Below are positions 1 through 64,000 of a DNA stretch of 64,000 nt, piece by piece. Position numbers and translations under genes: made by a program. The first letter of the stretch is position 1. The number at the start of each line of letters is the position of its first letter. Under the pieces are notes generated by a model. It worked only from the letters and a program-made list of their open reading frames with translations. It was not told the origin of the DNA and made no database searches. This DNA comes from Ruegeria sp. YS9 (GTDB taxonomy: Bacteria; Pseudomonadota; Alphaproteobacteria; Rhodobacterales; Rhodobacteraceae). The DNA is taken from assembly GCF_024628725.1 (NCBI RefSeq), contig NZ_CP102409.1, forward strand, positions 405,001 to 469,000. Direction: 5' to 3'.

Positions 1-2330
<2,330 letters not shown>

Positions 2331-2467
2331 ATCCAGTAACAGAAAGACAAATCAAAAACATACACACCTTGGACCAAGGATGGCTGTGTCGCGCCAAGCG
2401 ACACTGTTGATTGACATAATAACCGTGCGGGAACGCGCATTCGCAAGCGAATACGCTGCCTCCCGCG

Positions 2468-2499
2468 CGTCGCCTTTTTGCAAAGCAAAAAGAGCGACG
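2468..2499 (+). other. Hairpin in the 23S-5S spacer
   Basis: A strong stem is formed by CGTCGC plus CTTTTTGC (2468-2481) pairing with GCAAAAAG and GCGACG (2485-2499), with an AAA loop and one bulged A. It lies just upstream of 5S and could be part of the processing stem that separates 23S from 5S in the primary transcript; that role is inferred from position. Confidence 0.5.
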
Positions 2500-2513
2500 G
2501 GGGCTTTTCCTCG

Positions 2514-2629
2514 GTTTGGTGGTCATAGCGCAAGTGAAACACCCGGTCCCATCCCGAACCCGGAAGTTAAGCACTGCCGCGCCAATGGTACTTGGGCTCA
2601 AGCCCCGGGAGAGTAGGTCACCGCCAAAC
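2514..2629 (+). rRNA. 5S ribosomal RNA
   Basis: About 116 nt with the typical 5S features: complementary ends (GTTTGGTGG near 2514 and CCGCCAAAC near 2621), the CCCATCCCGAACCCGG block near 2549-2564, and GGGAGAGTAGGTCACCGCC near the 3' end. It sits about 180 bp downstream of 23S in the same rRNA operon. Confidence 0.97.
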
Positions 2630-2759
2630 CTAGAAAAAGCCCACAATCAAAATTCTCTCTTACGATATCGAACTCATTCGACCCCGGCCTCAAGTAGCGT
2701 AAGCAACAGGCCGAAAAACGGTCTCAAGTAGCCGAATAGGCGGTAGACCACCAAAGTGT

Positions 2760-2842
<83 letters not shown>

Positions 2843-2863
2843 CCTGCATGATTACAACACACT

Positions 2864-2881
2864 AGCGCCCCAAGGGGCGCT
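2864..2881 (+). terminator. Perfect GC palindrome after tRNA-fMet, possible terminator
   Basis: AGCGCCCC, AA, GGGGCGCT forms an 8-bp perfect stem 28 bp beyond the tRNA. The following bases (CTTGGCGTTT) make only a weak U-tract, so intrinsic termination is uncertain. Because it lies inside the island, it could stop rRNA operon transcription from running into the antisense island genes; this is inference. Confidence 0.4.
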
Positions 2882-2906
2882 CTTGGCGTTTGGGACGTTT
2901 GGCCTC

Positions 2907-2925
2907 GGTGCTACAACGGTGCTAC
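2907..2925 (+). repeat. Two GGTGCTAC repeats near the left island end
   Basis: GGTGCTAC occurs at 2907-2914 and 2918-2925, exactly 11 bp apart, about one helical turn. The same octamer occurs three times near the right end (11835-11872), in the same orientation. Position and spacing suggest arm-type binding sites of the integrase or of an excision factor. Confidence 0.5.
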
Positions 2926-3015
2926 GCTGTGGGGCAAACTTCAAATACCTCAACGTAGCGACACCGACAGTCGCTGACGCCGAACCTTACCAAACAAAGA
3001 AAACTAACGCGCGTC

Positions 3016-3043
3016 CACCGTCAGTGCTGTCAGCACCGTCAGC
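3016..3043 (+). repeat. Triple CYGTCAG array, left copy
   Basis: CCGTCAG, CTGTCAG and CCGTCAG follow each other with a 9-bp period. A closely related array (22 of 28 positions identical) lies in the opposite orientation at 9434-9461 in a non-coding stretch of the island. It looks like a protein-binding array; the binding protein is unknown. Confidence 0.45.
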
Positions 3044-3143
3044 CAATAGAAAGTTTGCCGTCTGTATCCCTTGAAGGTCAGCTTGGAGCCCTTAGTGCGC
3101 ATTATTCCGTCCCAAAGAGATTCGCCCTTACGGCGAGACAAGT

Positions 3144-4799
3144 TCAGCCGTGAGGCATCCCGGCCTCTTCCATGGCGGTAAGCCAGCGTTCCAGAGCGCC
3201 GGAGGCATTCCACATCCTGGTTTCCATGTCTCTTACCCGCGCGACGGTCCAGTCCGGGTTCTCTGAAAGGTAGTTGGCCATCGCTAGTGCCGCAGCGTTT
3301 TCGTCGCCAACGCAATGGTGGATGGCCGCGAGGAGCTTATTGGCCGCGGTTGGCATTGAGGGCACTGACTTGAATGCGTCCAGGGCCTTGTCGCACTCTC
3401 CTTTCTGCCAAAGCGCCCAGGCCTTGTTCCATTGCAAGTCAAAGTGCTTGAGCGGATCAATGCGTTCGAGATTTGCAAGTGTCTGCAAGGCCTCGTCCGT
3501 CTTGCCCATGTATATTTGAGAAACCGCGAGCCCATTGCCAACGATCGTCGACGAAGGGTTCAATTCGATCCCACGCTGAAAGGCACGTTGCGCGTCTTCG
3601 ACTTCGCCATTGAACATCAGCGCCCGTCCGAGGGCATGGTAAGCGAGGAAATTGTTTGGATCGAGCTCGACGCCACGACGGGCCAGATTGTACATCCGTT
3701 CACGAAGTGCCGACTCATCGCCGTCGACCCATCCGTAATGGAGGCCGATACGCAACGACAGGGCTTGGCCCAAAAACCCCCACGCAGAGTCGGGATAGTT
3801 CCGTATGGATTTCTCCTGTTCCTCGATATTGGTCAGGAGGTTTTCGCGGGTAAAGCTGCGCATGATCCGGCTTTGTGCCGCATTAGAGATCATTAGGGCG
3901 CTGACATCCCCGGAGGTCATGCTGGCCTCGGCGGTGTCAATCACACTTGTCCCAACGGCCAGGGCAATCTTTCGGCTGATTTCACTGTTGGCCTCCAGCA
4001 TCGCACTTAGAGGAACGTCAATCTCGTCCGCCCAGATATGAGCCTCTGTGGCACCCTCGATCAGTTGGGCTGTGATCTTTAATCGAGAGCCGTTGTACTG
4101 CTGGCTTCCTTCAAGAACAAAATCGGCTCCAAGCGCCTCAGTGATTTCTGCAATCCCTTGCGGCGAATCGCGAAACTGGAAACTGGAGCGGCGGGAGATG
4201 ACGGTCATCTGCGGAAACCGCGCCAATGCAGTTATAATGTTCTCGCTTATGGCGTCACTCAAGAAACCAGTGTGTGGTGCAAAGGAGAAATCTTCGAAGG
4301 GCAGCACCGCAACCACAGGTGCATGGACCGTGTCGTCAGAGCGCGCCAAAACATAGGCGCCGATCAGTGCTGCAAGCATTAAAACGGCCACCAACAGTAA
4401 GGAAATAGGTAGATTCAGCAATCCCACGTTTGCGGCGTCCGGGACGGGCAGAATTAGCCTGTAACCTTGACGCGGAACAGTCTCGACAAGGCGTTTTTCA
4501 GAATCGCCCACGACACGCCGAATCTCGGCAATGCATTGCGCAACGCTGTCGGCTGCAACGGCTCGGCCCGACCAGACCTCGTCGATCAGCGCTTCGCGCG
4601 ATACTGTCCTGCCTTGGTTTTCCGCCAATGCCTTGAGCACTTCACGGGACTGGTGCCGCAGCTCGGCTTCATTTCCCTCCAAGTCGTAAATCCGTCCGGT
4701 GGCCGGATCGACCTTCACCATTCCAAGGCGGATTTCAGAAGATTTCAAGTTATTTCGTTTGGCAAAACGCAGTATCTCGCCCTCCAGTTGGACTATCAC
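3144..4799 (-). CDS. Membrane-anchored ToxR/CadC-like regulator with TolB-like and TPR regions
   Basis: A 551-residue island cargo protein. Residues about 20-115 form an OmpR/ToxR-type winged helix (RQGYRL near its end). Residues about 127-150 are one hydrophobic membrane helix (LLLVAVLMLAALIGAYVLA). Next comes a TolB-N-like region that begins VVAVLPFEDFS, and the C-terminal third holds TPR-like helices (for example LDPNNFLAYHALGRALMFNG). This layout is common in alphaproteobacterial transcription regulators often labelled adenylate-cyclase-like, but no cyclase domain is present. The start is uncertain; a later one would still keep the winged helix. It is divergent from the lyase-like gene at 4884 across 84 bp, so it is the likely regulator of that gene. 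Confidence 0.75.
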   Translation of the reverse strand: MIVQLEGEILRFAKRNNLKSSEIRLGMVKVDPATGRIYDLEGNEAELRHQSREVLKALAENQGRTVSREALIDEVWSGRAVAADSVAQCIAEIRRVVGDSEKRLVETVPRQGYRLILPVPDAANVGLLNLPISLLLVAVLMLAALIGAYVLARSDDTVHAPVVAVLPFEDFSFAPHTGFLSDAISENIITALARFPQMTVISRRSSFQFRDSPQGIAEITEALGADFVLEGSQQYNGSRLKITAQLIEGATEAHIWADEIDVPLSAMLEANSEISRKIALAVGTSVIDTAEASMTSGDVSALMISNAAQSRIMRSFTRENLLTNIEEQEKSIRNYPDSAWGFLGQALSLRIGLHYGWVDGDESALRERMYNLARRGVELDPNNFLAYHALGRALMFNGEVEDAQRAFQRGIELNPSSTIVGNGLAVSQIYMGKTDEALQTLANLERIDPLKHFDLQWNKAWALWQKGECDKALDAFKSVPSMPTAANKLLAAIHHCVGDENAAALAMANYLSENPDWTVARVRDMETRMWNASGALERWLTAMEEAGMPHG

Positions 4800-4883
4800 C
4801 CACGGGCGTCAGGTCCATATTCCAAAAGACGCCCTTCAGAAACTGGGAGGGGCACCAACCTCTCCCTAGATGGAGAATAGCTT

Positions 4884-5621
4884 ATGAAATGCTCGGCGAG
4901 AATAGCGAGACTTCCCTTGTTCGGAACGGCGCGGGCGATTGCTCCGCCTCGGATTCTCGCAATCATTGCAGCAGTAGCCATCTCCAGTCCTGCAATTGCC
5001 AATAGCTTTGACCTCAGCACGCCGCGCGAGAATGCGCCCCTTCGCCAATCCGACGGAAGTGAAACATTTCAGCTACGTCCGGGCGAGTGCAGCGACCTTG
5101 AATACTTCTCCGACGAATTGCAGATCAGCACCTCCGATTGCGGACGCTCACGGAACAGGATCGAGTACTTTGAGACATCCACGTCGAGAGCCGGAGATCG
5201 GCGTTTGTACGAGTGGGAAATCCTCATTCCGGAAGACTTTAGCTACAATGCACTCAACGCGCGGTTGACCGCCGGCCAATTCGAGACTGGCACCGATATG
5301 CTTTATGGTTTCGAACTGAACAACGATGGCTACACGTTCCGCGCCAAGGACTGCATTTCCGCGGAGGATTTCGGAGAATGGCACAAGGTCTCAGTGCGCA
5401 TCCAATACGATTCAACGCCACGCAAATCCCTCAAGGATCAGACCCCCGGTGTTTTTGTCGTCGAATGCAACGGTGAGGTGATCTCGGACTCAACCGGCAG
5501 ACCCAACATTACCGAAGGTGGTGAAGTGCAATTCAGATATGGTCTATTTGGCGCCAAGGATATCCCTGCCACGGACAATGTCTCTGTTTCGTTTCGGAAC
5601 GTCCGAGTGTCGGACTGGTAA
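4884..5621 (+). CDS. Secreted polysaccharide-lyase-like protein (heparin lyase I / PL20-like fold)
   Basis: A 245-residue protein with an N-terminal signal peptide (hydrophobic ILAIIAAVAI, probable cleavage after SSPAIA). The mature part resembles the jelly-roll lyase family annotated as heparin lyase I or glucuronan lyase: RRLYEWEILIPEDF, a DMLYGFELNN strand, and FGEWHKVSVRIQYD. Family assignment is by pattern only, and catalytic residues were not confirmed. It would act in the periplasm or outside the cell on an acidic polysaccharide. It is divergently transcribed from the ToxR-like regulator and lies at the left end of the island, the typical position for cargo. An alternative is a carbohydrate-binding protein without enzyme activity. 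Confidence 0.6.
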   Translation: MKCSARIARLPLFGTARAIAPPRILAIIAAVAISSPAIANSFDLSTPRENAPLRQSDGSETFQLRPGECSDLEYFSDELQISTSDCGRSRNRIEYFETSTSRAGDRRLYEWEILIPEDFSYNALNARLTAGQFETGTDMLYGFELNNDGYTFRAKDCISAEDFGEWHKVSVRIQYDSTPRKSLKDQTPGVFVVECNGEVISDSTGRPNITEGGEVQFRYGLFGAKDIPATDNVSVSFRNVRVSDW

Positions 5622-5828
5622 GACTCGGCAGCTTGGCGGAACCGATATTTTAATCTTCAGAGTTTTCACAACTCGGCGTGGTTTACATCGCGTGTCGGGA
5701 ATCCGATGGCGGCTTTGTCCGCGTAGCAGACGCGAGCCCACCCCCGGCATCCGCAACGGCAAGCACAAACAAAAAACGCCCGACCCAAGGAATCGAGCGC
5801 GTTAGCCAAAAAATTGTTGAGCGAACTT

Positions 5829-7970
5829 TCAGCGATTGCTCAATTCAATCACCCGCATCCCGGCCTTTCCTTCACGGCTGAACGCGATGTTCACGCCCTG
5901 TCGCCGCAAGACAGGTTGTACCCGTCGCAGCGCCGCGCCAAACCGTGCCTCGTTGCGCGGAAAACTGTGGCTGTCCTCTGTCAGTGCCGGGAAACGATCC
6001 CGCAAGGTTTGCTTCAGCTCGGTTGCGGTGCCGCTCCAATGCTGCCGCCCTTCCATTAATGAAAGGATCGCCAGCGCGACCGGGTTGGCCTCAACAGCGG
6101 CTTGGTCACTGCGCGCGCGATTGGCCGCGTAGGAGTCCAGAAACGCGCCCTGAGACCATCCAAGGGAGCCTTCGGCAGCAACCACCCATTTAGCGAAGTC
6201 TGCCATCCTAGGGGCTTCTGAGAGGCTCACTGAGTCAATCCGGCCCAAGGCGCAGGACACCGCGTCCAACAGAGCGCCCAGAATATAGGGCTTGGCCTTG
6301 GCAAAATCGCGGTTAAACGCGCCCAAGGTTTTGCGCCTACCGGGTGGGATCACCGGCAGATGAACGCCAATGGCGCGATCCGCCAGATCAGGTCGCGCCG
6401 CCAGATCGGGAATACCGTTCAGCAAACAGGGCCGCGTCGCGTTGAACAATACCTCGTCGCTGTCAGTGTGCAGCTTGCGGGTACCAAATCCGCCACCCGT
6501 AGCAATCCGGCAGAACGCATCTGCCATCATTGGGCGGATGGTCGAGAGATTGTCAAAGCTCAGAACGTGGTTGTGCATGGCAGCAATCACCAAATCCTGT
6601 TCGGAATTGGGCGTGCTGCGCGTGCTTGGGCTGGCCGGGTCAATCAGATCGCGCAGGGTTTGCGCGGTGGTGCTTTTGGCGCTGCCCTGTTCACCTGACA
6701 GGATCAGGATAGGGTAGGGGCCTTTGGGGTGGAAACATCCCAGAACCCATGCCACCAGCATGCGGAAATCATCTTCGCTGTCGACATTCAGAAAATCGCG
6801 CAGAAACTCGATGCCATTCTCATGCCGTTCCGGCACTGGCAACGCCTGCATGGCTGGTGAGCGTCGAAACCGCGCGGGCGGGTGGCTGACCACCTGCCAG
6901 CCCTCGGACGTGATCGCCACAGCCTGCCAATCGGTGTCGCCAAGGTCGAGATAGACCGTGCGCCCGATCGAGGCGATGCGGCTGGACACCGGATAGGTCT
7001 CGCCTTCGAACCGCGCCACCCCTTCCAGCATCCGGCGTTTGTCATCCAGCGCGGCATTGGAGGGCGCTTTGCCTTCGGCCTTGTAATGGGCATAGGCCAG
7101 ATAGTTGCGGAAGGTCGATGATCCGACAGGCCAGTGCTCAAAGTGACCCTTGGCCCGTAACGTTACATAGGGCTCACCCTGCGGCGTGTTCCAAAGCTCA
7201 AGCCCATCCACCAGCGCCGCACTGCTATCGTTACGTATAGGTGCAGGTTCATCCCTATGTATAGGTAACGTATACGGGTCGGGGTTTTCCTTATGATACA
7301 TAGGGGGATGCGGGTCATTGGCGGCAGGCCGAACCTTACTTGTAAGGTAGGCGGCAGTTGCATCCGGCAAATCACACGCAACGCTGTTTATCAGGGCGTC
7401 AATCTCGCCTAGTCCCCAACCTGCGGCAATGGCGTCGGCCACGTCCCAGCCCCTATGTATTGGTTTAGGGATCAGACTCGATGAATCATGCGCTTGAATC
7501 AGTGCGTCACTGATCGGAAGGATCAGAGGTGTCGCCCTATGTAATGTAACGAGCTCTTCGGCCAGTTTGGCGGCATAGCTCTGTCCCGGCTCATCGTGGT
7601 CAGGCCAGATAATGACAGTACGGCCTGCCAGCGGTGACAGGTCAGTTTTTGCCAGCGCCTTGCTGCCGCCAAAGCTGGTAGAGGCTAGATACCCCAAGCC
7701 CGTCAGAACATCGGCACACTTCTCCCCTTCAACCCAGATCACCGGCTGATCCGGGTTCGCCTGGGCGATCCGGTCCAGATGATAGACCGGGCGCAACTGG
7801 GGTGCTTTCCATGCGTCCTTGGTCACGTCGTAGGGCAGAAAGAACTTGCCCCTGCCGTTGCCCTCATAGCGATTGGCGACGAGCACAGGCGCACCCGTTC
7901 TGCTGCGATAAACATGCTGAGTGTCAGCGACACCGGCTGTCGGGTGGCGAAGGTCGGGCAGCGCGCTCAT
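5829..7970 (-). CDS. Island primase-helicase: TOPRIM domain plus P-loop ATPase
   Basis: A 713-residue replication protein of the island. A TOPRIM-like domain is visible with Glu81 in VEGEKCADVL and the DHDEPGQ motif at 124-130. The ATPase part has a Walker A GEQGSAKST at 426-434, a Walker B-like segment near HVLSFDNLS (about 468-476) and a sensor-like RPCLLNGI near 513-520. This matches primase-helicase proteins of P4-type satellites and prophages, which prime and unwind DNA at their own origin. It overlaps the upstream 104-residue gene by ATGA, so the two are co-translated. The linker between TOPRIM and ATPase (residues about 140-270) is encoded by DNA packed with iteron-like repeats. Confidence 0.85.
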   Translation of the reverse strand: MSALPDLRHPTAGVADTQHVYRSRTGAPVLVANRYEGNGRGKFFLPYDVTKDAWKAPQLRPVYHLDRIAQANPDQPVIWVEGEKCADVLTGLGYLASTSFGGSKALAKTDLSPLAGRTVIIWPDHDEPGQSYAAKLAEELVTLHRATPLILPISDALIQAHDSSSLIPKPIHRGWDVADAIAAGWGLGEIDALINSVACDLPDATAAYLTSKVRPAANDPHPPMYHKENPDPYTLPIHRDEPAPIRNDSSAALVDGLELWNTPQGEPYVTLRAKGHFEHWPVGSSTFRNYLAYAHYKAEGKAPSNAALDDKRRMLEGVARFEGETYPVSSRIASIGRTVYLDLGDTDWQAVAITSEGWQVVSHPPARFRRSPAMQALPVPERHENGIEFLRDFLNVDSEDDFRMLVAWVLGCFHPKGPYPILILSGEQGSAKSTTAQTLRDLIDPASPSTRSTPNSEQDLVIAAMHNHVLSFDNLSTIRPMMADAFCRIATGGGFGTRKLHTDSDEVLFNATRPCLLNGIPDLAARPDLADRAIGVHLPVIPPGRRKTLGAFNRDFAKAKPYILGALLDAVSCALGRIDSVSLSEAPRMADFAKWVVAAEGSLGWSQGAFLDSYAANRARSDQAAVEANPVALAILSLMEGRQHWSGTATELKQTLRDRFPALTEDSHSFPRNEARFGAALRRVQPVLRRQGVNIAFSREGKAGMRVIELSNR
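7157..7550. repeat. Iteron-like cluster inside the primase gene (candidate island origin)
   Basis: The 9-mer TACATAGGG occurs five times in 380 bp: plus orientation at 7164-7172 and 7297-7305, reverse orientation at 7253-7261, 7451-7459 and 7535-7543. Related GTATAGG elements lie at 7235-7241 and 7259-7265, and GTTAC/GTAAC boxes lie next to several copies, including the palindrome GTAACGTTAC at 7157-7166. The copies encode different residues (LHR/IHR, PMY, PYV) because they fall in different frames and orientations, so protein repetition does not explain them. A further TACATAGG lies at 8567-8574. By analogy with satellites whose primase-helicase binds iterons, this may be the replication origin. 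Confidence 0.55.
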
Positions 7971-8281
7971 GCCTGCACCCCCAGACGTTGCGCCAGTGCA
8001 CGCGCGGCCTGTCCTTGCTGGACCCCGTTCAGATAGGCAAAGAGGCTGATGGCATCCCCGCCTTTGTCATCTGTGGCAAAGTCTGCCCACAACCCGCTGT
8101 CGAGATTGATCCGAAACGAACCCCGCGAGCGATCTGCACGGGTGGGGTTCAGCGCCACCCATTCGCGGCCAATGATCCGGCCATCCGGCAACCATTCGGC
8201 CAGAAGGCTATGCAGATTGATCCGGGCCAGTTCAGCAATGGCCGCGAATTCGATAGGCTTCCAACTACCAGTCATTTGCAA
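7967..8281 (-). CDS. Small primase N-terminal-like protein (CHC2-like fold without cysteines)
   Basis: A 104-residue protein containing NPTRADRSRGSF, GLWADFATDDKGGDAISLF and a C-terminal AARALAQRLG, the pattern of the DnaG-type zinc-binding module that precedes TOPRIM in primases. No cysteines are present, so metal binding is unlikely. It is encoded immediately upstream of the TOPRIM-ATPase gene with an ATGA overlap, so the primase appears split into two proteins that probably act together. It overlaps the alpA-like gene upstream by 17 bp, indicating a single operon alpA - primase N - primase-helicase. Confidence 0.72.
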   Translation of the reverse strand: MQMTGSWKPIEFAAIAELARINLHSLLAEWLPDGRIIGREWVALNPTRADRSRGSFRINLDSGLWADFATDDKGGDAISLFAYLNGVQQGQAARALAQRLGVQA

Positions 8282-8474
8282 CCACCTCCTGAAGACGCGC
8301 GATCTCGAACGCTTCTACATCTCCCATGCGATAGCGGACCAAGCGGCCAACTTTGACATAAGCCAGCGGGTAGCGTTTGGTGCAACGCCATGTGGCAAGG
8401 GTGGTTGTGGACACGCCGAGGCGTTCCGCGACTTGCTCGGGTTTGAGCAGGGTGTCTGCCTGTTTTGCGATCAT
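8265..8474 (-). CDS. AlpA/excisionase-family helix-turn-helix regulator
   Basis: A 69-residue MerR-like HTH protein: LKPEQVAERLGVSTTTLATW, a wing region, then YVKVGRLVRYRMGDVEAF, the standard AlpA/Xis-family pattern. In satellites such proteins activate or repress the replication and excision genes and can act as recombination directionality factors. The ATG at 8474 was chosen because GGAGG lies 5 bases upstream; the open frame continues to a TTG at 8489 without a good ribosome site. It is the first gene of the minus-strand replication operon, with a palindrome-rich region directly upstream. Confidence 0.85.
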   Translation of the reverse strand: MIAKQADTLLKPEQVAERLGVSTTTLATWRCTKRYPLAYVKVGRLVRYRMGDVEAFEIARLQEVVANDW

Positions 8475-8562
8475 GATAACCTCCATCAATTTAGATCGAT
8501 GAAGGGAAACCTAGAGAGCGATTGGGCAGGCCGAAACGCGTGAAGCAGGAAAGAAAAACTGC

Positions 8563-8607
8563 TTCCTACATAGGAAAACATGCCGGTTAACTGCCACGTA
8601 ATGTGGC
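8563..8607 (-). promoter_or_regulatory. Palindromes in the alpA upstream region
   Basis: Two inverted repeats lie 90-135 bp upstream of the alpA start: TTCCTACATAGGAA at 8563-8576 (TTCCTA and TAGGAA around CA) and GCCAC-GTAAT-GTGGC at 8593-8607. The first contains TACATAGG, the core of the repeat found in the primase gene. They are candidate operators of the replication operon; the bound protein is not known. Confidence 0.45.
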
Positions 8608-8617
8608 GAAAATATGT

Positions 8618-9394
8618 CTATATCACCCGCATTACCGTGACCACACGCGCGCGCGTCAGGTCCGGATCAAGTTTTTGGCCGATCAAATGAATCACATCTA
8701 CAGCCGTTGCTTTGTTTTGCTTTGTGGCCGGATCGTAGCGGCCCGCATTAAAGGGGCGCATGGCGTTGCGCTCCCAATAGGGGCGAAAGGCGCGGGCTAA
8801 CGCCGCAATCGGCTGGCTTTCGGTTTTCTTCGGCCTGCGCGACCAACGATCCAGATCGGCCTCATGATAGCTGCTTGGGGTGTCATGCTCGCCCAAAGCA
8901 ACCGTTTCTGCGGTCGCCTTATGCAACAGTTCGAGAAACGCCGCGACATGGCCGACAGGATCGCCGGGGCCAAATGCACCTTCGATCAGGTTTGCAATTC
9001 CGGCGGCGCTTGGGTCGGCTGATCGGGCTTGTTTTTCCAGCGCGTCGGCCAGTTTCCCGGAACAGTTTGGTGAAGCCTGCACACGGGCAAGGTCCACTAG
9101 TACCGGCTCAAGCTTGGCAGACAATGCGGACAGGCGGCGGTATTCCATTGCCCCCGGTTTGCGTCGGCGCATTTTGCGGCGTTCGCGGACGTAGGCTCGC
9201 GCCGCTGCCTCAACCCCTTTGCGCAGTTCGTCAACATTGGCTTTGGGTCCCATCAGCATCTCAAGTTCAAGCATGAACCGGGCATCGTAGAGGCGGTGTA
9301 ACTCAGACAGGAAACCGTGGCCCACCATGAGGCGCTGCCACGGTGCAGTTGGTCTTGCTTCGATGTCGGGGAGGGTGTTGTCAGCCTGTTCCAT
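8618..9394 (-). CDS. Island protein of unknown function, 258 aa
   Basis: A charged, mostly helical 258-residue protein with no motif I can assign. It is rich in Arg and Lys around residues 67-85 (YVRERRKMRRRKPG) and has no signal peptide or membrane helix. Proteins of this kind are often found next to alpA and primase genes in alphaproteobacterial islands. It precedes alpA on the same strand with about 143 bp between them, so it may be a separate transcript. A role in replication control or interaction with a helper phage is possible but unsupported. Confidence 0.65.
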   Translation of the reverse strand: MEQADNTLPDIEARPTAPWQRLMVGHGFLSELHRLYDARFMLELEMLMGPKANVDELRKGVEAAARAYVRERRKMRRRKPGAMEYRRLSALSAKLEPVLVDLARVQASPNCSGKLADALEKQARSADPSAAGIANLIEGAFGPGDPVGHVAAFLELLHKATAETVALGEHDTPSSYHEADLDRWSRRPKKTESQPIAALARAFRPYWERNAMRPFNAGRYDPATKQNKATAVDVIHLIGQKLDPDLTRARVVTVMRVI

Positions 9395-9705
9395 TATGCC
9401 GCTTGTTCAGGAAAACCAAGTCAAACGCCAGAGGCTGACAGGACTGACAGTGCAGACGGTGAAACTAGGGGTGGTCTGCCTGAAGCGATCTTTCCTGAAT
9501 TAGTAGGTCTTTGGTGAATGCGAACAGCTCAGCCTTGGTTGGTTCTAGCAGGAAGGCTACACATCAGTCGTTCGCTGCTAGCGCAGGACTGGGCCTCAAC
9601 GTCGGCGACAATGCACAGGAAGCGGGCTTTGAATCAAAGATGTAGTGATTTGGAGCCGTGGACAGCGGCTATGCGGGCAAAGCTGCCATTTGTGTCGTCC
9701 AACCG
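9395..9705. other. Non-coding stretch inside the island
   Basis: I see no convincing gene in these 311 bases. The stretch holds the CYGTCAG array at 9434-9461 and presumably the promoter of the 258-residue protein that starts at 9394. It separates the replication block from the right-hand part of the island. Confidence 0.5.
9434..9461 (-). repeat. Triple CYGTCAG-type array, right copy
   Basis: Read on the minus strand it contains CCGTCTG, CTGTCAG and CTGTCAG with a 9-bp period. It matches the array at 3016-3043 at 22 of 28 positions, in inverted orientation. It lies 40 bp upstream of the 258-residue gene and could be an operator or part of an origin. Confidence 0.45.
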
Positions 9706-9912
9706 CTATATTATTTTGTCCAAGTTTCCGCGTGTTGCCGCGATCTTCTGAGCATTAGATGTTTCTTTCACGCCCTCAGTAGTCAGGCGTTTCTGCTGTC
9801 TTGCTATCTCAGCCCGAGATTCGACAAAACGCTCGAAAAACCAAGTGATTAGGGCAGGAAAACCAAAACGCAGCAGTAGAATGAGTACGGCGGGTGGGAT
9901 TATATATTCCAT
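9706..9912 (-). CDS. Possible small membrane protein of the island
   Basis: A 68-residue frame beginning MEYIIPPAVLILLLRFGFPA. It has one strong membrane helix (about residues 4-25) followed by a basic, coiled-coil-like tail (FVESRAEIARQQKRLT). The ATG at 9912 is preferred on composition; a TTG at 9978 would add 22 residues. No good ribosome site is seen for either, so the gene is plausible, not certain. Function unknown; small membrane proteins in satellites can be involved in superinfection exclusion or lysis, but nothing here shows that. Confidence 0.4.
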   Translation of the reverse strand: MEYIIPPAVLILLLRFGFPALITWFFERFVESRAEIARQQKRLTTEGVKETSNAQKIAATRGNLDKII

Positions 9913-10154
9913 CCAATAAACATCGTTCTTACCAACGAAGAATTCAACCAAACTGCGAAATTGAAACGGACAAGCCAATTCTCAGGGGGCGTACACTGGG
10001 CTCTAAAAGCTGTCATCCGCATTGTTTGGTCGCTCATCAGGTATTCCAACGTCGACTGTGCGGACAAAACCGACTTTGGATTGTAAGGAAGATTGCCCTT
10101 CGGTAGTCTTGGATTATTGTCCTGATATCCATCTCAAAGGGTAACTGTCTGAGT

Positions 10155-10625
10155 ATGAAACAGATAATTTGGCCAATGGCACTACTGATGCTTATTGCGT
10201 TAAGCACTCAAACGGCGGCAAGTTTTCCGCCAATAATCCGCTTTATCGAACAACTGCTTGACCACCCAATCTGCGGATTTCCCAAGGCTTCAAAAATTGA
10301 AACCGCCAAATTAGCTTATTTCACATTGTACCGCGATCCAAGCGACTGCAATGGCAGCGGATCTGGCCGGTTCTGCAAAACACTAATTCGCGACAATATC
10401 AGTGGAAGCTGCCGTGAATACGGCCATACAAAGGGCCACATAGGAGTCGATGACAATATTCCACCAACCGTGACCCCACCGAAGGGGTGGGCACCATCTG
10501 TCACCGGTTCCTGGCCATTGTATTTAGTGGATTCTGAACGTGGCAGCATATTGTATGAGCAGCCCCAAATTTATATTCGGGTACCCGATAAAGCGGAACT
10601 GAAAGAGGAAGTATCCTTCAAGTAA
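10155..10625 (+). CDS. Secreted cysteine-containing protein of unknown function
   Basis: A 156-residue protein with a clear signal peptide (MKQIIWPMALLMLIALSTQTAA). The mature part has four cysteines (in HPICGF, SDCNGS, GRFCKT and GSCREY) that could form two disulfides in the periplasm. I do not recognise the family. The base composition is more AT-rich than the surrounding core genes, which agrees with island cargo. It runs toward the integrase, with only 36 bp between their 3' ends. Confidence 0.6.
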   Translation: MKQIIWPMALLMLIALSTQTAASFPPIIRFIEQLLDHPICGFPKASKIETAKLAYFTLYRDPSDCNGSGSGRFCKTLIRDNISGSCREYGHTKGHIGVDDNIPPTVTPPKGWAPSVTGSWPLYLVDSERGSILYEQPQIYIRVPDKAELKEEVSFK

Positions 10626-10661
10626 GTTCGTATGGTCAGGTCGCAAAGGGCTCTTTCCGCC

Positions 10662-11813
10662 CTAGGTAGACTTTGAAAACATCAACTCTGTCGCCTTGTC
10701 CACACTCTCCCTGACCGGGTCTAGGTTTAACCTTGCGTAGATTGCTGTGGATTGTTGGGACCGATGCCCGAGAGACTTACCAATAATGTATCCATTGGCC
10801 CCCGTTGCCGCCTGATAGCTGCCCAAGGTGCGACGCAGGTCATGAATGCGCAGGTCTTCAATCCCTGCCTCTTTCAGGATCCGGCTCCAAGCTTTCTTGG
10901 GATCGGCAAGGTGGCCGCTTTTGCCCGAGCCTTCAAAAACGTAGGGGCTGTCTGACTTGAGCTTTCGTTCGATTAGCAACTCAACTGCCTGTTGGGGGAG
11001 ATGAACCGTCAACGGGTCTGCATTCTTGGTTTCTTCGATCCGCCATGTGGCCGATGTGAAGTTGATTTCTTTCCACATCATTGCCAGCGTGTTTGACTTT
11101 CGTGCCCCTGTCAGAAGGGAAACCATAAAGAAATCTCTTGCGGCCTCGTTGGGCTCCTTGGCCAATGCCTCAAAGAAGCGAGGCAGTTCGTCAGGCTGCA
11201 AGAATCTGTCGCGGCTTTGTTCCCGAAACTTTTTGATACCAACAGCGGGGTTCACACCCTTCCACCCCCATTCAATGGCCTTGTTGAATATGGAGCGAAT
11301 ACGTTCAAGCAAACGGTTGGCCTGATACAAGCCGTTGTCCTTGCCGATCTTTGCATGAAGCCTTTCTACCTCAGCCCGATCAATGCTGGAAATCTTTCTG
11401 CGGAACCAATGCGACAGATATTTGTTTACTTCCCGCTCGTCATATATCCACGACTTCTTATGCACCTTGGAATACTTGTCCATGTATTCGGTAAAAAGCG
11501 CCCCAAAGGTCATTTCATCCCGAATGGCCTTTTTCTCTTTCTGAGGGTTCGCCCCAGACGCGATGCCGCCCTTGGCCTTTGCTGCCGCCTTGCGGGCCTG
11601 TTCCACGGTCATGTCAGGAAATTTGCCAAGCAACAGGCGTTCGGGTCGCCCTTCGATCCGTTTGTACAGGTAAAAGCTCTTCGATCCTGCCGCCGTCACA
11701 GCCAAAACCAATCCCGCTTCCCGTTCGTCATAGTAGTAGTCCCGTGATCCTTTCTTGGCGGCAGGGGCTTTCGAAAGGGCTGCTTTGGTGAAGTTCAAAC
11801 GGTGACTGGCCAC
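10662..11813 (-). CDS. Tyrosine-type site-specific integrase
   Basis: A 383-residue phage-type integrase that would insert the island into tRNA-fMet. An N-terminal DUF4102-like arm-binding region (SRDYYYDEREAGLVLAVTA, GRPERLLLGKFPDMT) is followed by a core-binding domain and the catalytic domain with Arg in TGARKSNTL, the HDLR motif in IHDLRRTLGS, His in LGHRSQQST and the Tyr nucleophile in AIYARL. All expected catalytic residues are present, so it should be active. I chose GTG at 11813, which has AAAGGA six bases upstream; an ATG at 11894 lacks a ribosome site and would translate through the GGTGCTAC repeats. It sits next to the right att repeat. Confidence 0.93.
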   Translation of the reverse strand: MASHRLNFTKAALSKAPAAKKGSRDYYYDEREAGLVLAVTAAGSKSFYLYKRIEGRPERLLLGKFPDMTVEQARKAAAKAKGGIASGANPQKEKKAIRDEMTFGALFTEYMDKYSKVHKKSWIYDEREVNKYLSHWFRRKISSIDRAEVERLHAKIGKDNGLYQANRLLERIRSIFNKAIEWGWKGVNPAVGIKKFREQSRDRFLQPDELPRFFEALAKEPNEAARDFFMVSLLTGARKSNTLAMMWKEINFTSATWRIEETKNADPLTVHLPQQAVELLIERKLKSDSPYVFEGSGKSGHLADPKKAWSRILKEAGIEDLRIHDLRRTLGSYQAATGANGYIIGKSLGHRSQQSTAIYARLNLDPVRESVDKATELMFSKST

Positions 11814-11834
11814 GGTATATCCTTTAGGTGTTTT

Positions 11835-11872
11835 GGTGCTACCGAAAGTTGACGGTGCTACACTGGTGCTAC
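11835..11872 (+). repeat. Three GGTGCTAC repeats near the right island end
   Basis: GGTGCTAC occurs at 11835-11842, 11854-11861 and 11865-11872; the last two are 11 bp apart as in the left-end pair at 2907-2925. They lie directly upstream of the integrase start and about 120 bp from the right att core. They could serve both as arm-type integrase sites and as autoregulatory operators of int. Confidence 0.5.
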
Positions 11873-11990
11873 ACCGGAGAGCAATTTTGGACAATGTGGA
11901 GAATGCTTACAACAAGCTAAAGCATAGGTAACATATTGATAAATCATGCAAGAAATAACCTTAGCAAATAACAGCAAACATACGACAATG

Positions 11991-12044
11991 AGGCTCATAA
12001 CCTGAAGGTCGTAGGTTCAAATCCTACTCCCGCAACCAAAAATA
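11991..12044 (+). repeat. attR-type direct repeat (partial tRNA-fMet copy)
   Basis: This 54-bp copy is identical to 2789-2842: the anticodon arm, variable region, T arm and CCA end of tRNA-fMet without the 5' half. It is not a working tRNA. It marks the right boundary of the island and the original downstream flank of the tRNA gene. Confidence 0.92.
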
Positions 12045-12175
12045 ACAGCCAAATATCAAACTCTTAGCATCGAATAACGCGAGGCTCTTTGCATTGCGCA
12101 AACTCAACTGGAAGCACTGTGGAAGCAAACTGCGCGCAAAATGGGTGTGGTGAACGCGCAACAGGGGCACCCCAG

Positions 12176-12490
12176 TCAGTCTTTTCTGCCGACGTTTTCT
12201 TCGAACGCAACCTTGAAAGCCGCCTGTTTCTCGGGGCCAGCCTCGGTTTGATACTTGGATTTCCATTCGTCCATCGTCATGCCGTAGAAAATCTCGCGGG
12301 CTTCATCCTTGCCCAGTTCGATTCCCTTTTCGTTTGCCGCTTCCTGATACCAGCGCGACAAACAGTTGCGGCAAAACCCGGCGAGGTTCATCATGTCGAT
12401 GTTCTGAACGTCCGTGCGGTCTTCCATCAGGTGCTTTTGCAACCGGCGAAATGCGGCAGCCTGAAGTTCAATTTCGGTTTGCTTGTCCAT
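12176..12490 (-). CDS. DUF1244 family protein
   Basis: A 104-residue soluble protein with the DUF1244 signature NMMNLAGFCRNCLSRWY-type segment (here MMNLAGFCRNCLSRWYQEA) and a Lys/Glu-rich C-terminus. The family is widespread in alphaproteobacteria and has no established biochemical role; the CRNC pair might bind a metal. It is the first host gene to the right of the island and stands apart from its neighbours. Confidence 0.85.
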   Translation of the reverse strand: MDKQTEIELQAAAFRRLQKHLMEDRTDVQNIDMMNLAGFCRNCLSRWYQEAANEKGIELGKDEAREIFYGMTMDEWKSKYQTEAGPEKQAAFKVAFEENVGRKD

Positions 12491-12577
12491 GAAGTGGCTC
12501 CGGATGGCGATTGAGTTGCTTCTGACCTAACAATCCAGTGGACCCGTTACAAGAATCAGACGTGCCGAAGCGCCTTT

Positions 12578-12817
12578 TCACATCAGTTTCAATGCCAGCC
12601 ACGGCACGATGCAGAAAACCAGCGTCAGGATTTTGTAGTTCGCAAGATACCTGAAATAGGCGCGTTTCACGTCGGGGCGTTCCATCCGAAACATCCTGCC
12701 GTGAATGTCGGCAATCCAATCCTGCAATAGCAGAACCATCAGGGTGGTAAACAGAAGCACCGCTATATTGAGCACGGCCATCCAACCAAAAAACGTCGTC
12801 AAAAACTCTCGTGTCAT
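12578..12817 (-). CDS. Small two-helix membrane protein (DUF6868-like)
   Basis: A 79-residue protein beginning MTREFLTTFFGWMAVLNIAVLL. It has two hydrophobic helices (about residues 10-33 and 58-77) separated by a charged loop RMFRMERPDVKRAYFRYLANYK. ATG at 12817 is preferred because AAAGGGGG lies just upstream; the open frame extends 24 codons further without support. It resembles small conserved inner-membrane proteins labelled DUF6868; function unknown. Confidence 0.7.
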   Translation of the reverse strand: MTREFLTTFFGWMAVLNIAVLLFTTLMVLLLQDWIADIHGRMFRMERPDVKRAYFRYLANYKILTLVFCIVPWLALKLM

Positions 12818-12904
12818 AATGACCCCCTTTCCCAGTTTATATGGGGAATGAAGGCCGTGCTCACAACAGCGTGATGCGCGGTAAAGCACACGAAAGACTT
12901 GCGG

Positions 12905-13642
12905 TCAAAGGTCGCTGGCTGCCAATGCATCTTCCAGGATTGGAGCCAATCGCTCGGCCCATTCCCTTTGCCCCGCATGGTCTGCGATCAAGTCGTTGCG
13001 CAGCTCGATCAGTGCGTTTGGGCGTCCGAACGCGGTACAGTGTTTGTCGATCGCATCCCCCGGCAGTATTCCGGTATACGGCTCGTTGACGCCAACGCAC
13101 AGATCATCCTCGGCCTGAAGCCTTTCGATCAGAGGGCGTGAGAACCGCTGGTCCAAGGTGTGCAGCACGCCAATATGCCATGGGCGCGGTTCACGACCAC
13201 GCAGTTGGCGGGTGAAGGAATGCATCGAAACGATCACCGCATGGGGCAGGGCAGCCATTTGTGCCAGTGCCTCGTGGTAGGGGCGGTAACACATATTCAG
13301 GCGACGTTCGCGTTCGACATCATCTGCATGGCGATTTCCCGGGATGATTGACCCGTCATAGAGCTTCATCAACAGCGTCGGATCGTCTTCACCCCGGTTC
13401 GGGTCGATGACCAACCGCGAGAAGTTGGCGGCAATCACCGGCGCGTTCAGGATCTCACCCAAGTGTTTCGACACCTCATACGCGCCGACATCATAGGCGA
13501 TGTGGCGTTCCATATCCTCGCGCGGCAGACCGAGGTCGCCGCCATTTACGTCTGGGGGAACAGTATTGGTTGCGTGGTCGCATGTGATCAGCCAGCGCGA
13601 CGGGCGATCCGCACCGTGGACGAAAAACGGAGTGTATGTCAT
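12905..13642 (-). CDS. N-formylglutamate amidohydrolase family protein
   Basis: A 245-residue metal-dependent hydrolase. Family motifs are visible: CDHATNTVP near residues 21-29, APVIAANFSRLVIDPNRG in the middle, and MHSFTRQLRG near residue 145. The family releases formate from N-formylglutamate (histidine degradation) or acts on related N-formyl amides; no hut genes are nearby, so the substrate is open. It is divergent from pyruvate kinase with about 140 bp between them. Confidence 0.85.
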   Translation of the reverse strand: MTYTPFFVHGADRPSRWLITCDHATNTVPPDVNGGDLGLPREDMERHIAYDVGAYEVSKHLGEILNAPVIAANFSRLVIDPNRGEDDPTLLMKLYDGSIIPGNRHADDVERERRLNMCYRPYHEALAQMAALPHAVIVSMHSFTRQLRGREPRPWHIGVLHTLDQRFSRPLIERLQAEDDLCVGVNEPYTGILPGDAIDKHCTAFGRPNALIELRNDLIADHAGQREWAERLAPILEDALAASDL

Positions 13643-13733
13643 GAGCCTGTCATCTAGTTTGCCGCAGGTGTAGGGCAGTTGCTTTGAAAAGGGAATTGCG
13701 CAATAAGCACCGAAACGATGTTTGCGGTAACAT

Positions 13734-13755
13734 TTTGCGGAAGCTGATCCGCAAA
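13734..13755 (+). promoter_or_regulatory. Inverted repeat upstream of pyruvate kinase
   Basis: TTTGCGGA, AGCTGA, TCCGCAAA forms a perfect 8-bp inverted repeat 30 bp before the pyk start codon. A further half-site TTTGCGG lies at 13721-13727. It could be an operator or a leader hairpin in the pyk transcript. Confidence 0.4.
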
Positions 13756-13784
13756 CCTGAGATGACGTAAGGAGGTCTTTGCTA

Positions 13785-15230
13785 ATGCGACGCCTGAGAA
13801 ATGTGAAAATCGTGGCGACGCTGGGGCCAGCGTCAAATGACTATGACACGATTCGTGCCCTGCACGAGGCTGGTGCGGATGTCTTTCGTCTGAACATGAG
13901 CCATGGCAGCCATGATGAGATCCGCGAACGGCACAAGATCATTCGGCAGGTGGAAAAGGACCTGGACAGCCCGATTGCCATTCTGGCCGACCTTCAGGGG
14001 CCCAAGCTGCGCGTTGGTGTCTTTGCCAACGAGGCCGAGGAACTGGAAGAAGGTGCAGCTTTCCGGCTCGACCTCAACACTGATGCTGGCGACGTCAACC
14101 GGGTCTGCCTGCCGCATCCCGAGATCTTTGCGGCGCTGGAACCGGGCGCGCGCCTGCTGGTGAATGATGGCAAGATCCGTCTGATCGTTCAGGACTGCGG
14201 ACAGGATTATGCAAATTGCGTGGTTGAGGTGGGTGGCACGATCTCGAACCGCAAGGGCGTCAACGTTCCTGACGTGGTGCTGCCGCTGGCGGCTTTGTCG
14301 GCCAAGGACCGAGATGATCTGGAGTTTGTCTGCCAACTGGGTGTGGACTGGTTGGCGCTGAGCTTCGTGCAGCGCGCCAAGGACGTTTTCGAGGCGCGCG
14401 CGCTGGCCGATGGCCGCGCGGCGATTCTGTCCAAGATTGAAAAACCTGCGGCAGTAGAGGCGTTTGACGACATCCTTGATGCGTCGGACGGGATCATGGT
14501 GGCCCGCGGCGACCTGGGTGTGGAACTGCCTGTATCTGCCGTGCCTCCGATCCAGAAACGCCTGGTTCGAAAATGCCGTGGGGCAGCCAAGCCCGTCATC
14601 GTCGCCACCCAGATGCTGGAAAGCATGATCGAAAGCCCGATGCCGACCCGTGCCGAAGTGTCGGACGTTGCGACGGCGATCTACGAAGGCACCGATGCCA
14701 TCATGCTCAGCGCGGAATCGGCAGCCGGTGCCTATCCGATCGAAGCGGTGCAGACGATGAACAAGGTTGCCATCGAAGTCGAAGCCGACCCGACATATAC
14801 GCAGATCATCGCCGCCTCGCGTACCGCCAAGGGAACCACCGTTGCGGATGGGATCGTTGCCGCGGCGCGCGAAATAGCCGAGAAGACCGAAATCAAGGCG
14901 ATCTGCTGTTTTACGCAAAGTGGCACGACAGCCGCATTGACCGCGCGCGAACGTCCCGGTGTTCCGATTATCGCAATGACGTCGCTGATGGGAACGGCGC
15001 GCAGGCTTTGCCTGACCTGGGGTTGCAACTGCGTCATGACGCCCGAGCTTGAACGGTTCAAAAGCGCGGTTGTAAACGCAGCGCGCGCCGCAAGGGCAGG
15101 GGGATTTGCAACCGAGACCGATCAGATCGTCGTCACTGCCGGCGTGCCGTTCAACGTGCCGGGCACGACCAACATTCTGCGCGTGGCCCCGTGTGACGAG
15201 CGACTGATCTACAGCACGGATCCCGAATAA
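13785..15230 (+). CDS. pyk: Pyruvate kinase
   Basis: A 481-residue glycolytic enzyme that converts phosphoenolpyruvate and ADP to pyruvate and ATP. All family signatures are present in order: KIVATLGPAS, RLNMSHGS, ILADLQGPKLRVG, the active-site block with LSKIEKPAAVEAFDDI and MVARGDLGVELP, and ATQMLESMIESPMPTRAE. Length is normal for a bacterial enzyme. The ATG at 13785 is chosen because AAGGAGG lies about nine bases upstream; an in-frame TTG at 13779 is too close to that site. It is a single gene with its own upstream region containing an inverted repeat. Confidence 0.97.
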   Translation: MRRLRNVKIVATLGPASNDYDTIRALHEAGADVFRLNMSHGSHDEIRERHKIIRQVEKDLDSPIAILADLQGPKLRVGVFANEAEELEEGAAFRLDLNTDAGDVNRVCLPHPEIFAALEPGARLLVNDGKIRLIVQDCGQDYANCVVEVGGTISNRKGVNVPDVVLPLAALSAKDRDDLEFVCQLGVDWLALSFVQRAKDVFEARALADGRAAILSKIEKPAAVEAFDDILDASDGIMVARGDLGVELPVSAVPPIQKRLVRKCRGAAKPVIVATQMLESMIESPMPTRAEVSDVATAIYEGTDAIMLSAESAAGAYPIEAVQTMNKVAIEVEADPTYTQIIAASRTAKGTTVADGIVAAAREIAEKTEIKAICCFTQSGTTAALTARERPGVPIIAMTSLMGTARRLCLTWGCNCVMTPELERFKSAVVNAARAARAGGFATETDQIVVTAGVPFNVPGTTNILRVAPCDERLIYSTDPE

Positions 15231-15242
15231 TCAGAACGGGTA

Positions 15243-15704
15243 TCAAAGCCCGGACACCCGTTGGCCAACAGGCTCTTTCACGGCTTCCATGACCGTGAAA
15301 GAGCTGGTTTGGTGAATCCCGGGCAGCTTGTTGATTTTCTCACCCAGTATCATCCGGAAATGCGCGATATCGCGGGTGCGGACAGTCAGCAGGTAATCGA
15401 ACGACCCTGCCACCATCAGGCAGCTTTCGATTTCCGGCACATCGCGTACGGCCTCGTTGAATTTATCCAGGGATTGCTCGGCCGTTGCGGTCAGCGACAC
15501 CTGTACGACGGTCAGAAGGGCCAGCCCCATTCTCTCTTTGTCGACGATGGCGCTGTAGCCCTTGATATAGCCGTTCTTTTCCAGCCGTTTCACGCGTTCC
15601 GAACAGGGCGTGTTTGTAAGGTTTACGCGCGCCGCAAGCTCAACTATTGAGAGCCGGCCATTGGCCTCAAGCTCGTGCAGGATGCGCTGATCGATATTGT
15701 CCAA
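15243..15704 (-). CDS. Lrp/AsnC family transcription regulator
   Basis: A 153-residue regulator. The N-terminal HTH reads DQRILHELEANGRLSIVELA and VNLTNTPCSERVKRLEKNGYI, followed by the RAM ligand-binding domain with VAGSFDYLLTVRTRDI. Such proteins sense amino acids and control their transport or breakdown. It diverges from the Usp and sodium/alanine symporter genes across an A/T-rich 197-bp spacer, so control of that symporter in response to an amino acid is a reasonable inference. Confidence 0.92.
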   Translation of the reverse strand: MDNIDQRILHELEANGRLSIVELAARVNLTNTPCSERVKRLEKNGYIKGYSAIVDKERMGLALLTVVQVSLTATAEQSLDKFNEAVRDVPEIESCLMVAGSFDYLLTVRTRDIAHFRMILGEKINKLPGIHQTSSFTVMEAVKEPVGQRVSGL

Positions 15705-15901
15705 TTCTCTACTAATCAGTAAATCTTCCTGTTTTTTTAGTGCAGAACGATAATTTACACTGAGTATAGGCCAAAAAAATCCCCAATTCCTAGTGAAAAT
15801 TCCTGATACTTACCAAAGGGCGGTCTTATTGAAAGTTCCAAGTTCCGGCTGCCCTGCCGGGGGCACGGGCCCCGGCCAAATGAAAAAAATGGAGGAACGA
15901 C

Positions 15902-16339
15902 ATGACAACAAAGATTGTCATAGGACTCGACGGGACAGAGACCGGTGAGCGCGTGATTGCCTTTGCCAAGGATTTGGCAAGGTTGATCGGCTCGTGTGAA
16001 CTGGTGGTCGCTTATGTGATCGAATGGTCCCCTTACACCTTTCAGACACCGGAAGAAAACGCGCAGCGTCACAAGCGAAGGGAAGAAGAGGTTGATCTGG
16101 CAACGTCGCGTATCGTGACGCCTGCCGTTGAGGCCCTCAGAGAGGCTGGTTTCGAAGCGCAGGGTGTTGTTCGTCATGGCGACGTGGCGGAGACCTTGAA
16201 CGCCATTACAATGGAAATGGGCGGCTCGCAGATCGTTGTCGGCCGGTCTTCGGCAGACGGGATCAAGAAACGTATCTTCGGCAGTTCGACCCAGAACCTT
16301 GTGATGCATGCCGATGTTCCGGTCACGGTTGTGAACTGA
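15902..16339 (+). CDS. Universal stress protein (UspA family)
   Basis: A 145-residue single-domain Usp beginning [21 protein letters not shown]. The C-terminal nucleotide-binding loop is visible as [33 protein letters not shown] with the G-x2-G-x9-GS pattern slightly altered. It is preceded by GGAGG and followed after 13 bp by the sodium/alanine symporter, so the two form an operon. Usp proteins next to transporters can regulate them through ATP or AMP binding. Confidence 0.92.
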
Positions 16340-16352
16340 AGGGAGGGACAAA

Positions 16353-17903
16353 ATGAGAATGCTTAAACAACTCGGCGCCTCAACGGCCGCCGCTATTGTC
16401 GCCAGCCCTGCCTTTGCGCAAGATGCTCCGGGGCTTGATGAAAAAATCAACCAGGCTTTCGCTGACCTGACCGGCCCATTCGTCAGCTTCATCTTCGCAC
16501 CATTCCCCGGGACCAGCTTCCCGTGGATCGTGATGTGGCTGGTCATCGCAGCGACGGTCTTCACTCTGTACTTTGCTTTTGTGCAGATGCGGTTCTTCAG
16601 TCACGCAATCAGTCTTGTCAAAGGTGACTATTCCGACCCCAACGATGCAGGCGAGGTCAGCCACTTTCAGGCTCTGGCCACGGCGCTTTCGGGCACAGTC
16701 GGCCTGGGGAATATCGCGGGTGTCGCTGTTGCCGTCGGCATCGGCGGACCGGGTGCAACCTTCTGGATGATCCTGGCGGGTCTTCTGGGGATGGCGTCGA
16801 AATTCACCGAATGTACGCTGGGTGTGAAATACCGCAACGAGTACGAAGATGGCACCGTTTCGGGTGGCCCGATGTACTATATGTCCAAAGGGTTCAACGA
16901 ATTGGGCTTGCCGGGTGGCAAGATCCTTGCGGTTTTGTTCTCGATCTTCTGTATCCTTGGCGCGCTGGGTGGGGGCAACATGTTCCAGGCCAATCAGGCG
17001 CATCAGCAGATCGCGGGCATCGTGGGCGATTATCCGGGCTGGATTACAGGGCTGGTCTTTGCAGCGGTTGTTTTCATGGTCATCGTCGGCGGCCTGAAGT
17101 CCATCGCACGGGTGACTGAAAAGGTCGTACCGTTCATGGGCGTTCTCTACGTTCTGACCGCTCTGGTCATTATCCTGATGAATGCGGATATGATCGGCTG
17201 GGCCTTTGGCCAGATCTTCGCCGGTGCCTTCACCGGTCTGGGTGTTGCAGGCGGCATGGTCGGCGCGCTGATCCAAGGCTTCAAACGTGCGGCGTTTTCG
17301 AACGAAGCGGGTGTTGGCTCGGCAGCGATTGCACACTCGGCTGTTCGGACCAAGGAGCCGATCACCGAAGGCTTCGTTTCCTTGCTGGAACCGTTCATCG
17401 ACACCGTGGTGATCTGCACAATGACCGCTCTGGTCATCATCATCACCCAGCAATTGATCATCGACCCGGAAACCGGCAACTACATGCTGAATGAGGCCGG
17501 TACGGCGATTGCCACTGTTGACGGCAACTCGGGTGTCAGCCTGACCTCTGCCGCCTTCGGCAGCGCATTCGGTTTCTTCCCGTATATCCTGGCGGTTGCG
17601 GTGATCCTGTTTGCCTTCTCGACTATGATCAGCTGGTCCTATTACGGCCTCAAGGCCTGGACCTATCTGTTCGGTGAGGGCCACACCAAGGAACTGGTGT
17701 TCAAGGTCATTTTCTGCATCTTCGTTGTCATCGGGGCGGCGGCCAATCTCGGCCCGGTCATCGACTTCTCGGATGCGGCGATCTTTGCGATGGCGGTTGT
17801 GAACGTCTTTGCGCTCTACTTCCTGATGAAAGTGGTGCGTCAGGAGCTGGCGTCCTACTCCGAGCGTCTGAAGAGCGGCGAAATCCGTAAATTCAGCCAC
17901 TGA
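16353..17903 (+). CDS. Sodium:alanine/glycine symporter (AgcS family)
   Basis: A 516-residue inner-membrane transporter with about eleven hydrophobic helices. Family signatures include the [20 protein letters not shown] segment near residues 111-130, [14 protein letters not shown] and [15 protein letters not shown]. It would import alanine or glycine with sodium. It starts with [20 protein letters not shown] followed by FAQDAPG, which looks like a cleavable signal peptide ahead of the first membrane helix, an unusual addition for this family. It is co-transcribed with the upstream Usp gene and followed by a strong hairpin at 17911. Confidence 0.93.
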
Positions 17904-17910
17904 ACCCTTC

Positions 17911-17938
17911 CACCGGGGCGATCAATATCGCCCCGGTG
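17911..17938 (+). terminator. Strong hairpin after the symporter gene
   Basis: CACCGGGGCGAT and ATCGCCCCGGTG form a perfect 12-bp stem with a CAAT loop, starting 8 bp after the stop codon. No U-run follows, so it may be a transcript-stabilising or Rho-assisted terminator structure. Confidence 0.6.
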
Positions 17939-18086
17939 CCTGACCGGGCTGTAAAAAGCGCAGATTCTGGTCCAAACCCCCTTGTCAGCATAGGCGAACT
18001 TGCGTAAACGGCGCTTCTGATCGCGTGACCGGCCGAGATGGCATGCCGAGTCGCGTCTGAAACCGAACCCGAAAAAGGAGACGGAA

Positions 18087-18287
18087 ATGCCTAAGATGAA
18101 GACCAAGTCGAGCGCCAAAAAGCGCTTTAAGGTGACTGCGACCGGTAAGGTCCTTGCTGGCCAGGCCGGCAAACGGCACGGCATGATCAAGCGGACCAAG
18201 AAATTCATCCGCGACGCCCGTGGCAACACCACCCTGTCCGCCCCCGACGCCAAGATCGTCAAGGGCTACATGCCCTACGACCGCTAA
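18087..18287 (+). CDS. rpmI: 50S ribosomal protein L35
   Basis: A 66-residue basic protein, [20 protein letters not shown] at its start, the conserved L35 N-terminus. It is part of the large ribosomal subunit. It is followed after 14 bp by rplT; infC is not upstream here, which is common in alphaproteobacteria. A 148-bp leader after the symporter hairpin probably holds the promoter. Confidence 0.98.
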
Positions 18288-18301
18288 GAGGAGATTAAGA
18301 C

Positions 18302-18667
18302 ATGTCCCGCGTTAAAGGTGGAACCGTAACTCACGCCCGTCACAAGAAGGTCATCAAGGCCGCCAAAGGTTACTATGGCCGCCGCAAGAGCACCTTCAAG
18401 GTTGCCCGTCAGGCCGTCGACAAGGCCAACCAGTACGCAACCCGCGACCGCAAGAACCGCAAGCGCAACTTCCGCGCGCTGTGGATCCAGCGTATCAACG
18501 CTGCTGTGCGTTCGCATGACGAAGCACTGACATATTCCCGTTTCATCAACGGCCTGAACCTGGCTGGTATCGAAGTGGACCGCAAAGTTCTGGCCGACCT
18601 GGCCGTGCACGAACCGGAAGCGTTCGGCGCGATCGTCGCCAAAGCTCAGGCTGCTCTGACAGCCTGA
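18302..18667 (+). CDS. rplT: 50S ribosomal protein L20
   Basis: A 121-residue basic protein with the family pattern [20 protein letters not shown] and [15 protein letters not shown]20 binds 23S rRNA early in 50S assembly. It forms a two-gene operon with rpmI and ends at a good intrinsic terminator at 18691. Confidence 0.98.
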
Positions 18668-18690
18668 TCCTCTTTCGAGAGACAATGAAA

Positions 18691-18724
18691 GAAAGGCCGT
18701 CCCATTTTGGGGCGGCCTTTTTCT
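18691..18724 (+). terminator. Intrinsic terminator of rpmI-rplT
   Basis: AAAGGCCGTCCC pairs with GGGGCGGCCTTT around a short ATTTT-type loop, followed by a T-run (TTTTTC). The arms are almost the same as those of the rplS-rpmE terminator at 37601-37630. Confidence 0.9.
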
Positions 18725-18818
18725 TGTGGCCAGCGGCGTAATCCGTGCGCTTGTTGGACCAGAATGATCCCGCCTTGTCGCATCGGCGTTTGCCCAACAT
18801 TCTTCATGCATGCGCGGT

Positions 18819-18832
18819 TTGATCTAGATCAT
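18819..18832 (+). promoter_or_regulatory. FNR/FnrL-like box upstream of the YeeE pair
   Basis: TTGAT-CTAG-ATCAT matches the FNR consensus TTGAT-N4-ATCAA at nine of ten positions and lies about 60 bp upstream of the first YeeE-family gene. It suggests control by oxygen limitation, though the sequence alone cannot show binding. Confidence 0.4.
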
Positions 18833-18893
18833 GCAGTTATTACTCCAAGATGATGTATATGATTTTTTGAATGTTTAGGGGAAAGGTGAAATC

Positions 18894-19442
18894 ATGACAC
18901 TAAACTGGAAAATTGGAGGTGTGCTGCTGGGGCTCGTGTTCTTCGGAGCCGTTCTTCTGGTCAAGCCAATCGGTGTTTCGACCCAATTCGTCATTCTCGA
19001 CGGGATCATCGCGGATGCCGTCAATCCGGAATTCGTAACTCAGACGGATGACGGCTACAGTTCAACCAATGCCTACTTGGCGAAATCCAATGGAAAATAC
19101 GCCAAACACGTATCCAATCCGTTGAACTACAGCTTTGTCTTCGTTCTGGCGATGGCTGTGGGGGCATTCTTGTCGGTCAAGGCCCGTGGCGGTCTGGAAC
19201 CCGAAGAAAGCAAGCTGCCCAAGGTCTGGCGCGAAAACTATGGCGATACCCCTTGGGCCCGATACGCGGTCGCGCTTCTGGGCGGCTTCGTCGTTCTGTA
19301 TGGGGCCAGGTTGGCCGGAGGGTGCACATCCGGTCACATGATGTCCGGCATGATGCAGATGGCACTGTCCGGATATATCTTTGCAGCTGGGGCATTTGCG
19401 GCGGCAATTCCCACGGCAATGCTGGTCTATCGGAAAGGATAA
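18894..19442 (+). CDS. YeeE/YedE-family sulfur transporter, first half (PmpA-like)
   Basis: A 182-residue membrane protein with four hydrophobic helices. The signature GCTSGHMMSGMMQMALSGYI carries the cysteine typical of YeeE/YedE proteins, which take up thiosulfate or related sulfur species through conserved cysteines. It is followed after 4 bp by a second half-size family member, so the two probably form one pore, as in PmpA/PmpB pairs. An FNR-like box precedes it. Confidence 0.85.
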   Translation: MTLNWKIGGVLLGLVFFGAVLLVKPIGVSTQFVILDGIIADAVNPEFVTQTDDGYSSTNAYLAKSNGKYAKHVSNPLNYSFVFVLAMAVGAFLSVKARGGLEPEESKLPKVWRENYGDTPWARYAVALLGGFVVLYGARLAGGCTSGHMMSGMMQMALSGYIFAAGAFAAAIPTAMLVYRKG

Positions 19443-19446
19443 GGCG

Positions 19447-20037
19447 ATGGAAATCATTCTTGCGATCATCATTGGTGCCGCTTTCGGAGCCGTTCTCGAC
19501 CGGGTCGGCGCGGCAAACCCAAATTGGATTGTCGGCATGTTGACGCTGCGGCGGCTCCACTTGATGAAAACGATCCTCCTTGCAATCGGAACCGGTTCGA
19601 TCCTGATGTTTGGCGGGCAGATGCTTGGTTTTGTGGATGTCGGCCACATGTCGGTGAAGTCGGCATATGTCGGCGTCTTCATCGGCGGGTTGTTGATGGG
19701 TGCGGGCTGGGCTGCATCGGGGTACTGCCCAGGAACAGGGGTTTGCGCAGCGGCCTCGGGTCGCCGTGACGCCTTGTTCTTCATCTTCGGAGGTCTGCTC
19801 GGGGCCGCGGCCTATATGGCGACATATCCGGCCTGGAAGGCCACGGGCCTTCTCGATGGAATTGCGGGTGGCAAAGTTACCCTCGGTACAGTTCCGGGGT
19901 CAGCTTACGAGGGCGTCTTGTCAGTATCTGGCGACATTCTCGGTATCGCTCTGGGGGCCGTTTTCGTTCTGGTTGCATTCATTCTGCCGGACAGCTTGAT
20001 CGGAACGGACGAAAAAGTTGGCGTTGCGGCCGAATAA
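19447..20037 (+). CDS. YeeE/YedE-family sulfur transporter, second half (PmpB-like)
   Basis: A 196-residue membrane protein with the family motif ASGYCPGTGVCAAASGRRDA near the middle, giving two conserved cysteines in the presumed pore. The ATG at 19447 follows AAGGATAAGG; earlier in-frame starts overlap the upstream gene and are unlikely. It is co-transcribed with the first half and probably forms the complete sulfur-compound permease with it. No sulfur oxidation genes are adjacent. Confidence 0.85.
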   Translation: MEIILAIIIGAAFGAVLDRVGAANPNWIVGMLTLRRLHLMKTILLAIGTGSILMFGGQMLGFVDVGHMSVKSAYVGVFIGGLLMGAGWAASGYCPGTGVCAAASGRRDALFFIFGGLLGAAAYMATYPAWKATGLLDGIAGGKVTLGTVPGSAYEGVLSVSGDILGIALGAVFVLVAFILPDSLIGTDEKVGVAAE

Positions 20038-20076
20038 CCGCGACGGGGCCGTACAGATTCAAGATCGGACACCCGA

Positions 20077-20106
20077 CAAAAAAACCGGCGCGAAATGCGC
20101 CGGTTT
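20077..20106 (-). terminator. Terminator between the convergent YeeE pair and tpa
   Basis: AAACCGGCGC and GCGCCGGTTT form a 10-bp stem with a GAAAT loop. The A-run at 20077-20084 gives a U-run on the minus strand, so it ends the aminotransferase transcript; it may also act for the plus-strand genes. Confidence 0.8.
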
Positions 20107-20133
20107 CAGTTTTACTTGCCAAGTTCGGCGAAC

Positions 20134-21525
20134 TTACCCGAACACACGCCCCAGCGCGCCATCCACAGCGTCGGTGATCTGGTCAATGTCATCCGCCGTC
20201 GCGATCAGGGCGGGCGAGAAGCAAAGCGTGTTGTTGCGGCTTGGGATCGAGCGGTTTGTGACACCGATGATCACGCCCTGGTTCATACAGTCGGCCACTA
20301 CCGCCTGTGCCAGTTTCTCGTCCACAGGCTCTTTGCTAGCACGGTCTGCAACCAACTCGGCACCCAGGAACAGGCCCTTGCCGCGCACGTCGCCGATGAC
20401 CTTGTGCTTTTCCATCAGTGCCTGAAGGTTGCCCATCATGCGGTCACCCATGGCCGCGCAATTGCCCAGCAGGTTTTCATCCTCGATGATGCGCATGTTT
20501 TCGATCGCAGCAGCCGGACCGGCAGTGCAACCACCAAAGGTCGAGATGTCGCGGAAATAGCTCATCGGGTCCGAAGCATCATCCTTGAACATGTCAAAGA
20601 CCTCCTCGGTGGTGACCATGCAGGCAATCGCGGCATAGCCCGAGGCCACGCCCTTGGCCATGGTCACGAAATCCGGCTTGATGCCGTATTGCTGATAACC
20701 GAACCATGTGCCGGTGCGGCCCACGCCGCAGACAACCTCGTCGATATGCAGCAGCACGTCGTATTTTTTGCAGATCTCCTGCACGCGCTGCCAGTAACCC
20801 TCGGGCGCTTCGATCACGCCGCCACCTGCGGTCACCGGCTCAAGGCACAGCGCGCCAACGGTGTCGGGGCCTTCGCGCAGGATGACCTGTTCGATCTGGT
20901 CTGCCGCCCATTCGCCGAAATTCTCTTCGGGGGCACCGTCCAGTTCGTGCTTGCGATATTCCATGCAGTGGGGCACGCGCACGAAATCAGGTGCAAAGGG
21001 GCCGTATTGTGCGGTGCGCTCGTCCTGACCGCCTGCCGACATGGTTGCCAGCGTCGAGCCGTGATAATCGCGGTCACGATACAGAATCTTGGTCTTTTTG
21101 CCGCCGTACTTCTTGTGCGCGATCTGGCGCACCATCTTGAAGGCTTTCTCGTTCGCCTCGCTGCCTGAGTTGGTGTAATACACGCGGCTCATGCCGGGCA
21201 TCTTGTCGATCAGTTGCTCGGCAAAGATCGCGCCGGGGATCGAGCCGGCCGAATTGGCGAAATAGCACAGCTTCATCAGCTGGTCGTAAACGGCCTTGCA
21301 GATCGATTCGCGGCCATAGCCGACGTTGACGGTCCAGACACCGCCGGAAACCGCATCCAGATGCTCTTTGCCTTTCTGGTCCCAGACGCGCATGCCCTTG
21401 CCTTCGACAATGATGCGGGGGTCATTGGTTTCAAAGGGTTTGTGCTGGATCAGATGATGCCAGATATGGGCGCGGTCGGCCTCGACCACGCGGGAAAGAT
21501 CGTTTTCGTTGAACGTGCCGTCCAT
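20134..21525 (-). CDS. tpa: Taurine-pyruvate aminotransferase (class III, PLP-dependent)
   Basis: A 463-residue enzyme that moves the amino group of taurine to pyruvate, giving sulfoacetaldehyde and alanine. It matches known Tpa proteins in segments such as LDAVSGGVWTVNVGYGR, PGMSRVYYTNSGSEANEKAF, DYHGSTLATMSAGGQ, DEVVCGVGRTG and FRDISTFGGCTAGPAA, with the PLP lysine in VTMAKGVASGY. ATG 21525 has AAGGA seven bases upstream; the longer frame has no support. No xsc, tauR or taurine transporter gene is adjacent, so the assignment rests on sequence and another omega-amino acid could be the substrate. Confidence 0.82.
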   Translation of the reverse strand: MDGTFNENDLSRVVEADRAHIWHHLIQHKPFETNDPRIIVEGKGMRVWDQKGKEHLDAVSGGVWTVNVGYGRESICKAVYDQLMKLCYFANSAGSIPGAIFAEQLIDKMPGMSRVYYTNSGSEANEKAFKMVRQIAHKKYGGKKTKILYRDRDYHGSTLATMSAGGQDERTAQYGPFAPDFVRVPHCMEYRKHELDGAPEENFGEWAADQIEQVILREGPDTVGALCLEPVTAGGGVIEAPEGYWQRVQEICKKYDVLLHIDEVVCGVGRTGTWFGYQQYGIKPDFVTMAKGVASGYAAIACMVTTEEVFDMFKDDASDPMSYFRDISTFGGCTAGPAAAIENMRIIEDENLLGNCAAMGDRMMGNLQALMEKHKVIGDVRGKGLFLGAELVADRASKEPVDEKLAQAVVADCMNQGVIIGVTNRSIPSRNNTLCFSPALIATADDIDQITDAVDGALGRVFG

Positions 21526-21746
21526 GACAAGTCCTTTCAGTGAGGTGCGGTGCACGGGGTGCGGAAATGGTGTGCCCCGGCATATGTTTAAGATGCTTCA
21601 GATCACCGCGAATGGCCGGATCTAAGTAGGGCCAGATCGCACCATCCCGTATTGCCAGTCAATTAGGGCATCGAAATACTACGGATTTGTCAGAGCACCA
21701 AGTTTGTGCTCAAGTCGCGCAAATCGAGTGCAGGGAGGATCAGCAG

Positions 21747-23375
21747 TTGGCAGCGACCAATATCTATGAGCGTCATTTGGACAAATGCCGGGCGAATTAC
21801 ACACCCTTGTCGCCCCTCTCGTTCATCGAGCGCACGGCGCAGGTTTATCCCGATTACCCGTCGGTCGTTTATGGCGAGCGGCGGTATACCTGGGCTGAAA
21901 CCTATGCCCGGTGCCGCCGGCTGGCAGGTGCCCTGAATGCGCGGGGTATCGGAAAGGGTGATACCGTATCAGTTATCGCTGCAAACATCCCCGAACTGTA
22001 CGAAGCGCATTTTGGTGTGCCCATGGCGGGCGCCGTATTGAACGCCATCAACACGCGCCTGGATGCGCCGATAGTCGCTTTCATCCTGAACCACGCCGAA
22101 GCCAAGGCGTTGTTGGTTGACCCCGAGTTTTCCGGTGTCGTGAAAGAGGCGCTGGAGCAGGTTGATCATGACATTCTGGTAATCGACATCGAGGATCCCA
22201 GCTTTGAAGGCGGTGAAAGGCTGGGCAGCCTGACCTATGACGCCCTGATTTCAGAGGGAGACCCGGAATTTGACTGGTCACTGCCCGAGGATGAATGGGA
22301 CGCGATCACGCTGAACTATACGTCCGGCACAACGGGCAATCCCAAGGGCGTGGTCTATCACCACCGCGGCGCCACCCTGAATGCACAATCGGATTTGCTG
22401 GACTGGGATATGCCCAAGCATTCGATCTATCTGTGGACCTTGCCGATGTTTCACTGCAATGGCTGGTGCTTCCCCTGGGCCATGGCCGCCAATGCGGGCG
22501 TGTCCGTCTGTCTGCGCGCCGTGCGCGCCGAGCCGATCTATGCGGCATTCCGGGATGAGAAAGTCACCCATTTCTGTGGCGCTCCCATCGTTTTGAACAT
22601 GTTGGCCCACGCGCCGGATGAACTGAAGGACTTTGACCATCAGATCAAGGTGATGACCGCGGGCGCTCCGCCGCCGGCCGCCGTGATCGAAGCGATGGAG
22701 GCGATGGGGGTCGAAGTCACGCACGTTTATGGCCTGACCGAGACCTATGGGCCTTCGGTCGTTTGTGCCTGGAAGGATGAATGGAACGACAAGGGACCCG
22801 AAGACCGTGCTGCCCTGAAAGTACGGCAGGGCGTGCGGTATACGGCGCTGTCTGGTCTGATGGTGGCCGATCCCGAAACGATGGAACCCGTGCCCGCAGA
22901 TGGCGAAACCATGGGCGAGATCTTTATGCAGGGCAACGTGGTGATGAAAGGGTATCTCAAGAACCCTGATGCCACCGATGGGGCCTTCAAGGGCGGCTGG
23001 TTTGCATCCGGCGATTTGGGCGTCATGCACCCGGATGGCTATATCGCGCTCAAAGACCGGTCCAAGGACATCATCATTTCAGGCGGCGAGAATATCTCGT
23101 CCGTCGAGGTCGAGGGTATCCTCTACAAACACCCGGCAGTCATGGAAGCTGCGGTTGTGGCCCGGCCAGACGAGAAATGGGGCGAAACCCCCTGCGCCTT
23201 TGTCGAGCTGAAGCCTGACGCAACCGCGACCGAGGCAGAGCTGATTGCTTTTTGCCGAAACAACATGGCCCATTTCAAAGCGCCCAAGACCGTGGTGTTT
23301 GGCACCCTGCCGAAAACGTCAACCGGCAAGGTGCAGAAATTCGTTCTGCGGGATCAGGCGCGGGCGCTAGGCTGA
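21747..23375 (+). CDS. Acyl-CoA synthetase (AMP-forming)
   Basis: A 542-residue ANL-superfamily ligase that activates a carboxylic acid to its CoA thioester through an acyl-AMP. Motifs: LNYTSGTTGNPKGVVYHHRG (P-loop), HVYGLTETYGP, GWFASGDLGVMHPDGYI with the hinge region, and the catalytic lysine in LPKTSTGKVQKF. It closely follows the general fatty acid/aryl acyl-CoA synthetase type of about 545 residues, so the substrate is not defined. TTG 21747 is chosen because GGGAGG lies about nine bases upstream; a TTG at 21687 has no ribosome site. Confidence 0.9.
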   Translation: MAATNIYERHLDKCRANYTPLSPLSFIERTAQVYPDYPSVVYGERRYTWAETYARCRRLAGALNARGIGKGDTVSVIAANIPELYEAHFGVPMAGAVLNAINTRLDAPIVAFILNHAEAKALLVDPEFSGVVKEALEQVDHDILVIDIEDPSFEGGERLGSLTYDALISEGDPEFDWSLPEDEWDAITLNYTSGTTGNPKGVVYHHRGATLNAQSDLLDWDMPKHSIYLWTLPMFHCNGWCFPWAMAANAGVSVCLRAVRAEPIYAAFRDEKVTHFCGAPIVLNMLAHAPDELKDFDHQIKVMTAGAPPPAAVIEAMEAMGVEVTHVYGLTETYGPSVVCAWKDEWNDKGPEDRAALKVRQGVRYTALSGLMVADPETMEPVPADGETMGEIFMQGNVVMKGYLKNPDATDGAFKGGWFASGDLGVMHPDGYIALKDRSKDIIISGGENISSVEVEGILYKHPAVMEAAVVARPDEKWGETPCAFVELKPDATATEAELIAFCRNNMAHFKAPKTVVFGTLPKTSTGKVQKFVLRDQARALG

Positions 23376-23707
23376 AGCGTGCCAAAGATCGACAGGTCCA
23401 GATCCAGCATTTCACCCATCCAAATCGCGCGATCGCGGTGATCGGCCAGATGGTCGCCGGTTTCCGGGTGGGTGAAAACGGTAAGGCCCCGCCGGTTCAG
23501 CATCAACCACGGTGTGACCTGGTCGAAGGCATCAGCCGCAAAGCTCAACTGGCAGCTCCAGCGCGGGTGGGGGCCGACATTGCGGCAATGCATGCGTCCC
23601 ATCCGCACGGGGAACAGACGGGCGGCCTCTTCGCAGACCTGTTGTGCCGTGTTCTGCGTGTCGGCGTCAAAATAGACATGGGCGTGGTATCCGGTGATCT
23701 GGGGCAT
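23354..23707 (-). CDS. DOPA 4,5-dioxygenase family protein
   Basis: A 117-residue protein with the family pattern GYHAHVYFDADT near the start, GRMHCRNVGPHPRWSCQL and LNRRGLTVFTHPETGDHLADH, containing the conserved histidines. Family members cleave catechol rings extradiolically or have unknown roles in bacteria. It is the last gene of the homogentisate operon; its 3' end overlaps the convergent acyl-CoA synthetase gene by 22 bp. Confidence 0.85.
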   Translation of the reverse strand: MPQITGYHAHVYFDADTQNTAQQVCEEAARLFPVRMGRMHCRNVGPHPRWSCQLSFAADAFDQVTPWLMLNRRGLTVFTHPETGDHLADHRDRAIWMGEMLDLDLSIFGTLQPSARA

Positions 23708-23793
23708 CAGAACCTCTTTTGCTTTGATGAAACAAAGCTAAGTCCGATCGGGCCAGACGCCTAGGCACACAGGCACACAGGGCCTGTGCAAGC

Positions 23794-24447
23794 TTATTGG
23801 GGTGCGTGCCTGTCAGGATGCGCCGCGACAAATGCCGGGTGACCGGCGCAGGCCTTTTCGACACCCAGCAGACGCGGCATGTCGGACAGGTCGACTTTCC
23901 ACCGGCGCGCATTGTAGATCTGGGGGATCAGGCAGATGTCGGCGAGGCCGGGTTGTGAACCGACGCAATAGGGGGTTTGTTCAAACTCACCCAACATGGT
24001 CTCGAAGGCCTGCAACCCCGGCCGGATGAAGTGTCGCATCCACTCTCCGGGCATGTCGGATGGGTCTTTGCTGAGGGCGGTCGCATGACGTGCAACTGAA
24101 AGGTTGCAAACAGGGTGAATGTCCACCGCAATCGCATAGGCCAGCGCCTGCACGCGCGCGCGCCCTGCTGCATCGTCGGGCAGAAAGTTCAATTCACGTG
24201 TCTTGTCCAGATAGTCGAGAATGGCCAGAGATTGCGTCAGCCGCAGCCCGTCAATATCCAGAACCGGAACGAACCCTTGTGGGTTTCGGGCAATATGTGC
24301 ATCGCCCTTGTGTTCGCCATCCACCAGGTCGACCACAACCGCGCGATAGTCGATCCCGGCCAGATTCAGGGCGATCCGCACCCGATAGCTGGCCGAGGAG
24401 CGCCAATAGTCATAAAGGACGGTTTTGCTCACATTCGAATCCGTCAC
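23794..24447 (-). CDS. maiA: Maleylacetoacetate isomerase (zeta-class GST)
   Basis: A 217-residue glutathione-dependent enzyme that isomerises maleylacetoacetate to fumarylacetoacetate in tyrosine breakdown. The N-terminal thioredoxin-like domain shows YDYWRSSASYRVRIALNLAG, the zeta-class glutathione site (usually SSCS; here the Cys is replaced by Ala), and GFVPVLDIDGLRLTQSLAI. It overlaps the upstream DUF2783 gene by ATGA. Context with hmgA and fahA fixes the pathway. Confidence 0.93.
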   Translation of the reverse strand: MTDSNVSKTVLYDYWRSSASYRVRIALNLAGIDYRAVVVDLVDGEHKGDAHIARNPQGFVPVLDIDGLRLTQSLAILDYLDKTRELNFLPDDAAGRARVQALAYAIAVDIHPVCNLSVARHATALSKDPSDMPGEWMRHFIRPGLQAFETMLGEFEQTPYCVGSQPGLADICLIPQIYNARRWKVDLSDMPRLLGVEKACAGHPAFVAAHPDRHAPQ

Positions 24448-24641
24448 TTGTCGGCCAGGGTGGCGGCGCGAATGGCGTCAGACAACACCGCCTTGTCGCC
24501 GATGTGATTGGCCAGCACCAGAACCAGCCGGGCGTTCAGCGCGTCACTGTCGGCTTTATCAAGCCCTTCATGCGCGGCCAGCAGCTCGGCATAGAAGTCG
24601 TCGGCATCGTCGATATTCGGGGATAGGATCAGGTCAGACAT
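24444..24641 (-). CDS. DUF2783 small protein, possible monooxygenase partner
   Basis: A 65-residue acidic protein (MSDLILSPNIDDADDFYAEL at its start). DUF2783 proteins are small and usually encoded beside flavin monooxygenases of aromatic catabolism. It lies 5 bp after the FAD monooxygenase and overlaps maiA by ATGA. In Pseudomonas putida a comparable small coupling protein (MhaB) works with the MhaA flavoprotein to make homogentisate from 3-hydroxyphenylacetate; an equivalent role here is inferred from context only. Confidence 0.78.
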   Translation of the reverse strand: MSDLILSPNIDDADDFYAELLAAHEGLDKADSDALNARLVLVLANHIGDKAVLSDAIRAATLADK

Positions 24642-24646
24642 CGCGC

Positions 24647-26257
24647 TTACTCCTTGCCGCAGGCTCTGCGGATCGCATGGCGGAAACTGTTTTCTTCATA
24701 GCTGTCCCGCCGCGCCGCCACGTGCTGATCGGGGCGGATCAGATAAACGGCGCTGGTTGCGTCGCCCAGATAGCGACGTTTCAGCGCCAGGGTCAGATCA
24801 TCCTTGACCGACAGCGCCAACCGCGTGACCTCGACCCCGTCTTCTTCCAGCACCTCCGGGGCATCCGCGTCAATCGTCAAAAGGGTGAATTTGCCTGCCA
24901 GTTTGGGCAACAGGAACGCATCACCCAGCGGCGCGTCCGGGCAGGCCGAGCCGGGGCGCGTCTCGGCTGGGCCATCCAGCGCGTCGGCAGAATTCAGGGT
25001 CGAGCCGTCATAGGTGCAAGGTTGACTCAGGCGTCCTGAATTCACCAACGGACGGGCAAACTCGTACTGCTCGCTCAGGTCCAGAACCGCATCCCGCAGA
25101 ACCCGAGACATTTCGGATTTCGGAGTGATGAAATCGGTGGACCGGCTGGATTTCTGGATGTTCTCATCAGCCCCGTGCACGCGTTCCGCGTCGTAGCTGT
25201 CCAGCAGGCTTTCGGGGGCTTTCCCATCCAGGACCAGTTTCAGTTTCCAGCACAGGTTGTCAGTGTCTTGCAGGCCGGAATTGGCACCGCGCGCGCCAAA
25301 GGGGCTGACCTGATGCGCGCTGTCGCCTGCGAAAAGGACCCGTCCTTTGCGGAAGCTTTCCATGCGGCGGCACTGGAAGGTATAAATCGAGACCCACTCC
25401 AGCTGAAACTCGACGTCGTCGCCCAGCATCGCCTTGAGGCGCGGGATCACATTCTCGGGGCGCTTTTCGCGTTCCTTGTCGATGTCCCAACCCAGTTGCA
25501 GGTCGATACGCCAGACATTGTCGGGCTGTTTGTGCAAAAGCGCGGATTGCCCGCGATTGAACGGAGGGTCAAACCAGAACCAGCGTTCCGAGGGGAAATC
25601 GGCATCCATGATCACGTCCGCGATCAGGAAATTGTCTTCGAAAACACGCCCTTCGAAATCGATGCCCAGCATCCGCCGGGTGGGCGACGCGGCACCATCG
25701 CAGGCGATCAGCCACTCGGCCTCGAGTGTATAAGGGCCTTCGGGGGTTTCGACCTCCAGCCGAACGTGATCTTCGTGCGTACCGATTGCATCAACCTTGT
25801 TGCGCCCGCGAATCTCGATCGGTGCGCCGTCTGCCTGCAACTCGCGCACGCGTTCCACAAAGAAGTTTTCAAAATGGTATTGCTGCAAGTTGATGAAGGC
25901 CGGGTTGGCGTAACCTTCGTCCGGTTGCAGGTTGAATTCATAGACCTGACGATCATCGAAAAAGACTTTGCCGCGGTCCCATAGAACGCCTTTGTCGACC
26001 AATCGCTGGCCGCAGCCCAGCCGGTCTGCAATTTCCAGCGTGCGTTGAGAAAAACAGATGGCGCGGCTGCCAAAGCTGACCTTGTCATTTTCGTCCAGAA
26101 CCACAACTTCGACCCCTTGCTGAGCCAGGTCGATGGCGGCGGCCAGACCAACCGGCCCCGCACCGATCACGATGACCTTGTGCCTGACGGGCGTCGGGCT
26201 GTCCTGATCCGGGCTGCGTTCATATCCGTAAAGCGGCGTTTCAAAGATCTTGTTCAT
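24647..26257 (-). CDS. FAD-dependent aromatic monooxygenase, MhaA-like
   Basis: A 536-residue class A flavoprotein hydroxylase. It has the FAD fingerprint VIVIGAGPVGLAAAIDLAQQ near residues 31-50, a DEND acidic turn, the DG motif in LIACDGAASPTRRMLG and the GD motif in GRVLFAGDSAHQVSPFGARG. It resembles 3-(3-hydroxyphenyl)propionate hydroxylases. Inside a homogentisate cluster the likely reaction is ortho-hydroxylation of 3-hydroxyphenylacetate to homogentisate, but this is context inference. ATG 26257 follows a G-rich ribosome site; a longer start at 26281 is less likely. Confidence 0.82.
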   Translation of the reverse strand: MNKIFETPLYGYERSPDQDSPTPVRHKVIVIGAGPVGLAAAIDLAQQGVEVVVLDENDKVSFGSRAICFSQRTLEIADRLGCGQRLVDKGVLWDRGKVFFDDRQVYEFNLQPDEGYANPAFINLQQYHFENFFVERVRELQADGAPIEIRGRNKVDAIGTHEDHVRLEVETPEGPYTLEAEWLIACDGAASPTRRMLGIDFEGRVFEDNFLIADVIMDADFPSERWFWFDPPFNRGQSALLHKQPDNVWRIDLQLGWDIDKEREKRPENVIPRLKAMLGDDVEFQLEWVSIYTFQCRRMESFRKGRVLFAGDSAHQVSPFGARGANSGLQDTDNLCWKLKLVLDGKAPESLLDSYDAERVHGADENIQKSSRSTDFITPKSEMSRVLRDAVLDLSEQYEFARPLVNSGRLSQPCTYDGSTLNSADALDGPAETRPGSACPDAPLGDAFLLPKLAGKFTLLTIDADAPEVLEEDGVEVTRLALSVKDDLTLALKRRYLGDATSAVYLIRPDQHVAARRDSYEENSFRHAIRRACGKE

Positions 26258-26391
26258 GGGCTCCCCCCAAAACAGATGCACCGATGTGCTGCATGTCCTG
26301 TCCCCCGGCGACGGGCGCCGGAGGTCTTAGATTATGGTTTCATCGAATCCCGCCGCACAAAACGATCTGGATCAAACTCGACCGTTTTTCG

Positions 26392-27342
26392 TCAGCCTTG
26401 CAGCGCTTCCCACATCTCGAGGTCGCGCTGGGCGGTCCAGATGCGGGGCGTGTCAATGCCGCGCGCCTCGTCATAGGCGCGGGCCACGTTGAACGGCAGG
26501 CAGTGCTCGTAGATCGCGTAATCGGCAAATTTGGGGTCACATTCAGCGCGGACTGCGTCCCAGGCCTCTTTCAGGGAGCCGCCGCGCGCCGCGACCTTCG
26601 CCGCCGGCCGGTATGTGCTTTCGACAAAATCGCGGGTGTTCTCGATGGCCGCATTCACCATATCCTTGCCGACCAGCGCATCGCCGCGCCCCGGTGCAAT
26701 GGCGTCGACATCGAACCACTTGATCTCGTCCAGCGTGTCACCCCAGTCGCTGAAATGACCATCGCCGCAATAGCAGGCCGAGTGATATTCGACGATATCG
26801 CCGGTGAACATAACGTTCTGATCCGGCACATGGATGACGATGTCGCCTGCCGTATGCGCGCGACCCAGATGCATCAGGTCGATCCGGCGGTTGCCCAGAT
26901 ACACCGTCATCGTATCGCTGAAGGTGGTGGTGGGCCAGGTCAGGCCGGGGATGCTTTCATGCCCTTCGAACAGGCGCGGGAAGCGCTGGAATTCGCTGTC
27001 CCAGTCTTCCTGACCCCGCTCGACGACCATGGCGCGGGCCATGTCCGACATCAGGATCTGCTGCGCGCCGAACGCGCTTGCGCCCAGAACACGTACTGCG
27101 TGGTAGTGGGTCAGGGCCACATGCGTGATCGGTTTGTCGGTGACGGAACGCACGCATTCGATCACCTTGTTTGCCAGACGCGGAGTCGCCTGCGCCTCGA
27201 CGATCATCACGCTGTCGTCACCGATGATCACACCCGAGTTCGGGTCGCCTTCGGCGGTAAAGGCATAGAGCCCTTCTCCGACTTCAGTGAAGCTGATCTT
27301 TTTTTCCGACATGTCCCCCTGGGACGCGAATGCTTTGGCCAT
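26392..27342 (-). CDS. MBL-fold metallo-hydrolase with altered metal motif
   Basis: A 316-residue metallo-beta-lactamase-fold protein in the homogentisate operon. The usual HxHxDH motif reads HYHAVR in LTHYHAVRVLGASAF, so the two histidines of site 1 are kept but the Asp and His of site 2 are replaced by Val and Arg. The later ligands in LGRAHTAGDIVIH and NVMFTGDIVEY are present. It probably binds one metal ion. The substrate is unknown; a thioester or lactone of aromatic catabolism is possible. ATG 27342 has AAGGA nearby. Confidence 0.82.
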   Translation of the reverse strand: MAKAFASQGDMSEKKISFTEVGEGLYAFTAEGDPNSGVIIGDDSVMIVEAQATPRLANKVIECVRSVTDKPITHVALTHYHAVRVLGASAFGAQQILMSDMARAMVVERGQEDWDSEFQRFPRLFEGHESIPGLTWPTTTFSDTMTVYLGNRRIDLMHLGRAHTAGDIVIHVPDQNVMFTGDIVEYHSACYCGDGHFSDWGDTLDEIKWFDVDAIAPGRGDALVGKDMVNAAIENTRDFVESTYRPAAKVAARGGSLKEAWDAVRAECDPKFADYAIYEHCLPFNVARAYDEARGIDTPRIWTAQRDLEMWEALQG

Positions 27343-27383
27343 CTTGGTTTTGTCCTTTTGCGGTTGCGCGGAAGGCAGAGGTT

Positions 27384-27420
27384 GGATGCCTCCGGCGGGA
27401 GTATTTGGGAAAAGATGAAG
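27384..27420. repeat. Roseobacter-type intergenic element (CCTCCGGCGGGAGTATTT)
   Basis: The stretch GATGCCTCCGGCGGGAGTA followed by TTTGGGAAAAGATGAAG is a form I recognise as a very common intergenic element in roseobacter genomes. It contains a small CCTCCGGCGGGAG hairpin. Only one copy was noticed in this window, between fahA and the MBL gene. Its role is unclear. Confidence 0.45.
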
Positions 27421-27429
27421 ATCAGTGCG

Positions 27430-28686
27430 TCATCTTTCGTAAGGGTTCTCGAGCGCGGGCAGCAGCTTGCCCACACAGTCGCCGAAGCCGATCGTGTAGC
27501 CATCGCCCTTGGCAGCCCCTTTAAGGGTCAGGGTATCGCCGTCCTCGATGAAGCTGCGGGATTCGCCGGTATCCAGTGTGATCGGTTCCTTGCCGCCCCA
27601 GCTGAGTTCCAGAAGCGAACCGCGGCTGTCCTTCGTCGGCCCCGAGATCGTGCCCGACCCCAGCAGGTCGCCCGTGTTCATCGGGCATCCTGATGTGGTG
27701 TGATGCGCCAATTGCTGCGCAGCGGAATAGTACATCTGGTTGTAGTTGGTCCGGGCAATCGTCGTGGCGGGTTGCCCGGCAGGTGCCATGGTGATCGCCA
27801 GATCGATGTCATAGAGCATCGGGCCGCAATCCTTGAGGTGATCCAGCAGTTCGAATTCGCGGGGCGGCGTGTCACAGCGGAATGGCTCGAGGGCCGCCTT
27901 GGTCACGATCCATGGGCTGATCGAGGTTGCCGTGGCCTTTGCCTGAAACGGGCCCAGCGGCTGATATTCCCATGCCTGGATGTCCCGTGCGGACCAGTCA
28001 TTCAGAAGCACGTAGCCGAAAATATTGTCATCCGCTTCCTGCACGGTGATCGGACCATCTGAGGGTGTTCCGACAATCGCGCCCATCTCAAGCTCGATGT
28101 CAAAGCGACGGCTGGGCAGGAAGGCGGGCAAGTCCTGATCGGGGGCTTTCAGCTGACCCCAGGGGCGGCGAATATCCGTGCCCGATACCACGACCGAAGA
28201 TGCACGTCCGTTGTAACCAATGGGAATGTGCAGCCAGTTCGGCGGCAGGGCGTTTTCCGGCCCCCGGAACATGGTGCCCACGTTGAAGGCATGGTTTCGG
28301 CCTGCGTAGAAATCGGTGTATTCGCTGACCGCAAAGGGCAGATGCATTTCCGCATCTTCTTGTTTGACAAGCAGCGGCTCGACCTTGGCTTGTTCATCTG
28401 AACCTTCGGCCAGAAGGCTGATCAGCCGTTCGCGCAGCGCGGTCCAGACGGCCGGACCTTCCTCCATCAGAGGGTTCCAGAACGGCATGTCGAACAGAGG
28501 CTCATCGGTCAGGGAGATCAGACCCTCGGCCTCGGCTGTGGTAACGTCAAGGATCATGTCACCGATGGCCACGCCGCAGCGCGGATCATCGCCTTCGGTC
28601 GAGAAGACACCATAAGGCAGGTTGTTCAGTGGGAACGGATGTGTCGCGTCATTGGCCGACGCAACCCAGGAAGTCATCAAAGGCAT
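27430..28686 (-). CDS. fahA: Fumarylacetoacetase
   Basis: A 418-residue hydrolase that splits fumarylacetoacetate into fumarate and acetoacetate, the last step of tyrosine degradation. It has the FAH N-terminal domain (NLPYGVFSTEGDDPRCGVAI), the substrate/metal region DFYAGRNHAFNVGTMFRGPE and the catalytic C-terminal domain with ELEMGAIVG, NDWSARDIQAWEYQPLGPF and GSGTISGPTKDSRGSLLEL. Length is normal. It lies between hmgA (217-bp gap with a hairpin) and the MBL gene in one minus-strand cluster. Confidence 0.96.
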   Translation of the reverse strand: MPLMTSWVASANDATHPFPLNNLPYGVFSTEGDDPRCGVAIGDMILDVTTAEAEGLISLTDEPLFDMPFWNPLMEEGPAVWTALRERLISLLAEGSDEQAKVEPLLVKQEDAEMHLPFAVSEYTDFYAGRNHAFNVGTMFRGPENALPPNWLHIPIGYNGRASSVVVSGTDIRRPWGQLKAPDQDLPAFLPSRRFDIELEMGAIVGTPSDGPITVQEADDNIFGYVLLNDWSARDIQAWEYQPLGPFQAKATATSISPWIVTKAALEPFRCDTPPREFELLDHLKDCGPMLYDIDLAITMAPAGQPATTIARTNYNQMYYSAAQQLAHHTTSGCPMNTGDLLGSGTISGPTKDSRGSLLELSWGGKEPITLDTGESRSFIEDGDTLTLKGAAKGDGYTIGFGDCVGKLLPALENPYER

Positions 28687-28808
28687 GTCTTGCCCCTATT
28701 TTGTTATGTTCTAAGAGGTTCGGAAGGATTTTGGCTTTGGAACGGAGATAGCAATAGCACGAAGCCGCCGCGGTTGTGGCATGTCATATGCACGAGGCAT
28801 CGCTGCAC

Positions 28809-28843
28809 ACCGGTTGCCGAGGCGTGTCGGGTCGGCAACCGGT
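28809..28843 (-). other. Perfect 12-bp inverted repeat between hmgA and fahA
   Basis: ACCGGTTGCCGA (28809-28820) and TCGGCAACCGGT (28832-28843) can pair around an 11-nt loop. No U-run follows on the minus strand. It could separate hmgA and fahA expression as a processing or stabilising hairpin, or be an operator for a promoter of fahA. Confidence 0.5.
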
Positions 28844-28903
28844 TCAACTCCGGCATGTTCAGCGCGGGCAGGACGACGGCAATGAAACTGAACCAATGGC
28901 GGT

Positions 28904-30259
28904 TCATTTCTTGCCCGGCGTTCCGTCGAACTTCTTCTCAAGCGATGTCCAGCAGTCGATGTAATCATCCTGCAACGGCGCCTCGGTGGCGGCAAACGGG
29001 GTCAGGTGCTGCGGGAAACGGGTTTCGAACATGAACGACATCGTCTGGTCCAGCTTGTCCGGCCCCAGGTTGGAATATGACGCCTTGTCAAAAGCCTCCC
29101 TGTCGGGGCCGTGTGGGATCATCATGTTGTGCAGGCTTGTGCCGCCGGGAACAAAGCCCTGCGGTTTCGCGTCGTACTGGCCGTAGATGTTGCCCATCAG
29201 CTCGGACATGATGTTCTTGTGGTACCACGGCGGGCGGAACGTGTCTTCCATCACCATCCAGCGTTCGCGGAACAGGACAAAGTCGATATTGGCCGTGCCG
29301 GGCTGGCCGGACGGGGCCGTCAGAACGGTAAAGATCGACGGGTCGGGATGGTCAAACAGGATCGCGCCGACGGGGCAATAGTTGCGCAGGTCGTATTTAT
29401 AAGGTGCATAGTTGCCGTGCCATGCAACGACATCCAGCGGGCTATGGCCGATCCTGGTGGTGTGGAATTGCCCGCACCATTTGATTGTCACGGTAGATGG
29501 GGTTTCACGATCCTCGTAAGCCGCCACAGGTGCCTTAAAATCGCGTGGGTTCGCCATGCAATTGGCCCCGATCGGTCCGCGACCCGGCAGCTCAAACTTC
29601 TGACCGTAATTCTCGCAGACAAAGCCGCGTGCGGGGCCTTCCAGAACCTCAACCCGGTATAGCAAACCACGCGGAATGATCGCGATTTCCTTGGGCTCCA
29701 GGTCGATGATCCCCAGTTCCGTCGCAAATCGCAGGCGCCCTTCCTGTGGCACAACCAGCAATTCGGAATCAGCCGAGAAGAAATAGTCATCGACCATGGA
29801 TTCCGTGACCAGATAGATGTGGCTTGCCATGCCGACCTGCGTGTTCACATCACCTGCGGTTGTCATGGTCCGCATACCGGTCATCCAGTTCAGACCTTCA
29901 TCGGAATGCGGGATGGGATCCCAGCGGTACTGGCCAAGGCTGATCACATCCGGATCAATGCAGGGGGCCGATTTCCAGTAGGGAAGATCGATTTTTTCAT
30001 AACGATGCGAGTGCTTTACGGACGGGCGAATGCGATAGCACCACGTACGCTCAGGTGGGTTGGCGGTAAAGGCCGTGCCGCTCAGCTGCTCTCCGTAAAG
30101 ACCATAGTTGCACCGTTGCGGGCTGTTCATCCCTTGCGGCAGGGCCTCGGGCAAGGCCTCGGTTTCAAAGTCGTTCCCAAAGCCTGGCATATAACCTGCA
30201 TGAGTTCCGACAGGCGTCGCAGCCTGTGTCAGCGTATGCGGATCAGTCGGACGATTCAT
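28904..30259 (-). CDS. hmgA: Homogentisate 1,2-dioxygenase
   Basis: A 451-residue iron enzyme that opens the ring of homogentisate to maleylacetoacetate. Conserved blocks include [40 protein letters not shown], the Fe region [20 protein letters not shown] and [16 protein letters not shown] with His and Glu ligands. It is the first gene of the homogentisate operon and divergent from a MarR gene; the 57-bp spacer contains an inverted repeat likely to be the operator. Confidence 0.96.
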
Positions 30260-30280
30260 TGCGTTTTCCTCCGTTTGCTG

Positions 30281-30315
30281 CTTGTCGGTTAATAGTTGAT
30301 TTTGTAACTAACAAG
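30281..30315. promoter_or_regulatory. Candidate MarR operator between hmgA and marR
   Basis: CTTGTCGGTT (30281-30290) and AACTAACAAG (30306-30315) match as an inverted repeat at eight of ten positions; inside it TAGTT-N8-AACTA (30293-30310) is perfect. It lies in the short divergent spacer, so one bound regulator could control hmgA and its own gene. Confidence 0.5.
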
Positions 30316-30316
30316 C

Positions 30317-30769
30317 ATGACACACGATGAATCCGAAAAAAATGATGACTTTGATTTGCAGAATTTTCTGCCCTTCCTGCTGAATCAGGCGGCCGAGCGG
30401 GCTTCGCTTGAGTTTCAGGCCGTTTACAAGGGCCGCTATGGGATGCTCAGAACCGAATGGCGGGTGTTGTTCCATCTGGGGCTGTTTGGCGAGATGACCG
30501 CCAAGGAAATCGGCGCGCGTGCCAGAATGCACAAAACCAAGATCAGCCGTGCGGTCGCCAAGCTGGAAGAGCGTCGATATCTGAAACGCACGCGGGACGA
30601 AGCGGATCGGCGGGCGGAATGGCTGACACTGACACCGGCAGGACAGGCTGTGTATCGTGACCTGCGCGGTGTTGCTGCCAAGTACGATGCGAAACTGTCA
30701 GGCCTGTTCAAACCGGAAGAGGCCGCGTTGTTGCGTCAAATGCTGCAAAGGTTGTCCGGTTTGGACTGA
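30317..30769 (+). CDS. MarR family regulator of the homogentisate cluster
   Basis: A 150-residue MarR-type winged-helix protein: GMLRTEWRVLFHLGLFGEMTA leads to the recognition helix in KTKISRAVAKLEERRYLKRT and the wing DEADRRAEWLTLTPAG. MarR proteins are usually repressors released by an aromatic ligand, here possibly homogentisate or hydroxyphenylacetate. It diverges from hmgA across 57 bp with an inverted repeat, and a nucleotide cyclase gene follows after 3 bp, suggesting co-transcription. Confidence 0.9.
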   Translation: MTHDESEKNDDFDLQNFLPFLLNQAAERASLEFQAVYKGRYGMLRTEWRVLFHLGLFGEMTAKEIGARARMHKTKISRAVAKLEERRYLKRTRDEADRRAEWLTLTPAGQAVYRDLRGVAAKYDAKLSGLFKPEEAALLRQMLQRLSGLD

Positions 30770-30772
30770 CCT

Positions 30773-32080
30773 ATGGCAATTGATGCGTGTAGCCCCCAAA
30801 TGGGGATCATGCTTGATACGGACATTAAAATGACCTCGCTAGATTCCGCTTCGGCTTCCACAGATTCTCTGATCGATTGGCTGGTCAACAAGGGGCTTGA
30901 GGGCGCCGGGCAAGAAGAGTTGTTGGAAGGGTTTTGTACCCGATTGGTAGATATGGGTGTTCCGTTGATGCGCTTTCATGCGGCGCAATCGACCCTGCAT
31001 CCGGTTTACGGCGGCACCGGTTACAGCTGGTACAACGGCGCGGGTGGCGAATCCGAGACGTTTGAATACACGGACACGCCCAGCGAAGTTTGGCAGCAAA
31101 GCCCTCTCTATGCGCTGCTGAATGAAGATCTGGATGAAATCCGGGTCAAACTGGTCGAGCACAACGAACCCAGCCGCTTTCCCCTGCTGAACGATCTGCG
31201 CGAAGTCGGAGCAACCGATTATTATGCCACGGGCCTGTCATATGAAGGGGCGAAACAGCTGCGCCCGGACGGCACGAAAAAGGTCAGCGATGGCGTTCTG
31301 ATGTCCTGGACCAGCGACGCGCCGAACGGATTCGAAGACAGTGATCTGAACCGAATACAAACTGTACTGCCGCATCTGGGGCTGGCGCTCAAATCCGCCA
31401 AGAACCACGATCTGGCCAAGGATCTGATGCGGGTCTACCTGGGCCGGGATGCCGGTCGCCGGGTTCTGTCGGGTGAAATTCGGCGCGGGTCCTTGCAGCA
31501 AATCGATGCGGTGATCTGGAATTTCGACCTCGAAGGCTTCACCACGCTGTCCGAAGACCTGCCGGGCCATGAGATCATCGACATGCTGAACGACTATCTG
31601 GCCGTTGCCGTGGGTGTGGTGCATGACAAGGGCGGTAACATCCTGAAATTCATGGGTGACGGGCTGATGGCAATGTTCGATGTCGGAGAGATCGACGAAG
31701 ACGCCCGTGCCGCGCTTGATGCCGTGCCCTTGTTGCAGTCCCGCATGGATGAATTGAACGCAAGACGCCGCGCGCAAGGTCTGCCGGTGGTCAACTACAC
31801 GCTGGCCCTGCATTCGGGCGAGATTCTCTATGGCAATATCGGGTCCGAAACGCGGCTGGATTTCACCGTGATCGGCCCGGCTGTCAACCAGGCCGCCCGC
31901 ATCGCGGGAATGCACCGGTCTTTGGGTCAGAGGATCCTGATCTCGGACGACGTCGCCCGCGCTGCACAGCGCTGCGCGCAGGAACTTGTCTCGGTCGGCC
32001 GCTACATGCTTCGCGGTGTGAATGAGCCGAAGGAGCTGTTTACGGTATACAGTCCCGGCGGGCCATCAGAAACCAAGTAA
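30773..32080 (+). CDS. Class III adenylate/guanylate cyclase
   Basis: A 435-residue protein with an N-terminal region of about 240 residues of unknown type (possibly sensory) and a C-terminal class III cyclase domain. Metal-binding Asp residues are seen in WNFDLEGFTTLSE and LKFMGDGLMAMF, and the transition-state Asn and Arg in VIGPAVNQAARI, so the domain looks active. No membrane helix is visible, so it acts in the cytoplasm. The start is uncertain: ATG 30773 follows the marR stop directly and several later ATGs are possible. Its placement after marR links a cyclic nucleotide signal with aromatic catabolism. Confidence 0.88.
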   Translation: MAIDACSPQMGIMLDTDIKMTSLDSASASTDSLIDWLVNKGLEGAGQEELLEGFCTRLVDMGVPLMRFHAAQSTLHPVYGGTGYSWYNGAGGESETFEYTDTPSEVWQQSPLYALLNEDLDEIRVKLVEHNEPSRFPLLNDLREVGATDYYATGLSYEGAKQLRPDGTKKVSDGVLMSWTSDAPNGFEDSDLNRIQTVLPHLGLALKSAKNHDLAKDLMRVYLGRDAGRRVLSGEIRRGSLQQIDAVIWNFDLEGFTTLSEDLPGHEIIDMLNDYLAVAVGVVHDKGGNILKFMGDGLMAMFDVGEIDEDARAALDAVPLLQSRMDELNARRRAQGLPVVNYTLALHSGEILYGNIGSETRLDFTVIGPAVNQAARIAGMHRSLGQRILISDDVARAAQRCAQELVSVGRYMLRGVNEPKELFTVYSPGGPSETK

Positions 32081-32282
32081 AACTGCGGTTATTTCGTTCA
32101 GCGGTACCGAAGCTGAAAGACGTGATGGCGCGTCTCGGTTCAGCTGGACATGAGCGGCGGGTTAGCCCGAATGTTCAAGAAAAATGCGACTTTAATCCAA
32201 TAGCTGGTTTGAGCTTCCAGCGGAGGTCGTGGCAAGACTGTCGGGAGGCTATCGTCCTGCGCAAAGAGCGCTTCCATTGGCT
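32081..32282. other. Non-coding region after the cyclase gene
   Basis: I see no gene here. Together with the decayed transposase that follows, it forms a stretch of about 1 kb of apparent insertion-sequence debris and degraded sequence. Confidence 0.45.
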
Positions 32283-32600
32283 TCAGAAAATTGCTGATGC
32301 TACGCTGGCCTGTTTTTGAGGATGCATGACCGACCTCAATGATTTTGAGAAGATGGAGCGCGAAAGCCGGGCCAATCCAGCTAACCGCTTCTTGCCAGCC
32401 TCAAGGACCTCCTTCGACCAACTGTAATACAGGCTCGTGGCTATTCTTTCGCGGCGACACAACTCCGCTATGCTGTCCTCACCACGAAGCCCATCCAAAA
32501 CAATGCGGATCTTTCCCTCTGCTGAATGTTGTCGCCGCGTCTTCCTGCGGATGTCTTTGACGACCCTCTCTGCCGGTGCTTTGTGTTTCCAGGATTTCAT
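32283..32600 (-). pseudogene. Truncated IS3-family transposase OrfA remnant
   Basis: The first 75 codons (32376-32600), starting MKSWKHKAPAERVVKDIRRK, match the HTH region of IS3-family OrfA: EGKIRIVLDGLRGEDSIAEL and LYYSWSKEVLEAGKKRLAG. After KKRLAG the similarity ends and the frame continues into unrelated sequence. No OrfB with a DDE domain is present. GGAGATGAGA upstream of the ATG at 32600 is typical of the intact element. It is a dead IS fragment. Confidence 0.75.
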
Positions 32601-32612
32601 TCTCATCTCCAC

Positions 32613-33084
32613 TATCTAATGGTTACGATGAGCCTGAAATCCTCCGCTACGCAATCAACCTATTCTGTTCCATGAGCGCTGATGTCAGACATGCGCAGCA
32701 TCGCTTTTGGGAGCGTAGCCAGTCATAAAGCGAGACGCAATTCGCTCTGATCTGGCGGCACATACTCGCTCTCAAGGTATGAAACACAATGGCGGTTTTC
32801 TGGTCCCGGCTCCGTCCGTCATCGTTTCGGCCGTTCGCTGCTGACTTTTGCAAATTCTTTGTGATTATGCGTGTGCACCGACTGGCATCTTTGTCCCGCT
32901 AGCCGGATTTTGATTTCGCCTGAACCGAGCGGATGACCTACAGAAACCGTCAGATGAACAGTTCGAGCCAAATCGGCAGAGGCCGCAATTCGCGCCTTTG
33001 TCTGGTTATCGATACGCTTTGCCGGCCGCGAGACAGCTTCGGGTTTCTTGGGCTATATTTCTCCATAAGACATAGGAGAACTGT
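32613..33084. other. Intergenic region with IS leader remnant
   Basis: The first part (to about 32670) looks like the upstream leader of the truncated IS3 element. No inverted terminal repeats were identified. The rest up to the GNAT gene shows no convincing gene and presumably contains its promoter. Confidence 0.4.
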
Positions 33085-33570
33085 ATGCGCGAGTTTAGAA
33101 ATGCCCAAGCCGCCGATGCGGATCGCTGCTTCGAAATCGAGACCGCGGCTTACGAAGGTGAAGAGGCTGCGACACACGCCAAAATCTGCAAACGGATCGA
33201 GACCTACCCCGATGGCTTTCTGATCCTTGAAGTGGATGGAACGGTCGTTGGCTTTATCAACTGCGGATGCGCTCATGTGGTTGAAATGTCTAACGAGGAG
33301 TTCAAGGAACTTATCGGCCACGACCCTGACGCGCCCAATGTGGTCATCATGTCCGTCGTCGTAGACCCGACCGAACAAGGCAAGGGTTATTCAAGGTCTC
33401 TGATGGATGAGTTTGTCAGGCGCATGCAGCAGATGAACAAGGCAACGATCCATCTGATGTGCAAAGAGCATCATGTGTCGCTCTACGAGAAGTTCGGCTA
33501 TAGCTACCTGAGACGGTCTGCCTCCGACCACGGAGGAATGGCATGGCATGAGATGAGTATGGGACTTTGA
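33085..33570 (+). CDS. GNAT family N-acetyltransferase
   Basis: A 161-residue acetyltransferase. The acetyl-CoA loop appears as VVVDPTEQGKGYSRSLMDEF (Q/R-x2-G-x-G/A type), and FVRRMQ and the HHVSLYEKFGYSYL end segment are typical. The pattern resembles arylalkylamine-type GNATs, but the substrate is unknown. It stands alone between IS debris and mipZ. Confidence 0.85.
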   Translation: MREFRNAQAADADRCFEIETAAYEGEEAATHAKICKRIETYPDGFLILEVDGTVVGFINCGCAHVVEMSNEEFKELIGHDPDAPNVVIMSVVVDPTEQGKGYSRSLMDEFVRRMQQMNKATIHLMCKEHHVSLYEKFGYSYLRRSASDHGGMAWHEMSMGL

Positions 33571-33661
33571 AGCAAAGCTTACTGACCCTCAGCTAAACGG
33601 ACATACGGCCCTCCAAACGGAACGGCAGCTTTGTCCGCAGAGCGGCCGCCGAAACAACAGA

Positions 33662-34471
33662 TCAGAAATCAATCTCCACACCCGGCAGGTTCAGCTCTTT
33701 CATCATGTCACGCAGTTCCTGCCGGGCGGCGATGTTCGAGATGTTCAGCTGTTTGACGCCGATGTCCTTCAGGTCCAGCAGGGTCAGGCCGCGCGGGAAC
33801 AGTTCGCGGAAGATAACCCGCTCGGAAAAGCCCGAGGCGACCCGAAAGCCGATGCGCTGGGAGAGCATCTCGATCGCGCGCTGCATCTTTTCCTTGTTGA
33901 CCATGCGCTGCGTACCGACCCGGTTGCGAACGACGACCCAGTCGATGGGCTTCAGCCCAGCCTGTGCCCGCAGTTGACGAGCGTTCCAGACCATTTCGGA
34001 ATAGACGGACGGGCCAAGGATCTTCTCTCCCTTCGAGTCGATCCGCGCCAAAAGGTCGAAGTCAATGAAGCTGTCGTTCAACGGGGTGATCAGCGTGTCG
34101 GCCAGTGAATGCGCCACCTGACTCAGACGGGTATGAGACCCCGGGCAGTCGATCAGAATAAAGTCGCTGTCGCTTTCCAGTTGGGATACGGCAGCAGACA
34201 GGCGATGGTCATAGATGTTCTCGCCCGGTTTCAACGTTGCGGCGTCGATCTCGGGCAGGTCATGGTGGCGCGGGCTGGGCAGAGTCAGGTCCGAGCTTTT
34301 GAGGAAGTTGTTGCGGTTCTCGAAGTATCGTCCCAGACTGCGCTGGCGCAGGTCCAGATCCAACGTGCTGACCTTGTGTCCCAATCGGGCCAGCGCGGTC
34401 GCCACATGCATCGACACGGTCGATTTGCCTGCGCCACCCTTTTCGTTCCCGACCACAATGATATGTGCCAT
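33662..34471 (-). CDS. mipZ: Division-plane positioning ATPase MipZ
   Basis: A 269-residue ParA/MinD-superfamily ATPase. The deviant Walker A is NEKGGAGKST at residues 8-17 and the Walker B is DFILIDCPGS. In alphaproteobacteria MipZ binds ParB at the chromosome poles, forms a gradient and blocks FtsZ assembly so that division occurs at mid-cell. Specific MipZ segments such as LDLDLRQRSLGRYFENR and GFRVASGFSERVIFRELFP separate it from ParA. It is divergent from the AEC permease and transcribed alone. Confidence 0.93.
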   Translation of the reverse strand: MAHIIVVGNEKGGAGKSTVSMHVATALARLGHKVSTLDLDLRQRSLGRYFENRNNFLKSSDLTLPSPRHHDLPEIDAATLKPGENIYDHRLSAAVSQLESDSDFILIDCPGSHTRLSQVAHSLADTLITPLNDSFIDFDLLARIDSKGEKILGPSVYSEMVWNARQLRAQAGLKPIDWVVVRNRVGTQRMVNKEKMQRAIEMLSQRIGFRVASGFSERVIFRELFPRGLTLLDLKDIGVKQLNISNIAARQELRDMMKELNLPGVEIDF

Positions 34472-34688
34472 GCTTGTATTCCCAAGTCTCGCCGTGCTTC
34501 ACTACACGTTGTTGTCAGCCACTATATGTTGTGTCGGCGGCGAAGGAAAGAACCTCAAGCGGCGCTTTCGGGCATTATCAGACTCTAATCGGGAAAACCC
34601 AACGCCGTGCACGGGTTACACAGGGTGCTTGCCATTGCAATGGCGCTGATTCACTGTCGAAAAACGGTTTCAGCAAGGAGAATTCTGT

Positions 34689-35576
34689 TTGGAGCACCTG
34701 TTCCTGAACGTACTGAACGTGGTTTTGCCAGTTCTGATCTGCGCTGGAATTGGCTATGCTCTGGCCGTGATTCAGGCGCCTTTCGACAACAGGGTCATTG
34801 GCGGGATCGTCTCAAAAGTCGGCTATCCGACATTGATCATTTCTCATCTGTCGAACACCAAACTGGCCGTGGGCACGTTTCTTGACATGATGACCGCCGC
34901 TGCCCTTGCGGTGGCCGGTTTCGGGGTTTTGGGATATGTCGGGCTCAAGGTTCTTCGCTTGCCGGTGAGGGCGTTTCTGACGCCGTTGATGCACGGGAAT
35001 GTCGGCAATATCGGCCTGCCAATCACTTTGCTGGCGCTGGGCGATGCAGGTATGGCCTATACCATGGCGTTCGTGGTGGTGGTGCTGATCAGCATCTTTA
35101 CCGTCGGCATGTGGATCCCGGCCGGAGAATTCTCGCCCAGGAAACTGGCGACGTCCCCGATTATCTACGCCGTGGGCCTCGCTCTGATCCTGATGGCAAC
35201 GGGGCAGAGCCTGCCGCAACCGGTCGCGAAGTCCTTTGACATCTTGGGTGGATTGTCGATTCCGCTCATGCTGCTGACACTGGGGCATACGCTCGCGACG
35301 CTGCGTGTGAAAAGCCTGGGTCGCGCGTTTCTGCTGACGGCCCTGCATCTGGCGATGGCCGTTGCAATTGCCAGTGTTCTGATCTGGTTGTTTGGTTTCA
35401 CGGGAACCGAGCGGGGTGCGCTGATTCTGTGTTGCTTGATGCCTTCATCCGTGGCGACTTATCTGTTCGTCGACCAGCATGTTCCGGAATACGGGCCAGA
35501 TGTGGCCGGGTTCATTCTTGTCTCGACGCTCAGCACCGTCCTGGTGCTGCCCGTTGCGCTGTCTTACTGGATCTGA
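34689..35576 (+). CDS. AEC family transporter (auxin efflux carrier type)
   Basis: A 295-residue inner-membrane permease with about ten hydrophobic helices, for example LNVVLPVLICAGIGYALAV at the start, GNVGNIGLPITLLALGD (the conserved NxGNxG-like region) and FILVSTLSTVLVLPVALSYW at the end. Family members export or import organic acids such as malate. It starts with TTG at 34689, supported by AAGGAG eight bases upstream. Confidence 0.9.
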   Translation: MEHLFLNVLNVVLPVLICAGIGYALAVIQAPFDNRVIGGIVSKVGYPTLIISHLSNTKLAVGTFLDMMTAAALAVAGFGVLGYVGLKVLRLPVRAFLTPLMHGNVGNIGLPITLLALGDAGMAYTMAFVVVVLISIFTVGMWIPAGEFSPRKLATSPIIYAVGLALILMATGQSLPQPVAKSFDILGGLSIPLMLLTLGHTLATLRVKSLGRAFLLTALHLAMAVAIASVLIWLFGFTGTERGALILCCLMPSSVATYLFVDQHVPEYGPDVAGFILVSTLSTVLVLPVALSYWI

Positions 35577-35653
35577 CGCATCCCTATGCGCAAGGCCAGA
35601 AATCGTTAAACTGATGTTGATTGTATTCAACAGTCTTGGTCAGTGGGTGTTTT

Positions 35654-37249
35654 ATGGGCGACGAGAGCTCGGCGAATGTATCTCCGCAGTCCCGCGCCCG
35701 CGTGGTGCTGGCCATGACGGCCATCTGCATGATGGTCGTGGGGTTCAACACCACTGCTGTGACCACCATCTTGCCCAACCTCAAGGCCGAGTTCGATTTG
35801 ACCCCTTCAGGAGTGCAATGGGTGATGGCCGCGTATTCCGTGACCAGCGCGACGCTTGTCTGTATCGTTAGCCGGTTGGGGGACATCACCGGCAAGATGG
35901 GTGTTTTCTTCATTGGCATGATCGTCTTTGCAATCGGGTCGACCTCGGCCCTGTTGGCGCAGGATGGGGCCATGCTGCTCGTCGGGCGCTGCGCGCAAGG
36001 TGCAGGCGCGGCGGCGTTGTTTGGCACCTCTTTGTCATTGTTGACGGCAGCCACGCCCGAGGAGCAGCGCGCCAGCGTCACCGGCATCTGGGGGGCGATT
36101 GTCGGACTGGCGATTGGTGTCGGGCCTGTCGTCGGCGGCGCATTCGGCCATTATGTCAGTTGGCGCGCGATTTTTGCAGCCGACCTGGTTCTGCTGGCTG
36201 TGGCCTTTGCCATCGGGCTGCATGTCAGCAAACGGAAATATGTTCCCGATACCCGCCTTGCCGGGGCAAAGTTCGATTATGCGGGGGCCGTTGCCATATT
36301 GTTTTTCCTCGGGCCATTGTCCTTTGCGCTCAGCAACGGTGAAAGCGGCGGGTGGACTTCGCCTCTGACACTGGTGCCTTTGGGCGTGGCGGCCGTGTCG
36401 GCAATTGCCCTTGTCATCGTATCCCGCCACAGCGACGACCCCCTGATCGAGCTTCGGTACTTTCGCCATCCGCGTTATCTGATGGCGGCGGCGGGGATGT
36501 TCTTTACCGGCTTTACGCTGTTCTGCTTCTTTGTCTATTTCAACACGTTCGTCCAATCGCCCGATGCTTTTGGGTATTCGTCCATCGGTGCGGGGCTGGC
36601 GATCATGCCGCTCAGCCTCAGCATGTTTGTTATATCGGTCACCGCGCCCCGCTTTCTTGCCCCCTACAGCTTTCAGTGGCCGATCGCGATTGGCCTGGGG
36701 GCAATGGCCTGCGGGTTTCTGCTGTTGATGGCAACCACGAACACCACGCAGTTTTCCGAAATCTGGTGGAAGCTGCTGATCGTCGGGGTCGGGCTGGGCA
36801 TCTGCTTTTCGCTGTTGCCTCGTCTTGGTCTGCGCCTGCTGCCCGAGCAACACGTCGGGCAGGGTTCGGGGGTCATAAATGCCTGTCTCTATTTCGGAGC
36901 AACACTTGGCGCCGTGGTCGGAGGCCTGGCTGAAGCAATCACGAAACGCCGTGGTCTGTCCGAGGTGATCGACGCGTTGCCTGCCGGGTCAACCCAGCGC
37001 GAGGATCTGGCCCATGCGCTGACACATGGAACGCCGAGCCAGATACAGCAATTGATCTCGGGGATGGATCCGGCTGCAGGAGATGCACTGGCGAAGGCCC
37101 TGCGGGATATGCAGGACAACGCCTTTGACAATGCCATGTTGGTTGCCGCGATTGCGGCGCTGGCCGGGATGGCTCTGGCACTGATGTTGTTGCGTGGGCC
37201 GGTTCCGCCCGTACACAGTGCGGCGGACTTGACCCGCAAACCGCGATAA
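35654..37249 (+). CDS. MFS transporter, DHA2-like drug-efflux type
   Basis: A 531-residue major facilitator protein with about 14 membrane helices. Motif A-like SRLGDITGKMGVFF follows helix 2, and motif C-like GIWGAIVGLAIGVGPVVGGAFG lies in helix 5, both typical of drug/proton antiporters. It probably exports a toxic compound. ATG 35654 is preferred to the upstream TTG 35621, though neither has a strong ribosome site. It runs in the same direction as the AEC gene with a 77-bp gap. Confidence 0.88.
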   Translation: MGDESSANVSPQSRARVVLAMTAICMMVVGFNTTAVTTILPNLKAEFDLTPSGVQWVMAAYSVTSATLVCIVSRLGDITGKMGVFFIGMIVFAIGSTSALLAQDGAMLLVGRCAQGAGAAALFGTSLSLLTAATPEEQRASVTGIWGAIVGLAIGVGPVVGGAFGHYVSWRAIFAADLVLLAVAFAIGLHVSKRKYVPDTRLAGAKFDYAGAVAILFFLGPLSFALSNGESGGWTSPLTLVPLGVAAVSAIALVIVSRHSDDPLIELRYFRHPRYLMAAAGMFFTGFTLFCFFVYFNTFVQSPDAFGYSSIGAGLAIMPLSLSMFVISVTAPRFLAPYSFQWPIAIGLGAMACGFLLLMATTNTTQFSEIWWKLLIVGVGLGICFSLLPRLGLRLLPEQHVGQGSGVINACLYFGATLGAVVGGLAEAITKRRGLSEVIDALPAGSTQREDLAHALTHGTPSQIQQLISGMDPAAGDALAKALRDMQDNAFDNAMLVAAIAALAGMALALMLLRGPVPPVHSAADLTRKPR

Positions 37250-37257
37250 CCTTGTCC

Positions 37258-37485
37258 CTAACCGCCGAGGTACACCCCCTTTTGAGGACGAAAAAAGACC
37301 TTCTGATCGTGCAGCTTGCCCAGAAGTTCGTGAATGCGCCGCAATGTGTCTTCCCGGCTGGTCCTGCTGTTCTCTGGTTCGTCCAGTGCAGCTTGTGACA
37401 ACGTCGCGATCGAACCGCGCAATGCCGTTTCAATCAGATCCATATCCTCGACCGATAGCTCGATCATGTCGTTGTACTGGGGCAT
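37258..37485 (-). CDS. Small conserved protein of unknown function
   Basis: A 75-residue acidic protein (MPQYNDMIELSVEDMDLIET at its start) predicted to be helical, with HELLGKLHDQKVFFRP near the end. I do not recognise a named family, but proteins of this kind occur in related bacteria. It is convergent with the MFS gene (8 bp apart) and lies just downstream of the rplS-rpmE terminator. Confidence 0.65.
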   Translation of the reverse strand: MPQYNDMIELSVEDMDLIETALRGSIATLSQAALDEPENSRTSREDTLRRIHELLGKLHDQKVFFRPQKGVYLGG

Positions 37486-37600
37486 GTCCGGGTCTCCGTG
37501 GAAGCTGGGCGTTGGTCACCCGGAGTGTAGCATCACTGGGCCTGTGCCAAAACGCATCTTGTCCGCTGTCGCGTCCATAAGACACATGGAAGCTTCCAAG

Positions 37601-37630
37601 AAAAAGGCCGCCCCCAAGGGACGGCCTTTC
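37601..37630 (-). terminator. Intrinsic terminator of rplS-rpmE
   Basis: On the minus strand AAAGGCCGTCCC pairs with GGGCGGCCTTT and is followed by a T-run. The sequence is nearly the same as the rplT terminator at 18691-18724. Confidence 0.88.
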
Positions 37631-37650
37631 GAATGCGAAACCAGTCAGAC

Positions 37651-37872
37651 TTAGAAGCCCAGACCTTCGTATTTCTTTTTGAACTTCGACACGCGGCCGC
37701 CGGCGTCCATCAGGCGCGACGAGCCACCAGTCCATGCAGGGTGCACGGAGGGGTCGATTTCCAGAGCCAGCTGATCGCCTTCGGCGCCCCAGGTGGACTT
37801 CATCTGAACCACGGTGCCATCGGTCATTTTGACGTCGATGACGTGATAATCGGGATGGATGTCTTTTTTCAT
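37651..37872 (-). CDS. rpmE: 50S ribosomal protein L31
   Basis: A 73-residue L31 beginning [20 protein letters not shown]. It lacks the CxxC zinc-binding cysteines, so it is the zinc-free form. It lies 11 bp after rplS and is co-transcribed with it, ending at the terminator at 37601. Confidence 0.97.
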
Positions 37873-37883
37873 CTTTCCGTTCC

Positions 37884-38267
37884 TTACGCTTCGGCGCCAG
37901 CCTTGGGCTTGTAGTTGGTGACTTCTGCGATACGCGCGGATTTACCGCGGCGGGTGCGCAGATAGTACAGTTTGGCGCGACGAACGCGGCCACGGCGGAC
38001 AACGGTGATGCTGTCGATGTTGGTCGAATACAGCGGGAACACACGCTCCACGCCTTCGCCAAACGAAATCTTGCGAACGGTGAACGACCCGGCAATGCCA
38101 TTGCCGTTGTTGCGCGCGATGCAGACGCCTTCGTAGTTCTGCACACGGGTGCGCGACCCTTCGGTCACCTTATAGCCGACACGGATGGTGTCACCGGCTT
38201 TGAAGTCGGGGATGTCTTTCCCCAGGGCGGCAATCTGTTCCGCCTCAAGCTGTGCGATCAGGTCCAT
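37884..38267 (-). CDS. rplS: 50S ribosomal protein L19
   Basis: A 127-residue protein, [20 protein letters not shown] at the start and with [16 protein letters not shown] and [18 protein letters not shown], the L19 signatures. It sits at the 30S-50S interface. In many bacteria it is the last gene of rpsP-rimM-trmD-rplS; here it is separated from trmD by a lipoprotein and a plus-strand GH25 gene. ATG 38267 is chosen because the longer frame has no L19 character. Confidence 0.97.
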
Positions 38268-38633
38268 CGCAGGTTCTCCTATCTGCTCGTGGTTGGTCCA
38301 CGAAGTTTGGGCACGGCCTGAGAGCTCTTGGTCTTCACCGGGTCCTGCACGCAGCCCGCCAGAGGTCAGATCGAATGTTCCTTTGGTCTGGTCTGATCTG
38401 ACACATCCCCGCCGAAGAAAGCCGGGCTTCAAGCCACCAATCAAACCAAAACACCGGAGTCGCAGAATGCGGCACCGGATTGCGGTCGTTTAAGGGTATT
38501 GTGTGCCGGGATCAAGGACAAATCGTGTGGCAGGCAGTGGGAATCCGCCTTTCGAAAATCACACCGTTGCCACAGCGGTCAGATCAGGCATTCTGAAGAA
38601 AATTGAAAGAGCAGAAATTTCAGACAGGACCCA

Positions 38634-39437
38634 ATGATGCGAATTGCACTTACGCTGACGATTGCAGCCGCCTTGCTTATGTCGTGCGGACGCGGCGGCC
38701 CGAAACCGCAGGTCGTGGAACCCACGCCGGGCGTGGACAGGACAGCACCGTCCGTAATCTACCCTGATTTTGGTGACGCCGATCCGCATGACTGGGACGG
38801 TCGTCATCCCGGATTGTATCCGATCCATGGGCTTGACGTCTCGCGCTGGCAGGGACCGATAGACTGGCGCACGGCCAAAGCTTCGGGCGTGAGCTTTGCG
38901 TTTCTGAAAGCGACCGAAGGCGGCGATGTGGCGGATCCGATGTTCGACGACCACAGGCGCGGTGCGCAGGCGGCGGGCGTACCCTGGGGGGCGTATCACT
39001 ACTATTATTTCTGCCGATCGGCTCGGGAACAGGCGCGTTGGTTCATTCAGAACGTGCCGAAAGGGGCAGACCTGCCGCATGTGCTTGACATGGAGTGGAC
39101 ACCGCATTCCAAGACCTGCACGTTGCGGCCCGATGGCAGAACCATCCGCGCCGAAGCGCAGCGCTTTCTGGACATTCTCGAACGACACTATGGCCGGCGT
39201 CCCATCGTCTATACGACAGTGGATTTCTTCGCGGATACGGATATCGGGCGTTTGCCCAAAACCGAGTTCTGGTTGCGATCCGTTGCGGGCCACCCACGTC
39301 AGGTCTATCCCCGCACCGTCTGGCGGTTTTGGCAATACACCGGCACCGGACTGGTGCCGGGGGTTCAGGGCCGGGTGGACATCAACACGTTCAACGGCAC
39401 CCCAGAGACTTGGGCCAGTTGGAAAGCACGGCGTTAG
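38634..39437 (+). CDS. GH25-type lysozyme lipoprotein
   Basis: A 267-residue muramidase-like protein. It has a lipoprotein signal peptide with the lipobox LLMSC near residue 18, so it is probably anchored in the outer or inner membrane facing the periplasm. The GH25 catalytic domain shows GLDVSRWQGPIDW, KATEGGDVADPMF and the acid pair in HVLDMEWT. It would cut the MurNAc-GlcNAc bond of peptidoglycan. It is on the opposite strand from the trmD and rplS genes around it and overlaps the following lipoprotein gene by 4 bp tail to tail. Confidence 0.9.
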   Translation: MMRIALTLTIAAALLMSCGRGGPKPQVVEPTPGVDRTAPSVIYPDFGDADPHDWDGRHPGLYPIHGLDVSRWQGPIDWRTAKASGVSFAFLKATEGGDVADPMFDDHRRGAQAAGVPWGAYHYYYFCRSAREQARWFIQNVPKGADLPHVLDMEWTPHSKTCTLRPDGRTIRAEAQRFLDILERHYGRRPIVYTTVDFFADTDIGRLPKTEFWLRSVAGHPRQVYPRTVWRFWQYTGTGLVPGVQGRVDINTFNGTPETWASWKARR

Positions 39438-39859
39438 GAGTTCGGTGTTCCGTAGGTTTCAATAGTGCCGCCCCCGACCAGGTGGTCCAGCCGCCGTTCG
39501 CGTTCGTCACCGAAAGCATTGCGCACCCAGAACGACTCACCCGCGGTCAGTTCGCGTCGTTCGAAACCGCGTGCACGCAGGCAGCGGTCAACCTGATCGA
39601 TTTCACCCTGCGCGCGCAACTCGTCCTGAAACGGTGCGGTGACCGCAGGCCCGATGACGATGCCCCAAAGCAGGATATTGGTTGCATATCCACCGATTAC
39701 GGCGCTGTTGCCGCCCTCGTCAGCTTCCTGAGAACAGGAATCAACGGCAACCTTCGCAGAATGCAGATTGTGACCGGCTTGCGTCGGAACGGACATCCCG
39801 AGCGGTTTGGTGGTGCAGGCGGAGGCAACCAGTAACATACCAAGAAATAGCTTTTTCAT
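39434..39859 (-). CDS. Lipoprotein of unknown function
   Basis: A 141-residue protein with a lipobox (LLVASAC, Cys15). The mature part has a glycine-rich hydrophobic stretch (AVIGGYATNILLWGIVIGPA) that may enter the membrane, and CLRARGFERRELT near the end. No family recognised. Its 3' end meets the GH25 gene; the pairing of two envelope lipoproteins suggests a shared envelope role, but this is weak. Confidence 0.7.
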   Translation of the reverse strand: MKKLFLGMLLVASACTTKPLGMSVPTQAGHNLHSAKVAVDSCSQEADEGGNSAVIGGYATNILLWGIVIGPAVTAPFQDELRAQGEIDQVDRCLRARGFERRELTAGESFWVRNAFGDERERRLDHLVGGGTIETYGTPNS

Positions 39860-39994
39860 AATGCCTTCTGTTTCACTTCTTGTTGCCCAAAAAAACCTAT
39901 GGGACCTGGAGGTGAATAAGTTCAGGTACGTTCAACTTCAAATGGCATTCTGACAAACATCGAAACTGAGGCATCCCGGCCACAACAAGTGGGT

Positions 39995-40804
39995 CTAGTC
40001 CTGGGTTTCCGATGTGGCTTTGACATATTCCGTCCAGATATCAGGACGCCGTTCGCGCGTGATGTCTTGTGCCATTTTATGCCGCCATTCCGCGATCCGG
40101 CCATGATGGCCCGACATCAGAACCTCGGGGATCGGACGCCCTTTCCAATCTGCGGGGCGGGTATACTGGGGGTGCTCCAGCAGACCCGAGGCAAAGCTTT
40201 CCTCTTCGGTCGAAGCCTGATTTCCAAGCACTCCGGGAATTAGCCGTACTGTGGCATCGATCAGGGCTTGTGCCGCGATTTCGCCGCCGGTCATGACGAA
40301 ATCACCCAACGACACCTCTTGCACGCCATAATGTTCCAAAACGCGCTCGTCCACGCCTTCAAAACGACCGCACAGAAGGGTCATGCCGTCACAACGGGCA
40401 AGATTCTGCATCATGCGCTGATCCATGCGGCGCCCGCGCGGGCTGAGGTAGATCAGCGGCCAGTTCCCTTGAACGCCTGCCATCGCATGCTCGATCGCGT
40501 CACCCAGAACATCGGCCCGCAGAACCATGCCGGCGCCACCCCCGGCCGGGGTGTCATCAACGTTGCGGTGTTTGCCTATACCGAACTGTCGCAAATCCAC
40601 TGTTTCCAGTTGCCAGAGCCCTTCCTGCAAGGCCTTGCCTGTCAGGCTTTCGCCAAGAACACCGGGAAAGGCGGACGGGAACAGAGTGATGATCTTGGCT
40701 TTCCAGACCCCGTGCAGGTCAGGGCTCGGCGTCATCAACTCGCGTGGTTTCAGGGCAGGACGGATCGCCTTGCGGCCATGGGATCTGCTGGGTTTCTCTG
40801 TCAT
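39995..40804 (-). CDS. trmD: tRNA (guanine-37-N1)-methyltransferase
   Basis: A 269-residue SPOUT methyltransferase that modifies G37 of tRNAs and prevents frameshifting. The knot motifs are clear: YLSPRGRRMDQ, LLCGRFEGVDERVLEHY and VSLGDFVMTGGEIAAQALID. It has an N-terminal extension of about 40 residues rich in Lys and Pro before WKAKIITLFP. ATG 40804 overlaps the stop of the upstream P-loop gene (ATGA), so the two are coupled; the much longer open frame upstream is not used. Confidence 0.96.
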   Translation of the reverse strand: MTEKPSRSHGRKAIRPALKPRELMTPSPDLHGVWKAKIITLFPSAFPGVLGESLTGKALQEGLWQLETVDLRQFGIGKHRNVDDTPAGGGAGMVLRADVLGDAIEHAMAGVQGNWPLIYLSPRGRRMDQRMMQNLARCDGMTLLCGRFEGVDERVLEHYGVQEVSLGDFVMTGGEIAAQALIDATVRLIPGVLGNQASTEEESFASGLLEHPQYTRPADWKGRPIPEVLMSGHHGRIAEWRHKMAQDITRERRPDIWTEYVKATSETQD

Positions 40805-41616
40805 GTCTGGCGGGCCAGTTCGTTCTGTGCGGAGTGAATCAGTGCTTTCTTCTGGGCGATCATGGCGGCGTCGTCCAGCGAGGATCGGTTCAGCGCCAGG
40901 ATTTCCTGTAGCACATCGTCTGAAAATGCAGGCGTGCCATGAGCAGGCCCGACAAGCTGTGACGAAAGCTCGGGCGGCAGGTTCAGAAATTCGGCCAACG
41001 GCGCACCCGCACCAAGGCGGTGATTCTGCAACGCCTCCATCCATTCCGTTCTGACGGTAACGGATGGCAGCCGGTTTCGGACGGCGTCAGCGGTTTCCTG
41101 AAGGGATGGCAGATGGGCAAGGTCGGAAGAAAAGGTGTCCAAATCCTGCACCATGCGTGATTTCTGTAAGTCATGGGCCCACAGGCTCCGCAGCCATTGA
41201 TCGCGGGCGCGCAAGGATATGTAGATCGTGATATCGGTCTGATTGCCCAGGAACCGCCGCCGCACGACGCTGACCAGAGTTTCCGCCAGTTCCGGTGCGG
41301 CGCCGTAACCTTCATGCTTGTTTCTGCTGGGGCGCAAGCCTGCGAAATTCTCTTCGCTCAGGATCAACCCCCGGCGTGCGCCGAAATCCAGATCGTCCAG
41401 AAACGCGTGCAGGTGGCTTCCAAAACCCGCCAATGTGGAACCCAGCCGGTAAAGCGAGTGACGCGTGGCCGCCTCGCTCAAGCCGCTGTTGCGCGTCTTG
41501 TAGGGCAGAACCAATGCGAAGCGTGGCCAGATCAGTTTCCGGTTTTCGTGGAGGAAGGACTGTGCTGCGGTCATGCCTGTCTTGTGCAGGCCCAGATGCA
41601 GCAGGACCCGACGCAT
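40801..41616 (-). CDS. Sulfotransferase-like P-loop protein between rimM and trmD
   Basis: A 271-residue protein starting VLLHLGLHKTGMTAAQSFL after the first residues, similar to the PAPS-binding P-loop of sulfotransferases (HKTGTT type), with Met replacing one Thr. The rest, including ILSEENFAGLRPS and IYISLRARDQWLRSLWAHDL, follows the same distant family found near lipopolysaccharide or exopolysaccharide genes. The natural acceptor is unknown. It overlaps trmD by ATGA and the rimM stop by one base, so it is part of the ribosome-maturation operon, an odd location. Confidence 0.75.
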   Translation of the reverse strand: MRRVLLHLGLHKTGMTAAQSFLHENRKLIWPRFALVLPYKTRNSGLSEAATRHSLYRLGSTLAGFGSHLHAFLDDLDFGARRGLILSEENFAGLRPSRNKHEGYGAAPELAETLVSVVRRRFLGNQTDITIYISLRARDQWLRSLWAHDLQKSRMVQDLDTFSSDLAHLPSLQETADAVRNRLPSVTVRTEWMEALQNHRLGAGAPLAEFLNLPPELSSQLVGPAHGTPAFSDDVLQEILALNRSSLDDAAMIAQKKALIHSAQNELARQT

Positions 41617-42119
41617 CAGATCAGGCCTTCGGGCGGGTCGGCCACGATACGGCCTTGTTCCAGATCCACCGTGGGTACAGCTTGCATCGTGAAAGGCAGA
41701 AAAACCGTGGTTTTCAGGCCCGGCCCGTGCAATTCCAACAAGTCCGCGGCCCCGTGGTTCTGCACCGATTTGACCTTGCCCAGCAGGGTGCCTCCGGTGT
41801 CATAGACATCCAGCCCGATCAGATCGTTGTGGTAGAACTCATCATCGGGCAGCGAAGGCAGCTGATCGCGCCTTGCATAAAGGCGCAAACCATTCAGGGC
41901 ATCCGCCTGTTCCTTGGTTTCAACGCCACCAAGGCGGGCCGCGAATCCGTTCTTGATGGTGCGCGTCAATACCACCGGATAACGCTCTTTGCCCGCTTCA
42001 TCGGTCAGCGGCGAATAGGTCTCGATATCTTCGGGAACGGCGCAAAAGCTCTTCAGCCTCACCTCGCCTCGCACACCGTAAGCCCCGGCAATGCTGCCGA
42101 CGCAGATCAGATCAGTCAT
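41616..42119 (-). CDS. rimM: Ribosome maturation factor RimM
   Basis: A 167-residue protein that assists 30S head assembly and binds S19. The N-terminal RimM domain shows [20 protein letters not shown], and the C-terminal PRC-barrel shows [19 protein letters not shown]. The start codon overlaps the end of a 49-codon small membrane protein gene upstream. Confidence 0.96.
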
Positions 42120-42261
42120 TGGCTGCCCCAGTCGTCAAACATATCCCGTTTCTCCATTCGCCAAGCCCGTTGCAGGCTTCGCGCTGGTTGTTGCGCTCGA
42201 AGAACACGCCCACAATAAAGGCGATCAGCAGCAGAATGGGAAGTCGTATCAATCCGAACAT
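42112..42261 (-). CDS. Small single-helix membrane protein upstream of rimM
   Basis: A 49-residue frame: [20 protein letters not shown] begins the protein with one membrane helix, followed by a polar tail with two cysteines ([10 protein letters not shown] and NGICLTTG). ATG 42261 has AGGA five bases upstream. The stop codon lies inside the first codons of rimM, so translation would be coupled. It fills the bluB-rimM gap. Function unknown; the CxnC pair could form a disulfide. Confidence 0.6.
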
Positions 42262-42267
42262 GAGGTC

Positions 42268-42903
42268 CTACCGTGTTTCGATCGCCAGGCCCTGCGCCCG
42301 GGTTTCCCAGCCGACCTGTTCCAGTTCAGGCGTATCCGACATCTGTTCCGGCCGGCCGACACAGAAATAGCCGATCAGGCGCCAGGTTTCAGGAACATTC
42401 AGATCGCGCTTCATCTTGTCGGGGTCCAGAATGGAAACCCAGCCCAGCCCCAGCCCTTCGACCCGAAGTGCAAGCCAGAACAAAGTGATCGCGGACACGA
42501 CAGAATAGCGCCGCATCTCGGGCATCGTGCCGGCGCCAAGTCCCAGCCCTTTTTCGGTGCTGTCGTCGCAGAAGACGGCCAGTTGCACGGGCGCTTCCTG
42601 CATCCCGGACAGCTTCAGGCTGCTGTACAGCTGCGCCTTGTCACCCGAGTAGCCCGCCAAGGCGTGGTCATTGGCGGTGCGAAAATTCTTCAGCGCTGCG
42701 GCCCTTGCCGCTTCGCTTTCGACGCGGATCACGCGCCAGGGTTCGCTGAGCCCCACCGAAGGGGCCAGTCGAAATGCGTCGAGGCAGCGCGCCAGCACTG
42801 CCTCGTCAATCGCATCGGTGCGGAACCGGCGCACATCCCGCCGGAGCCGCAACAACAGGTCGAACTGCGTGCGAAAATCGTCTGTAAAGGGGTGATCCCG
42901 CAC
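42268..42903 (-). CDS. bluB: 5,6-dimethylbenzimidazole synthase BluB
   Basis: A 211-residue nitroreductase-fold enzyme that breaks down reduced FMN with oxygen to make 5,6-dimethylbenzimidazole, the lower ligand of vitamin B12. BluB features include FRLAPSVGLSEPWRVIRV, the AIGTMPEM-like GLGAGTMPEMRRYSVVSAI and LGLGWVSILDPDKM. No other cobalamin genes are adjacent; it sits between rpsP and rimM, separating the usual ribosomal order. Confidence 0.92.
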   Translation of the reverse strand: MRDHPFTDDFRTQFDLLLRLRRDVRRFRTDAIDEAVLARCLDAFRLAPSVGLSEPWRVIRVESEAARAAALKNFRTANDHALAGYSGDKAQLYSSLKLSGMQEAPVQLAVFCDDSTEKGLGLGAGTMPEMRRYSVVSAITLFWLALRVEGLGLGWVSILDPDKMKRDLNVPETWRLIGYFCVGRPEQMSDTPELEQVGWETRAQGLAIETR

Positions 42904-42915
42904 GCGTGCGCCTGC

Positions 42916-43305
42916 TTATTCTTCTGCTGCGGCTTCTTCTGCCGGAGCAGCAGCGGCCTCGGCTGCTTCAGCAGCCTTGGCGGCTTTCTCTTCGGCGCGC
43001 TCCTGGGCTTTCTTGCCCGGGGTGCCCTTGTTGGGGTTGTTGCGCTCGGCCTTGTCACGGGCACCGGCCGCTTCCAGCATACGCGCGATACGGTCGGTGG
43101 GCTGTGCGCCCTGGTCCAGCCAGTACTGGATGCGCTCCATGTTCATTTTCACGCGCTCTTCGCTGTCTTTCGGCAGCAGCGGGTTGTAGGTGCCCAGTTT
43201 CTCGATGAAACGGCCATCGCGCGGCATGCGGCTGTCAGCAGCCACGATGCGGTAGAAGGGACGCTTTTTCGAGCCGCCGCGGGCGAGACGAATTTTCATT
43301 GCCAT
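42916..43305 (-). CDS. rpsP: 30S ribosomal protein S16
   Basis: A 129-residue protein whose N-terminal 80 residues are standard S16 ([31 protein letters not shown]). It carries an Ala/Glu/Lys-rich C-terminal tail of about 45 residues, common in alphaproteobacteria. It lies between chorismate mutase and bluB on the same strand. Confidence 0.97.
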
Positions 43306-43376
43306 GGTGGTATCTCCTTTGAATGGCGTATCCGGCGTGGGTGCCGGTTAGTTCTGGTGTTTGTTGAACCGGAGGT

Positions 43377-43673
43377 TCACTCTTGATGCTTCCGGTGGTG
43401 TCGGATGACTTCCTGAATGATGAAATTCAGGAAAGCCTTGGCGAAATCGGGGTCCAGATCGGCTTCATTCGCCAGGTCTTCTAACCGTGCGATCTGCGCA
43501 GCTTCGCGCGAGGGATCGGACGGGGGAAGGTCGTGTTCGGCCTTGAGCTTGCCAACGGCCTGCGTGTGCTTGAACCGCTCGCCCAGCGTATAGACGAGGA
43601 TCGCGTCCAGCCGGTCGATGCTTTCGCGATGCTCTTTCAACAGCGTGGCAGCCTGTGTCACGGGGTTGGTCAT
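43377..43673 (-). CDS. Chorismate mutase (AroQ type)
   Basis: A 98-residue all-helical mutase that turns chorismate into prephenate for phenylalanine and tyrosine synthesis. Visible AroQ features: RESIDRLDAILVYTLGERFK (the R and D of helix 1), KAEHDLPPSDPSREAA and FIIQEVIRHHRKHQ. Its start overlaps the upstream GNAT stop (ATGA). It is a stand-alone enzyme without a regulatory domain. Confidence 0.92.
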   Translation of the reverse strand: MTNPVTQAATLLKEHRESIDRLDAILVYTLGERFKHTQAVGKLKAEHDLPPSDPSREAAQIARLEDLANEADLDPDFAKAFLNFIIQEVIRHHRKHQE

Positions 43674-44209
43674 TGGCCGGTCCTCTCGGTGGTCAAGTCT
43701 ATCTGCGGGTGGCGCCAGATCTGAGCGTGCTTGCCCAGAAGTTCGGCATTCTCAAGCTCAAGCGTTGCACCAAGCCGTTCAGCCAAAGCGCGCGAACGAT
43801 CGTTTGCATGGGCGATGTACGAGATCAAACCGTTCAGGCCCTGGTGCCGGGCGGCATGGTCACGCGCAGCCGATGCAGCTTCAAAGGCCAGCCCCTTGCC
43901 TTCGGCTTCTTCCATCAGGGTCCAACCCAGTTCCGGTTCGGCCCAGCCCGGCACGTAGATCATTCCGGCCCAGCCGACGAATGTGCCGCCGGCCTTTTCG
44001 GTCAGGTGCCACAGGCCATAACCCCGCAGCGCCCAATGACCCAGCCGGTTCGACAACGAGTTCCAGCATTCGAACGCATCCCTGGGGCCGCCCACCATAT
44101 GGCTGCGCGCGGTCGCGAAGAATGCGGTCATCGCCGGCAGGTCATCCAGATGCGGCGCACGCAGGATCAGGCGTTCGGTCTCGAGCGTGGGGATGGTGAA
44201 AGAGGTCAT
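43670..44209 (-). CDS. GNAT acetyltransferase, RimJ/RimL type (third of three)
   Basis: A 179-residue GNAT (TLETERLILRAPHLDDLPAM at its start; EPELGWTLMEEAEGKGLAFE is the acetyl-CoA region). It is closely related to the next gene upstream, with shared LGHWALRGYG, so the two are duplicates. It overlaps both neighbours by ATGA. Substrate unknown; RimJ/L relatives acetylate N-termini of ribosomal proteins or small amines. Confidence 0.88.
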   Translation of the reverse strand: MTSFTIPTLETERLILRAPHLDDLPAMTAFFATARSHMVGGPRDAFECWNSLSNRLGHWALRGYGLWHLTEKAGGTFVGWAGMIYVPGWAEPELGWTLMEEAEGKGLAFEAASAARDHAARHQGLNGLISYIAHANDRSRALAERLGATLELENAELLGKHAQIWRHPQIDLTTERTGQ

Positions 44210-44757
44210 GCGTAAGCCTCCACTCCGCCATTCACCAGATCCGAGGGTGCCGGGTGCCGCCAGATTTCGGACTTTCCGAATTTGGGGTGGTCATAGTGAT
44301 GCTCGAACTGTGCGCCCAGACGCTTGGCCACGGCCTTGCTGGCGTGATTGTCCTGGTCGATCAGTGAAATCGCGGTTTCCCAACCCAGTACATCATAGGC
44401 GTAGGCGCGTGCAGTCAGCGCGGCCTCGGTCGCATAGCCCTTGCCTGTGGCGTGGTTCAACAGGGTCCAGCCGACCTCGGGTTCCGGCCAGCCTTCGGGA
44501 AACCAAAGCCCGATCCGCCCGACATAGGTGCCGGTGTCCTTTTCATCGACGCTCCAATACCCATAGCCGCGCAGGGCCCAGTGGCCCAGCAGAGAGGCAA
44601 CCACCCGCCATACCTCATCCTTGCGCAGGGGACCGCCGACGAACTTCGCAGCGTCGCTGGCAAAGAAGGTAGTGTCCGCGCTGACATCAGCCTCGGACGG
44701 CGCACGCATGATCAGACGTTCGGTTTCCAGCGTCGGGATTGGCATCGCGAATGTCAT
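44206..44757 (-). CDS. GNAT acetyltransferase, RimJ/RimL type (second of three)
   Basis: A 183-residue GNAT beginning TFAMPIPTLETERLIMRAPS, with EVGWTLLNHATGKGYATEAA as the acetyl-CoA loop. It shares long stretches with the following GNAT (KFVGGP versus HMVGGP, LGHWALRGYG). It overlaps the upstream GNAT stop by ATGA. Substrate unknown. Confidence 0.88.
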   Translation of the reverse strand: MTFAMPIPTLETERLIMRAPSEADVSADTTFFASDAAKFVGGPLRKDEVWRVVASLLGHWALRGYGYWSVDEKDTGTYVGRIGLWFPEGWPEPEVGWTLLNHATGKGYATEAALTARAYAYDVLGWETAISLIDQDNHASKAVAKRLGAQFEHHYDHPKFGKSEIWRHPAPSDLVNGGVEAYA

Positions 44758-45311
44758 TCCTGCACCTCGCTGTACCGCCAGACATGCTGGGTTGGTCCAA
44801 AGGCGCTTTCTGCGTTGGCATCACGCGCTGCGCCCAGTCGTTGTGCAAGTGCGTTCGAACGGGTATTGGATTGAGAAACGTAGCTTACGAACTGCCCCGA
44901 TCCGAGCAGGTCAAATCCGAAATCACGCACGGCGGCGCAAGCTTCGGTGGCATAGCCCTGCATGCGGTTTTCAGCGCTGAACATATAGCCAAGTTCCGGT
45001 TCGTGATCGTCCCATTCCAGGCCCAGAACGACGAAGCCAATTGCCCGATCATCATCCCTGAGCGTGACCGAGAACAGCCCGTGACCATGCAGAAGCCAGC
45101 CCGAGGTATAATAGGAAAACTCGGTCCAGGCTTCTCGGTCGGTATCGCCAAAGCTGTCTTTGCAGATCGACGTCCACACCGGCAGGTCGTCCAGAGTGGG
45201 CACACGCAGAACCAGCCGCCGGGTCTGAATGACCGGCAGAGCTGCGCGGTATCGCGCTGCTGCCATCGCCGCCTTTCCGGACGGGGGCTGGGTGCAGCGT
45301 GCTGGCGTCAC
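44754..45311 (-). CDS. GNAT acetyltransferase, RimJ/RimL type (first of three)
   Basis: A 185-residue GNAT (VIQTRRLVLRVPTLDDLPVW near the start, ELGYMFSAENRMQGYATEAC as the acetyl-CoA loop). It is more distant from the other two. It starts inside the end of ffh (ATGA overlap), so its expression is tied to the signal recognition particle gene. Substrate unknown. Confidence 0.87.
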   Translation of the reverse strand: MTPARCTQPPSGKAAMAAARYRAALPVIQTRRLVLRVPTLDDLPVWTSICKDSFGDTDREAWTEFSYYTSGWLLHGHGLFSVTLRDDDRAIGFVVLGLEWDDHEPELGYMFSAENRMQGYATEACAAVRDFGFDLLGSGQFVSYVSQSNTRSNALAQRLGAARDANAESAFGPTQHVWRYSEVQE

Positions 45312-46804
45312 TTTTTCTTTCCGAACCCGCTCAGGCCCGGTGGCAGACCCATGCCGCCACCCAGACCGGGCATCTTGCCGCCCATGGCCTTGGCCGCCTG
45401 TTCCAGCGCCTTGGGGTCCATGCCTGCGGCCATGTCCTCGGGGCTGGGGCCGCCTTTGCCGAACATGCCTTTCATGGCCTGTTTCAGCATCTTGCCTTTG
45501 CCCATCTTGCCCATCTTCTTCATCATGTCCGACATCTGCCGGTGCATCTTGAGCAGCTTGTTGAGGTCGCTGACCTCCATCCCGGAACCCGCCGCGATGC
45601 GCTTTTTGCGGCTGGCCTGAAGGATCTGCGGGTTCGCGCGTTCGCGCTTGGTCATCGACTGGATCATGGCGATCTGCTGGCGCAGAATCCTGTCGTCCAG
45701 ACCGGCCTGATCCATCTGCTTGGCCATCTTGCCCATGCCCGGCATCATGCCCATCATGCCCTGCATGCCGCCCATCTGGATCATCTGTTCCAGCTGCATC
45801 TTCAGGTCGTTCATGTTGAACTGACCCTTGACCATGCGCTTCATCATGCGCTCGGTCTGTTCCATCTCCATCGTTTCCTGGGCCTTTTCGACCAGGGCAA
45901 CGATGTCGCCCATGCCCAGAATACGACCGGCGATCCGGTCCGGCTCGAATGTTTCGAGCGCGTCCATCTTTTCACCCAGACCGACAAAGCGGATCGGCTT
46001 GCCGGTCACGGCGCGCATCGACAGGGCCGCACCGCCGCGCCCGTCACCGTCCATCCGGGTCAGGACCACGCCCGAGATGCCGACCTTGGCGTCGAACTCC
46101 TCGGCCACCTCGACGGCGACCTGACCGGTCAGGCCGTCAACCACCAGCAGCGTCTCGCGCGGGTCAACGGCGTTGCGGACCTGCTCGACCTCGTCCATCA
46201 GAACCTCGTCGATATGCAGACGACCCGCGGTGTCCAGCATATAGACGTCATAGCCGCCCAGCGTCGCCTGTTGCTTGGCGCGTTTGGCAATGTCGACAGG
46301 CTTCTGGCCCGGCACGATCGGCAGAGTGTCCACACCAACCTGCGTGCCCAGAACCGCCAGCTGATCCATCGCCGCCGGACGGTAGACGTCCAGCGAGGCC
46401 ATCAGGACCTTCTTGCCCTCTTTCTCTTTCAGTCGCTTGGCAAGCTTGCCGGTGGTCGTCGTCTTGCCCGAGCCCTGCAAGCCGACCATCAGGATCGGGG
46501 CAGGCGGGTTGTCGATCTTCAGCGCACCGGGGTCTTCCTCGCCACGCAGGGTGTCAACCAAAGCGTCATGCACGATCTTGACGACCTGCTGGCCGGGTGT
46601 GATCGACTTGGTGACCGCCTGACCGGTCGCCTGTTCCTGCACCTTCTTGACGAATTCCCGGGCAACCGGCAGCGAGACGTCGGCCTCAAGCAGGGCAACG
46701 CGGACCTCGCGCAGGGCGGTTTTGACGTCTTCTTCAGACAGGGCGCCCTGTTTGGTCAACCGGTCGAAGACGCCAGAGAGGCGTTCGGATAGATTTTCAA
46801 ACAT
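45308..46804 (-). CDS. ffh: Signal recognition particle protein Ffh
   Basis: A 498-residue SRP54 GTPase that binds signal peptides of membrane proteins and, with 4.5S RNA and FtsY, delivers ribosomes to the membrane. The N/G domains show GLQGSGKTTTTGKLAKRL, DTAGRLHIDEVLMDEV, TRMDGDGRGGAALS and FVGLGEKMDALE. The C-terminal M domain is methionine-rich (MQGMMGMMPGMGKMAKQMD). It is the first gene of the long minus-strand cluster ffh-GNAT-GNAT-GNAT-chorismate mutase-rpsP. Confidence 0.97.
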   Translation of the reverse strand: MFENLSERLSGVFDRLTKQGALSEEDVKTALREVRVALLEADVSLPVAREFVKKVQEQATGQAVTKSITPGQQVVKIVHDALVDTLRGEEDPGALKIDNPPAPILMVGLQGSGKTTTTGKLAKRLKEKEGKKVLMASLDVYRPAAMDQLAVLGTQVGVDTLPIVPGQKPVDIAKRAKQQATLGGYDVYMLDTAGRLHIDEVLMDEVEQVRNAVDPRETLLVVDGLTGQVAVEVAEEFDAKVGISGVVLTRMDGDGRGGAALSMRAVTGKPIRFVGLGEKMDALETFEPDRIAGRILGMGDIVALVEKAQETMEMEQTERMMKRMVKGQFNMNDLKMQLEQMIQMGGMQGMMGMMPGMGKMAKQMDQAGLDDRILRQQIAMIQSMTKRERANPQILQASRKKRIAAGSGMEVSDLNKLLKMHRQMSDMMKKMGKMGKGKMLKQAMKGMFGKGGPSPEDMAAGMDPKALEQAAKAMGGKMPGLGGGMGLPPGLSGFGKKK

Positions 46805-47054
46805 GCCTGCGGCCTCCTTAGCCGGTTCTGATTTGGCGCCCCATAGATAAGGGCAGACGGGTCAATGCACAAACGCCCCCACGGGCGAAACTCGCTGGTG
46901 GGGGGCGATCCCTGAACGACTCGAGGGACCGGAAGATCAAACGCTTCCGGATGTTGGGGCGTCATCTACGCCTCTGGGCCGCGTGAGTCAAGATAAGCTG
47001 TATGGGTGTCACATTGCGGGTTATTCTGCGTGAATGCAGCAGAGGGAGGGGGCA

Positions 47055-47942
47055 ATGAAGAACGGTCCGCCGCGAAAGACGACCGACTATGTCGGCGAAG
47101 TCACCAACACCGATATCTGGTCCGGATTCGAGATACGGCCCAGCGACGTCTTTGTGTGCACACCGCCCAAATGCGGCACCACTTGGACGCAAACACTGGT
47201 GCGCATGCTCATCACCGAAACGGCCGACCCCAGCGTGTACGACAACAAGGTCTCACCGTGGCTTGATTGCAGTTTTCGCGATCGGGTCGAGCAGGCGGAT
47301 GACCTGAGTGCGCAAAGCCATCGGCGCTGTATCAAGACACATACCCCGCTTGATGGCATCGCATTCTCGCCAAATGCGCAATATCTGGTTGTTCACCGCC
47401 ATCCGGTTGACGTTCATTTTTCAATGCGTCGCCATGTCGAGAATATGAAGCATGACTGGCTTGATTACCTGTTCCCCGACGATCTGTCGGAAGCTTTCGA
47501 CATGTTTTTGACCCGGCCCGCGTCGTCCAAGGGCACAGATGACCTGACCCTCAGATCGATCATTCATCACTTCCATTCCTTTTGGGTGTATCGCGACCTG
47601 CCCAACATACATTTTCTGCACTATGCCGAGCTCAGCCGGGATCTTCCGGGACAGGTCGCGCGGCTTGCACGGATCATGGACATCGAAATTGACGCGGACC
47701 TGGTCAAGGATATCGCCGAAGCCGGCAGTTTCGGATCGATGAAAAACAATGCCATACGTCTAAAGCAAACCCCCGGATTCACCAGTGGTTTTCACGACTT
47801 TGCGCAGTTCTTCTCTTCGGGCACAAGCAACAAGTGGGAGGGCAAGCTGACCGAGCAGGACATGGCACGATATGACGCCTGCATGTCCCGGCTGGTCTCA
47901 GCCGAAGAACGCTTGTGGCTGGAACGCGGCCTGGCCGCTTAA
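47055..47942 (+). CDS. Sulfotransferase family protein
   Basis: A 295-residue cytosolic-type sulfotransferase. The 5'-phosphosulfate loop is VFVCTPPKCGTTWTQTLVRM, a candidate catalytic His lies in RRCIKTHTPLDG, and the 3'-phosphate site is YLVVHRHPVDVHFSM, where RDP is replaced by HRHP. It would transfer sulfate from PAPS to an alcohol or amine. ATG 47055 has GGGAGGGGGCA directly upstream. Its 3' end overlaps a convergent membrane protein gene by 4 bp. Confidence 0.88.
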   Translation: MKNGPPRKTTDYVGEVTNTDIWSGFEIRPSDVFVCTPPKCGTTWTQTLVRMLITETADPSVYDNKVSPWLDCSFRDRVEQADDLSAQSHRRCIKTHTPLDGIAFSPNAQYLVVHRHPVDVHFSMRRHVENMKHDWLDYLFPDDLSEAFDMFLTRPASSKGTDDLTLRSIIHHFHSFWVYRDLPNIHFLHYAELSRDLPGQVARLARIMDIEIDADLVKDIAEAGSFGSMKNNAIRLKQTPGFTSGFHDFAQFFSSGTSNKWEGKLTEQDMARYDACMSRLVSAEERLWLERGLAA

Positions 47943-48463
47943 TCCGTCCCGGCTTCGCGATGGTCTTGGGCAGGCTTCGATGGAAGCCAGTCATTCACCG
48001 CCTCGGCCAACCGGTGAGAGCCGGAGCCGCTGGAAAACGCTTCGACAATGGGATGGCGACCCGCACTCATGCCTTTCTCAAGAACAAGGACCGGGCGATA
48101 CAGCGTCGAGGTGCCGTTTTTGCTGCGGGATGTCGTACTTTCGACTTCAGCGTGGGACAGGTTGGACAGTTTGTGTTCAACCGCTTCATACCCGAAAACG
48201 GATTGGCGGCGGATCAGGATACTGTCCTTGTGCCGATCCAGGATGATCTGAACCCGCCTTACGAAAACGCAAAACGCACCAAAGCCAAGACCACCTCCGC
48301 CAAGGGCGAAGATCAGGCCGAACCAGATGCCTTCGCCGCCCGTGCTCATCAGGAAAATACCGGGGCCGACAAAGGCCAGAATGAAAATGACCAGCATGAT
48401 ACCGATGAACCAGGGCGTATTGGCGATGATCAGTTGGTTCGGGGTGTCTCGGGTCACTTTCAT
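47939..48463 (-). CDS. Membrane protein, tandem paralogue B
   Basis: A 174-residue protein with two adjacent membrane helices (IGIMLVIFILAFVGPGIFLM and FGLIFALGGGGLGFGAFCVF) followed by a soluble region (VRRVQIILDRHKDSILIRRQ, FGYEAVEHKLSNLSHAEVE, KGMSAGRHPIVEAFSSG). The protein is paralogous along its whole length to the product of the gene at 48585-49103. Family not recognised; the soluble part resembles PH-like domains of small bacterial membrane proteins. Confidence 0.75.
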   Translation of the reverse strand: MKVTRDTPNQLIIANTPWFIGIMLVIFILAFVGPGIFLMSTGGEGIWFGLIFALGGGGLGFGAFCVFVRRVQIILDRHKDSILIRRQSVFGYEAVEHKLSNLSHAEVESTTSRSKNGTSTLYRPVLVLEKGMSAGRHPIVEAFSSGSGSHRLAEAVNDWLPSKPAQDHREAGTD

Positions 48464-48584
48464 GGCGGTACGCTAGCACCGTTCCAACACCCTGTTCCAG
48501 TTTGATTTGCCCGCGCCTTGCGCGAATGGAGTTGCAAGCAGGCAGGCAAAAGCAGGCGGGCAAAAAGACCGCATCTCGTTGATT

Positions 48585-49103
48585 TCAGGCAGAGCGGTTG
48601 CCGGGGTCACTTCCACGCGCAGCGAGCCAGTCATTGACCGTGCCGGTAATGCGTTCGGCACAGGTTCCGGTCGAAAAAGCTTGGATGATCGGATGACGAC
48701 CCGCACTCATACCCTTGTCCAGCAACAGAACCGGACGATGACGGCTTGCGAACAACCATGCGGGCTTGTTCAGTATGGTTTCTACTTCTGCATGGGACAG
48801 GTCGGACAGAGCGTGCTCTATGGCTTCATATCCGAAAATGGATTTCTGACGGATCACCAACGTGCCCTTGGTCCGGTCAAATATTACCTGAACGCGTCTC
48901 ACCAGCAGGTGAAAGCTCCATAAACCCATAGCGCCACCAAAGATGATCATGCTCAACCCGTACCAGAAAGCCGACCCGCCAGCCCATGTCAGCAACAGGC
49001 CAAGCGCTGCGAAAATCAGGGTGTTCAAAGCAAACAGAATTCCGAAGAACCAAGGGGTATCGCTGAGGATCAGCTGTTGGGGTGTGTTGCGCGCGACTTT
49101 CAT
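48585..49103 (-). CDS. Membrane protein, tandem paralogue A
   Basis: A 172-residue protein with two membrane helices and the same soluble segments as its neighbour: FGYEAIEHALSDLSHAEVE and KGMSAGRHPIIQAFSTGTC. The N-termini are also alike (MKVARNTPQQLILSDTPWF versus MKVTRDTPNQLIIANTPWF). The two genes follow each other on the same strand with 121 bp between, so they arose by local duplication. Function unknown. Confidence 0.75.
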   Translation of the reverse strand: MKVARNTPQQLILSDTPWFFGILFALNTLIFAALGLLLTWAGGSAFWYGLSMIIFGGAMGLWSFHLLVRRVQVIFDRTKGTLVIRQKSIFGYEAIEHALSDLSHAEVETILNKPAWLFASRHRPVLLLDKGMSAGRHPIIQAFSTGTCAERITGTVNDWLAARGSDPGNRSA

Positions 49104-49192
49104 TCGGGCAGGATATCACCCGGGCGATTGTATGTCCCGCGCTTGAATTCCAAGCCTTGGTGCGCGATGAGCAGTCCAAACAGGAGGGTTTC

Positions 49193-49723
49193 ATGGACGC
49201 TTCATCCGCCTATCAGGACACACTACCGCTGAGCTCCGACGCATTGTTGACGCAGATGGAAGATTGGGGGCTGGCCTATCGCCTGCATACCCATGTGCCT
49301 TTGCGTACGGTTGAGGATGCCAAGGCCGTCGAAGACCAGTTCAAGGTGCCGGGAGAGAACGCGCTGCGGGTCAAGAACCTGTATCTGCGCGACAAGAAAA
49401 AGCGCAACTATCTGGTGACCTTGGAACAAAGCCGCGAGATTGATCTCAAAGCTTTGGGGGCCGAGTTGGGCCTAGGCAACCTGTCCTTCGGCTCGGCGGA
49501 CCGGCTGTTGCAGAACCTCGGCATACGCCCCGGCGCGGTCAGTCCGCTGGCGATGATCAACGGAGTTCAGAATGGTGTACGGTTCTTCATGGATGCGGCG
49601 GCACAGCAGGCCGAGGTGATTTACATGCACCCCCTTGTCAATGACCGCACCGTGGCCCTGACGCGGACCGATATGATGGCCTTCTTCGATCGCATCGGGT
49701 GCGAGATCACCTGGTTGCCCTGA
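49193..49723 (+). CDS. YbaK/ProX-type aminoacyl-tRNA deacylase
   Basis: A 176-residue protein of the prolyl-tRNA synthetase-associated domain family, which hydrolyses mischarged tRNAs such as Ala-tRNA-Pro. Typical segments are LHTHVPLRTVEDAKAVED, ALRVKNLYLRDKKKRNYLVT and GIRPGAVSPLAMIN. ATG 49193 has CAGGAGG upstream. It ends exactly where the convergent racemase-like gene ends. Confidence 0.9.
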   Translation: MDASSAYQDTLPLSSDALLTQMEDWGLAYRLHTHVPLRTVEDAKAVEDQFKVPGENALRVKNLYLRDKKKRNYLVTLEQSREIDLKALGAELGLGNLSFGSADRLLQNLGIRPGAVSPLAMINGVQNGVRFFMDAAAQQAEVIYMHPLVNDRTVALTRTDMMAFFDRIGCEITWLP

Positions 49724-50461
49724 TTACGTCAGTGCCTCTTTCAATGCGGCGGCGACATGCGCGGCTGACGGGTTGACGAACAGGTGTCCGTCAGCCTCGA
49801 ACACCGGATCGTCCAGGTGGTTCGGAAAAGCCAGCGGAAGCTCGGTACAGGCCAGCAGGATCGCGGTTCCGGGGCTGGCATGCTTGTCGCAAAACGCCAG
49901 AAGTCGGGCGCGGGCCATGTCAGACGCACCACCATAGAAATCACTGTCGATCATGGTCTGCATCTGGGAAATCTCGGGTTCGGGCAGCTGTTCATTCGCG
50001 GCAATGCCTTCGGCGGCCAGACGATCGGCATAGTTGGTGGCCTGCATCGTCACGGCTGTTCCCAAGACCAGAGCCTTGGACGCGCCGGTTCTTGCAGTGG
50101 CTTCGGCGGTCGCGTCAAAGATGCTGAGGATCGGCATCGAGACACCCTGCCGTATCGCGTGAAGCCGCGCATGGGGGGTGTTGGACGCGATGATGCCGAA
50201 ATCGCACCCGGCGCGTTCGAGAGTCAGCAGGGCGTCGCGGAACACCGCGTCAAAATCCGCCCAGCTTGCCTCATCCCCGGCGACACCGCGCAGGGCGCGC
50301 GTTCTGGCCTGCGTAACGGATTCGATGGTCATCGGTGGGATTGGCAAAGGCGAGCCGTGACCACGTTCAGCGAAACAACGCCCAGCCCCTTCGGCAATCG
50401 CCCGGTAGTAATCGACGGTCGAGGCCCAGCCCACACCGCCCAGAATGCCGATTTTCTTCAT
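49724..50461 (-). CDS. Aspartate/glutamate racemase family protein
   Basis: A 245-residue cofactor-independent racemase-type protein. KKIGILGGVGWASTVDYYRA opens the first domain, the first catalytic Cys region is replaced by FGIIASNTPHARL (Asn-Thr, without Cys), and the second is ILLACTELPLAF with Cys. Loss of one catalytic Cys suggests a function other than classical racemisation, for example as in YgeA/EcL-DER-type enzymes. ATG 50461 is preferred over 50470; neither is decisive. Confidence 0.85.
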   Translation of the reverse strand: MKKIGILGGVGWASTVDYYRAIAEGAGRCFAERGHGSPLPIPPMTIESVTQARTRALRGVAGDEASWADFDAVFRDALLTLERAGCDFGIIASNTPHARLHAIRQGVSMPILSIFDATAEATARTGASKALVLGTAVTMQATNYADRLAAEGIAANEQLPEPEISQMQTMIDSDFYGGASDMARARLLAFCDKHASPGTAILLACTELPLAFPNHLDDPVFEADGHLFVNPSAAHVAAALKEALT

Positions 50462-50531
50462 GCGGCCCATCCAGTCTGCCTGTTTGCTCGCTGGCAGACT
50501 GGACGTTTCAGCGCCTGTTGGCCAGAGGCGA

Positions 50532-51113
50532 TCAGGCAGCAAGCTCGGCTACGGCCTTGTGGGCATGTTCCAGCGCCGCATCCGGGTTCACGGCCATCTG
50601 ATCCGCGGCGATGACGTCGACGTCATGAATGCCGATGAAACCCAGAACGTGGCGTGCGTAATTGGTGGCGAAATCTGCTTCGGATCCGACGGGAACACCG
50701 CCCGATGCGATGGCCAGAATGGCACGTTTTCCTTCCAGCAGGCCTTTGGGGCCGTTTTCCGTGTAGGAAAAGGTCAGACCCGCGCGGGCAACCAGGTCGA
50801 TCCACGCCTTGAACGCCGCAGGGACCGAGAAGTTGTAGATCGGCAGGCCGATGACGATGGTGTCGGCGTCTTGCAATTCGGAAACCAGTTCATCCGACAG
50901 GGCCAGCCGGTCGCGTTGAAGATCGTCGCGCTGGTCGGCGGGGGTGAAATTGGCGGCGATCCAGTCTTCCGTCAGCAGGGGTAGGGGGGTAGCCAGATCA
51001 CGACGGATGATGCGATATGCGCCCAGTTGCTTGACCACACGGTCAGACAGATCGCGCGTGGTCGAGTTCACGCGGCGGGCGGAAGAGTCGATATGAAGGA
51101 TAGTTTTAGCCAT
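50532..51113 (-). CDS. azoR: FMN-dependent NADH azoreductase
   Basis: A 193-residue flavodoxin-like oxidoreductase. The FMN site is ILHIDSSARRVNSTTRDLSD, and GLPIYNFSVPAAFKAWIDLVARAGLTF and AIASGGVPVG follow, as in AzoR proteins, which reduce quinones and azo compounds with NADH. It is divergent from a LysR gene, which is likely its regulator. ATG 51113 removes a short unsupported extension. Confidence 0.92.
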   Translation of the reverse strand: MAKTILHIDSSARRVNSTTRDLSDRVVKQLGAYRIIRRDLATPLPLLTEDWIAANFTPADQRDDLQRDRLALSDELVSELQDADTIVIGLPIYNFSVPAAFKAWIDLVARAGLTFSYTENGPKGLLEGKRAILAIASGGVPVGSEADFATNYARHVLGFIGIHDVDVIAADQMAVNPDAALEHAHKAVAELAA

Positions 51114-51233
51114 TGTTCTGGTCCTTTGGGTCACGGGAATCTTGTCCTGCGCCCAATATGATTATTGCGCTGGTGAACAAAACTCGGATATATCAACAGT
51201 TATTGTTGGAAATTGCACAGTGACGACATTGCC

Positions 51234-52112
51234 ATGGACAATTGGGATGAAGTGAGAACCGCCTATCAGGTGGCGCGCATGGGGACGGTCAGCGGCGCGG
51301 CAGAGGTTCTGGGTGTTCACCATGCCACCGTGATCCGTCACATCGATGCGATCGAGTCGCGGTTGGGTGTCAAATTATTCCAGCGCCACGCGCGTGGGTA
51401 TACGCCGACCGAAGCAGGCGACGATCTGCTGCGTGTGGCGCAGGCGACCGAAGATCAGTTCAATCAGCTTGTCGGCCGGATGAAGGGTCGCGGAGACGAC
51501 GTCTCGGGTGAATTGGTCGTGACTTCTCTGGGGTCTCTTGCGCCGTTGGTCGTGCCGACGCTCACCACGTTTCAAATGATGCATCCGGACCTGATCGTGC
51601 GATACCTGACGGGCGACCGGCTGTTCCGGCTGGAGTATGGCGAGGCGCATGTGGCGATCCGCGCCGGATCGGCCCCCGACCAACCTGACAACGTTGTCCA
51701 GCCTTTCCGGCAGCAGGAGGTTGGTCTTTATGCCAGCACCTCGTACATCGAACGGTTCGGCAAACCATCCGGAATCGAGGATTTCACACGCCATCACTTC
51801 GTCAGTTCCGATGATGAGACCAGCCGCGCGCCGTTCACACGCTGGCTGCACGCGACGGTACCCGCCGAACGCATCACTTTCCGCTGCACCAACAACTTCT
51901 GCATGCGCGAGGCCGTTCTGGCTGGTGCCGGCATCGGCTTCATGGCCCGTTGGGAGGCCGCCCGCCACGACAATCTGGTCGAGGTGATTGATCCGCTGCC
52001 GGAATGGTTCGGCAATCTGTGGCTGGTGACCCACGTGGATTTGCACCGCACCACAAAGGTACAGGCGTTCCTGAGCTTTCTGAAGAAAGAAGCCAAAGGC
52101 TGGCAGCCATGA
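51234..52112 (+). CDS. LysR family transcription regulator
   Basis: A 292-residue LTTR. The N-terminal HTH reads MDNWDEVRTAYQVARMGTVS then GAAEVLGVHHATVIRHIDAIE, followed by a substrate-binding domain. It is divergent from azoR across about 120 bp, so it probably controls azoR in response to quinones or oxidants. Its stop overlaps the ATG of the EamA permease, making a two-gene operon. ATG 51234 is chosen; a TTG at 51213 is possible. Confidence 0.92.
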   Translation: MDNWDEVRTAYQVARMGTVSGAAEVLGVHHATVIRHIDAIESRLGVKLFQRHARGYTPTEAGDDLLRVAQATEDQFNQLVGRMKGRGDDVSGELVVTSLGSLAPLVVPTLTTFQMMHPDLIVRYLTGDRLFRLEYGEAHVAIRAGSAPDQPDNVVQPFRQQEVGLYASTSYIERFGKPSGIEDFTRHHFVSSDDETSRAPFTRWLHATVPAERITFRCTNNFCMREAVLAGAGIGFMARWEAARHDNLVEVIDPLPEWFGNLWLVTHVDLHRTTKVQAFLSFLKKEAKGWQP

Positions 52113-53023
52113 GCCCGCAGATGCGTGGCCATCTGGCCATGCTCGCTTTTTCAGCCCTTGTGGCAGGCAGCTTTTCGCTGGGGTCCATGATCGCCAACGA
52201 AATCGCCCCGGCTGCTCTGAACGCGGTGCGCTTTGCCATTGCCGCTGCCGTGATTGGTTTGGCCGCACTGGCGACAACCGGCCTGCCGCGCAGTGCCGCG
52301 CAGGCCCCTTGGCGCTATCTGGTGCTCGGGGCTTTGTTCGCCACCTATTTCGTCCTGATGTTTTATGGGTTGCAAACCGCCCCGCCTGTCAGTGCGGCGG
52401 CGGTGTTCACCCTGACACCAGTTGTCTCTGCCATTGCGGGGTGGGTCCTGTTGCGTCAGATCACCACGCCGCGCATGGCGCTGGCCCTGAGCATTGGCGC
52501 TGTGGGCGCGCTATGGGTGATCTTTCGGGCCGACTGGCAGATGTTCCGCGCCTTTGAAATCGGTGGCGGAGAAATCATCTATTTCTGGGGCTGCGTCGCC
52601 CATGCGATCTACACGCCCATGATCCGCAAACTGAACCGAGGAGAGCCCGCCGTGGTGTTCACCTTCGGAACGCTGGTCGCCGGGTGCCTGTTGTTGGTCG
52701 TGTTCGGCTGGTCCGACCTGATGGCCACCGATTGGGCTGCGCTTCCGGCTATTGTCTGGATCGGCCTGTTCTATATTTCGTTCTTTGCAACGGCAGCCAG
52801 TTTTGTGCTGGTGCAGTTTTCCTCACTCCGGCTGCCGTCGGCCAAGGTCATGGCCTATACCTATCTGGTACCCAGCTGGGTCATTCTGTGGGAGATTGCG
52901 CTGGGCAAAGGCGTGCCAACCGGTTTGATCCTGGGTGGTGTGGCGCTGACAATCATCGCCCTGCTGATGTTGTTGAAAGAGGAAGTCCCGCCCTCGGTTC
53001 CAGTTCGTCGCGCCAGGGAATAA
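52109..53023 (+). CDS. EamA/DMT family permease
   Basis: A 304-residue inner-membrane protein with ten predicted helices in two EamA repeats (first: GSMIANEIAPAALNAVRFAI; second: IGLFYISFFATAASFVLVQF). DMT permeases export amino acids or metabolites. It starts with ATGA overlapping the LysR stop, so it is co-regulated with it. Confidence 0.9.
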   Translation: MSPQMRGHLAMLAFSALVAGSFSLGSMIANEIAPAALNAVRFAIAAAVIGLAALATTGLPRSAAQAPWRYLVLGALFATYFVLMFYGLQTAPPVSAAAVFTLTPVVSAIAGWVLLRQITTPRMALALSIGAVGALWVIFRADWQMFRAFEIGGGEIIYFWGCVAHAIYTPMIRKLNRGEPAVVFTFGTLVAGCLLLVVFGWSDLMATDWAALPAIVWIGLFYISFFATAASFVLVQFSSLRLPSAKVMAYTYLVPSWVILWEIALGKGVPTGLILGGVALTIIALLMLLKEEVPPSVPVRRARE

Positions 53024-53149
53024 GCCACATCTGCGCTGGAAATACACGGCAGGTCCAAGATGTATTCCAGAGGTGGAATTTGTTGAGCCAGATCAAGGCG
53101 CCCCTGCGGCACCTCCATTAGCTTCGTCAGCAGGCTAAAGGAGGAGATC

Positions 53150-53563
53150 ATGTTCAAACACATCATGTTGCCGGTTGACCGGCATCTACCGCCCGAGGTT
53201 CGCAAAGCGGCCGATGTCGCTGCACAAGTTGCGAAATGGCAGGGGGCCAAAATCACTCTGGTCAGCGTCACCGGGGCCCATATGGGCGAATCCTCGGAAA
53301 CCGAAGCCGAGATTGACAAGGAACTGGCAGAGTTCACCGAACAGTTGGCCGCAGAAAGTGGATCAGACGTTTCCATGCGCAAAATCCACTCGGTCGACGT
53401 TGCCGCAGAGGTGGACAGCGATCTGACCCGCGCGGCCGAGGAGATCGGCGCAGATCTGGTCATTGTCGGCACCCACGCGCCCCGGATCACCGACTATATT
53501 TTTTCCAGCCACGCCGGGTATCTGGCGAAACACGCCAGCATGTCGGTTTTTGTGGTGCGCTAG
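53150..53563 (+). CDS. Universal stress protein (UspA family)
   Basis: A 137-residue Usp: MFKHIMLPVDRHLPPEVRKA at the start and LVIVGTHAPRITDYIFSSHA near the end, the latter a degenerate ATP-binding loop. It has GGAGG upstream and its 3' end overlaps the convergent ArsR gene by 4 bp. Binding of ATP is uncertain because the G-x2-G-x9-G motif is incomplete. Confidence 0.9.
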   Translation: MFKHIMLPVDRHLPPEVRKAADVAAQVAKWQGAKITLVSVTGAHMGESSETEAEIDKELAEFTEQLAAESGSDVSMRKIHSVDVAAEVDSDLTRAAEEIGADLVIVGTHAPRITDYIFSSHAGYLAKHASMSVFVVR

Positions 53564-53895
53564 GCCTCGCCCGACTTTGGCAGTTCAGCTTCCAGAAACC
53601 GCTCGAACGCGTCCAGATTGACGGGCTCGAATTGTCCGAACCCCTGCATCCAGACCGAGGCGGCGCGCAAGGCGTCAGGTTCCAGCTTGCACCATTTTAC
53701 CCGCCCGCGTTTTTCCTGACTGATCAGACCGGCCTTGGTCAGGATGACCAGGTGTTTGGAGATCGCGGCCAGCGACATCTCGAACGGTTCGGCCACATCC
53801 GTCACCGCCATGTCATCCTCCAGCAGCATCGCCAGAATGGCGCGGCGGGTGGGGTCGGCGAGGGCTGCAAAGACTGTGTCGAGATCGTTGGACAT
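53560..53895 (-). CDS. ArsR family regulator (metal-independent type)
   Basis: A 111-residue winged-helix repressor: FAALADPTRRAILAMLLEDD, the recognition helix SLAAISKHLVILTKAGLISQ and RGRVKWCKLEPDALR. It has no CxC metal site, like the ArsR proteins linked to SRPBCC-domain operons. ATG 53895 is used; the longer frame would read through the operator. A perfect palindrome upstream suggests autoregulation. No co-transcribed target gene is adjacent. Confidence 0.9.
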   Translation of the reverse strand: MSNDLDTVFAALADPTRRAILAMLLEDDMAVTDVAEPFEMSLAAISKHLVILTKAGLISQEKRGRVKWCKLEPDALRAASVWMQGFGQFEPVNLDAFERFLEAELPKSGEA

Positions 53896-53903
53896 GTGTC
53901 CGC

Positions 53904-53942
53904 TCAACCATAGCCGTCGGGATTGGTCAACCATTTGGTTGA
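53904..53942. promoter_or_regulatory. Candidate ArsR operator
   Basis: TCAACCA-TT-TGGTTGA (53927-53942) is a perfect inverted repeat, with a further half-site TCAACCA at 53904-53910. It lies 9-47 bp upstream of the ArsR start, the right place for autorepression. The motif resembles operators of ArsR/SRPBCC-type systems. Confidence 0.6.
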
Positions 53943-54126
53943 ATATGCGGATTCAGGGCTTTGGCGGTGCAACGGCGGTCATCGAAACGAATGGCGCGTC
54001 TTGGGTCTTATGAAAATCATAACAAATTCAATATTTTAGGCTGCGTCAACGAGGGCATTCAAGGTCGTTGACTCTGCGCGCGCCGCGCCTTAGCACCATG
54101 CCCAAGACTGTACGAGGGAAACGCCC

Positions 54127-54459
54127 GTGACCGATGATGACCAAAAGCAGCGTATGGCGCAGCTGGAGGCCAAGATCGAGGCGGCGAAAAAGGCCAAGGC
54201 GCCAAAACCTCGTGCGGACGCTGACGTGTCCGGGGGCGAGCTTGCCTGGCGGATGGTCATCGAAATGGTTTCCGGTCTTGGGATCGGATTTGGCATCGGA
54301 TACGGGCTGGACAGCCTGCTCGGGACGATCCCGATCTTTCTGGTGCTGTTCACACTGCTGGGCCTTGTCGCGGGCGTGAAGGTTATGCTCCGCAGCGCGA
54401 AAGAGGCTCAAGATAAACAAACGGCGGCATCGGCTGCCGAGAAGGACGAGAGGGACTGA
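54127..54459 (+). CDS. atpI: ATP synthase assembly protein AtpI
   Basis: A 110-residue protein with two membrane helices ([15 protein letters not shown] and [18 protein letters not shown]) after a charged N-terminus. AtpI assists assembly of the c-ring. It starts with GTG at 54127 and is the first gene of the F0 operon, just 2 bp before atpB. Confidence 0.93.
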
Positions 54460-54461
54460 AC

Positions 54462-55220
54462 GTGGCAACTGAGACCACCGCAGCAGAAGGCAGCAGCCTG
54501 GTATTCCACCCGATGGATCAGTTCATCGTCAAGCCGCTGTTCGGCGACGGTGCGGTAGGCATGTTCACGGTCACCAACGTGACTCTGTGGTTGTTCTTTG
54601 CGGTGCTGGCCGTAACAGCTCTGCTGGTTCTGCCCACATCCAAACGTGCCATTGTGCCGACGCGTATGCAGTCGGTGGCCGAGCTGGCCTATGGCTTCAT
54701 CTACAAGATGCTGGAAGACATCTGCGGCAAGGAAGGCGTCAAGTACTTCCCTTATGTCATGACCCTGTTCATGTTCATTGTCGTGGCGAACTTCCTGGGT
54801 CTGATCCCGACCTCGTTCACCACCACATCGCATTTCGCCGTGACCATCCCGCTGGCACTGGCCGTGTTCCTGACTGTGACCATTCTGGGTTTCGTCAAGA
54901 ACGGCGCCGCGTTCCTGGGTCTGTTCTGGGTGTCCAGCGCGCCGCTGGCGCTGCGTCCGATTCTGGCGATCATCGAGCTGATCTCGTACTTCGTGCGGCC
55001 GGTCAGCCACTCCATTCGTCTTGCCGGCAACGTCATGGCAGGCCACGCGGTTATCAAGGTTTTCGCAGGCTTCGCCGCGATTGCCGTGATCTCGCCCGTG
55101 TCGGTTCTGGCGATCACCGCTATGTATGGTCTTGAGGTCCTGGTGGCCTTCATTCAGGCCTACGTATTCACCATTCTGACCTGTGTTTATCTGAAAGATG
55201 CGCTGCATCCTTCGCACTAA
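54462..55220 (+). CDS. atpB: ATP synthase F0 subunit a
   Basis: A 252-residue membrane protein that forms the proton half-channels beside the c-ring. The conserved region with the essential Arg is seen in [20 protein letters not shown], with later [15 protein letters not shown] at the C-terminus. It starts with GTG at 54462. Second gene of the F0 operon. Confidence 0.97.
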
Positions 55221-55268
55221 GGTCCGATACCCCAACATCGAAACTTCCAATTCGTAAGGAGATACATC

Positions 55269-55493
55269 ATGGAAGGCGATCTCGCACACATCGGCGCAGG
55301 CCTGGCAGCAATCGGTTCCGGCGCAGCCGCAATCGGGGTGGGCAACGTAGCAGGCAACTTCCTGGCCGGCGCCCTGCGCAACCCTTCGGCGGCTGCTTCG
55401 CAGACCGCGACCCTGTTCATCGGTATCGCATTCGCAGAAGCGCTGGGCATCTTCGCATTCCTGGTCTCGCTGCTGCTGATGTTCGCCGTCTGA
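55269..55493 (+). CDS. atpE: ATP synthase F0 subunit c
   Basis: A 74-residue hairpin of two membrane helices with the glycine/alanine-rich first helix ([20 protein letters not shown]), the polar loop ALRNPSA and the proton-binding Glu in [18 protein letters not shown] precedes the ATG. It makes the rotating ring. Confidence 0.97.
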
Positions 55494-55579
55494 TCTGCGG
55501 AACCTGATCCTTACGCGCAGGTGGGCCCAAGCCATAGCGGCCCACCTGTTGTAAAGACAACGTTCCGACGGAGGACATC

Positions 55580-56131
55580 ATGGCGACTGAACCCATTAGC
55601 GAAGAAGTGGTTGGCTCGTGCGTCGACTCGCATGGCTCTGCCATCGGGATGCCGCAGCTCTGCTTCGATTGGTTCCCCAACCAGATTTTCTGGCTGGTCA
55701 TTACGCTGGTCGTCATCTTTCTGGTCCTGTCCCGCGTGGCCCTGCCGCGCATCGCGGCAATCCTGGCTGAACGTCAGGGGACCATTACAAATGACCTGGC
55801 TGCGGCCGAAGATCTGAAGGCCAAGGCGGTCGAGGCCGAAGAGGCCTATAACAAGGCGCTGGCCGATGCCCGTGCCGAAGCGCAGCGGATCGCTGCCGAA
55901 GCACGCGCTGAAATTCAGGCTGGACTGGATGACGCGATTGCCAAGGCGGATGCGGAAATCGCTGCCAAGGCGGCTGAATCGGAAAAGGCAATCGCCGAAA
56001 TCCGTGCCGGTGCGCTGGAAAGCATTCAAGTGGTTGCCAAGGATACGGCGGCTGAACTGGTCACCGCACTGGGCGGCGAGGCAGATGCCAAAGCCATCAA
56101 CAGTGCAGTAGACGCACAGACGAAAGGATAA
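55580..56131 (+). CDS. ATP synthase F0 subunit b'
   Basis: A 183-residue peripheral-stalk subunit: a polar N-terminus with two cysteines ([10 protein letters not shown] and MPQLCFDWF), one membrane helix ([17 protein letters not shown]) and a long Ala/Glu-rich coiled coil. Photosynthetic and many other alphaproteobacteria have two unequal b-type subunits; this is the b' form, often called atpX or atpF'. It is followed by atpF after 5 bp. Confidence 0.93.
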
Positions 56132-56136
56132 GTGAC

Positions 56137-56697
56137 ATGCGGAACACTCTTGCCCTTATCCTGACCGTTGGTGCAGCCAGCCCCGCGCTGGCGGCAAGCG
56201 GCCCGTTCTTTTCGCTTGGCAATACCGACTTTGTCGTCCTGCTGGGCTTCATCGTCTTCATCGCGGTCCTGTTCTACTTCAAGGTCCCCGGTATGATCGG
56301 CGGTGCGCTGGACAACCGTGCCGAAGGCATCAAATCCGAACTGGACGAAGCCCGTGCTCTGCATGAAGAAGCACGCAGTTTGCTGGCCTCGTACGAGCGC
56401 AAGCAGCGTGAAGTTCAGGGGCAGGCCGATGCGATTGTCGCGGCAGCGAAGGAAGACGCAGCCTTGGCGGCAGAACAGGCGAAAGCTGACTTGGAAAAGT
56501 CGATCGAGCGTCGTCTTGCCGCAGCTCAGGACCAGATCGCTTCGGCCGAAGCGTCTGCACTGAAGGAAGTGCGTGATCAGGCCGTTTCGGTTGCGGTTTC
56601 GGCGGCCAGCTCGGTTCTGGCAAAGCAAATGACCGCAGCGCAGGCCAACAAGCTGATCGATGCATCGATTGCAGACGTGGATGCCAAGCTGCACTGA
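56137..56697 (+). CDS. atpF: ATP synthase F0 subunit b
   Basis: A 186-residue peripheral-stalk subunit with an N-terminal signal-like segment ([20 protein letters not shown]), a membrane helix ([20 protein letters not shown]) and a coiled-coil tail. It pairs with b' to link F0 to F1. It is the last gene of the F0 operon, ending at the terminator at 56729; the F1 genes are not in this window. Confidence 0.95.
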
Positions 56698-56728
56698 CGG
56701 GTGACCCCGACAGACAAGTGATACAGAC

Positions 56729-56766
56729 GACCCGAGAGCTTTTGGCTGTCGGGTCTTTTGTTTTTG
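56729..56766 (+). terminator. Intrinsic terminator of the F0 operon
   Basis: GACCCGAGAGC and GCTGTCGGGTC form an 11-bp stem with one mismatch and a TTTTG-type loop, followed by TTTTGTTTTTG. It lies 32 bp after atpF. Confidence 0.9.
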
Positions 56767-56877
56767 TCGTGCTTCTGTTTCTGTTGTTTCAAACACTCCG
56801 AATCCTACGACCTGCCGGGGATCAGGTTGATAGGAGCGCCCTGATGGGGGCGTGACATTTACAGGGAAAGACAGGCG

Positions 56878-57732
56878 GTGTCAGGCAACGCAGTTTCGAT
56901 GAATATTGTCGGTGTCGTCCGAAATGGCGGGTCGGCGCTGATCGACACGATCAACAGGATCGAAAACCTGTCTGCGCAGTTGCATCGGTTCACCGTCACC
57001 ATTGCAACGAACGACAACACGGATGGCACGGATCAAGTGTTGTCCGACTATGCGGGCCAAAGCAGGCATGTCGATATCATGCGACTGGATGGTCTGGCGT
57101 CAGAATTGCCAAACCGGGTCGAGCGTATCACGGCGGCCAGAAACGCGGTTCTCAAAAAACTCGAGGATCAGGACAGGGACCTGGAGTTGACGCTGGTGTT
57201 GGATCTGGATGGGCCGAATACCTGTCTGGATGCTCAGGCGGTTCTGACAGCAGCGCAGCGGGTCGCCCCTTTGTGGGAGGGCGTTTTCGCCAACCCCAAA
57301 CCAGCGTATGACGATATCTACACTCTGCGGTGTTCGGGTTGGTGTGATGAAGACGTGTGGCAACGCATTCAAAGCACACGCAGGCCGCTGTTCGGGCGTC
57401 GCAAGTGGCGCCGGTCTGTCATGAAGTCCGCAGTTTTCGACCGCCAGTTTCACATTCCTGCCGACACGCCCCTGATCCCTGTCGACAGCGCATTCGGCGG
57501 CGCCGGGTTGTATAAATCCCGCGCGCTGCGGGGGTTGCGCTATTCTTGCCGGGACGAAAAAGGCCAACAGGTGTGCGAACATGTTATGCTGCACAAACGT
57601 CTGAGGGATCGCGGCGCAAGGCTGTTCATCGACCCGTCGCTGACAACTCTGGCCACTGAGGACCGTCTGGGAGAAGGCAGCGGCGCGCCGTTCCCCCGAC
57701 ATCTGCTGCCAGCCGCGTCAGGGGCTGCCTAG
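56878..57732 (+). CDS. Glycosyltransferase-like protein (CAP59/mannosyltransferase-like)
   Basis: A 284-residue soluble protein. It starts like a GT-A fold (MNIVGVVRNGGSALIDTINR) and has a D-x-D-type motif in LTLVLDLDGPNTCLD, which binds the metal and nucleotide sugar. Later CSGWCDEDVWQRI and PVDSAFGGAGLYKSRALRGL are typical of the CAP59/CMT1-like group. Sugar and acceptor are unknown. The start is uncertain (GTG 56878 or ATG 56899). It is a single gene after the ATP synthase terminator. Confidence 0.7.
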   Translation: MSGNAVSMNIVGVVRNGGSALIDTINRIENLSAQLHRFTVTIATNDNTDGTDQVLSDYAGQSRHVDIMRLDGLASELPNRVERITAARNAVLKKLEDQDRDLELTLVLDLDGPNTCLDAQAVLTAAQRVAPLWEGVFANPKPAYDDIYTLRCSGWCDEDVWQRIQSTRRPLFGRRKWRRSVMKSAVFDRQFHIPADTPLIPVDSAFGGAGLYKSRALRGLRYSCRDEKGQQVCEHVMLHKRLRDRGARLFIDPSLTTLATEDRLGEGSGAPFPRHLLPAASGAA

Positions 57733-57774
57733 TCCCGGCCTTGCGCTGCACTGTCTGAAAAATCGGGATGGCCC

Positions 57775-58545
57775 TTAGGTCCGCCCGGTTTCGTGTTGCA
57801 GCCTTTGTTGCGCAATAGCTTCGTTTCGGTCGGCCTTTTGCTGGTCAGCCATGCAGCGTTCCACAAAGTCCAAATGGCGTTCAATTGCATTTCGTGCAGC
57901 CAAAGGATCACGCTCTTGCAGCGCCACATTGATGGCGCGGTGCTGATCCAGGATGGCCTCGCGGGTGGCGCGCTGACGGAACATGGTCTGACGGTTGTAG
58001 AACACCCCCTGCACCAGAAGGTCATACATCGACCGCATCATGTGCAGCATCACCACATTGTGGCTGGCTTCGATGATGGCCATGTGGAACTCGGCGTCCA
58101 GCTGCGCCTCGTCATTCGCGGCGTTTCGGTTGTGGGCCGCCTGCATCTTGTCAAAGATCGCCTGAACGACTTTCAGGTCGCTGTCTGATCCCAACCGCGC
58201 GGCCCGTTCTGCCGCCAGCCCTTCCATGTCACGGCGAAAGGACAGGTAATCGAATACGGCTTCCTCGTGGCTGCCGAACAAACGGATCAGCGCCGGGGAA
58301 AAGGCAGAGCCCAGAACCTCGGCCACATAGATCCCGGATCCGGCTTTTGCAGTCAAAAGCCCCTGTTCCTGAAGTTCGGAAATTGCATCACGCAAGGACG
58401 GGCGCGAAACGCCCATGCGCTCTGCCAACTCCCTCTCTGATGGCAGGCGCTCGCCGGGGCGCAGGATGCCACGCAGGATCAGAAGCTCGATCTGGCGAAC
58501 GACCGCAAGCGACAGCTTTTCCGTCTGAACTTTGTGAAAGGGCAT
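57775..58545 (-). CDS. GntR family regulator, FadR/FCD subfamily
   Basis: A 256-residue regulator: N-terminal winged helix with LILRGILRPGERLPSERELA and MGVSRPSLRDAISELQEQGL, then an FCD ligand-binding domain of helices with DAEFHMAIIEASHN and HRAINVALQERDPLAARNAI carrying metal-binding histidines. Such proteins sense small organic acids. It diverges from the aminotransferase gene across 150 bp holding two inverted repeats with TGGTCA-type arms, the expected FadR-family operator form. Confidence 0.92.
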   Translation of the reverse strand: MPFHKVQTEKLSLAVVRQIELLILRGILRPGERLPSERELAERMGVSRPSLRDAISELQEQGLLTAKAGSGIYVAEVLGSAFSPALIRLFGSHEEAVFDYLSFRRDMEGLAAERAARLGSDSDLKVVQAIFDKMQAAHNRNAANDEAQLDAEFHMAIIEASHNVVMLHMMRSMYDLLVQGVFYNRQTMFRQRATREAILDQHRAINVALQERDPLAARNAIERHLDFVERCMADQQKADRNEAIAQQRLQHETGRT

Positions 58546-58560
58546 CTCATCTTCCGAAAT

Positions 58561-58648
58561 TGGTCAATTCATTTGACCATGGACGCCGGTGCTGTTCAAG
58601 AAACCCCGTTCATATCCGCTGAAAAATAAGGTCAGCAATGTTGACTTT
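58561..58648. promoter_or_regulatory. Two candidate GntR operators and a promoter
   Basis: TGGTCAA-TTCAT-TTGACCA (58561-58579) is a perfect inverted repeat, and AAGGTCA-GCAATGT-TGACTTT (58628-58648) is nearly perfect. The second overlaps a TTGACT -35-like element at 58641 with a TAAGCT -10-like element 16 bp later, so binding there would block transcription of the aminotransferase. Confidence 0.5.
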
Positions 58649-58695
58649 AATACAAGAGGGCATAAGCTGCGTCGAATTGAGATCGGAGGAGCCTC

Positions 58696-59889
58696 ATGTC
58701 CCAACACCCTTTGTTTGCCACCCGGACTTCGCGGATGAAAGCGTCAGAGATTCGCGAATTGCTGAAGCTGCTCGACCAACCCGGCATCATTTCCTTTGCC
58801 GGTGGGATTCCTGATCCCGCCCTGTTTCCCGCCGATGCATTTGCACAGGCGTTTCAGCAGGCCCTGGGGCCGGATATGCAAGCGCAGGCGCTGCAATACT
58901 CGGTCAGCGAAGGCTATGTCCCCTTGCGGCAATGGCTGGTGCAGCACATGCACGAAATCGGGGTGGAGTGTGACATCGACAACATCCTGATCACCTCGGG
59001 CTCGCAGCAGGCGCTGGACTATCTGGGAAAGCTGTTCCTGTCCCCCGGCGATACGGCCCTGGTTGGGTGGCCCACTTACCTGGGTGCGCTGGCGGCATTC
59101 AACGCTTATGAGCCGCGCTTTGACCGGCTCAATGGCAATCAGGGGGCCAAGGAATACAAGGCCGCAGCAGGCGAAGGCGCAGTTAAATTTGCCTATCTGT
59201 CGGCGGATTTTGCAAACCCGACAGGAGAAACCGTGGATTTGCAGGGCAGGGAGGCTCTGCTGGATCTGGCCGAGGAACTGGATTGCGCGTTGATCGAGGA
59301 CGGAGCCTATCAGGCGCTGCGCTACGACGGGGACCCGATCCCCCCAATACTGTCATTGGAGCAGGCCCGCAAAGGGTCAATCGAGGACTGCCGGACGATC
59401 TATTGCGGCAGTTTCTCGAAAACGCTGTCGCCGGGTTTGCGCATGGGATGGGTCGTTGCATCCAAGCCAGTCATTTCTCAGATGGTACTGCTGAAACAGG
59501 CAGCCGACCTTCATTCCGCGACCATCAACCAGATGGCCGTGCATCAGGTGGCGCAGGCCTGTTTTGACACCCATATTCCGAAAGTACGAAACGTCTATCG
59601 CGCCCGTCGTGATGTGATGCTGAACGCGTTGGAACAGCATATGCCGGAGAGGGTGGATTGGACACGTCCCGAGGGTGGAATGTTCATCTGGGTCACGTTG
59701 CCCGAGGGGATGATTGGCTCTGACCTGCTGGCGCGTGCGCTGGACACCGTCAAAGTGGCATTTGTTCCGGGCCAGGCGTTTTTCCCGGATGGCAGCGGTG
59801 CAAACACGATCCGTCTCAGTTTTTCAAATTCCGACGAGGCGACGATCCGCGAAGGCATTCGCCGACTGGGAGAGGTGCTGCGGGCCTGA
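58696..59889 (+). CDS. PLP-dependent aminotransferase (class I, 2-aminoadipate transaminase-like)
   Basis: A 397-residue class I aminotransferase. It has FAGGIPDPALFPADAF at the start, YSVSEGYVPLRQWL, the PLP region LSADFANPTGETVDL and the PLP lysine in YCGSFSKTLSPGLRMGWVVA. This pattern fits LysN/MocR-like 2-aminoadipate or aromatic/branched-chain transaminases, so the amino donor is not fixed. It is divergent from the GntR gene that probably controls it. GGAGG lies before the ATG. Confidence 0.9.
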   Translation: MSQHPLFATRTSRMKASEIRELLKLLDQPGIISFAGGIPDPALFPADAFAQAFQQALGPDMQAQALQYSVSEGYVPLRQWLVQHMHEIGVECDIDNILITSGSQQALDYLGKLFLSPGDTALVGWPTYLGALAAFNAYEPRFDRLNGNQGAKEYKAAAGEGAVKFAYLSADFANPTGETVDLQGREALLDLAEELDCALIEDGAYQALRYDGDPIPPILSLEQARKGSIEDCRTIYCGSFSKTLSPGLRMGWVVASKPVISQMVLLKQAADLHSATINQMAVHQVAQACFDTHIPKVRNVYRARRDVMLNALEQHMPERVDWTRPEGGMFIWVTLPEGMIGSDLLARALDTVKVAFVPGQAFFPDGSGANTIRLSFSNSDEATIREGIRRLGEVLRA

Positions 59890-59915
59890 CGCCCGGAAAG
59901 GTTCTGTTAACCAAA

Positions 59916-60341
59916 ATGCTGCAATTCTGCGGCATGATCCGGTTTCTCGCACCTCTCTTTCTGGCCGCCTGTGCCGCCGGCACTCCGCATTTTCGCGATG
60001 TTCCTGCCACACGCGTGGCCGTAAACGGCAGCGTGTTCGACGTGCGCGTGCGCGGCGATCTGGCCGAGGCTGTGCGGATCAATGCACAATACGCCCCTCG
60101 GCTGGGACCGGTCCGGGATCGGGCCGGGTTGGCGATGGCGCAGGTTTCAGGCTGTCCGATCCTGGATGTTCTGGGTGATGCGGCGGTCACGGTTGGTGTT
60201 CTGGGGTGTGACCGGGAAGCGGGTGAACGGCTGTTGCTGACGGCCGTCTCGACCCCGAACTACGAGTGCATCGACTATGGTACCTATGAAAATGTCGGTG
60301 ACGACTTCGGTTACCAGGTCTTTGAATGCACCCCTTATTAA
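59916..60341 (+). CDS. Small lipoprotein of unknown function
   Basis: A 141-residue protein with a short signal peptide and a lipobox (FLAAC in MIRFLAPLFLAAC), so probably membrane-anchored. The remainder, with the pattern VAVNGSVFDVRVRGDLAEAV, is compact and has several cysteines (GCPIL, LGCDRE, YECIDY, FECTPY). No family recognised. A start at ATG 59934 is equally possible. It sits between the aminotransferase and smc. Confidence 0.65.
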   Translation: MLQFCGMIRFLAPLFLAACAAGTPHFRDVPATRVAVNGSVFDVRVRGDLAEAVRINAQYAPRLGPVRDRAGLAMAQVSGCPILDVLGDAAVTVGVLGCDREAGERLLLTAVSTPNYECIDYGTYENVGDDFGYQVFECTPY

Positions 60342-60418
60342 AACACGCGCATTCTTGCGCATTTCGGCAAGATGTTGTGGATAACTCGGGGTGATATCCC
60401 ATATCCTGCGCAACTCCG

Positions 60419-63400
60419 TTGACTCAGACCCCATCCCTTGCGCAGACTTCCAATGCACAGGAATCATGGGACACGCAGCCATTGCGTTTCAGCAAGCTCA
60501 AACTGACCGGCTTCAAAAGCTTTGTTGATCCGACCGATCTGATCATCGCGGACGGGTTAACCGGTGTGGTGGGTCCGAATGGCTGCGGCAAATCCAACCT
60601 TCTGGAAGCGTTGCGCTGGGTGATGGGGGAAAACCGCCCCAAATCCATGCGCGGCGGCGCGATGGAAGACGTGATCTTTGCCGGTGCGGCGACACGCCCG
60701 GCGCGCAATTTTGCCGAAGTCGTTCTGACCTTGGACAACTCGGAAAGGCTGGCACCGTCGGGGTTCAACGACAGCGATCAACTGGAAATCGTACGCCGCA
60801 TCACCCGCGATGTGGGCAGTGCCTACAAGACCAATGGTAAAGACGTTCGGGCGCGCGATGTGCAGATGCTGTTTGCCGATGCTTCGACCGGTGCGCATTC
60901 GCCCGCGTTGGTCGGACAGAACCGCATTGCCGAGTTGATCAACGCCAAGCCGCGCGCCCGTCGCCGCATTCTGGAAGAGGCCGCCGGGATCTCGGGCCTG
61001 TATCAGCGTCGCCATGAGGCCGAGCTCAAGCTGAAAGGCACCGAAGCCAACCTGACCCGCGTCGATGACGTGCTGGAGCAGTTGGGAGGACAACTGGCCC
61101 AGCTTGCGCGTCAGGCCCGTCAGGCGGCCCGCTATCGTGAAATTGGCGAACAGCTGCGTCAGGCCGAGGGGATGCTGCTTTATCGACGCTGGAAAGAGGC
61201 CGACATGGCCCGCCAGCAGGCCGAAGAAAAACTGCGTGAGCGGATCACCGAAGCGTCCCGTGCCGAGGCTGAAGCCCGCGCTGCTGCCGCGAAACGTGCC
61301 GAGATCGAGGAAACCCTTCCGCCGCTGCGCGAGGAAGAGGCCATTGCCGCCGCCGTGCTGCAACGCCAGCAGGTGCAGCGCGATCAATTGTCCGATCAGG
61401 AAACCCGCGCGTGTCAGACGATCGAAACACTGACCAACCGAATCCAGCAGCTGGGCAACGATATCGAACGCGAAGCCGGTCTGAACCGGGACGCGGGACA
61501 AATGATTGAACGGCTGGAATGGGAAGCGCGCGAGTTGGCCAAGGCAGCTGAAGGTCACGATGAAAAAGTGGCCGAGGCGGCGGAAATCGCCCGCGAGGCG
61601 GCCTCGATCCTACAGGAACGCGAAGACCACCTGTCGCAGCAAACCGAGGATATGGCCCGCCTGGTCGCCCGGCACCAGTCAGCCCAGCGTCTGGTCGAAG
61701 ACAGTCGCAAGACGCTGGCCCGATCCGAGGGTGAAGAGGAAAAAGCCCGGCAGGCCGTGGACGAGGCGAAAACCGCCCTGATCCGCGCCAGCGAGGCGTT
61801 TGCAGAAGCCCAAATGGGCGAGGAAGAAGCCCGAGAAGCGGTCGAAGCCGCTGAAGAGGCACTTGCCGCGGCGGATGAACTGCGCAACGAAACGCAAGGG
61901 CGCGAAGCCGAGGCCCGGGCGCGACGTTCCGAAGCGGAAGGCGAGCTGGGGGCGATCCGGGCCGAAACCACGGCGCTGGCCAAGCTGGTGGAACGCGACA
62001 CGGCGGAAGGTGGTCAGGTGCTGGATCTGCTGCGCGTCGAACCCGGCTATGAAAAGGCTCTGGGTGCTGCTCTGGCTGATGATCTGCGCGCACCGCTGGT
62101 CGAGGGCGACGGCCCGTCCGGCTGGGTGCAGGTGGCTGGATATGACAGCGACCAGCCATTGCCTGAAGGGGCTGAACCACTGGCGCTTCATGTGTCGGGG
62201 CCGGATCGTCTCAGCCGCCGAATTGCCCAGATCGGGTTGGTGGATGCGGATCAGGGCGCACGGTTGCAGGCGTCGTTGAAACCCGGCCAGCGTCTGGTGT
62301 CCCGCTCGGGCGACCTGTGGCGCTGGGATGGGTTCCGTGCCTGGGCAGAAGACGCGCCAAGTGCTGCTGCTCTGCGGTTGGAGCAGCTCAACAGGCTGGA
62401 AGCGCTGAAACAGGACCTTGCCCGTGCCGAAGCACAGGCTGACGGTGCCCGTGCCGCACATGAAGCACTGTCTCAGCAATTGGCGGATGTGACCAAGGCA
62501 GACCGCCGTGCGCGAGAAGCCCGCCGTGCTGCTGATCAGCGCATGGCCGAAACTGCGCGCGCACTGTCGCGGGCCGAGGCCGACCGCAATCTGGCGCAGG
62601 GCAAGCTGGAAACCCTGACCCTCGCCGTTGATCGCCACAAGGACGATGCCATGGCCGCCCGTGCGCAACTGCGCGAGGCCGAAGCGGCTTTGGCCGGTCT
62701 GGGCGATCTCGACAGCGCCCGCGCAGAAGTGGAAGACATCAAGCAGACCGTCGAGGCGGCGCGGATCACCATGCTGACCCACCGCTCGACCCATGACGAA
62801 TTGCGCCGCGAAGGGGACGCCCGCACGCGTCGTACCCAGGAGGTTGCGAAAGATCTCAGCGGATGGCGCCACCGCTTGGAAACGGCTGAAAAGCGGATTT
62901 CCGAACTTGCCGAGCGCAAGGAAAGCTCGGAAGAAGAACTGACCGAGGCCATGGCCGTACCCGGCGAAATCGCCGAGGCGCGTGAGGAACTGAACGAACT
63001 GATCGAAGCCGCCGAAGCACGGCGCGCCGAAGCCGCCGACAAATTGGCCGAGGCCGAGGCCATGCACCGTGAAATCGTTCTGGCCGAACGGGAAGCCGAG
63101 CGTCTGGCATCAGAAGCGCGCGAAAGCCGTGCCGCGGCCGAGGCGCGCTGTGACGCGGCCAAGGAAAGTGTTGTCGCGGCGGCCGAACGGATTGCCGAAG
63201 ATCAGCAACTGACCCCGAACCAATTGCTGAACCAGCTGGACGTGAGCCCCGACCAGATGCCAGCTGCGGACGTTCTGGAATCCGAAGTGAACCGTCACAA
63301 ACGTCAGCGCGATGCGATGGGGGCCGTGAACCTGAGGGCCGAAGAAGACAGCAAGGAAGTTCAGGAAGAATTCGATACGCTCAGCAGCGAAAAAGCCGAT

Positions 63401-63937
63401 CTGGAAGAGGCGATCAAGGCGCTGCGCAGCGGGATCGCCAGCCTCAACCGCGAAGGGCGCGAGCGTTTGCTGACCGCGTTTGAACAGGTGAATTCCAACT
63501 TCGCCATGTTGTTCAAGCATCTCTTTGGTGGCGGCGAGGCCAATCTTGTGATGGTCGAAAGTGACGACCCTCTGGACGCGGGGCTCGAGATCATGTGCCA
63601 GCCGCCGGGCAAGAAGCTCTCGACTCTCAGCCTGTTGTCGGGCGGTGAGCAGACCCTGACGGCGACCGCGCTGATCTTCGGCGTCTTCCTCGCCAATCCC
63701 GCCCCGATCTGTGTGCTGGACGAGGTTGATGCGCCACTGGACGACGCAAACGTAACGCGCTTCTGTGATCTGCTGGACGAAATGTGCCGCCAGACCGACA
63801 CGCGTTTCCTGATCATCACCCACCACGCGGTGACCATGGCGCGCATGGATCGCCTGTTCGGTGTCACCATGCAGGAACAGGGCGTCAGCCAGCTGGTTTC
63901 GGTCGATCTGAAGAAGGCCGAACAGATGGTCGCGTGA
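60419..63937 (+). CDS. smc: Chromosome segregation protein SMC
   Basis: A 1172-residue SMC ATPase that compacts and organises the chromosome with ScpA and ScpB. The N-terminal half-ATPase begins LRFSKLKLTGFKSFVDPTDL and has Walker A VGPNGCGKSNLLEALRW; long coiled coils flank a hinge (about residues 520-660, for example GYEKALGAALADDLRAPLVE); the C-terminal half has the signature LSLLSGGEQTLTATALIFGV and Walker B PICVLDEVDAPLDDANV. Start unclear: TTG 60419 or TTG 60482, the latter giving the usual SMC N-terminus; neither has a good ribosome site. Confidence 0.95.
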   Translation: MTQTPSLAQTSNAQESWDTQPLRFSKLKLTGFKSFVDPTDLIIADGLTGVVGPNGCGKSNLLEALRWVMGENRPKSMRGGAMEDVIFAGAATRPARNFAEVVLTLDNSERLAPSGFNDSDQLEIVRRITRDVGSAYKTNGKDVRARDVQMLFADASTGAHSPALVGQNRIAELINAKPRARRRILEEAAGISGLYQRRHEAELKLKGTEANLTRVDDVLEQLGGQLAQLARQARQAARYREIGEQLRQAEGMLLYRRWKEADMARQQAEEKLRERITEASRAEAEARAAAAKRAEIEETLPPLREEEAIAAAVLQRQQVQRDQLSDQETRACQTIETLTNRIQQLGNDIEREAGLNRDAGQMIERLEWEARELAKAAEGHDEKVAEAAEIAREAASILQEREDHLSQQTEDMARLVARHQSAQRLVEDSRKTLARSEGEEEKARQAVDEAKTALIRASEAFAEAQMGEEEAREAVEAAEEALAAADELRNETQGREAEARARRSEAEGELGAIRAETTALAKLVERDTAEGGQVLDLLRVEPGYEKALGAALADDLRAPLVEGDGPSGWVQVAGYDSDQPLPEGAEPLALHVSGPDRLSRRIAQIGLVDADQGARLQASLKPGQRLVSRSGDLWRWDGFRAWAEDAPSAAALRLEQLNRLEALKQDLARAEAQADGARAAHEALSQQLADVTKADRRAREARRAADQRMAETARALSRAEADRNLAQGKLETLTLAVDRHKDDAMAARAQLREAEAALAGLGDLDSARAEVEDIKQTVEAARITMLTHRSTHDELRREGDARTRRTQEVAKDLSGWRHRLETAEKRISELAERKESSEEELTEAMAVPGEIAEAREELNELIEAAEARRAEAADKLAEAEAMHREIVLAEREAERLASEARESRAAAEARCDAAKESVVAAAERIAEDQQLTPNQLLNQLDVSPDQMPAADVLESEVNRHKRQRDAMGAVNLRAEEDSKEVQEEFDTLSSEKADLEEAIKALRSGIASLNREGRERLLTAFEQVNSNFAMLFKHLFGGGEANLVMVESDDPLDAGLEIMCQPPGKKLSTLSLLSGGEQTLTATALIFGVFLANPAPICVLDEVDAPLDDANVTRFCDLLDEMCRQTDTRFLIITHHAVTMARMDRLFGVTMQEQGVSQLVSVDLKKAEQMVA

Positions 63938-64000
63938 CCCCGCTCACTGCAAGTTTATGACGGGTGGGACTCTTTCGCGCTAGTCTGGGTGCATGACGCG

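Follow-up and report, generated by a model that had tools for sequence, protein, structure and literature searches.

Why would a replication gene carry a cluster of short, identical DNA repeats among its codons? In the 64-kb stretch of the Ruegeria sp. YS9 genome analyzed here, which as a whole is called the window, five copies of the 9-mer TACATAGGG lie within rep, the primase-helicase gene of a small integrative island. A preliminary description of this DNA had read the cluster as the origin of the island, located within its own replication gene. The cluster is real, it is a feature of the DNA level, and it recurs in the island family. In the following, the internal sites are told apart from the likely origin, and the proteins that might read them are compared.

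The island and its replication gene

The island of this window (WIN) is bounded by direct repeats of 54 bp, as is typical for an integrative island with a tyrosine integrase. The left repeat, attL (2789-2842, plus strand), covers a tRNA-Met gene (cat; probably initiator) in its 3′ half, and attR (11991-12044, plus strand) is an exact copy of it. Repeats of GGTGCTAC, which are probable integrase arm sites, are found near both island ends, at 2907-2925 on the left and at 11835, 11854 and 11865 (within 11835-11872) on the right; they also occur upstream of rep in several relatives. Read from the right, the minus strand encodes the tyrosine integrase (10662-11894), orf258 (8618-9394), an alpA-like HTH_17/excisionase-like protein (8265-8489), pri (7967-8281) and rep (5829-7970). 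The integrase probably starts further downstream than the listed TTG, because the GGTGCTAC repeats fall into its first codons. The interval from integrase to orf258 holds a further ORF. An ORF at 10155-10625, counted among the cargo, has a signal-peptide-like start and is without PHROG match. orf258 adjoins int in the relatives, like iolg of PICMIs, and the AlphaFold model of its product has a mean pLDDT of 60.5. The pri ORF overlaps rep and encodes 104 amino acids with weak similarity to the N-terminus of DnaG. Between rep and the left end, the island carries as cargo a winged-helix/TPR regulator (3144-4799, minus strand) and a polysaccharide-lyase-like protein (4884-5621, plus strand).

Rep has 713 residues and a predicted C-terminal winged helix. 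It gave no Pfam match at an E-value of 0.001 and no match in a sequence search of the PDB; primase matches were obtained from PHROGs for the N-terminal part and, below cut-off, from NCBIfam. Its AlphaFold model (mean pLDDT 79) contains a predicted disordered linker of residues 199-252, corresponding to window positions 7215-7376, and a C-terminal part that resembles a winged helix. A Foldseek search with the model returned NrS-1, the PriRep protein of SaPI5 (7ola, TM-score by target up to 0.55) and the Rep protein of SaPIbov1 (8tch). The island resembles SaPI/PICI elements in these structural matches and in its set of integrase, alpA-like, pri and rep genes, and differs from them in the lack of a PDB sequence match, in the extra lineage-specific sites inside rep and in its Rhodobacteraceae hosts. 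The origin of PICIs adjoins rep, as the candidate origin array usually does in the relatives.

The order of int, alpA and primase/rep is that of PICIs and PICMIs alike. Small size and the order int, unknown gene, alpA, (small gene) and primase are shared with the PICMIs of Vibrionaceae (PMC10803314). Unlike PICMIs, the island uses a tRNA-Met site instead of a fis site and has no known helper phage. With no Pfam match, Rep also gives no hit to DUF3987 or DUF5906, by which the PICMI model recognizes the primase.

A repeat cluster in rep and in its relatives

The window contains five exact copies of TACATAGGG, at 7164 (+), 7253 (−), 7297 (+), 7451 (−) and 7535 (−), all within 380 bp of rep, compared to an expectation of 0.12 copies in 64 kb and a maximum of one copy in 100 shuffles. 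The whole-genome count (4,297,788 bases) gave 11 copies, the five in rep and six scattered singly, and no second cluster of the exact 9-mer. Because the repeats are partly coding, nulls were also generated by synonymous shuffling with the protein kept. The best 9-mer count per 400 nt of rep, five, was not reached by any of 2000 gene-wide synonymous shuffles (maximum of three) or by any of 4000 shuffles that drew on local codon pools (maximum of four, in two shuffles).

Related GTTAC elements are found around the five copies, and the cluster of TACATAGGG and GTTAC-type sites as a whole extends from 7154 to 7552. The copy at 7164-7172 (+) lies inside CCCGTAACGTTACATAGGG (7154-7172), with the coding strand reading CCC TAT GTA (PYV), and is followed by the related element CGTTACGTATAGGT at 7229-7242 (+). 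The next site, CGTATACGTTACCTATACATAGGG (7253-7276, −), contains a copy of TACATAGGG that encodes IHR, and for the copy at 7297-7305 (+) the coding strand reads CCT ATG TAT (PMY). A palindrome, CCTTACTTGTAAGG, at 7334-7347 is not conserved in the related island L042. The copy at 7451-7459 (−) encodes IHR directly ahead of a conserved GWD, and the last site, CGTTACATTACATAGGG (7535-7551, −), includes a copy that encodes LHR.

The preliminary description was right about five exact 9-mers in both orientations with related elements nearby, and about a chance cluster being very unlikely. It had also stated that the copies fall in different frames and encode different residues. All three frames are indeed used; the three minus-strand copies, however, fall into a common frame and yield [L/I]HR in each case, which leaves only the two plus-strand copies with clearly different residues. 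Its placement of the cluster in a linker applies to two of the five copies (7253 and 7297), which lie within the predicted disordered residues 199-252, whereas the copies at 7451 and 7535 belong to the last codons of the folded N-terminal primase part and that at 7164 to the first codons of the folded part that follows. A 9-mer common throughout the genome, which it had named as evidence against its view, was not found, the 11 copies making TACATAGGG rare.

Counting the own genome, matches were present in 24 of 394 genomes of the family, 23 of 390 of the order and 9 of 54 of the genus. A scan of genome contigs was used with its best 80 of 305 relatives, and a scan of viral contigs (IMG/VR) gave 24 relatives with identities of at most 45%. 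Several Rhodobacteraceae islands carry a cluster in the same region of rep in a lineage-specific spelling. The internal motif is CCTATGTAAGG in L046, L055, L056 and L058, ACGTTACGTA in L048, L049, L050, L064 and L065, CCCTATAGGG in L061, and CCCCGTGCAAA in L047 and L063; the site consensus sequences were hand-chosen from repeats within single elements, and the motif types were assigned by the author. With these hand-chosen consensus sequences, 14 elements have three to six merged sites in a region of 620 nt, and the rest of the rep gene has zero to four sites in 15 elements, overlapping matches being unmerged there. The preliminary description had counted an absence of the repeats from similar islands against itself. 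In this simple form such an absence was not observed: the cluster is kept at the same place in several homologous rep genes, but its letters differ by lineage.

A consensus-free comparison was made by counting 8-mer pairs against 200 gene-wide synonymous shuffles per element, leaving out L044, L045 and L060 with their broken or partial genes. All 200 shuffles were exceeded, with the best segment over the cluster region, in WIN, L046, L047, L049, L050, L055, L061, L063 and L064, and L042 reached a p-value of 0.005. The test was not significant for L043, L051, L053, L054, L056, L057, L058, L062 and L066, and for L048 and L052 the best segment lay elsewhere in rep. L048, L056 and L058 still have sites by consensus. 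L059 and L065 were significant, with the internal motif not being the clear cause.

The sites are also better conserved than their surroundings. Consensus-defined sites were more identical than the remaining gene in all eight pairs compared, several of which share an element; between WIN and L042, 43 of 45 site positions are identical versus 1252 of 1443 in the rest of the gene. The sharpest pair is L046 and L055, where two sites are identical at 31 of 32 nt and their surroundings at 88 of 158 (p = 1.4e-6). The same comparison gave 31/32 versus 91/158 for L046 and L056, 29/32 versus 97/158 for L046 and L058, and 30/32 versus 119/158 for L055 and L058. Flanks that are just 56% identical between L046 and L055 argue against recent gene conversion. 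At unchanged residues, codons were more often identical in sites, weakly so with single-pair p-values of 0.016 to 0.22, and an unbiased mask of 8-mer repeats gave p < 0.05 for codon conservation in only two of 14 pairs. The synonymous nulls, the respelled clusters at the same position and the conservation of sites over flanks support the earlier claim that selection acts on the DNA.

Separate arrays and the likelier origin

Iteron-like arrays of a second kind were found outside the cluster. They consist either of CTGACRRTG units (CTGAC-type) or of CTGTCCGC units (GTCCGC-type) and were present in 26 of the 28 loci with examined 3′ flank, WIN counted, mostly soon after the rep stop codon and in two opposed halves. 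The 28 loci do not count L072 and more distant ones and do not include L067 and L095; L050 and L068 end before the array position. Seventeen of the 26 arrays were called by a 3-copy rule, those of L055, L057, L058, L062 and L065 by eye, and those of L042, L043, L045 and L060 by a looser 2-copy rule, the weakest being L042, whose two units lie about 1.5 kb past the rep stop on the 3′ side. L070 has an array of a different type, and in the examined 3′ flank of L069 no array was seen.

The array type follows the end of Rep. In all 25 readable C-termini, an ending of GxxGxR goes with a CTGAC-type array (15 loci) and an ending of G[KH][DE]R[RAK]R with a GTCCGC-type array (10 loci), which is a concordance and not a proof because the loci are related sequences. 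The Rep protein of WIN ends with GKAGMR, and both WIN arrays are of the expected type. One of them, CCGTCAGTGCTGTCAGCACCGTCAGCC (3018-3044), has a spacing of 9 nt and corresponds to the array that follows rep on its 3′ side in the relatives; it is located beyond the cargo and near attL, not directly 3′ of rep. The other, GGCTGACAGGACTGACAGTGCAGACGGTG (9433-9461), lies upstream of orf258. The CTGAC arrays are adjacent and opposed in compact relatives and split to two distant places in the WIN subgroup, and L045 has the same two-place arrangement with arrays at 4460 and 8215.

The array at 3018-3044 is the best origin candidate of WIN, and replication more likely starts at such a separate CTGACRRTG array, which would be read by the winged helix of Rep, than at the internal sites. 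A replication element located 3′ of the replication gene is also seen in pRN1, whose origin element, a stem-loop of 100 nt, lies just 3′ of the primase-helicase gene (PMC4234260). The sequence of the pRN1 stem-loop is poorly conserved, whereas the islands use short repeated units. The replication of PLE is treated in PMC7145576.

With a better candidate array at hand, the reading of the internal cluster as an origin is displaced. We consider it unlikely that the cluster is the replication origin, true or accessory, inside the initiator gene. Its precedent is phage lambda, whose ori lies inside gene O (PMC5043065), and, as in lambda, a replication gene contains repeated sites of initiator type among its codons, here in both orientations and partly in the disordered linker. 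The distant L070 (940-2877) carries GGTCGGTCGGGTCGG ahead of the ATPase, which matches the unit of its own 3′ array, so that both places share a unit. Moreover, elements and their nearest Rep relatives agree in motif type in 12 of 13 cases, both by ATPase and by C-terminus, as relatedness alone would also give. Unlike lambda, however, the islands have a second array outside the gene, in 26 of the 28 loci and with a type following the C-terminus of Rep. The internal sites are irregularly spaced (84, 154, 44 and 89 nt) and of mixed orientation and thus lack the regular tandem spacing of iteron-type origins, several relatives were not significant in the repeat test, and the internal motif can change while Rep does not: L046 and L063 are 92% identical in the C-terminal region, but their motifs differ. 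The origin proposed by the preliminary description is therefore not the best reading of the cluster.

Among more distant loci, the strongest repeat segment starts 560-830 nt after Walker A in 35 of 68 (family-wise p ≤ 0.01). The five loci inspected, L072, L088, L093, L103 and L113, have iteron-like arrays ahead of the stop codon, which are therefore translated. These arrays of distant relatives are probably origin iterons inside the 3′ coding end.

Possible readers and roles of the internal sites

Our tentative explanation, which we regard as possible and as the best reading, is that the cluster consists of operator-like control sites inside rep for a putative reader. The repeats go beyond the needs of the protein, keep a constant position with a lineage-specific spelling, are more conserved than their flanks and in some islands have promoter-side copies; from this pattern we infer the binding of a protein and repression by it, and any identity given to the protein is likewise conjectural. 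A sequence-specific DNA-binding factor would bind the sites, and selection on the DNA, over and above the protein, would keep them inside rep. A site for the same factor may also be present upstream of alpA-pri-rep in about three lineages. Its likeliest role would be control of the replication operon, with the intragenic operators repressing or roadblocking rep, or looping or handcuffing to the promoter site. As an outcome, the integrated island might be kept silent and its copy number limited.

Copies on the promoter side were found in a subset of the islands. An element's own motif occurs within 180 nt upstream of alpA in six of 14 elements versus 0.38 expected. These six cases correspond to about three independent lineages (WIN/L042, L055/L058 and L049), with a weak two-mismatch case in L063; the copy is missing in the other eight elements, L046 and L056 among them. 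Motifs of another type matched upstream of alpA in 13 of 146 combinations, in part because the motif types resemble each other. In WIN, the 128-bp gap between orf258 and alpA contains the operator-like palindrome TTCCTACATAGGAA (8563-8576), the core of which, TCCTACATAGGA, occurs a single time in the genome at zero mismatches, at 8564. Promoter gap and linker were also compared by their best local matches, with a permutation p-value of 3.5e-4 over 23 elements; the comparison was noisy, with the own rank going down to 18 of 23, and does not count among the main evidence. A site inside the gene combined with a palindromic site at the promoter is known from lac O2-type intragenic operators and from the autoregulation of iteron plasmids. 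The islands are alike in this combination and differ in having several internal sites whose spelling varies among relatives.

To compare candidate readers, we asked how often the nearest neighbor of an island protein shares the motif type. This was the case for Int in 10 of 12, ORF258 in 7 of 12, AlpA and Pri in 10 of 13 each, and the N-terminal and middle parts of Rep in 11 of 13, next to the 12 of 13 given above for the ATPase and C-terminus of Rep. Such agreement is what relatedness alone would give, and the argument rests on the exceptions. L046 and L063, with motifs that differ, are 94% identical in the ATPase as well, and the ATPases of L055 and L061 have 89% identity, yet the motifs of these two islands are different. 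L046 and L055 are only 62% identical in the ATPase, 38% in the C-terminal region and 20% in ORF258, yet have their motif in common, as do L046 and L056 at a C-terminal identity of 37%. Three candidates did not hold up. The recognition helix of AlpA is nearly the same across motif types. ORF258 was rejected since the proteins of L055 and L056, which share the motif of L046, are 20% and 26% identical to that of L046. The pair L046/L063 speaks against the winged helix of Rep as reader of the internal motif. In the nearest-neighbor comparison, the case of L046 fits no island protein as reader.

L046, L055 and L056 are three coexisting islands of one Loktanella salsilacus genome and comprise two Rep and array types. 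In this 4.1-Mb genome, the 11-mer CCTATGTAAGG has seven exact copies, all in the three islands; every rep gene contains two of them, and the seventh lies upstream of the alpA gene of L055. This one genome, with three islands, two Rep types and one motif, is the main basis for reading the sites as an address tag with a role in activation, immunity or packaging, recognized from outside the island core by a helper phage, a factor of the host or some other resident element. We regard this as improbable. It is equally doubtful that the spelling of the tag follows the host or helper and not an island protein, drifting in concert as a docking signal, e.g., for a helper-phage protein in activation or packaging. 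Such a tag would account for co-resident islands with different initiators sharing one spelling and for an island with a near-identical initiator in another host having another. Evidence against a host-wide tag comes from L044 and L045, two islands of one genome with different motifs by eye, both genes being frame-broken, and from L046 and L056, in which the promoter-side copy is missing. The exact 9-mer has no other cluster in the genome of the window. A helper phage is not known, and relatives from IMG/VR do not exceed 45% identity.

It is quite improbable that the selected feature is instead a single-strand or mRNA structure formed by inverted copies. Compared to 25 synonymous shuffles, the minimum free energy of the region had a negative z-score in 14 of 16 elements (WIN −1.95, L046 −2.32, L065 −3.2). 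The z-score was near zero, however, in L042 (−0.13), L048 (0.57) and L055 (0.17), it was equally negative in L057 and L059, two elements lacking a clear motif, and an Rfam scan of 2700-12200 gave the tRNA only. A functionless coincidence, brought about by rare codons or by recombination in a linker that tolerates change, would suit a quickly varying region in which three of the five copies encode the same [L/I]HR residues, but is extremely unlikely given the synonymous-shuffle nulls, the reappearance of clusters at this position in another spelling and the conservation of sites within diverged flanks.

Returning to operator-like control sites in rep as the tentatively preferred explanation, the family offers a general caution, namely that repeats within a replication gene are not necessarily its origin. 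In this family of small marine islands, a fixed spot in the replication gene keeps DNA signals beneath the protein code that are respelled in concert, and these internal signals can be told apart from the likely origin. Knowing which factor reads them would explain how islands of this kind remain silent, how several can share a cell or how they recognize a helper.
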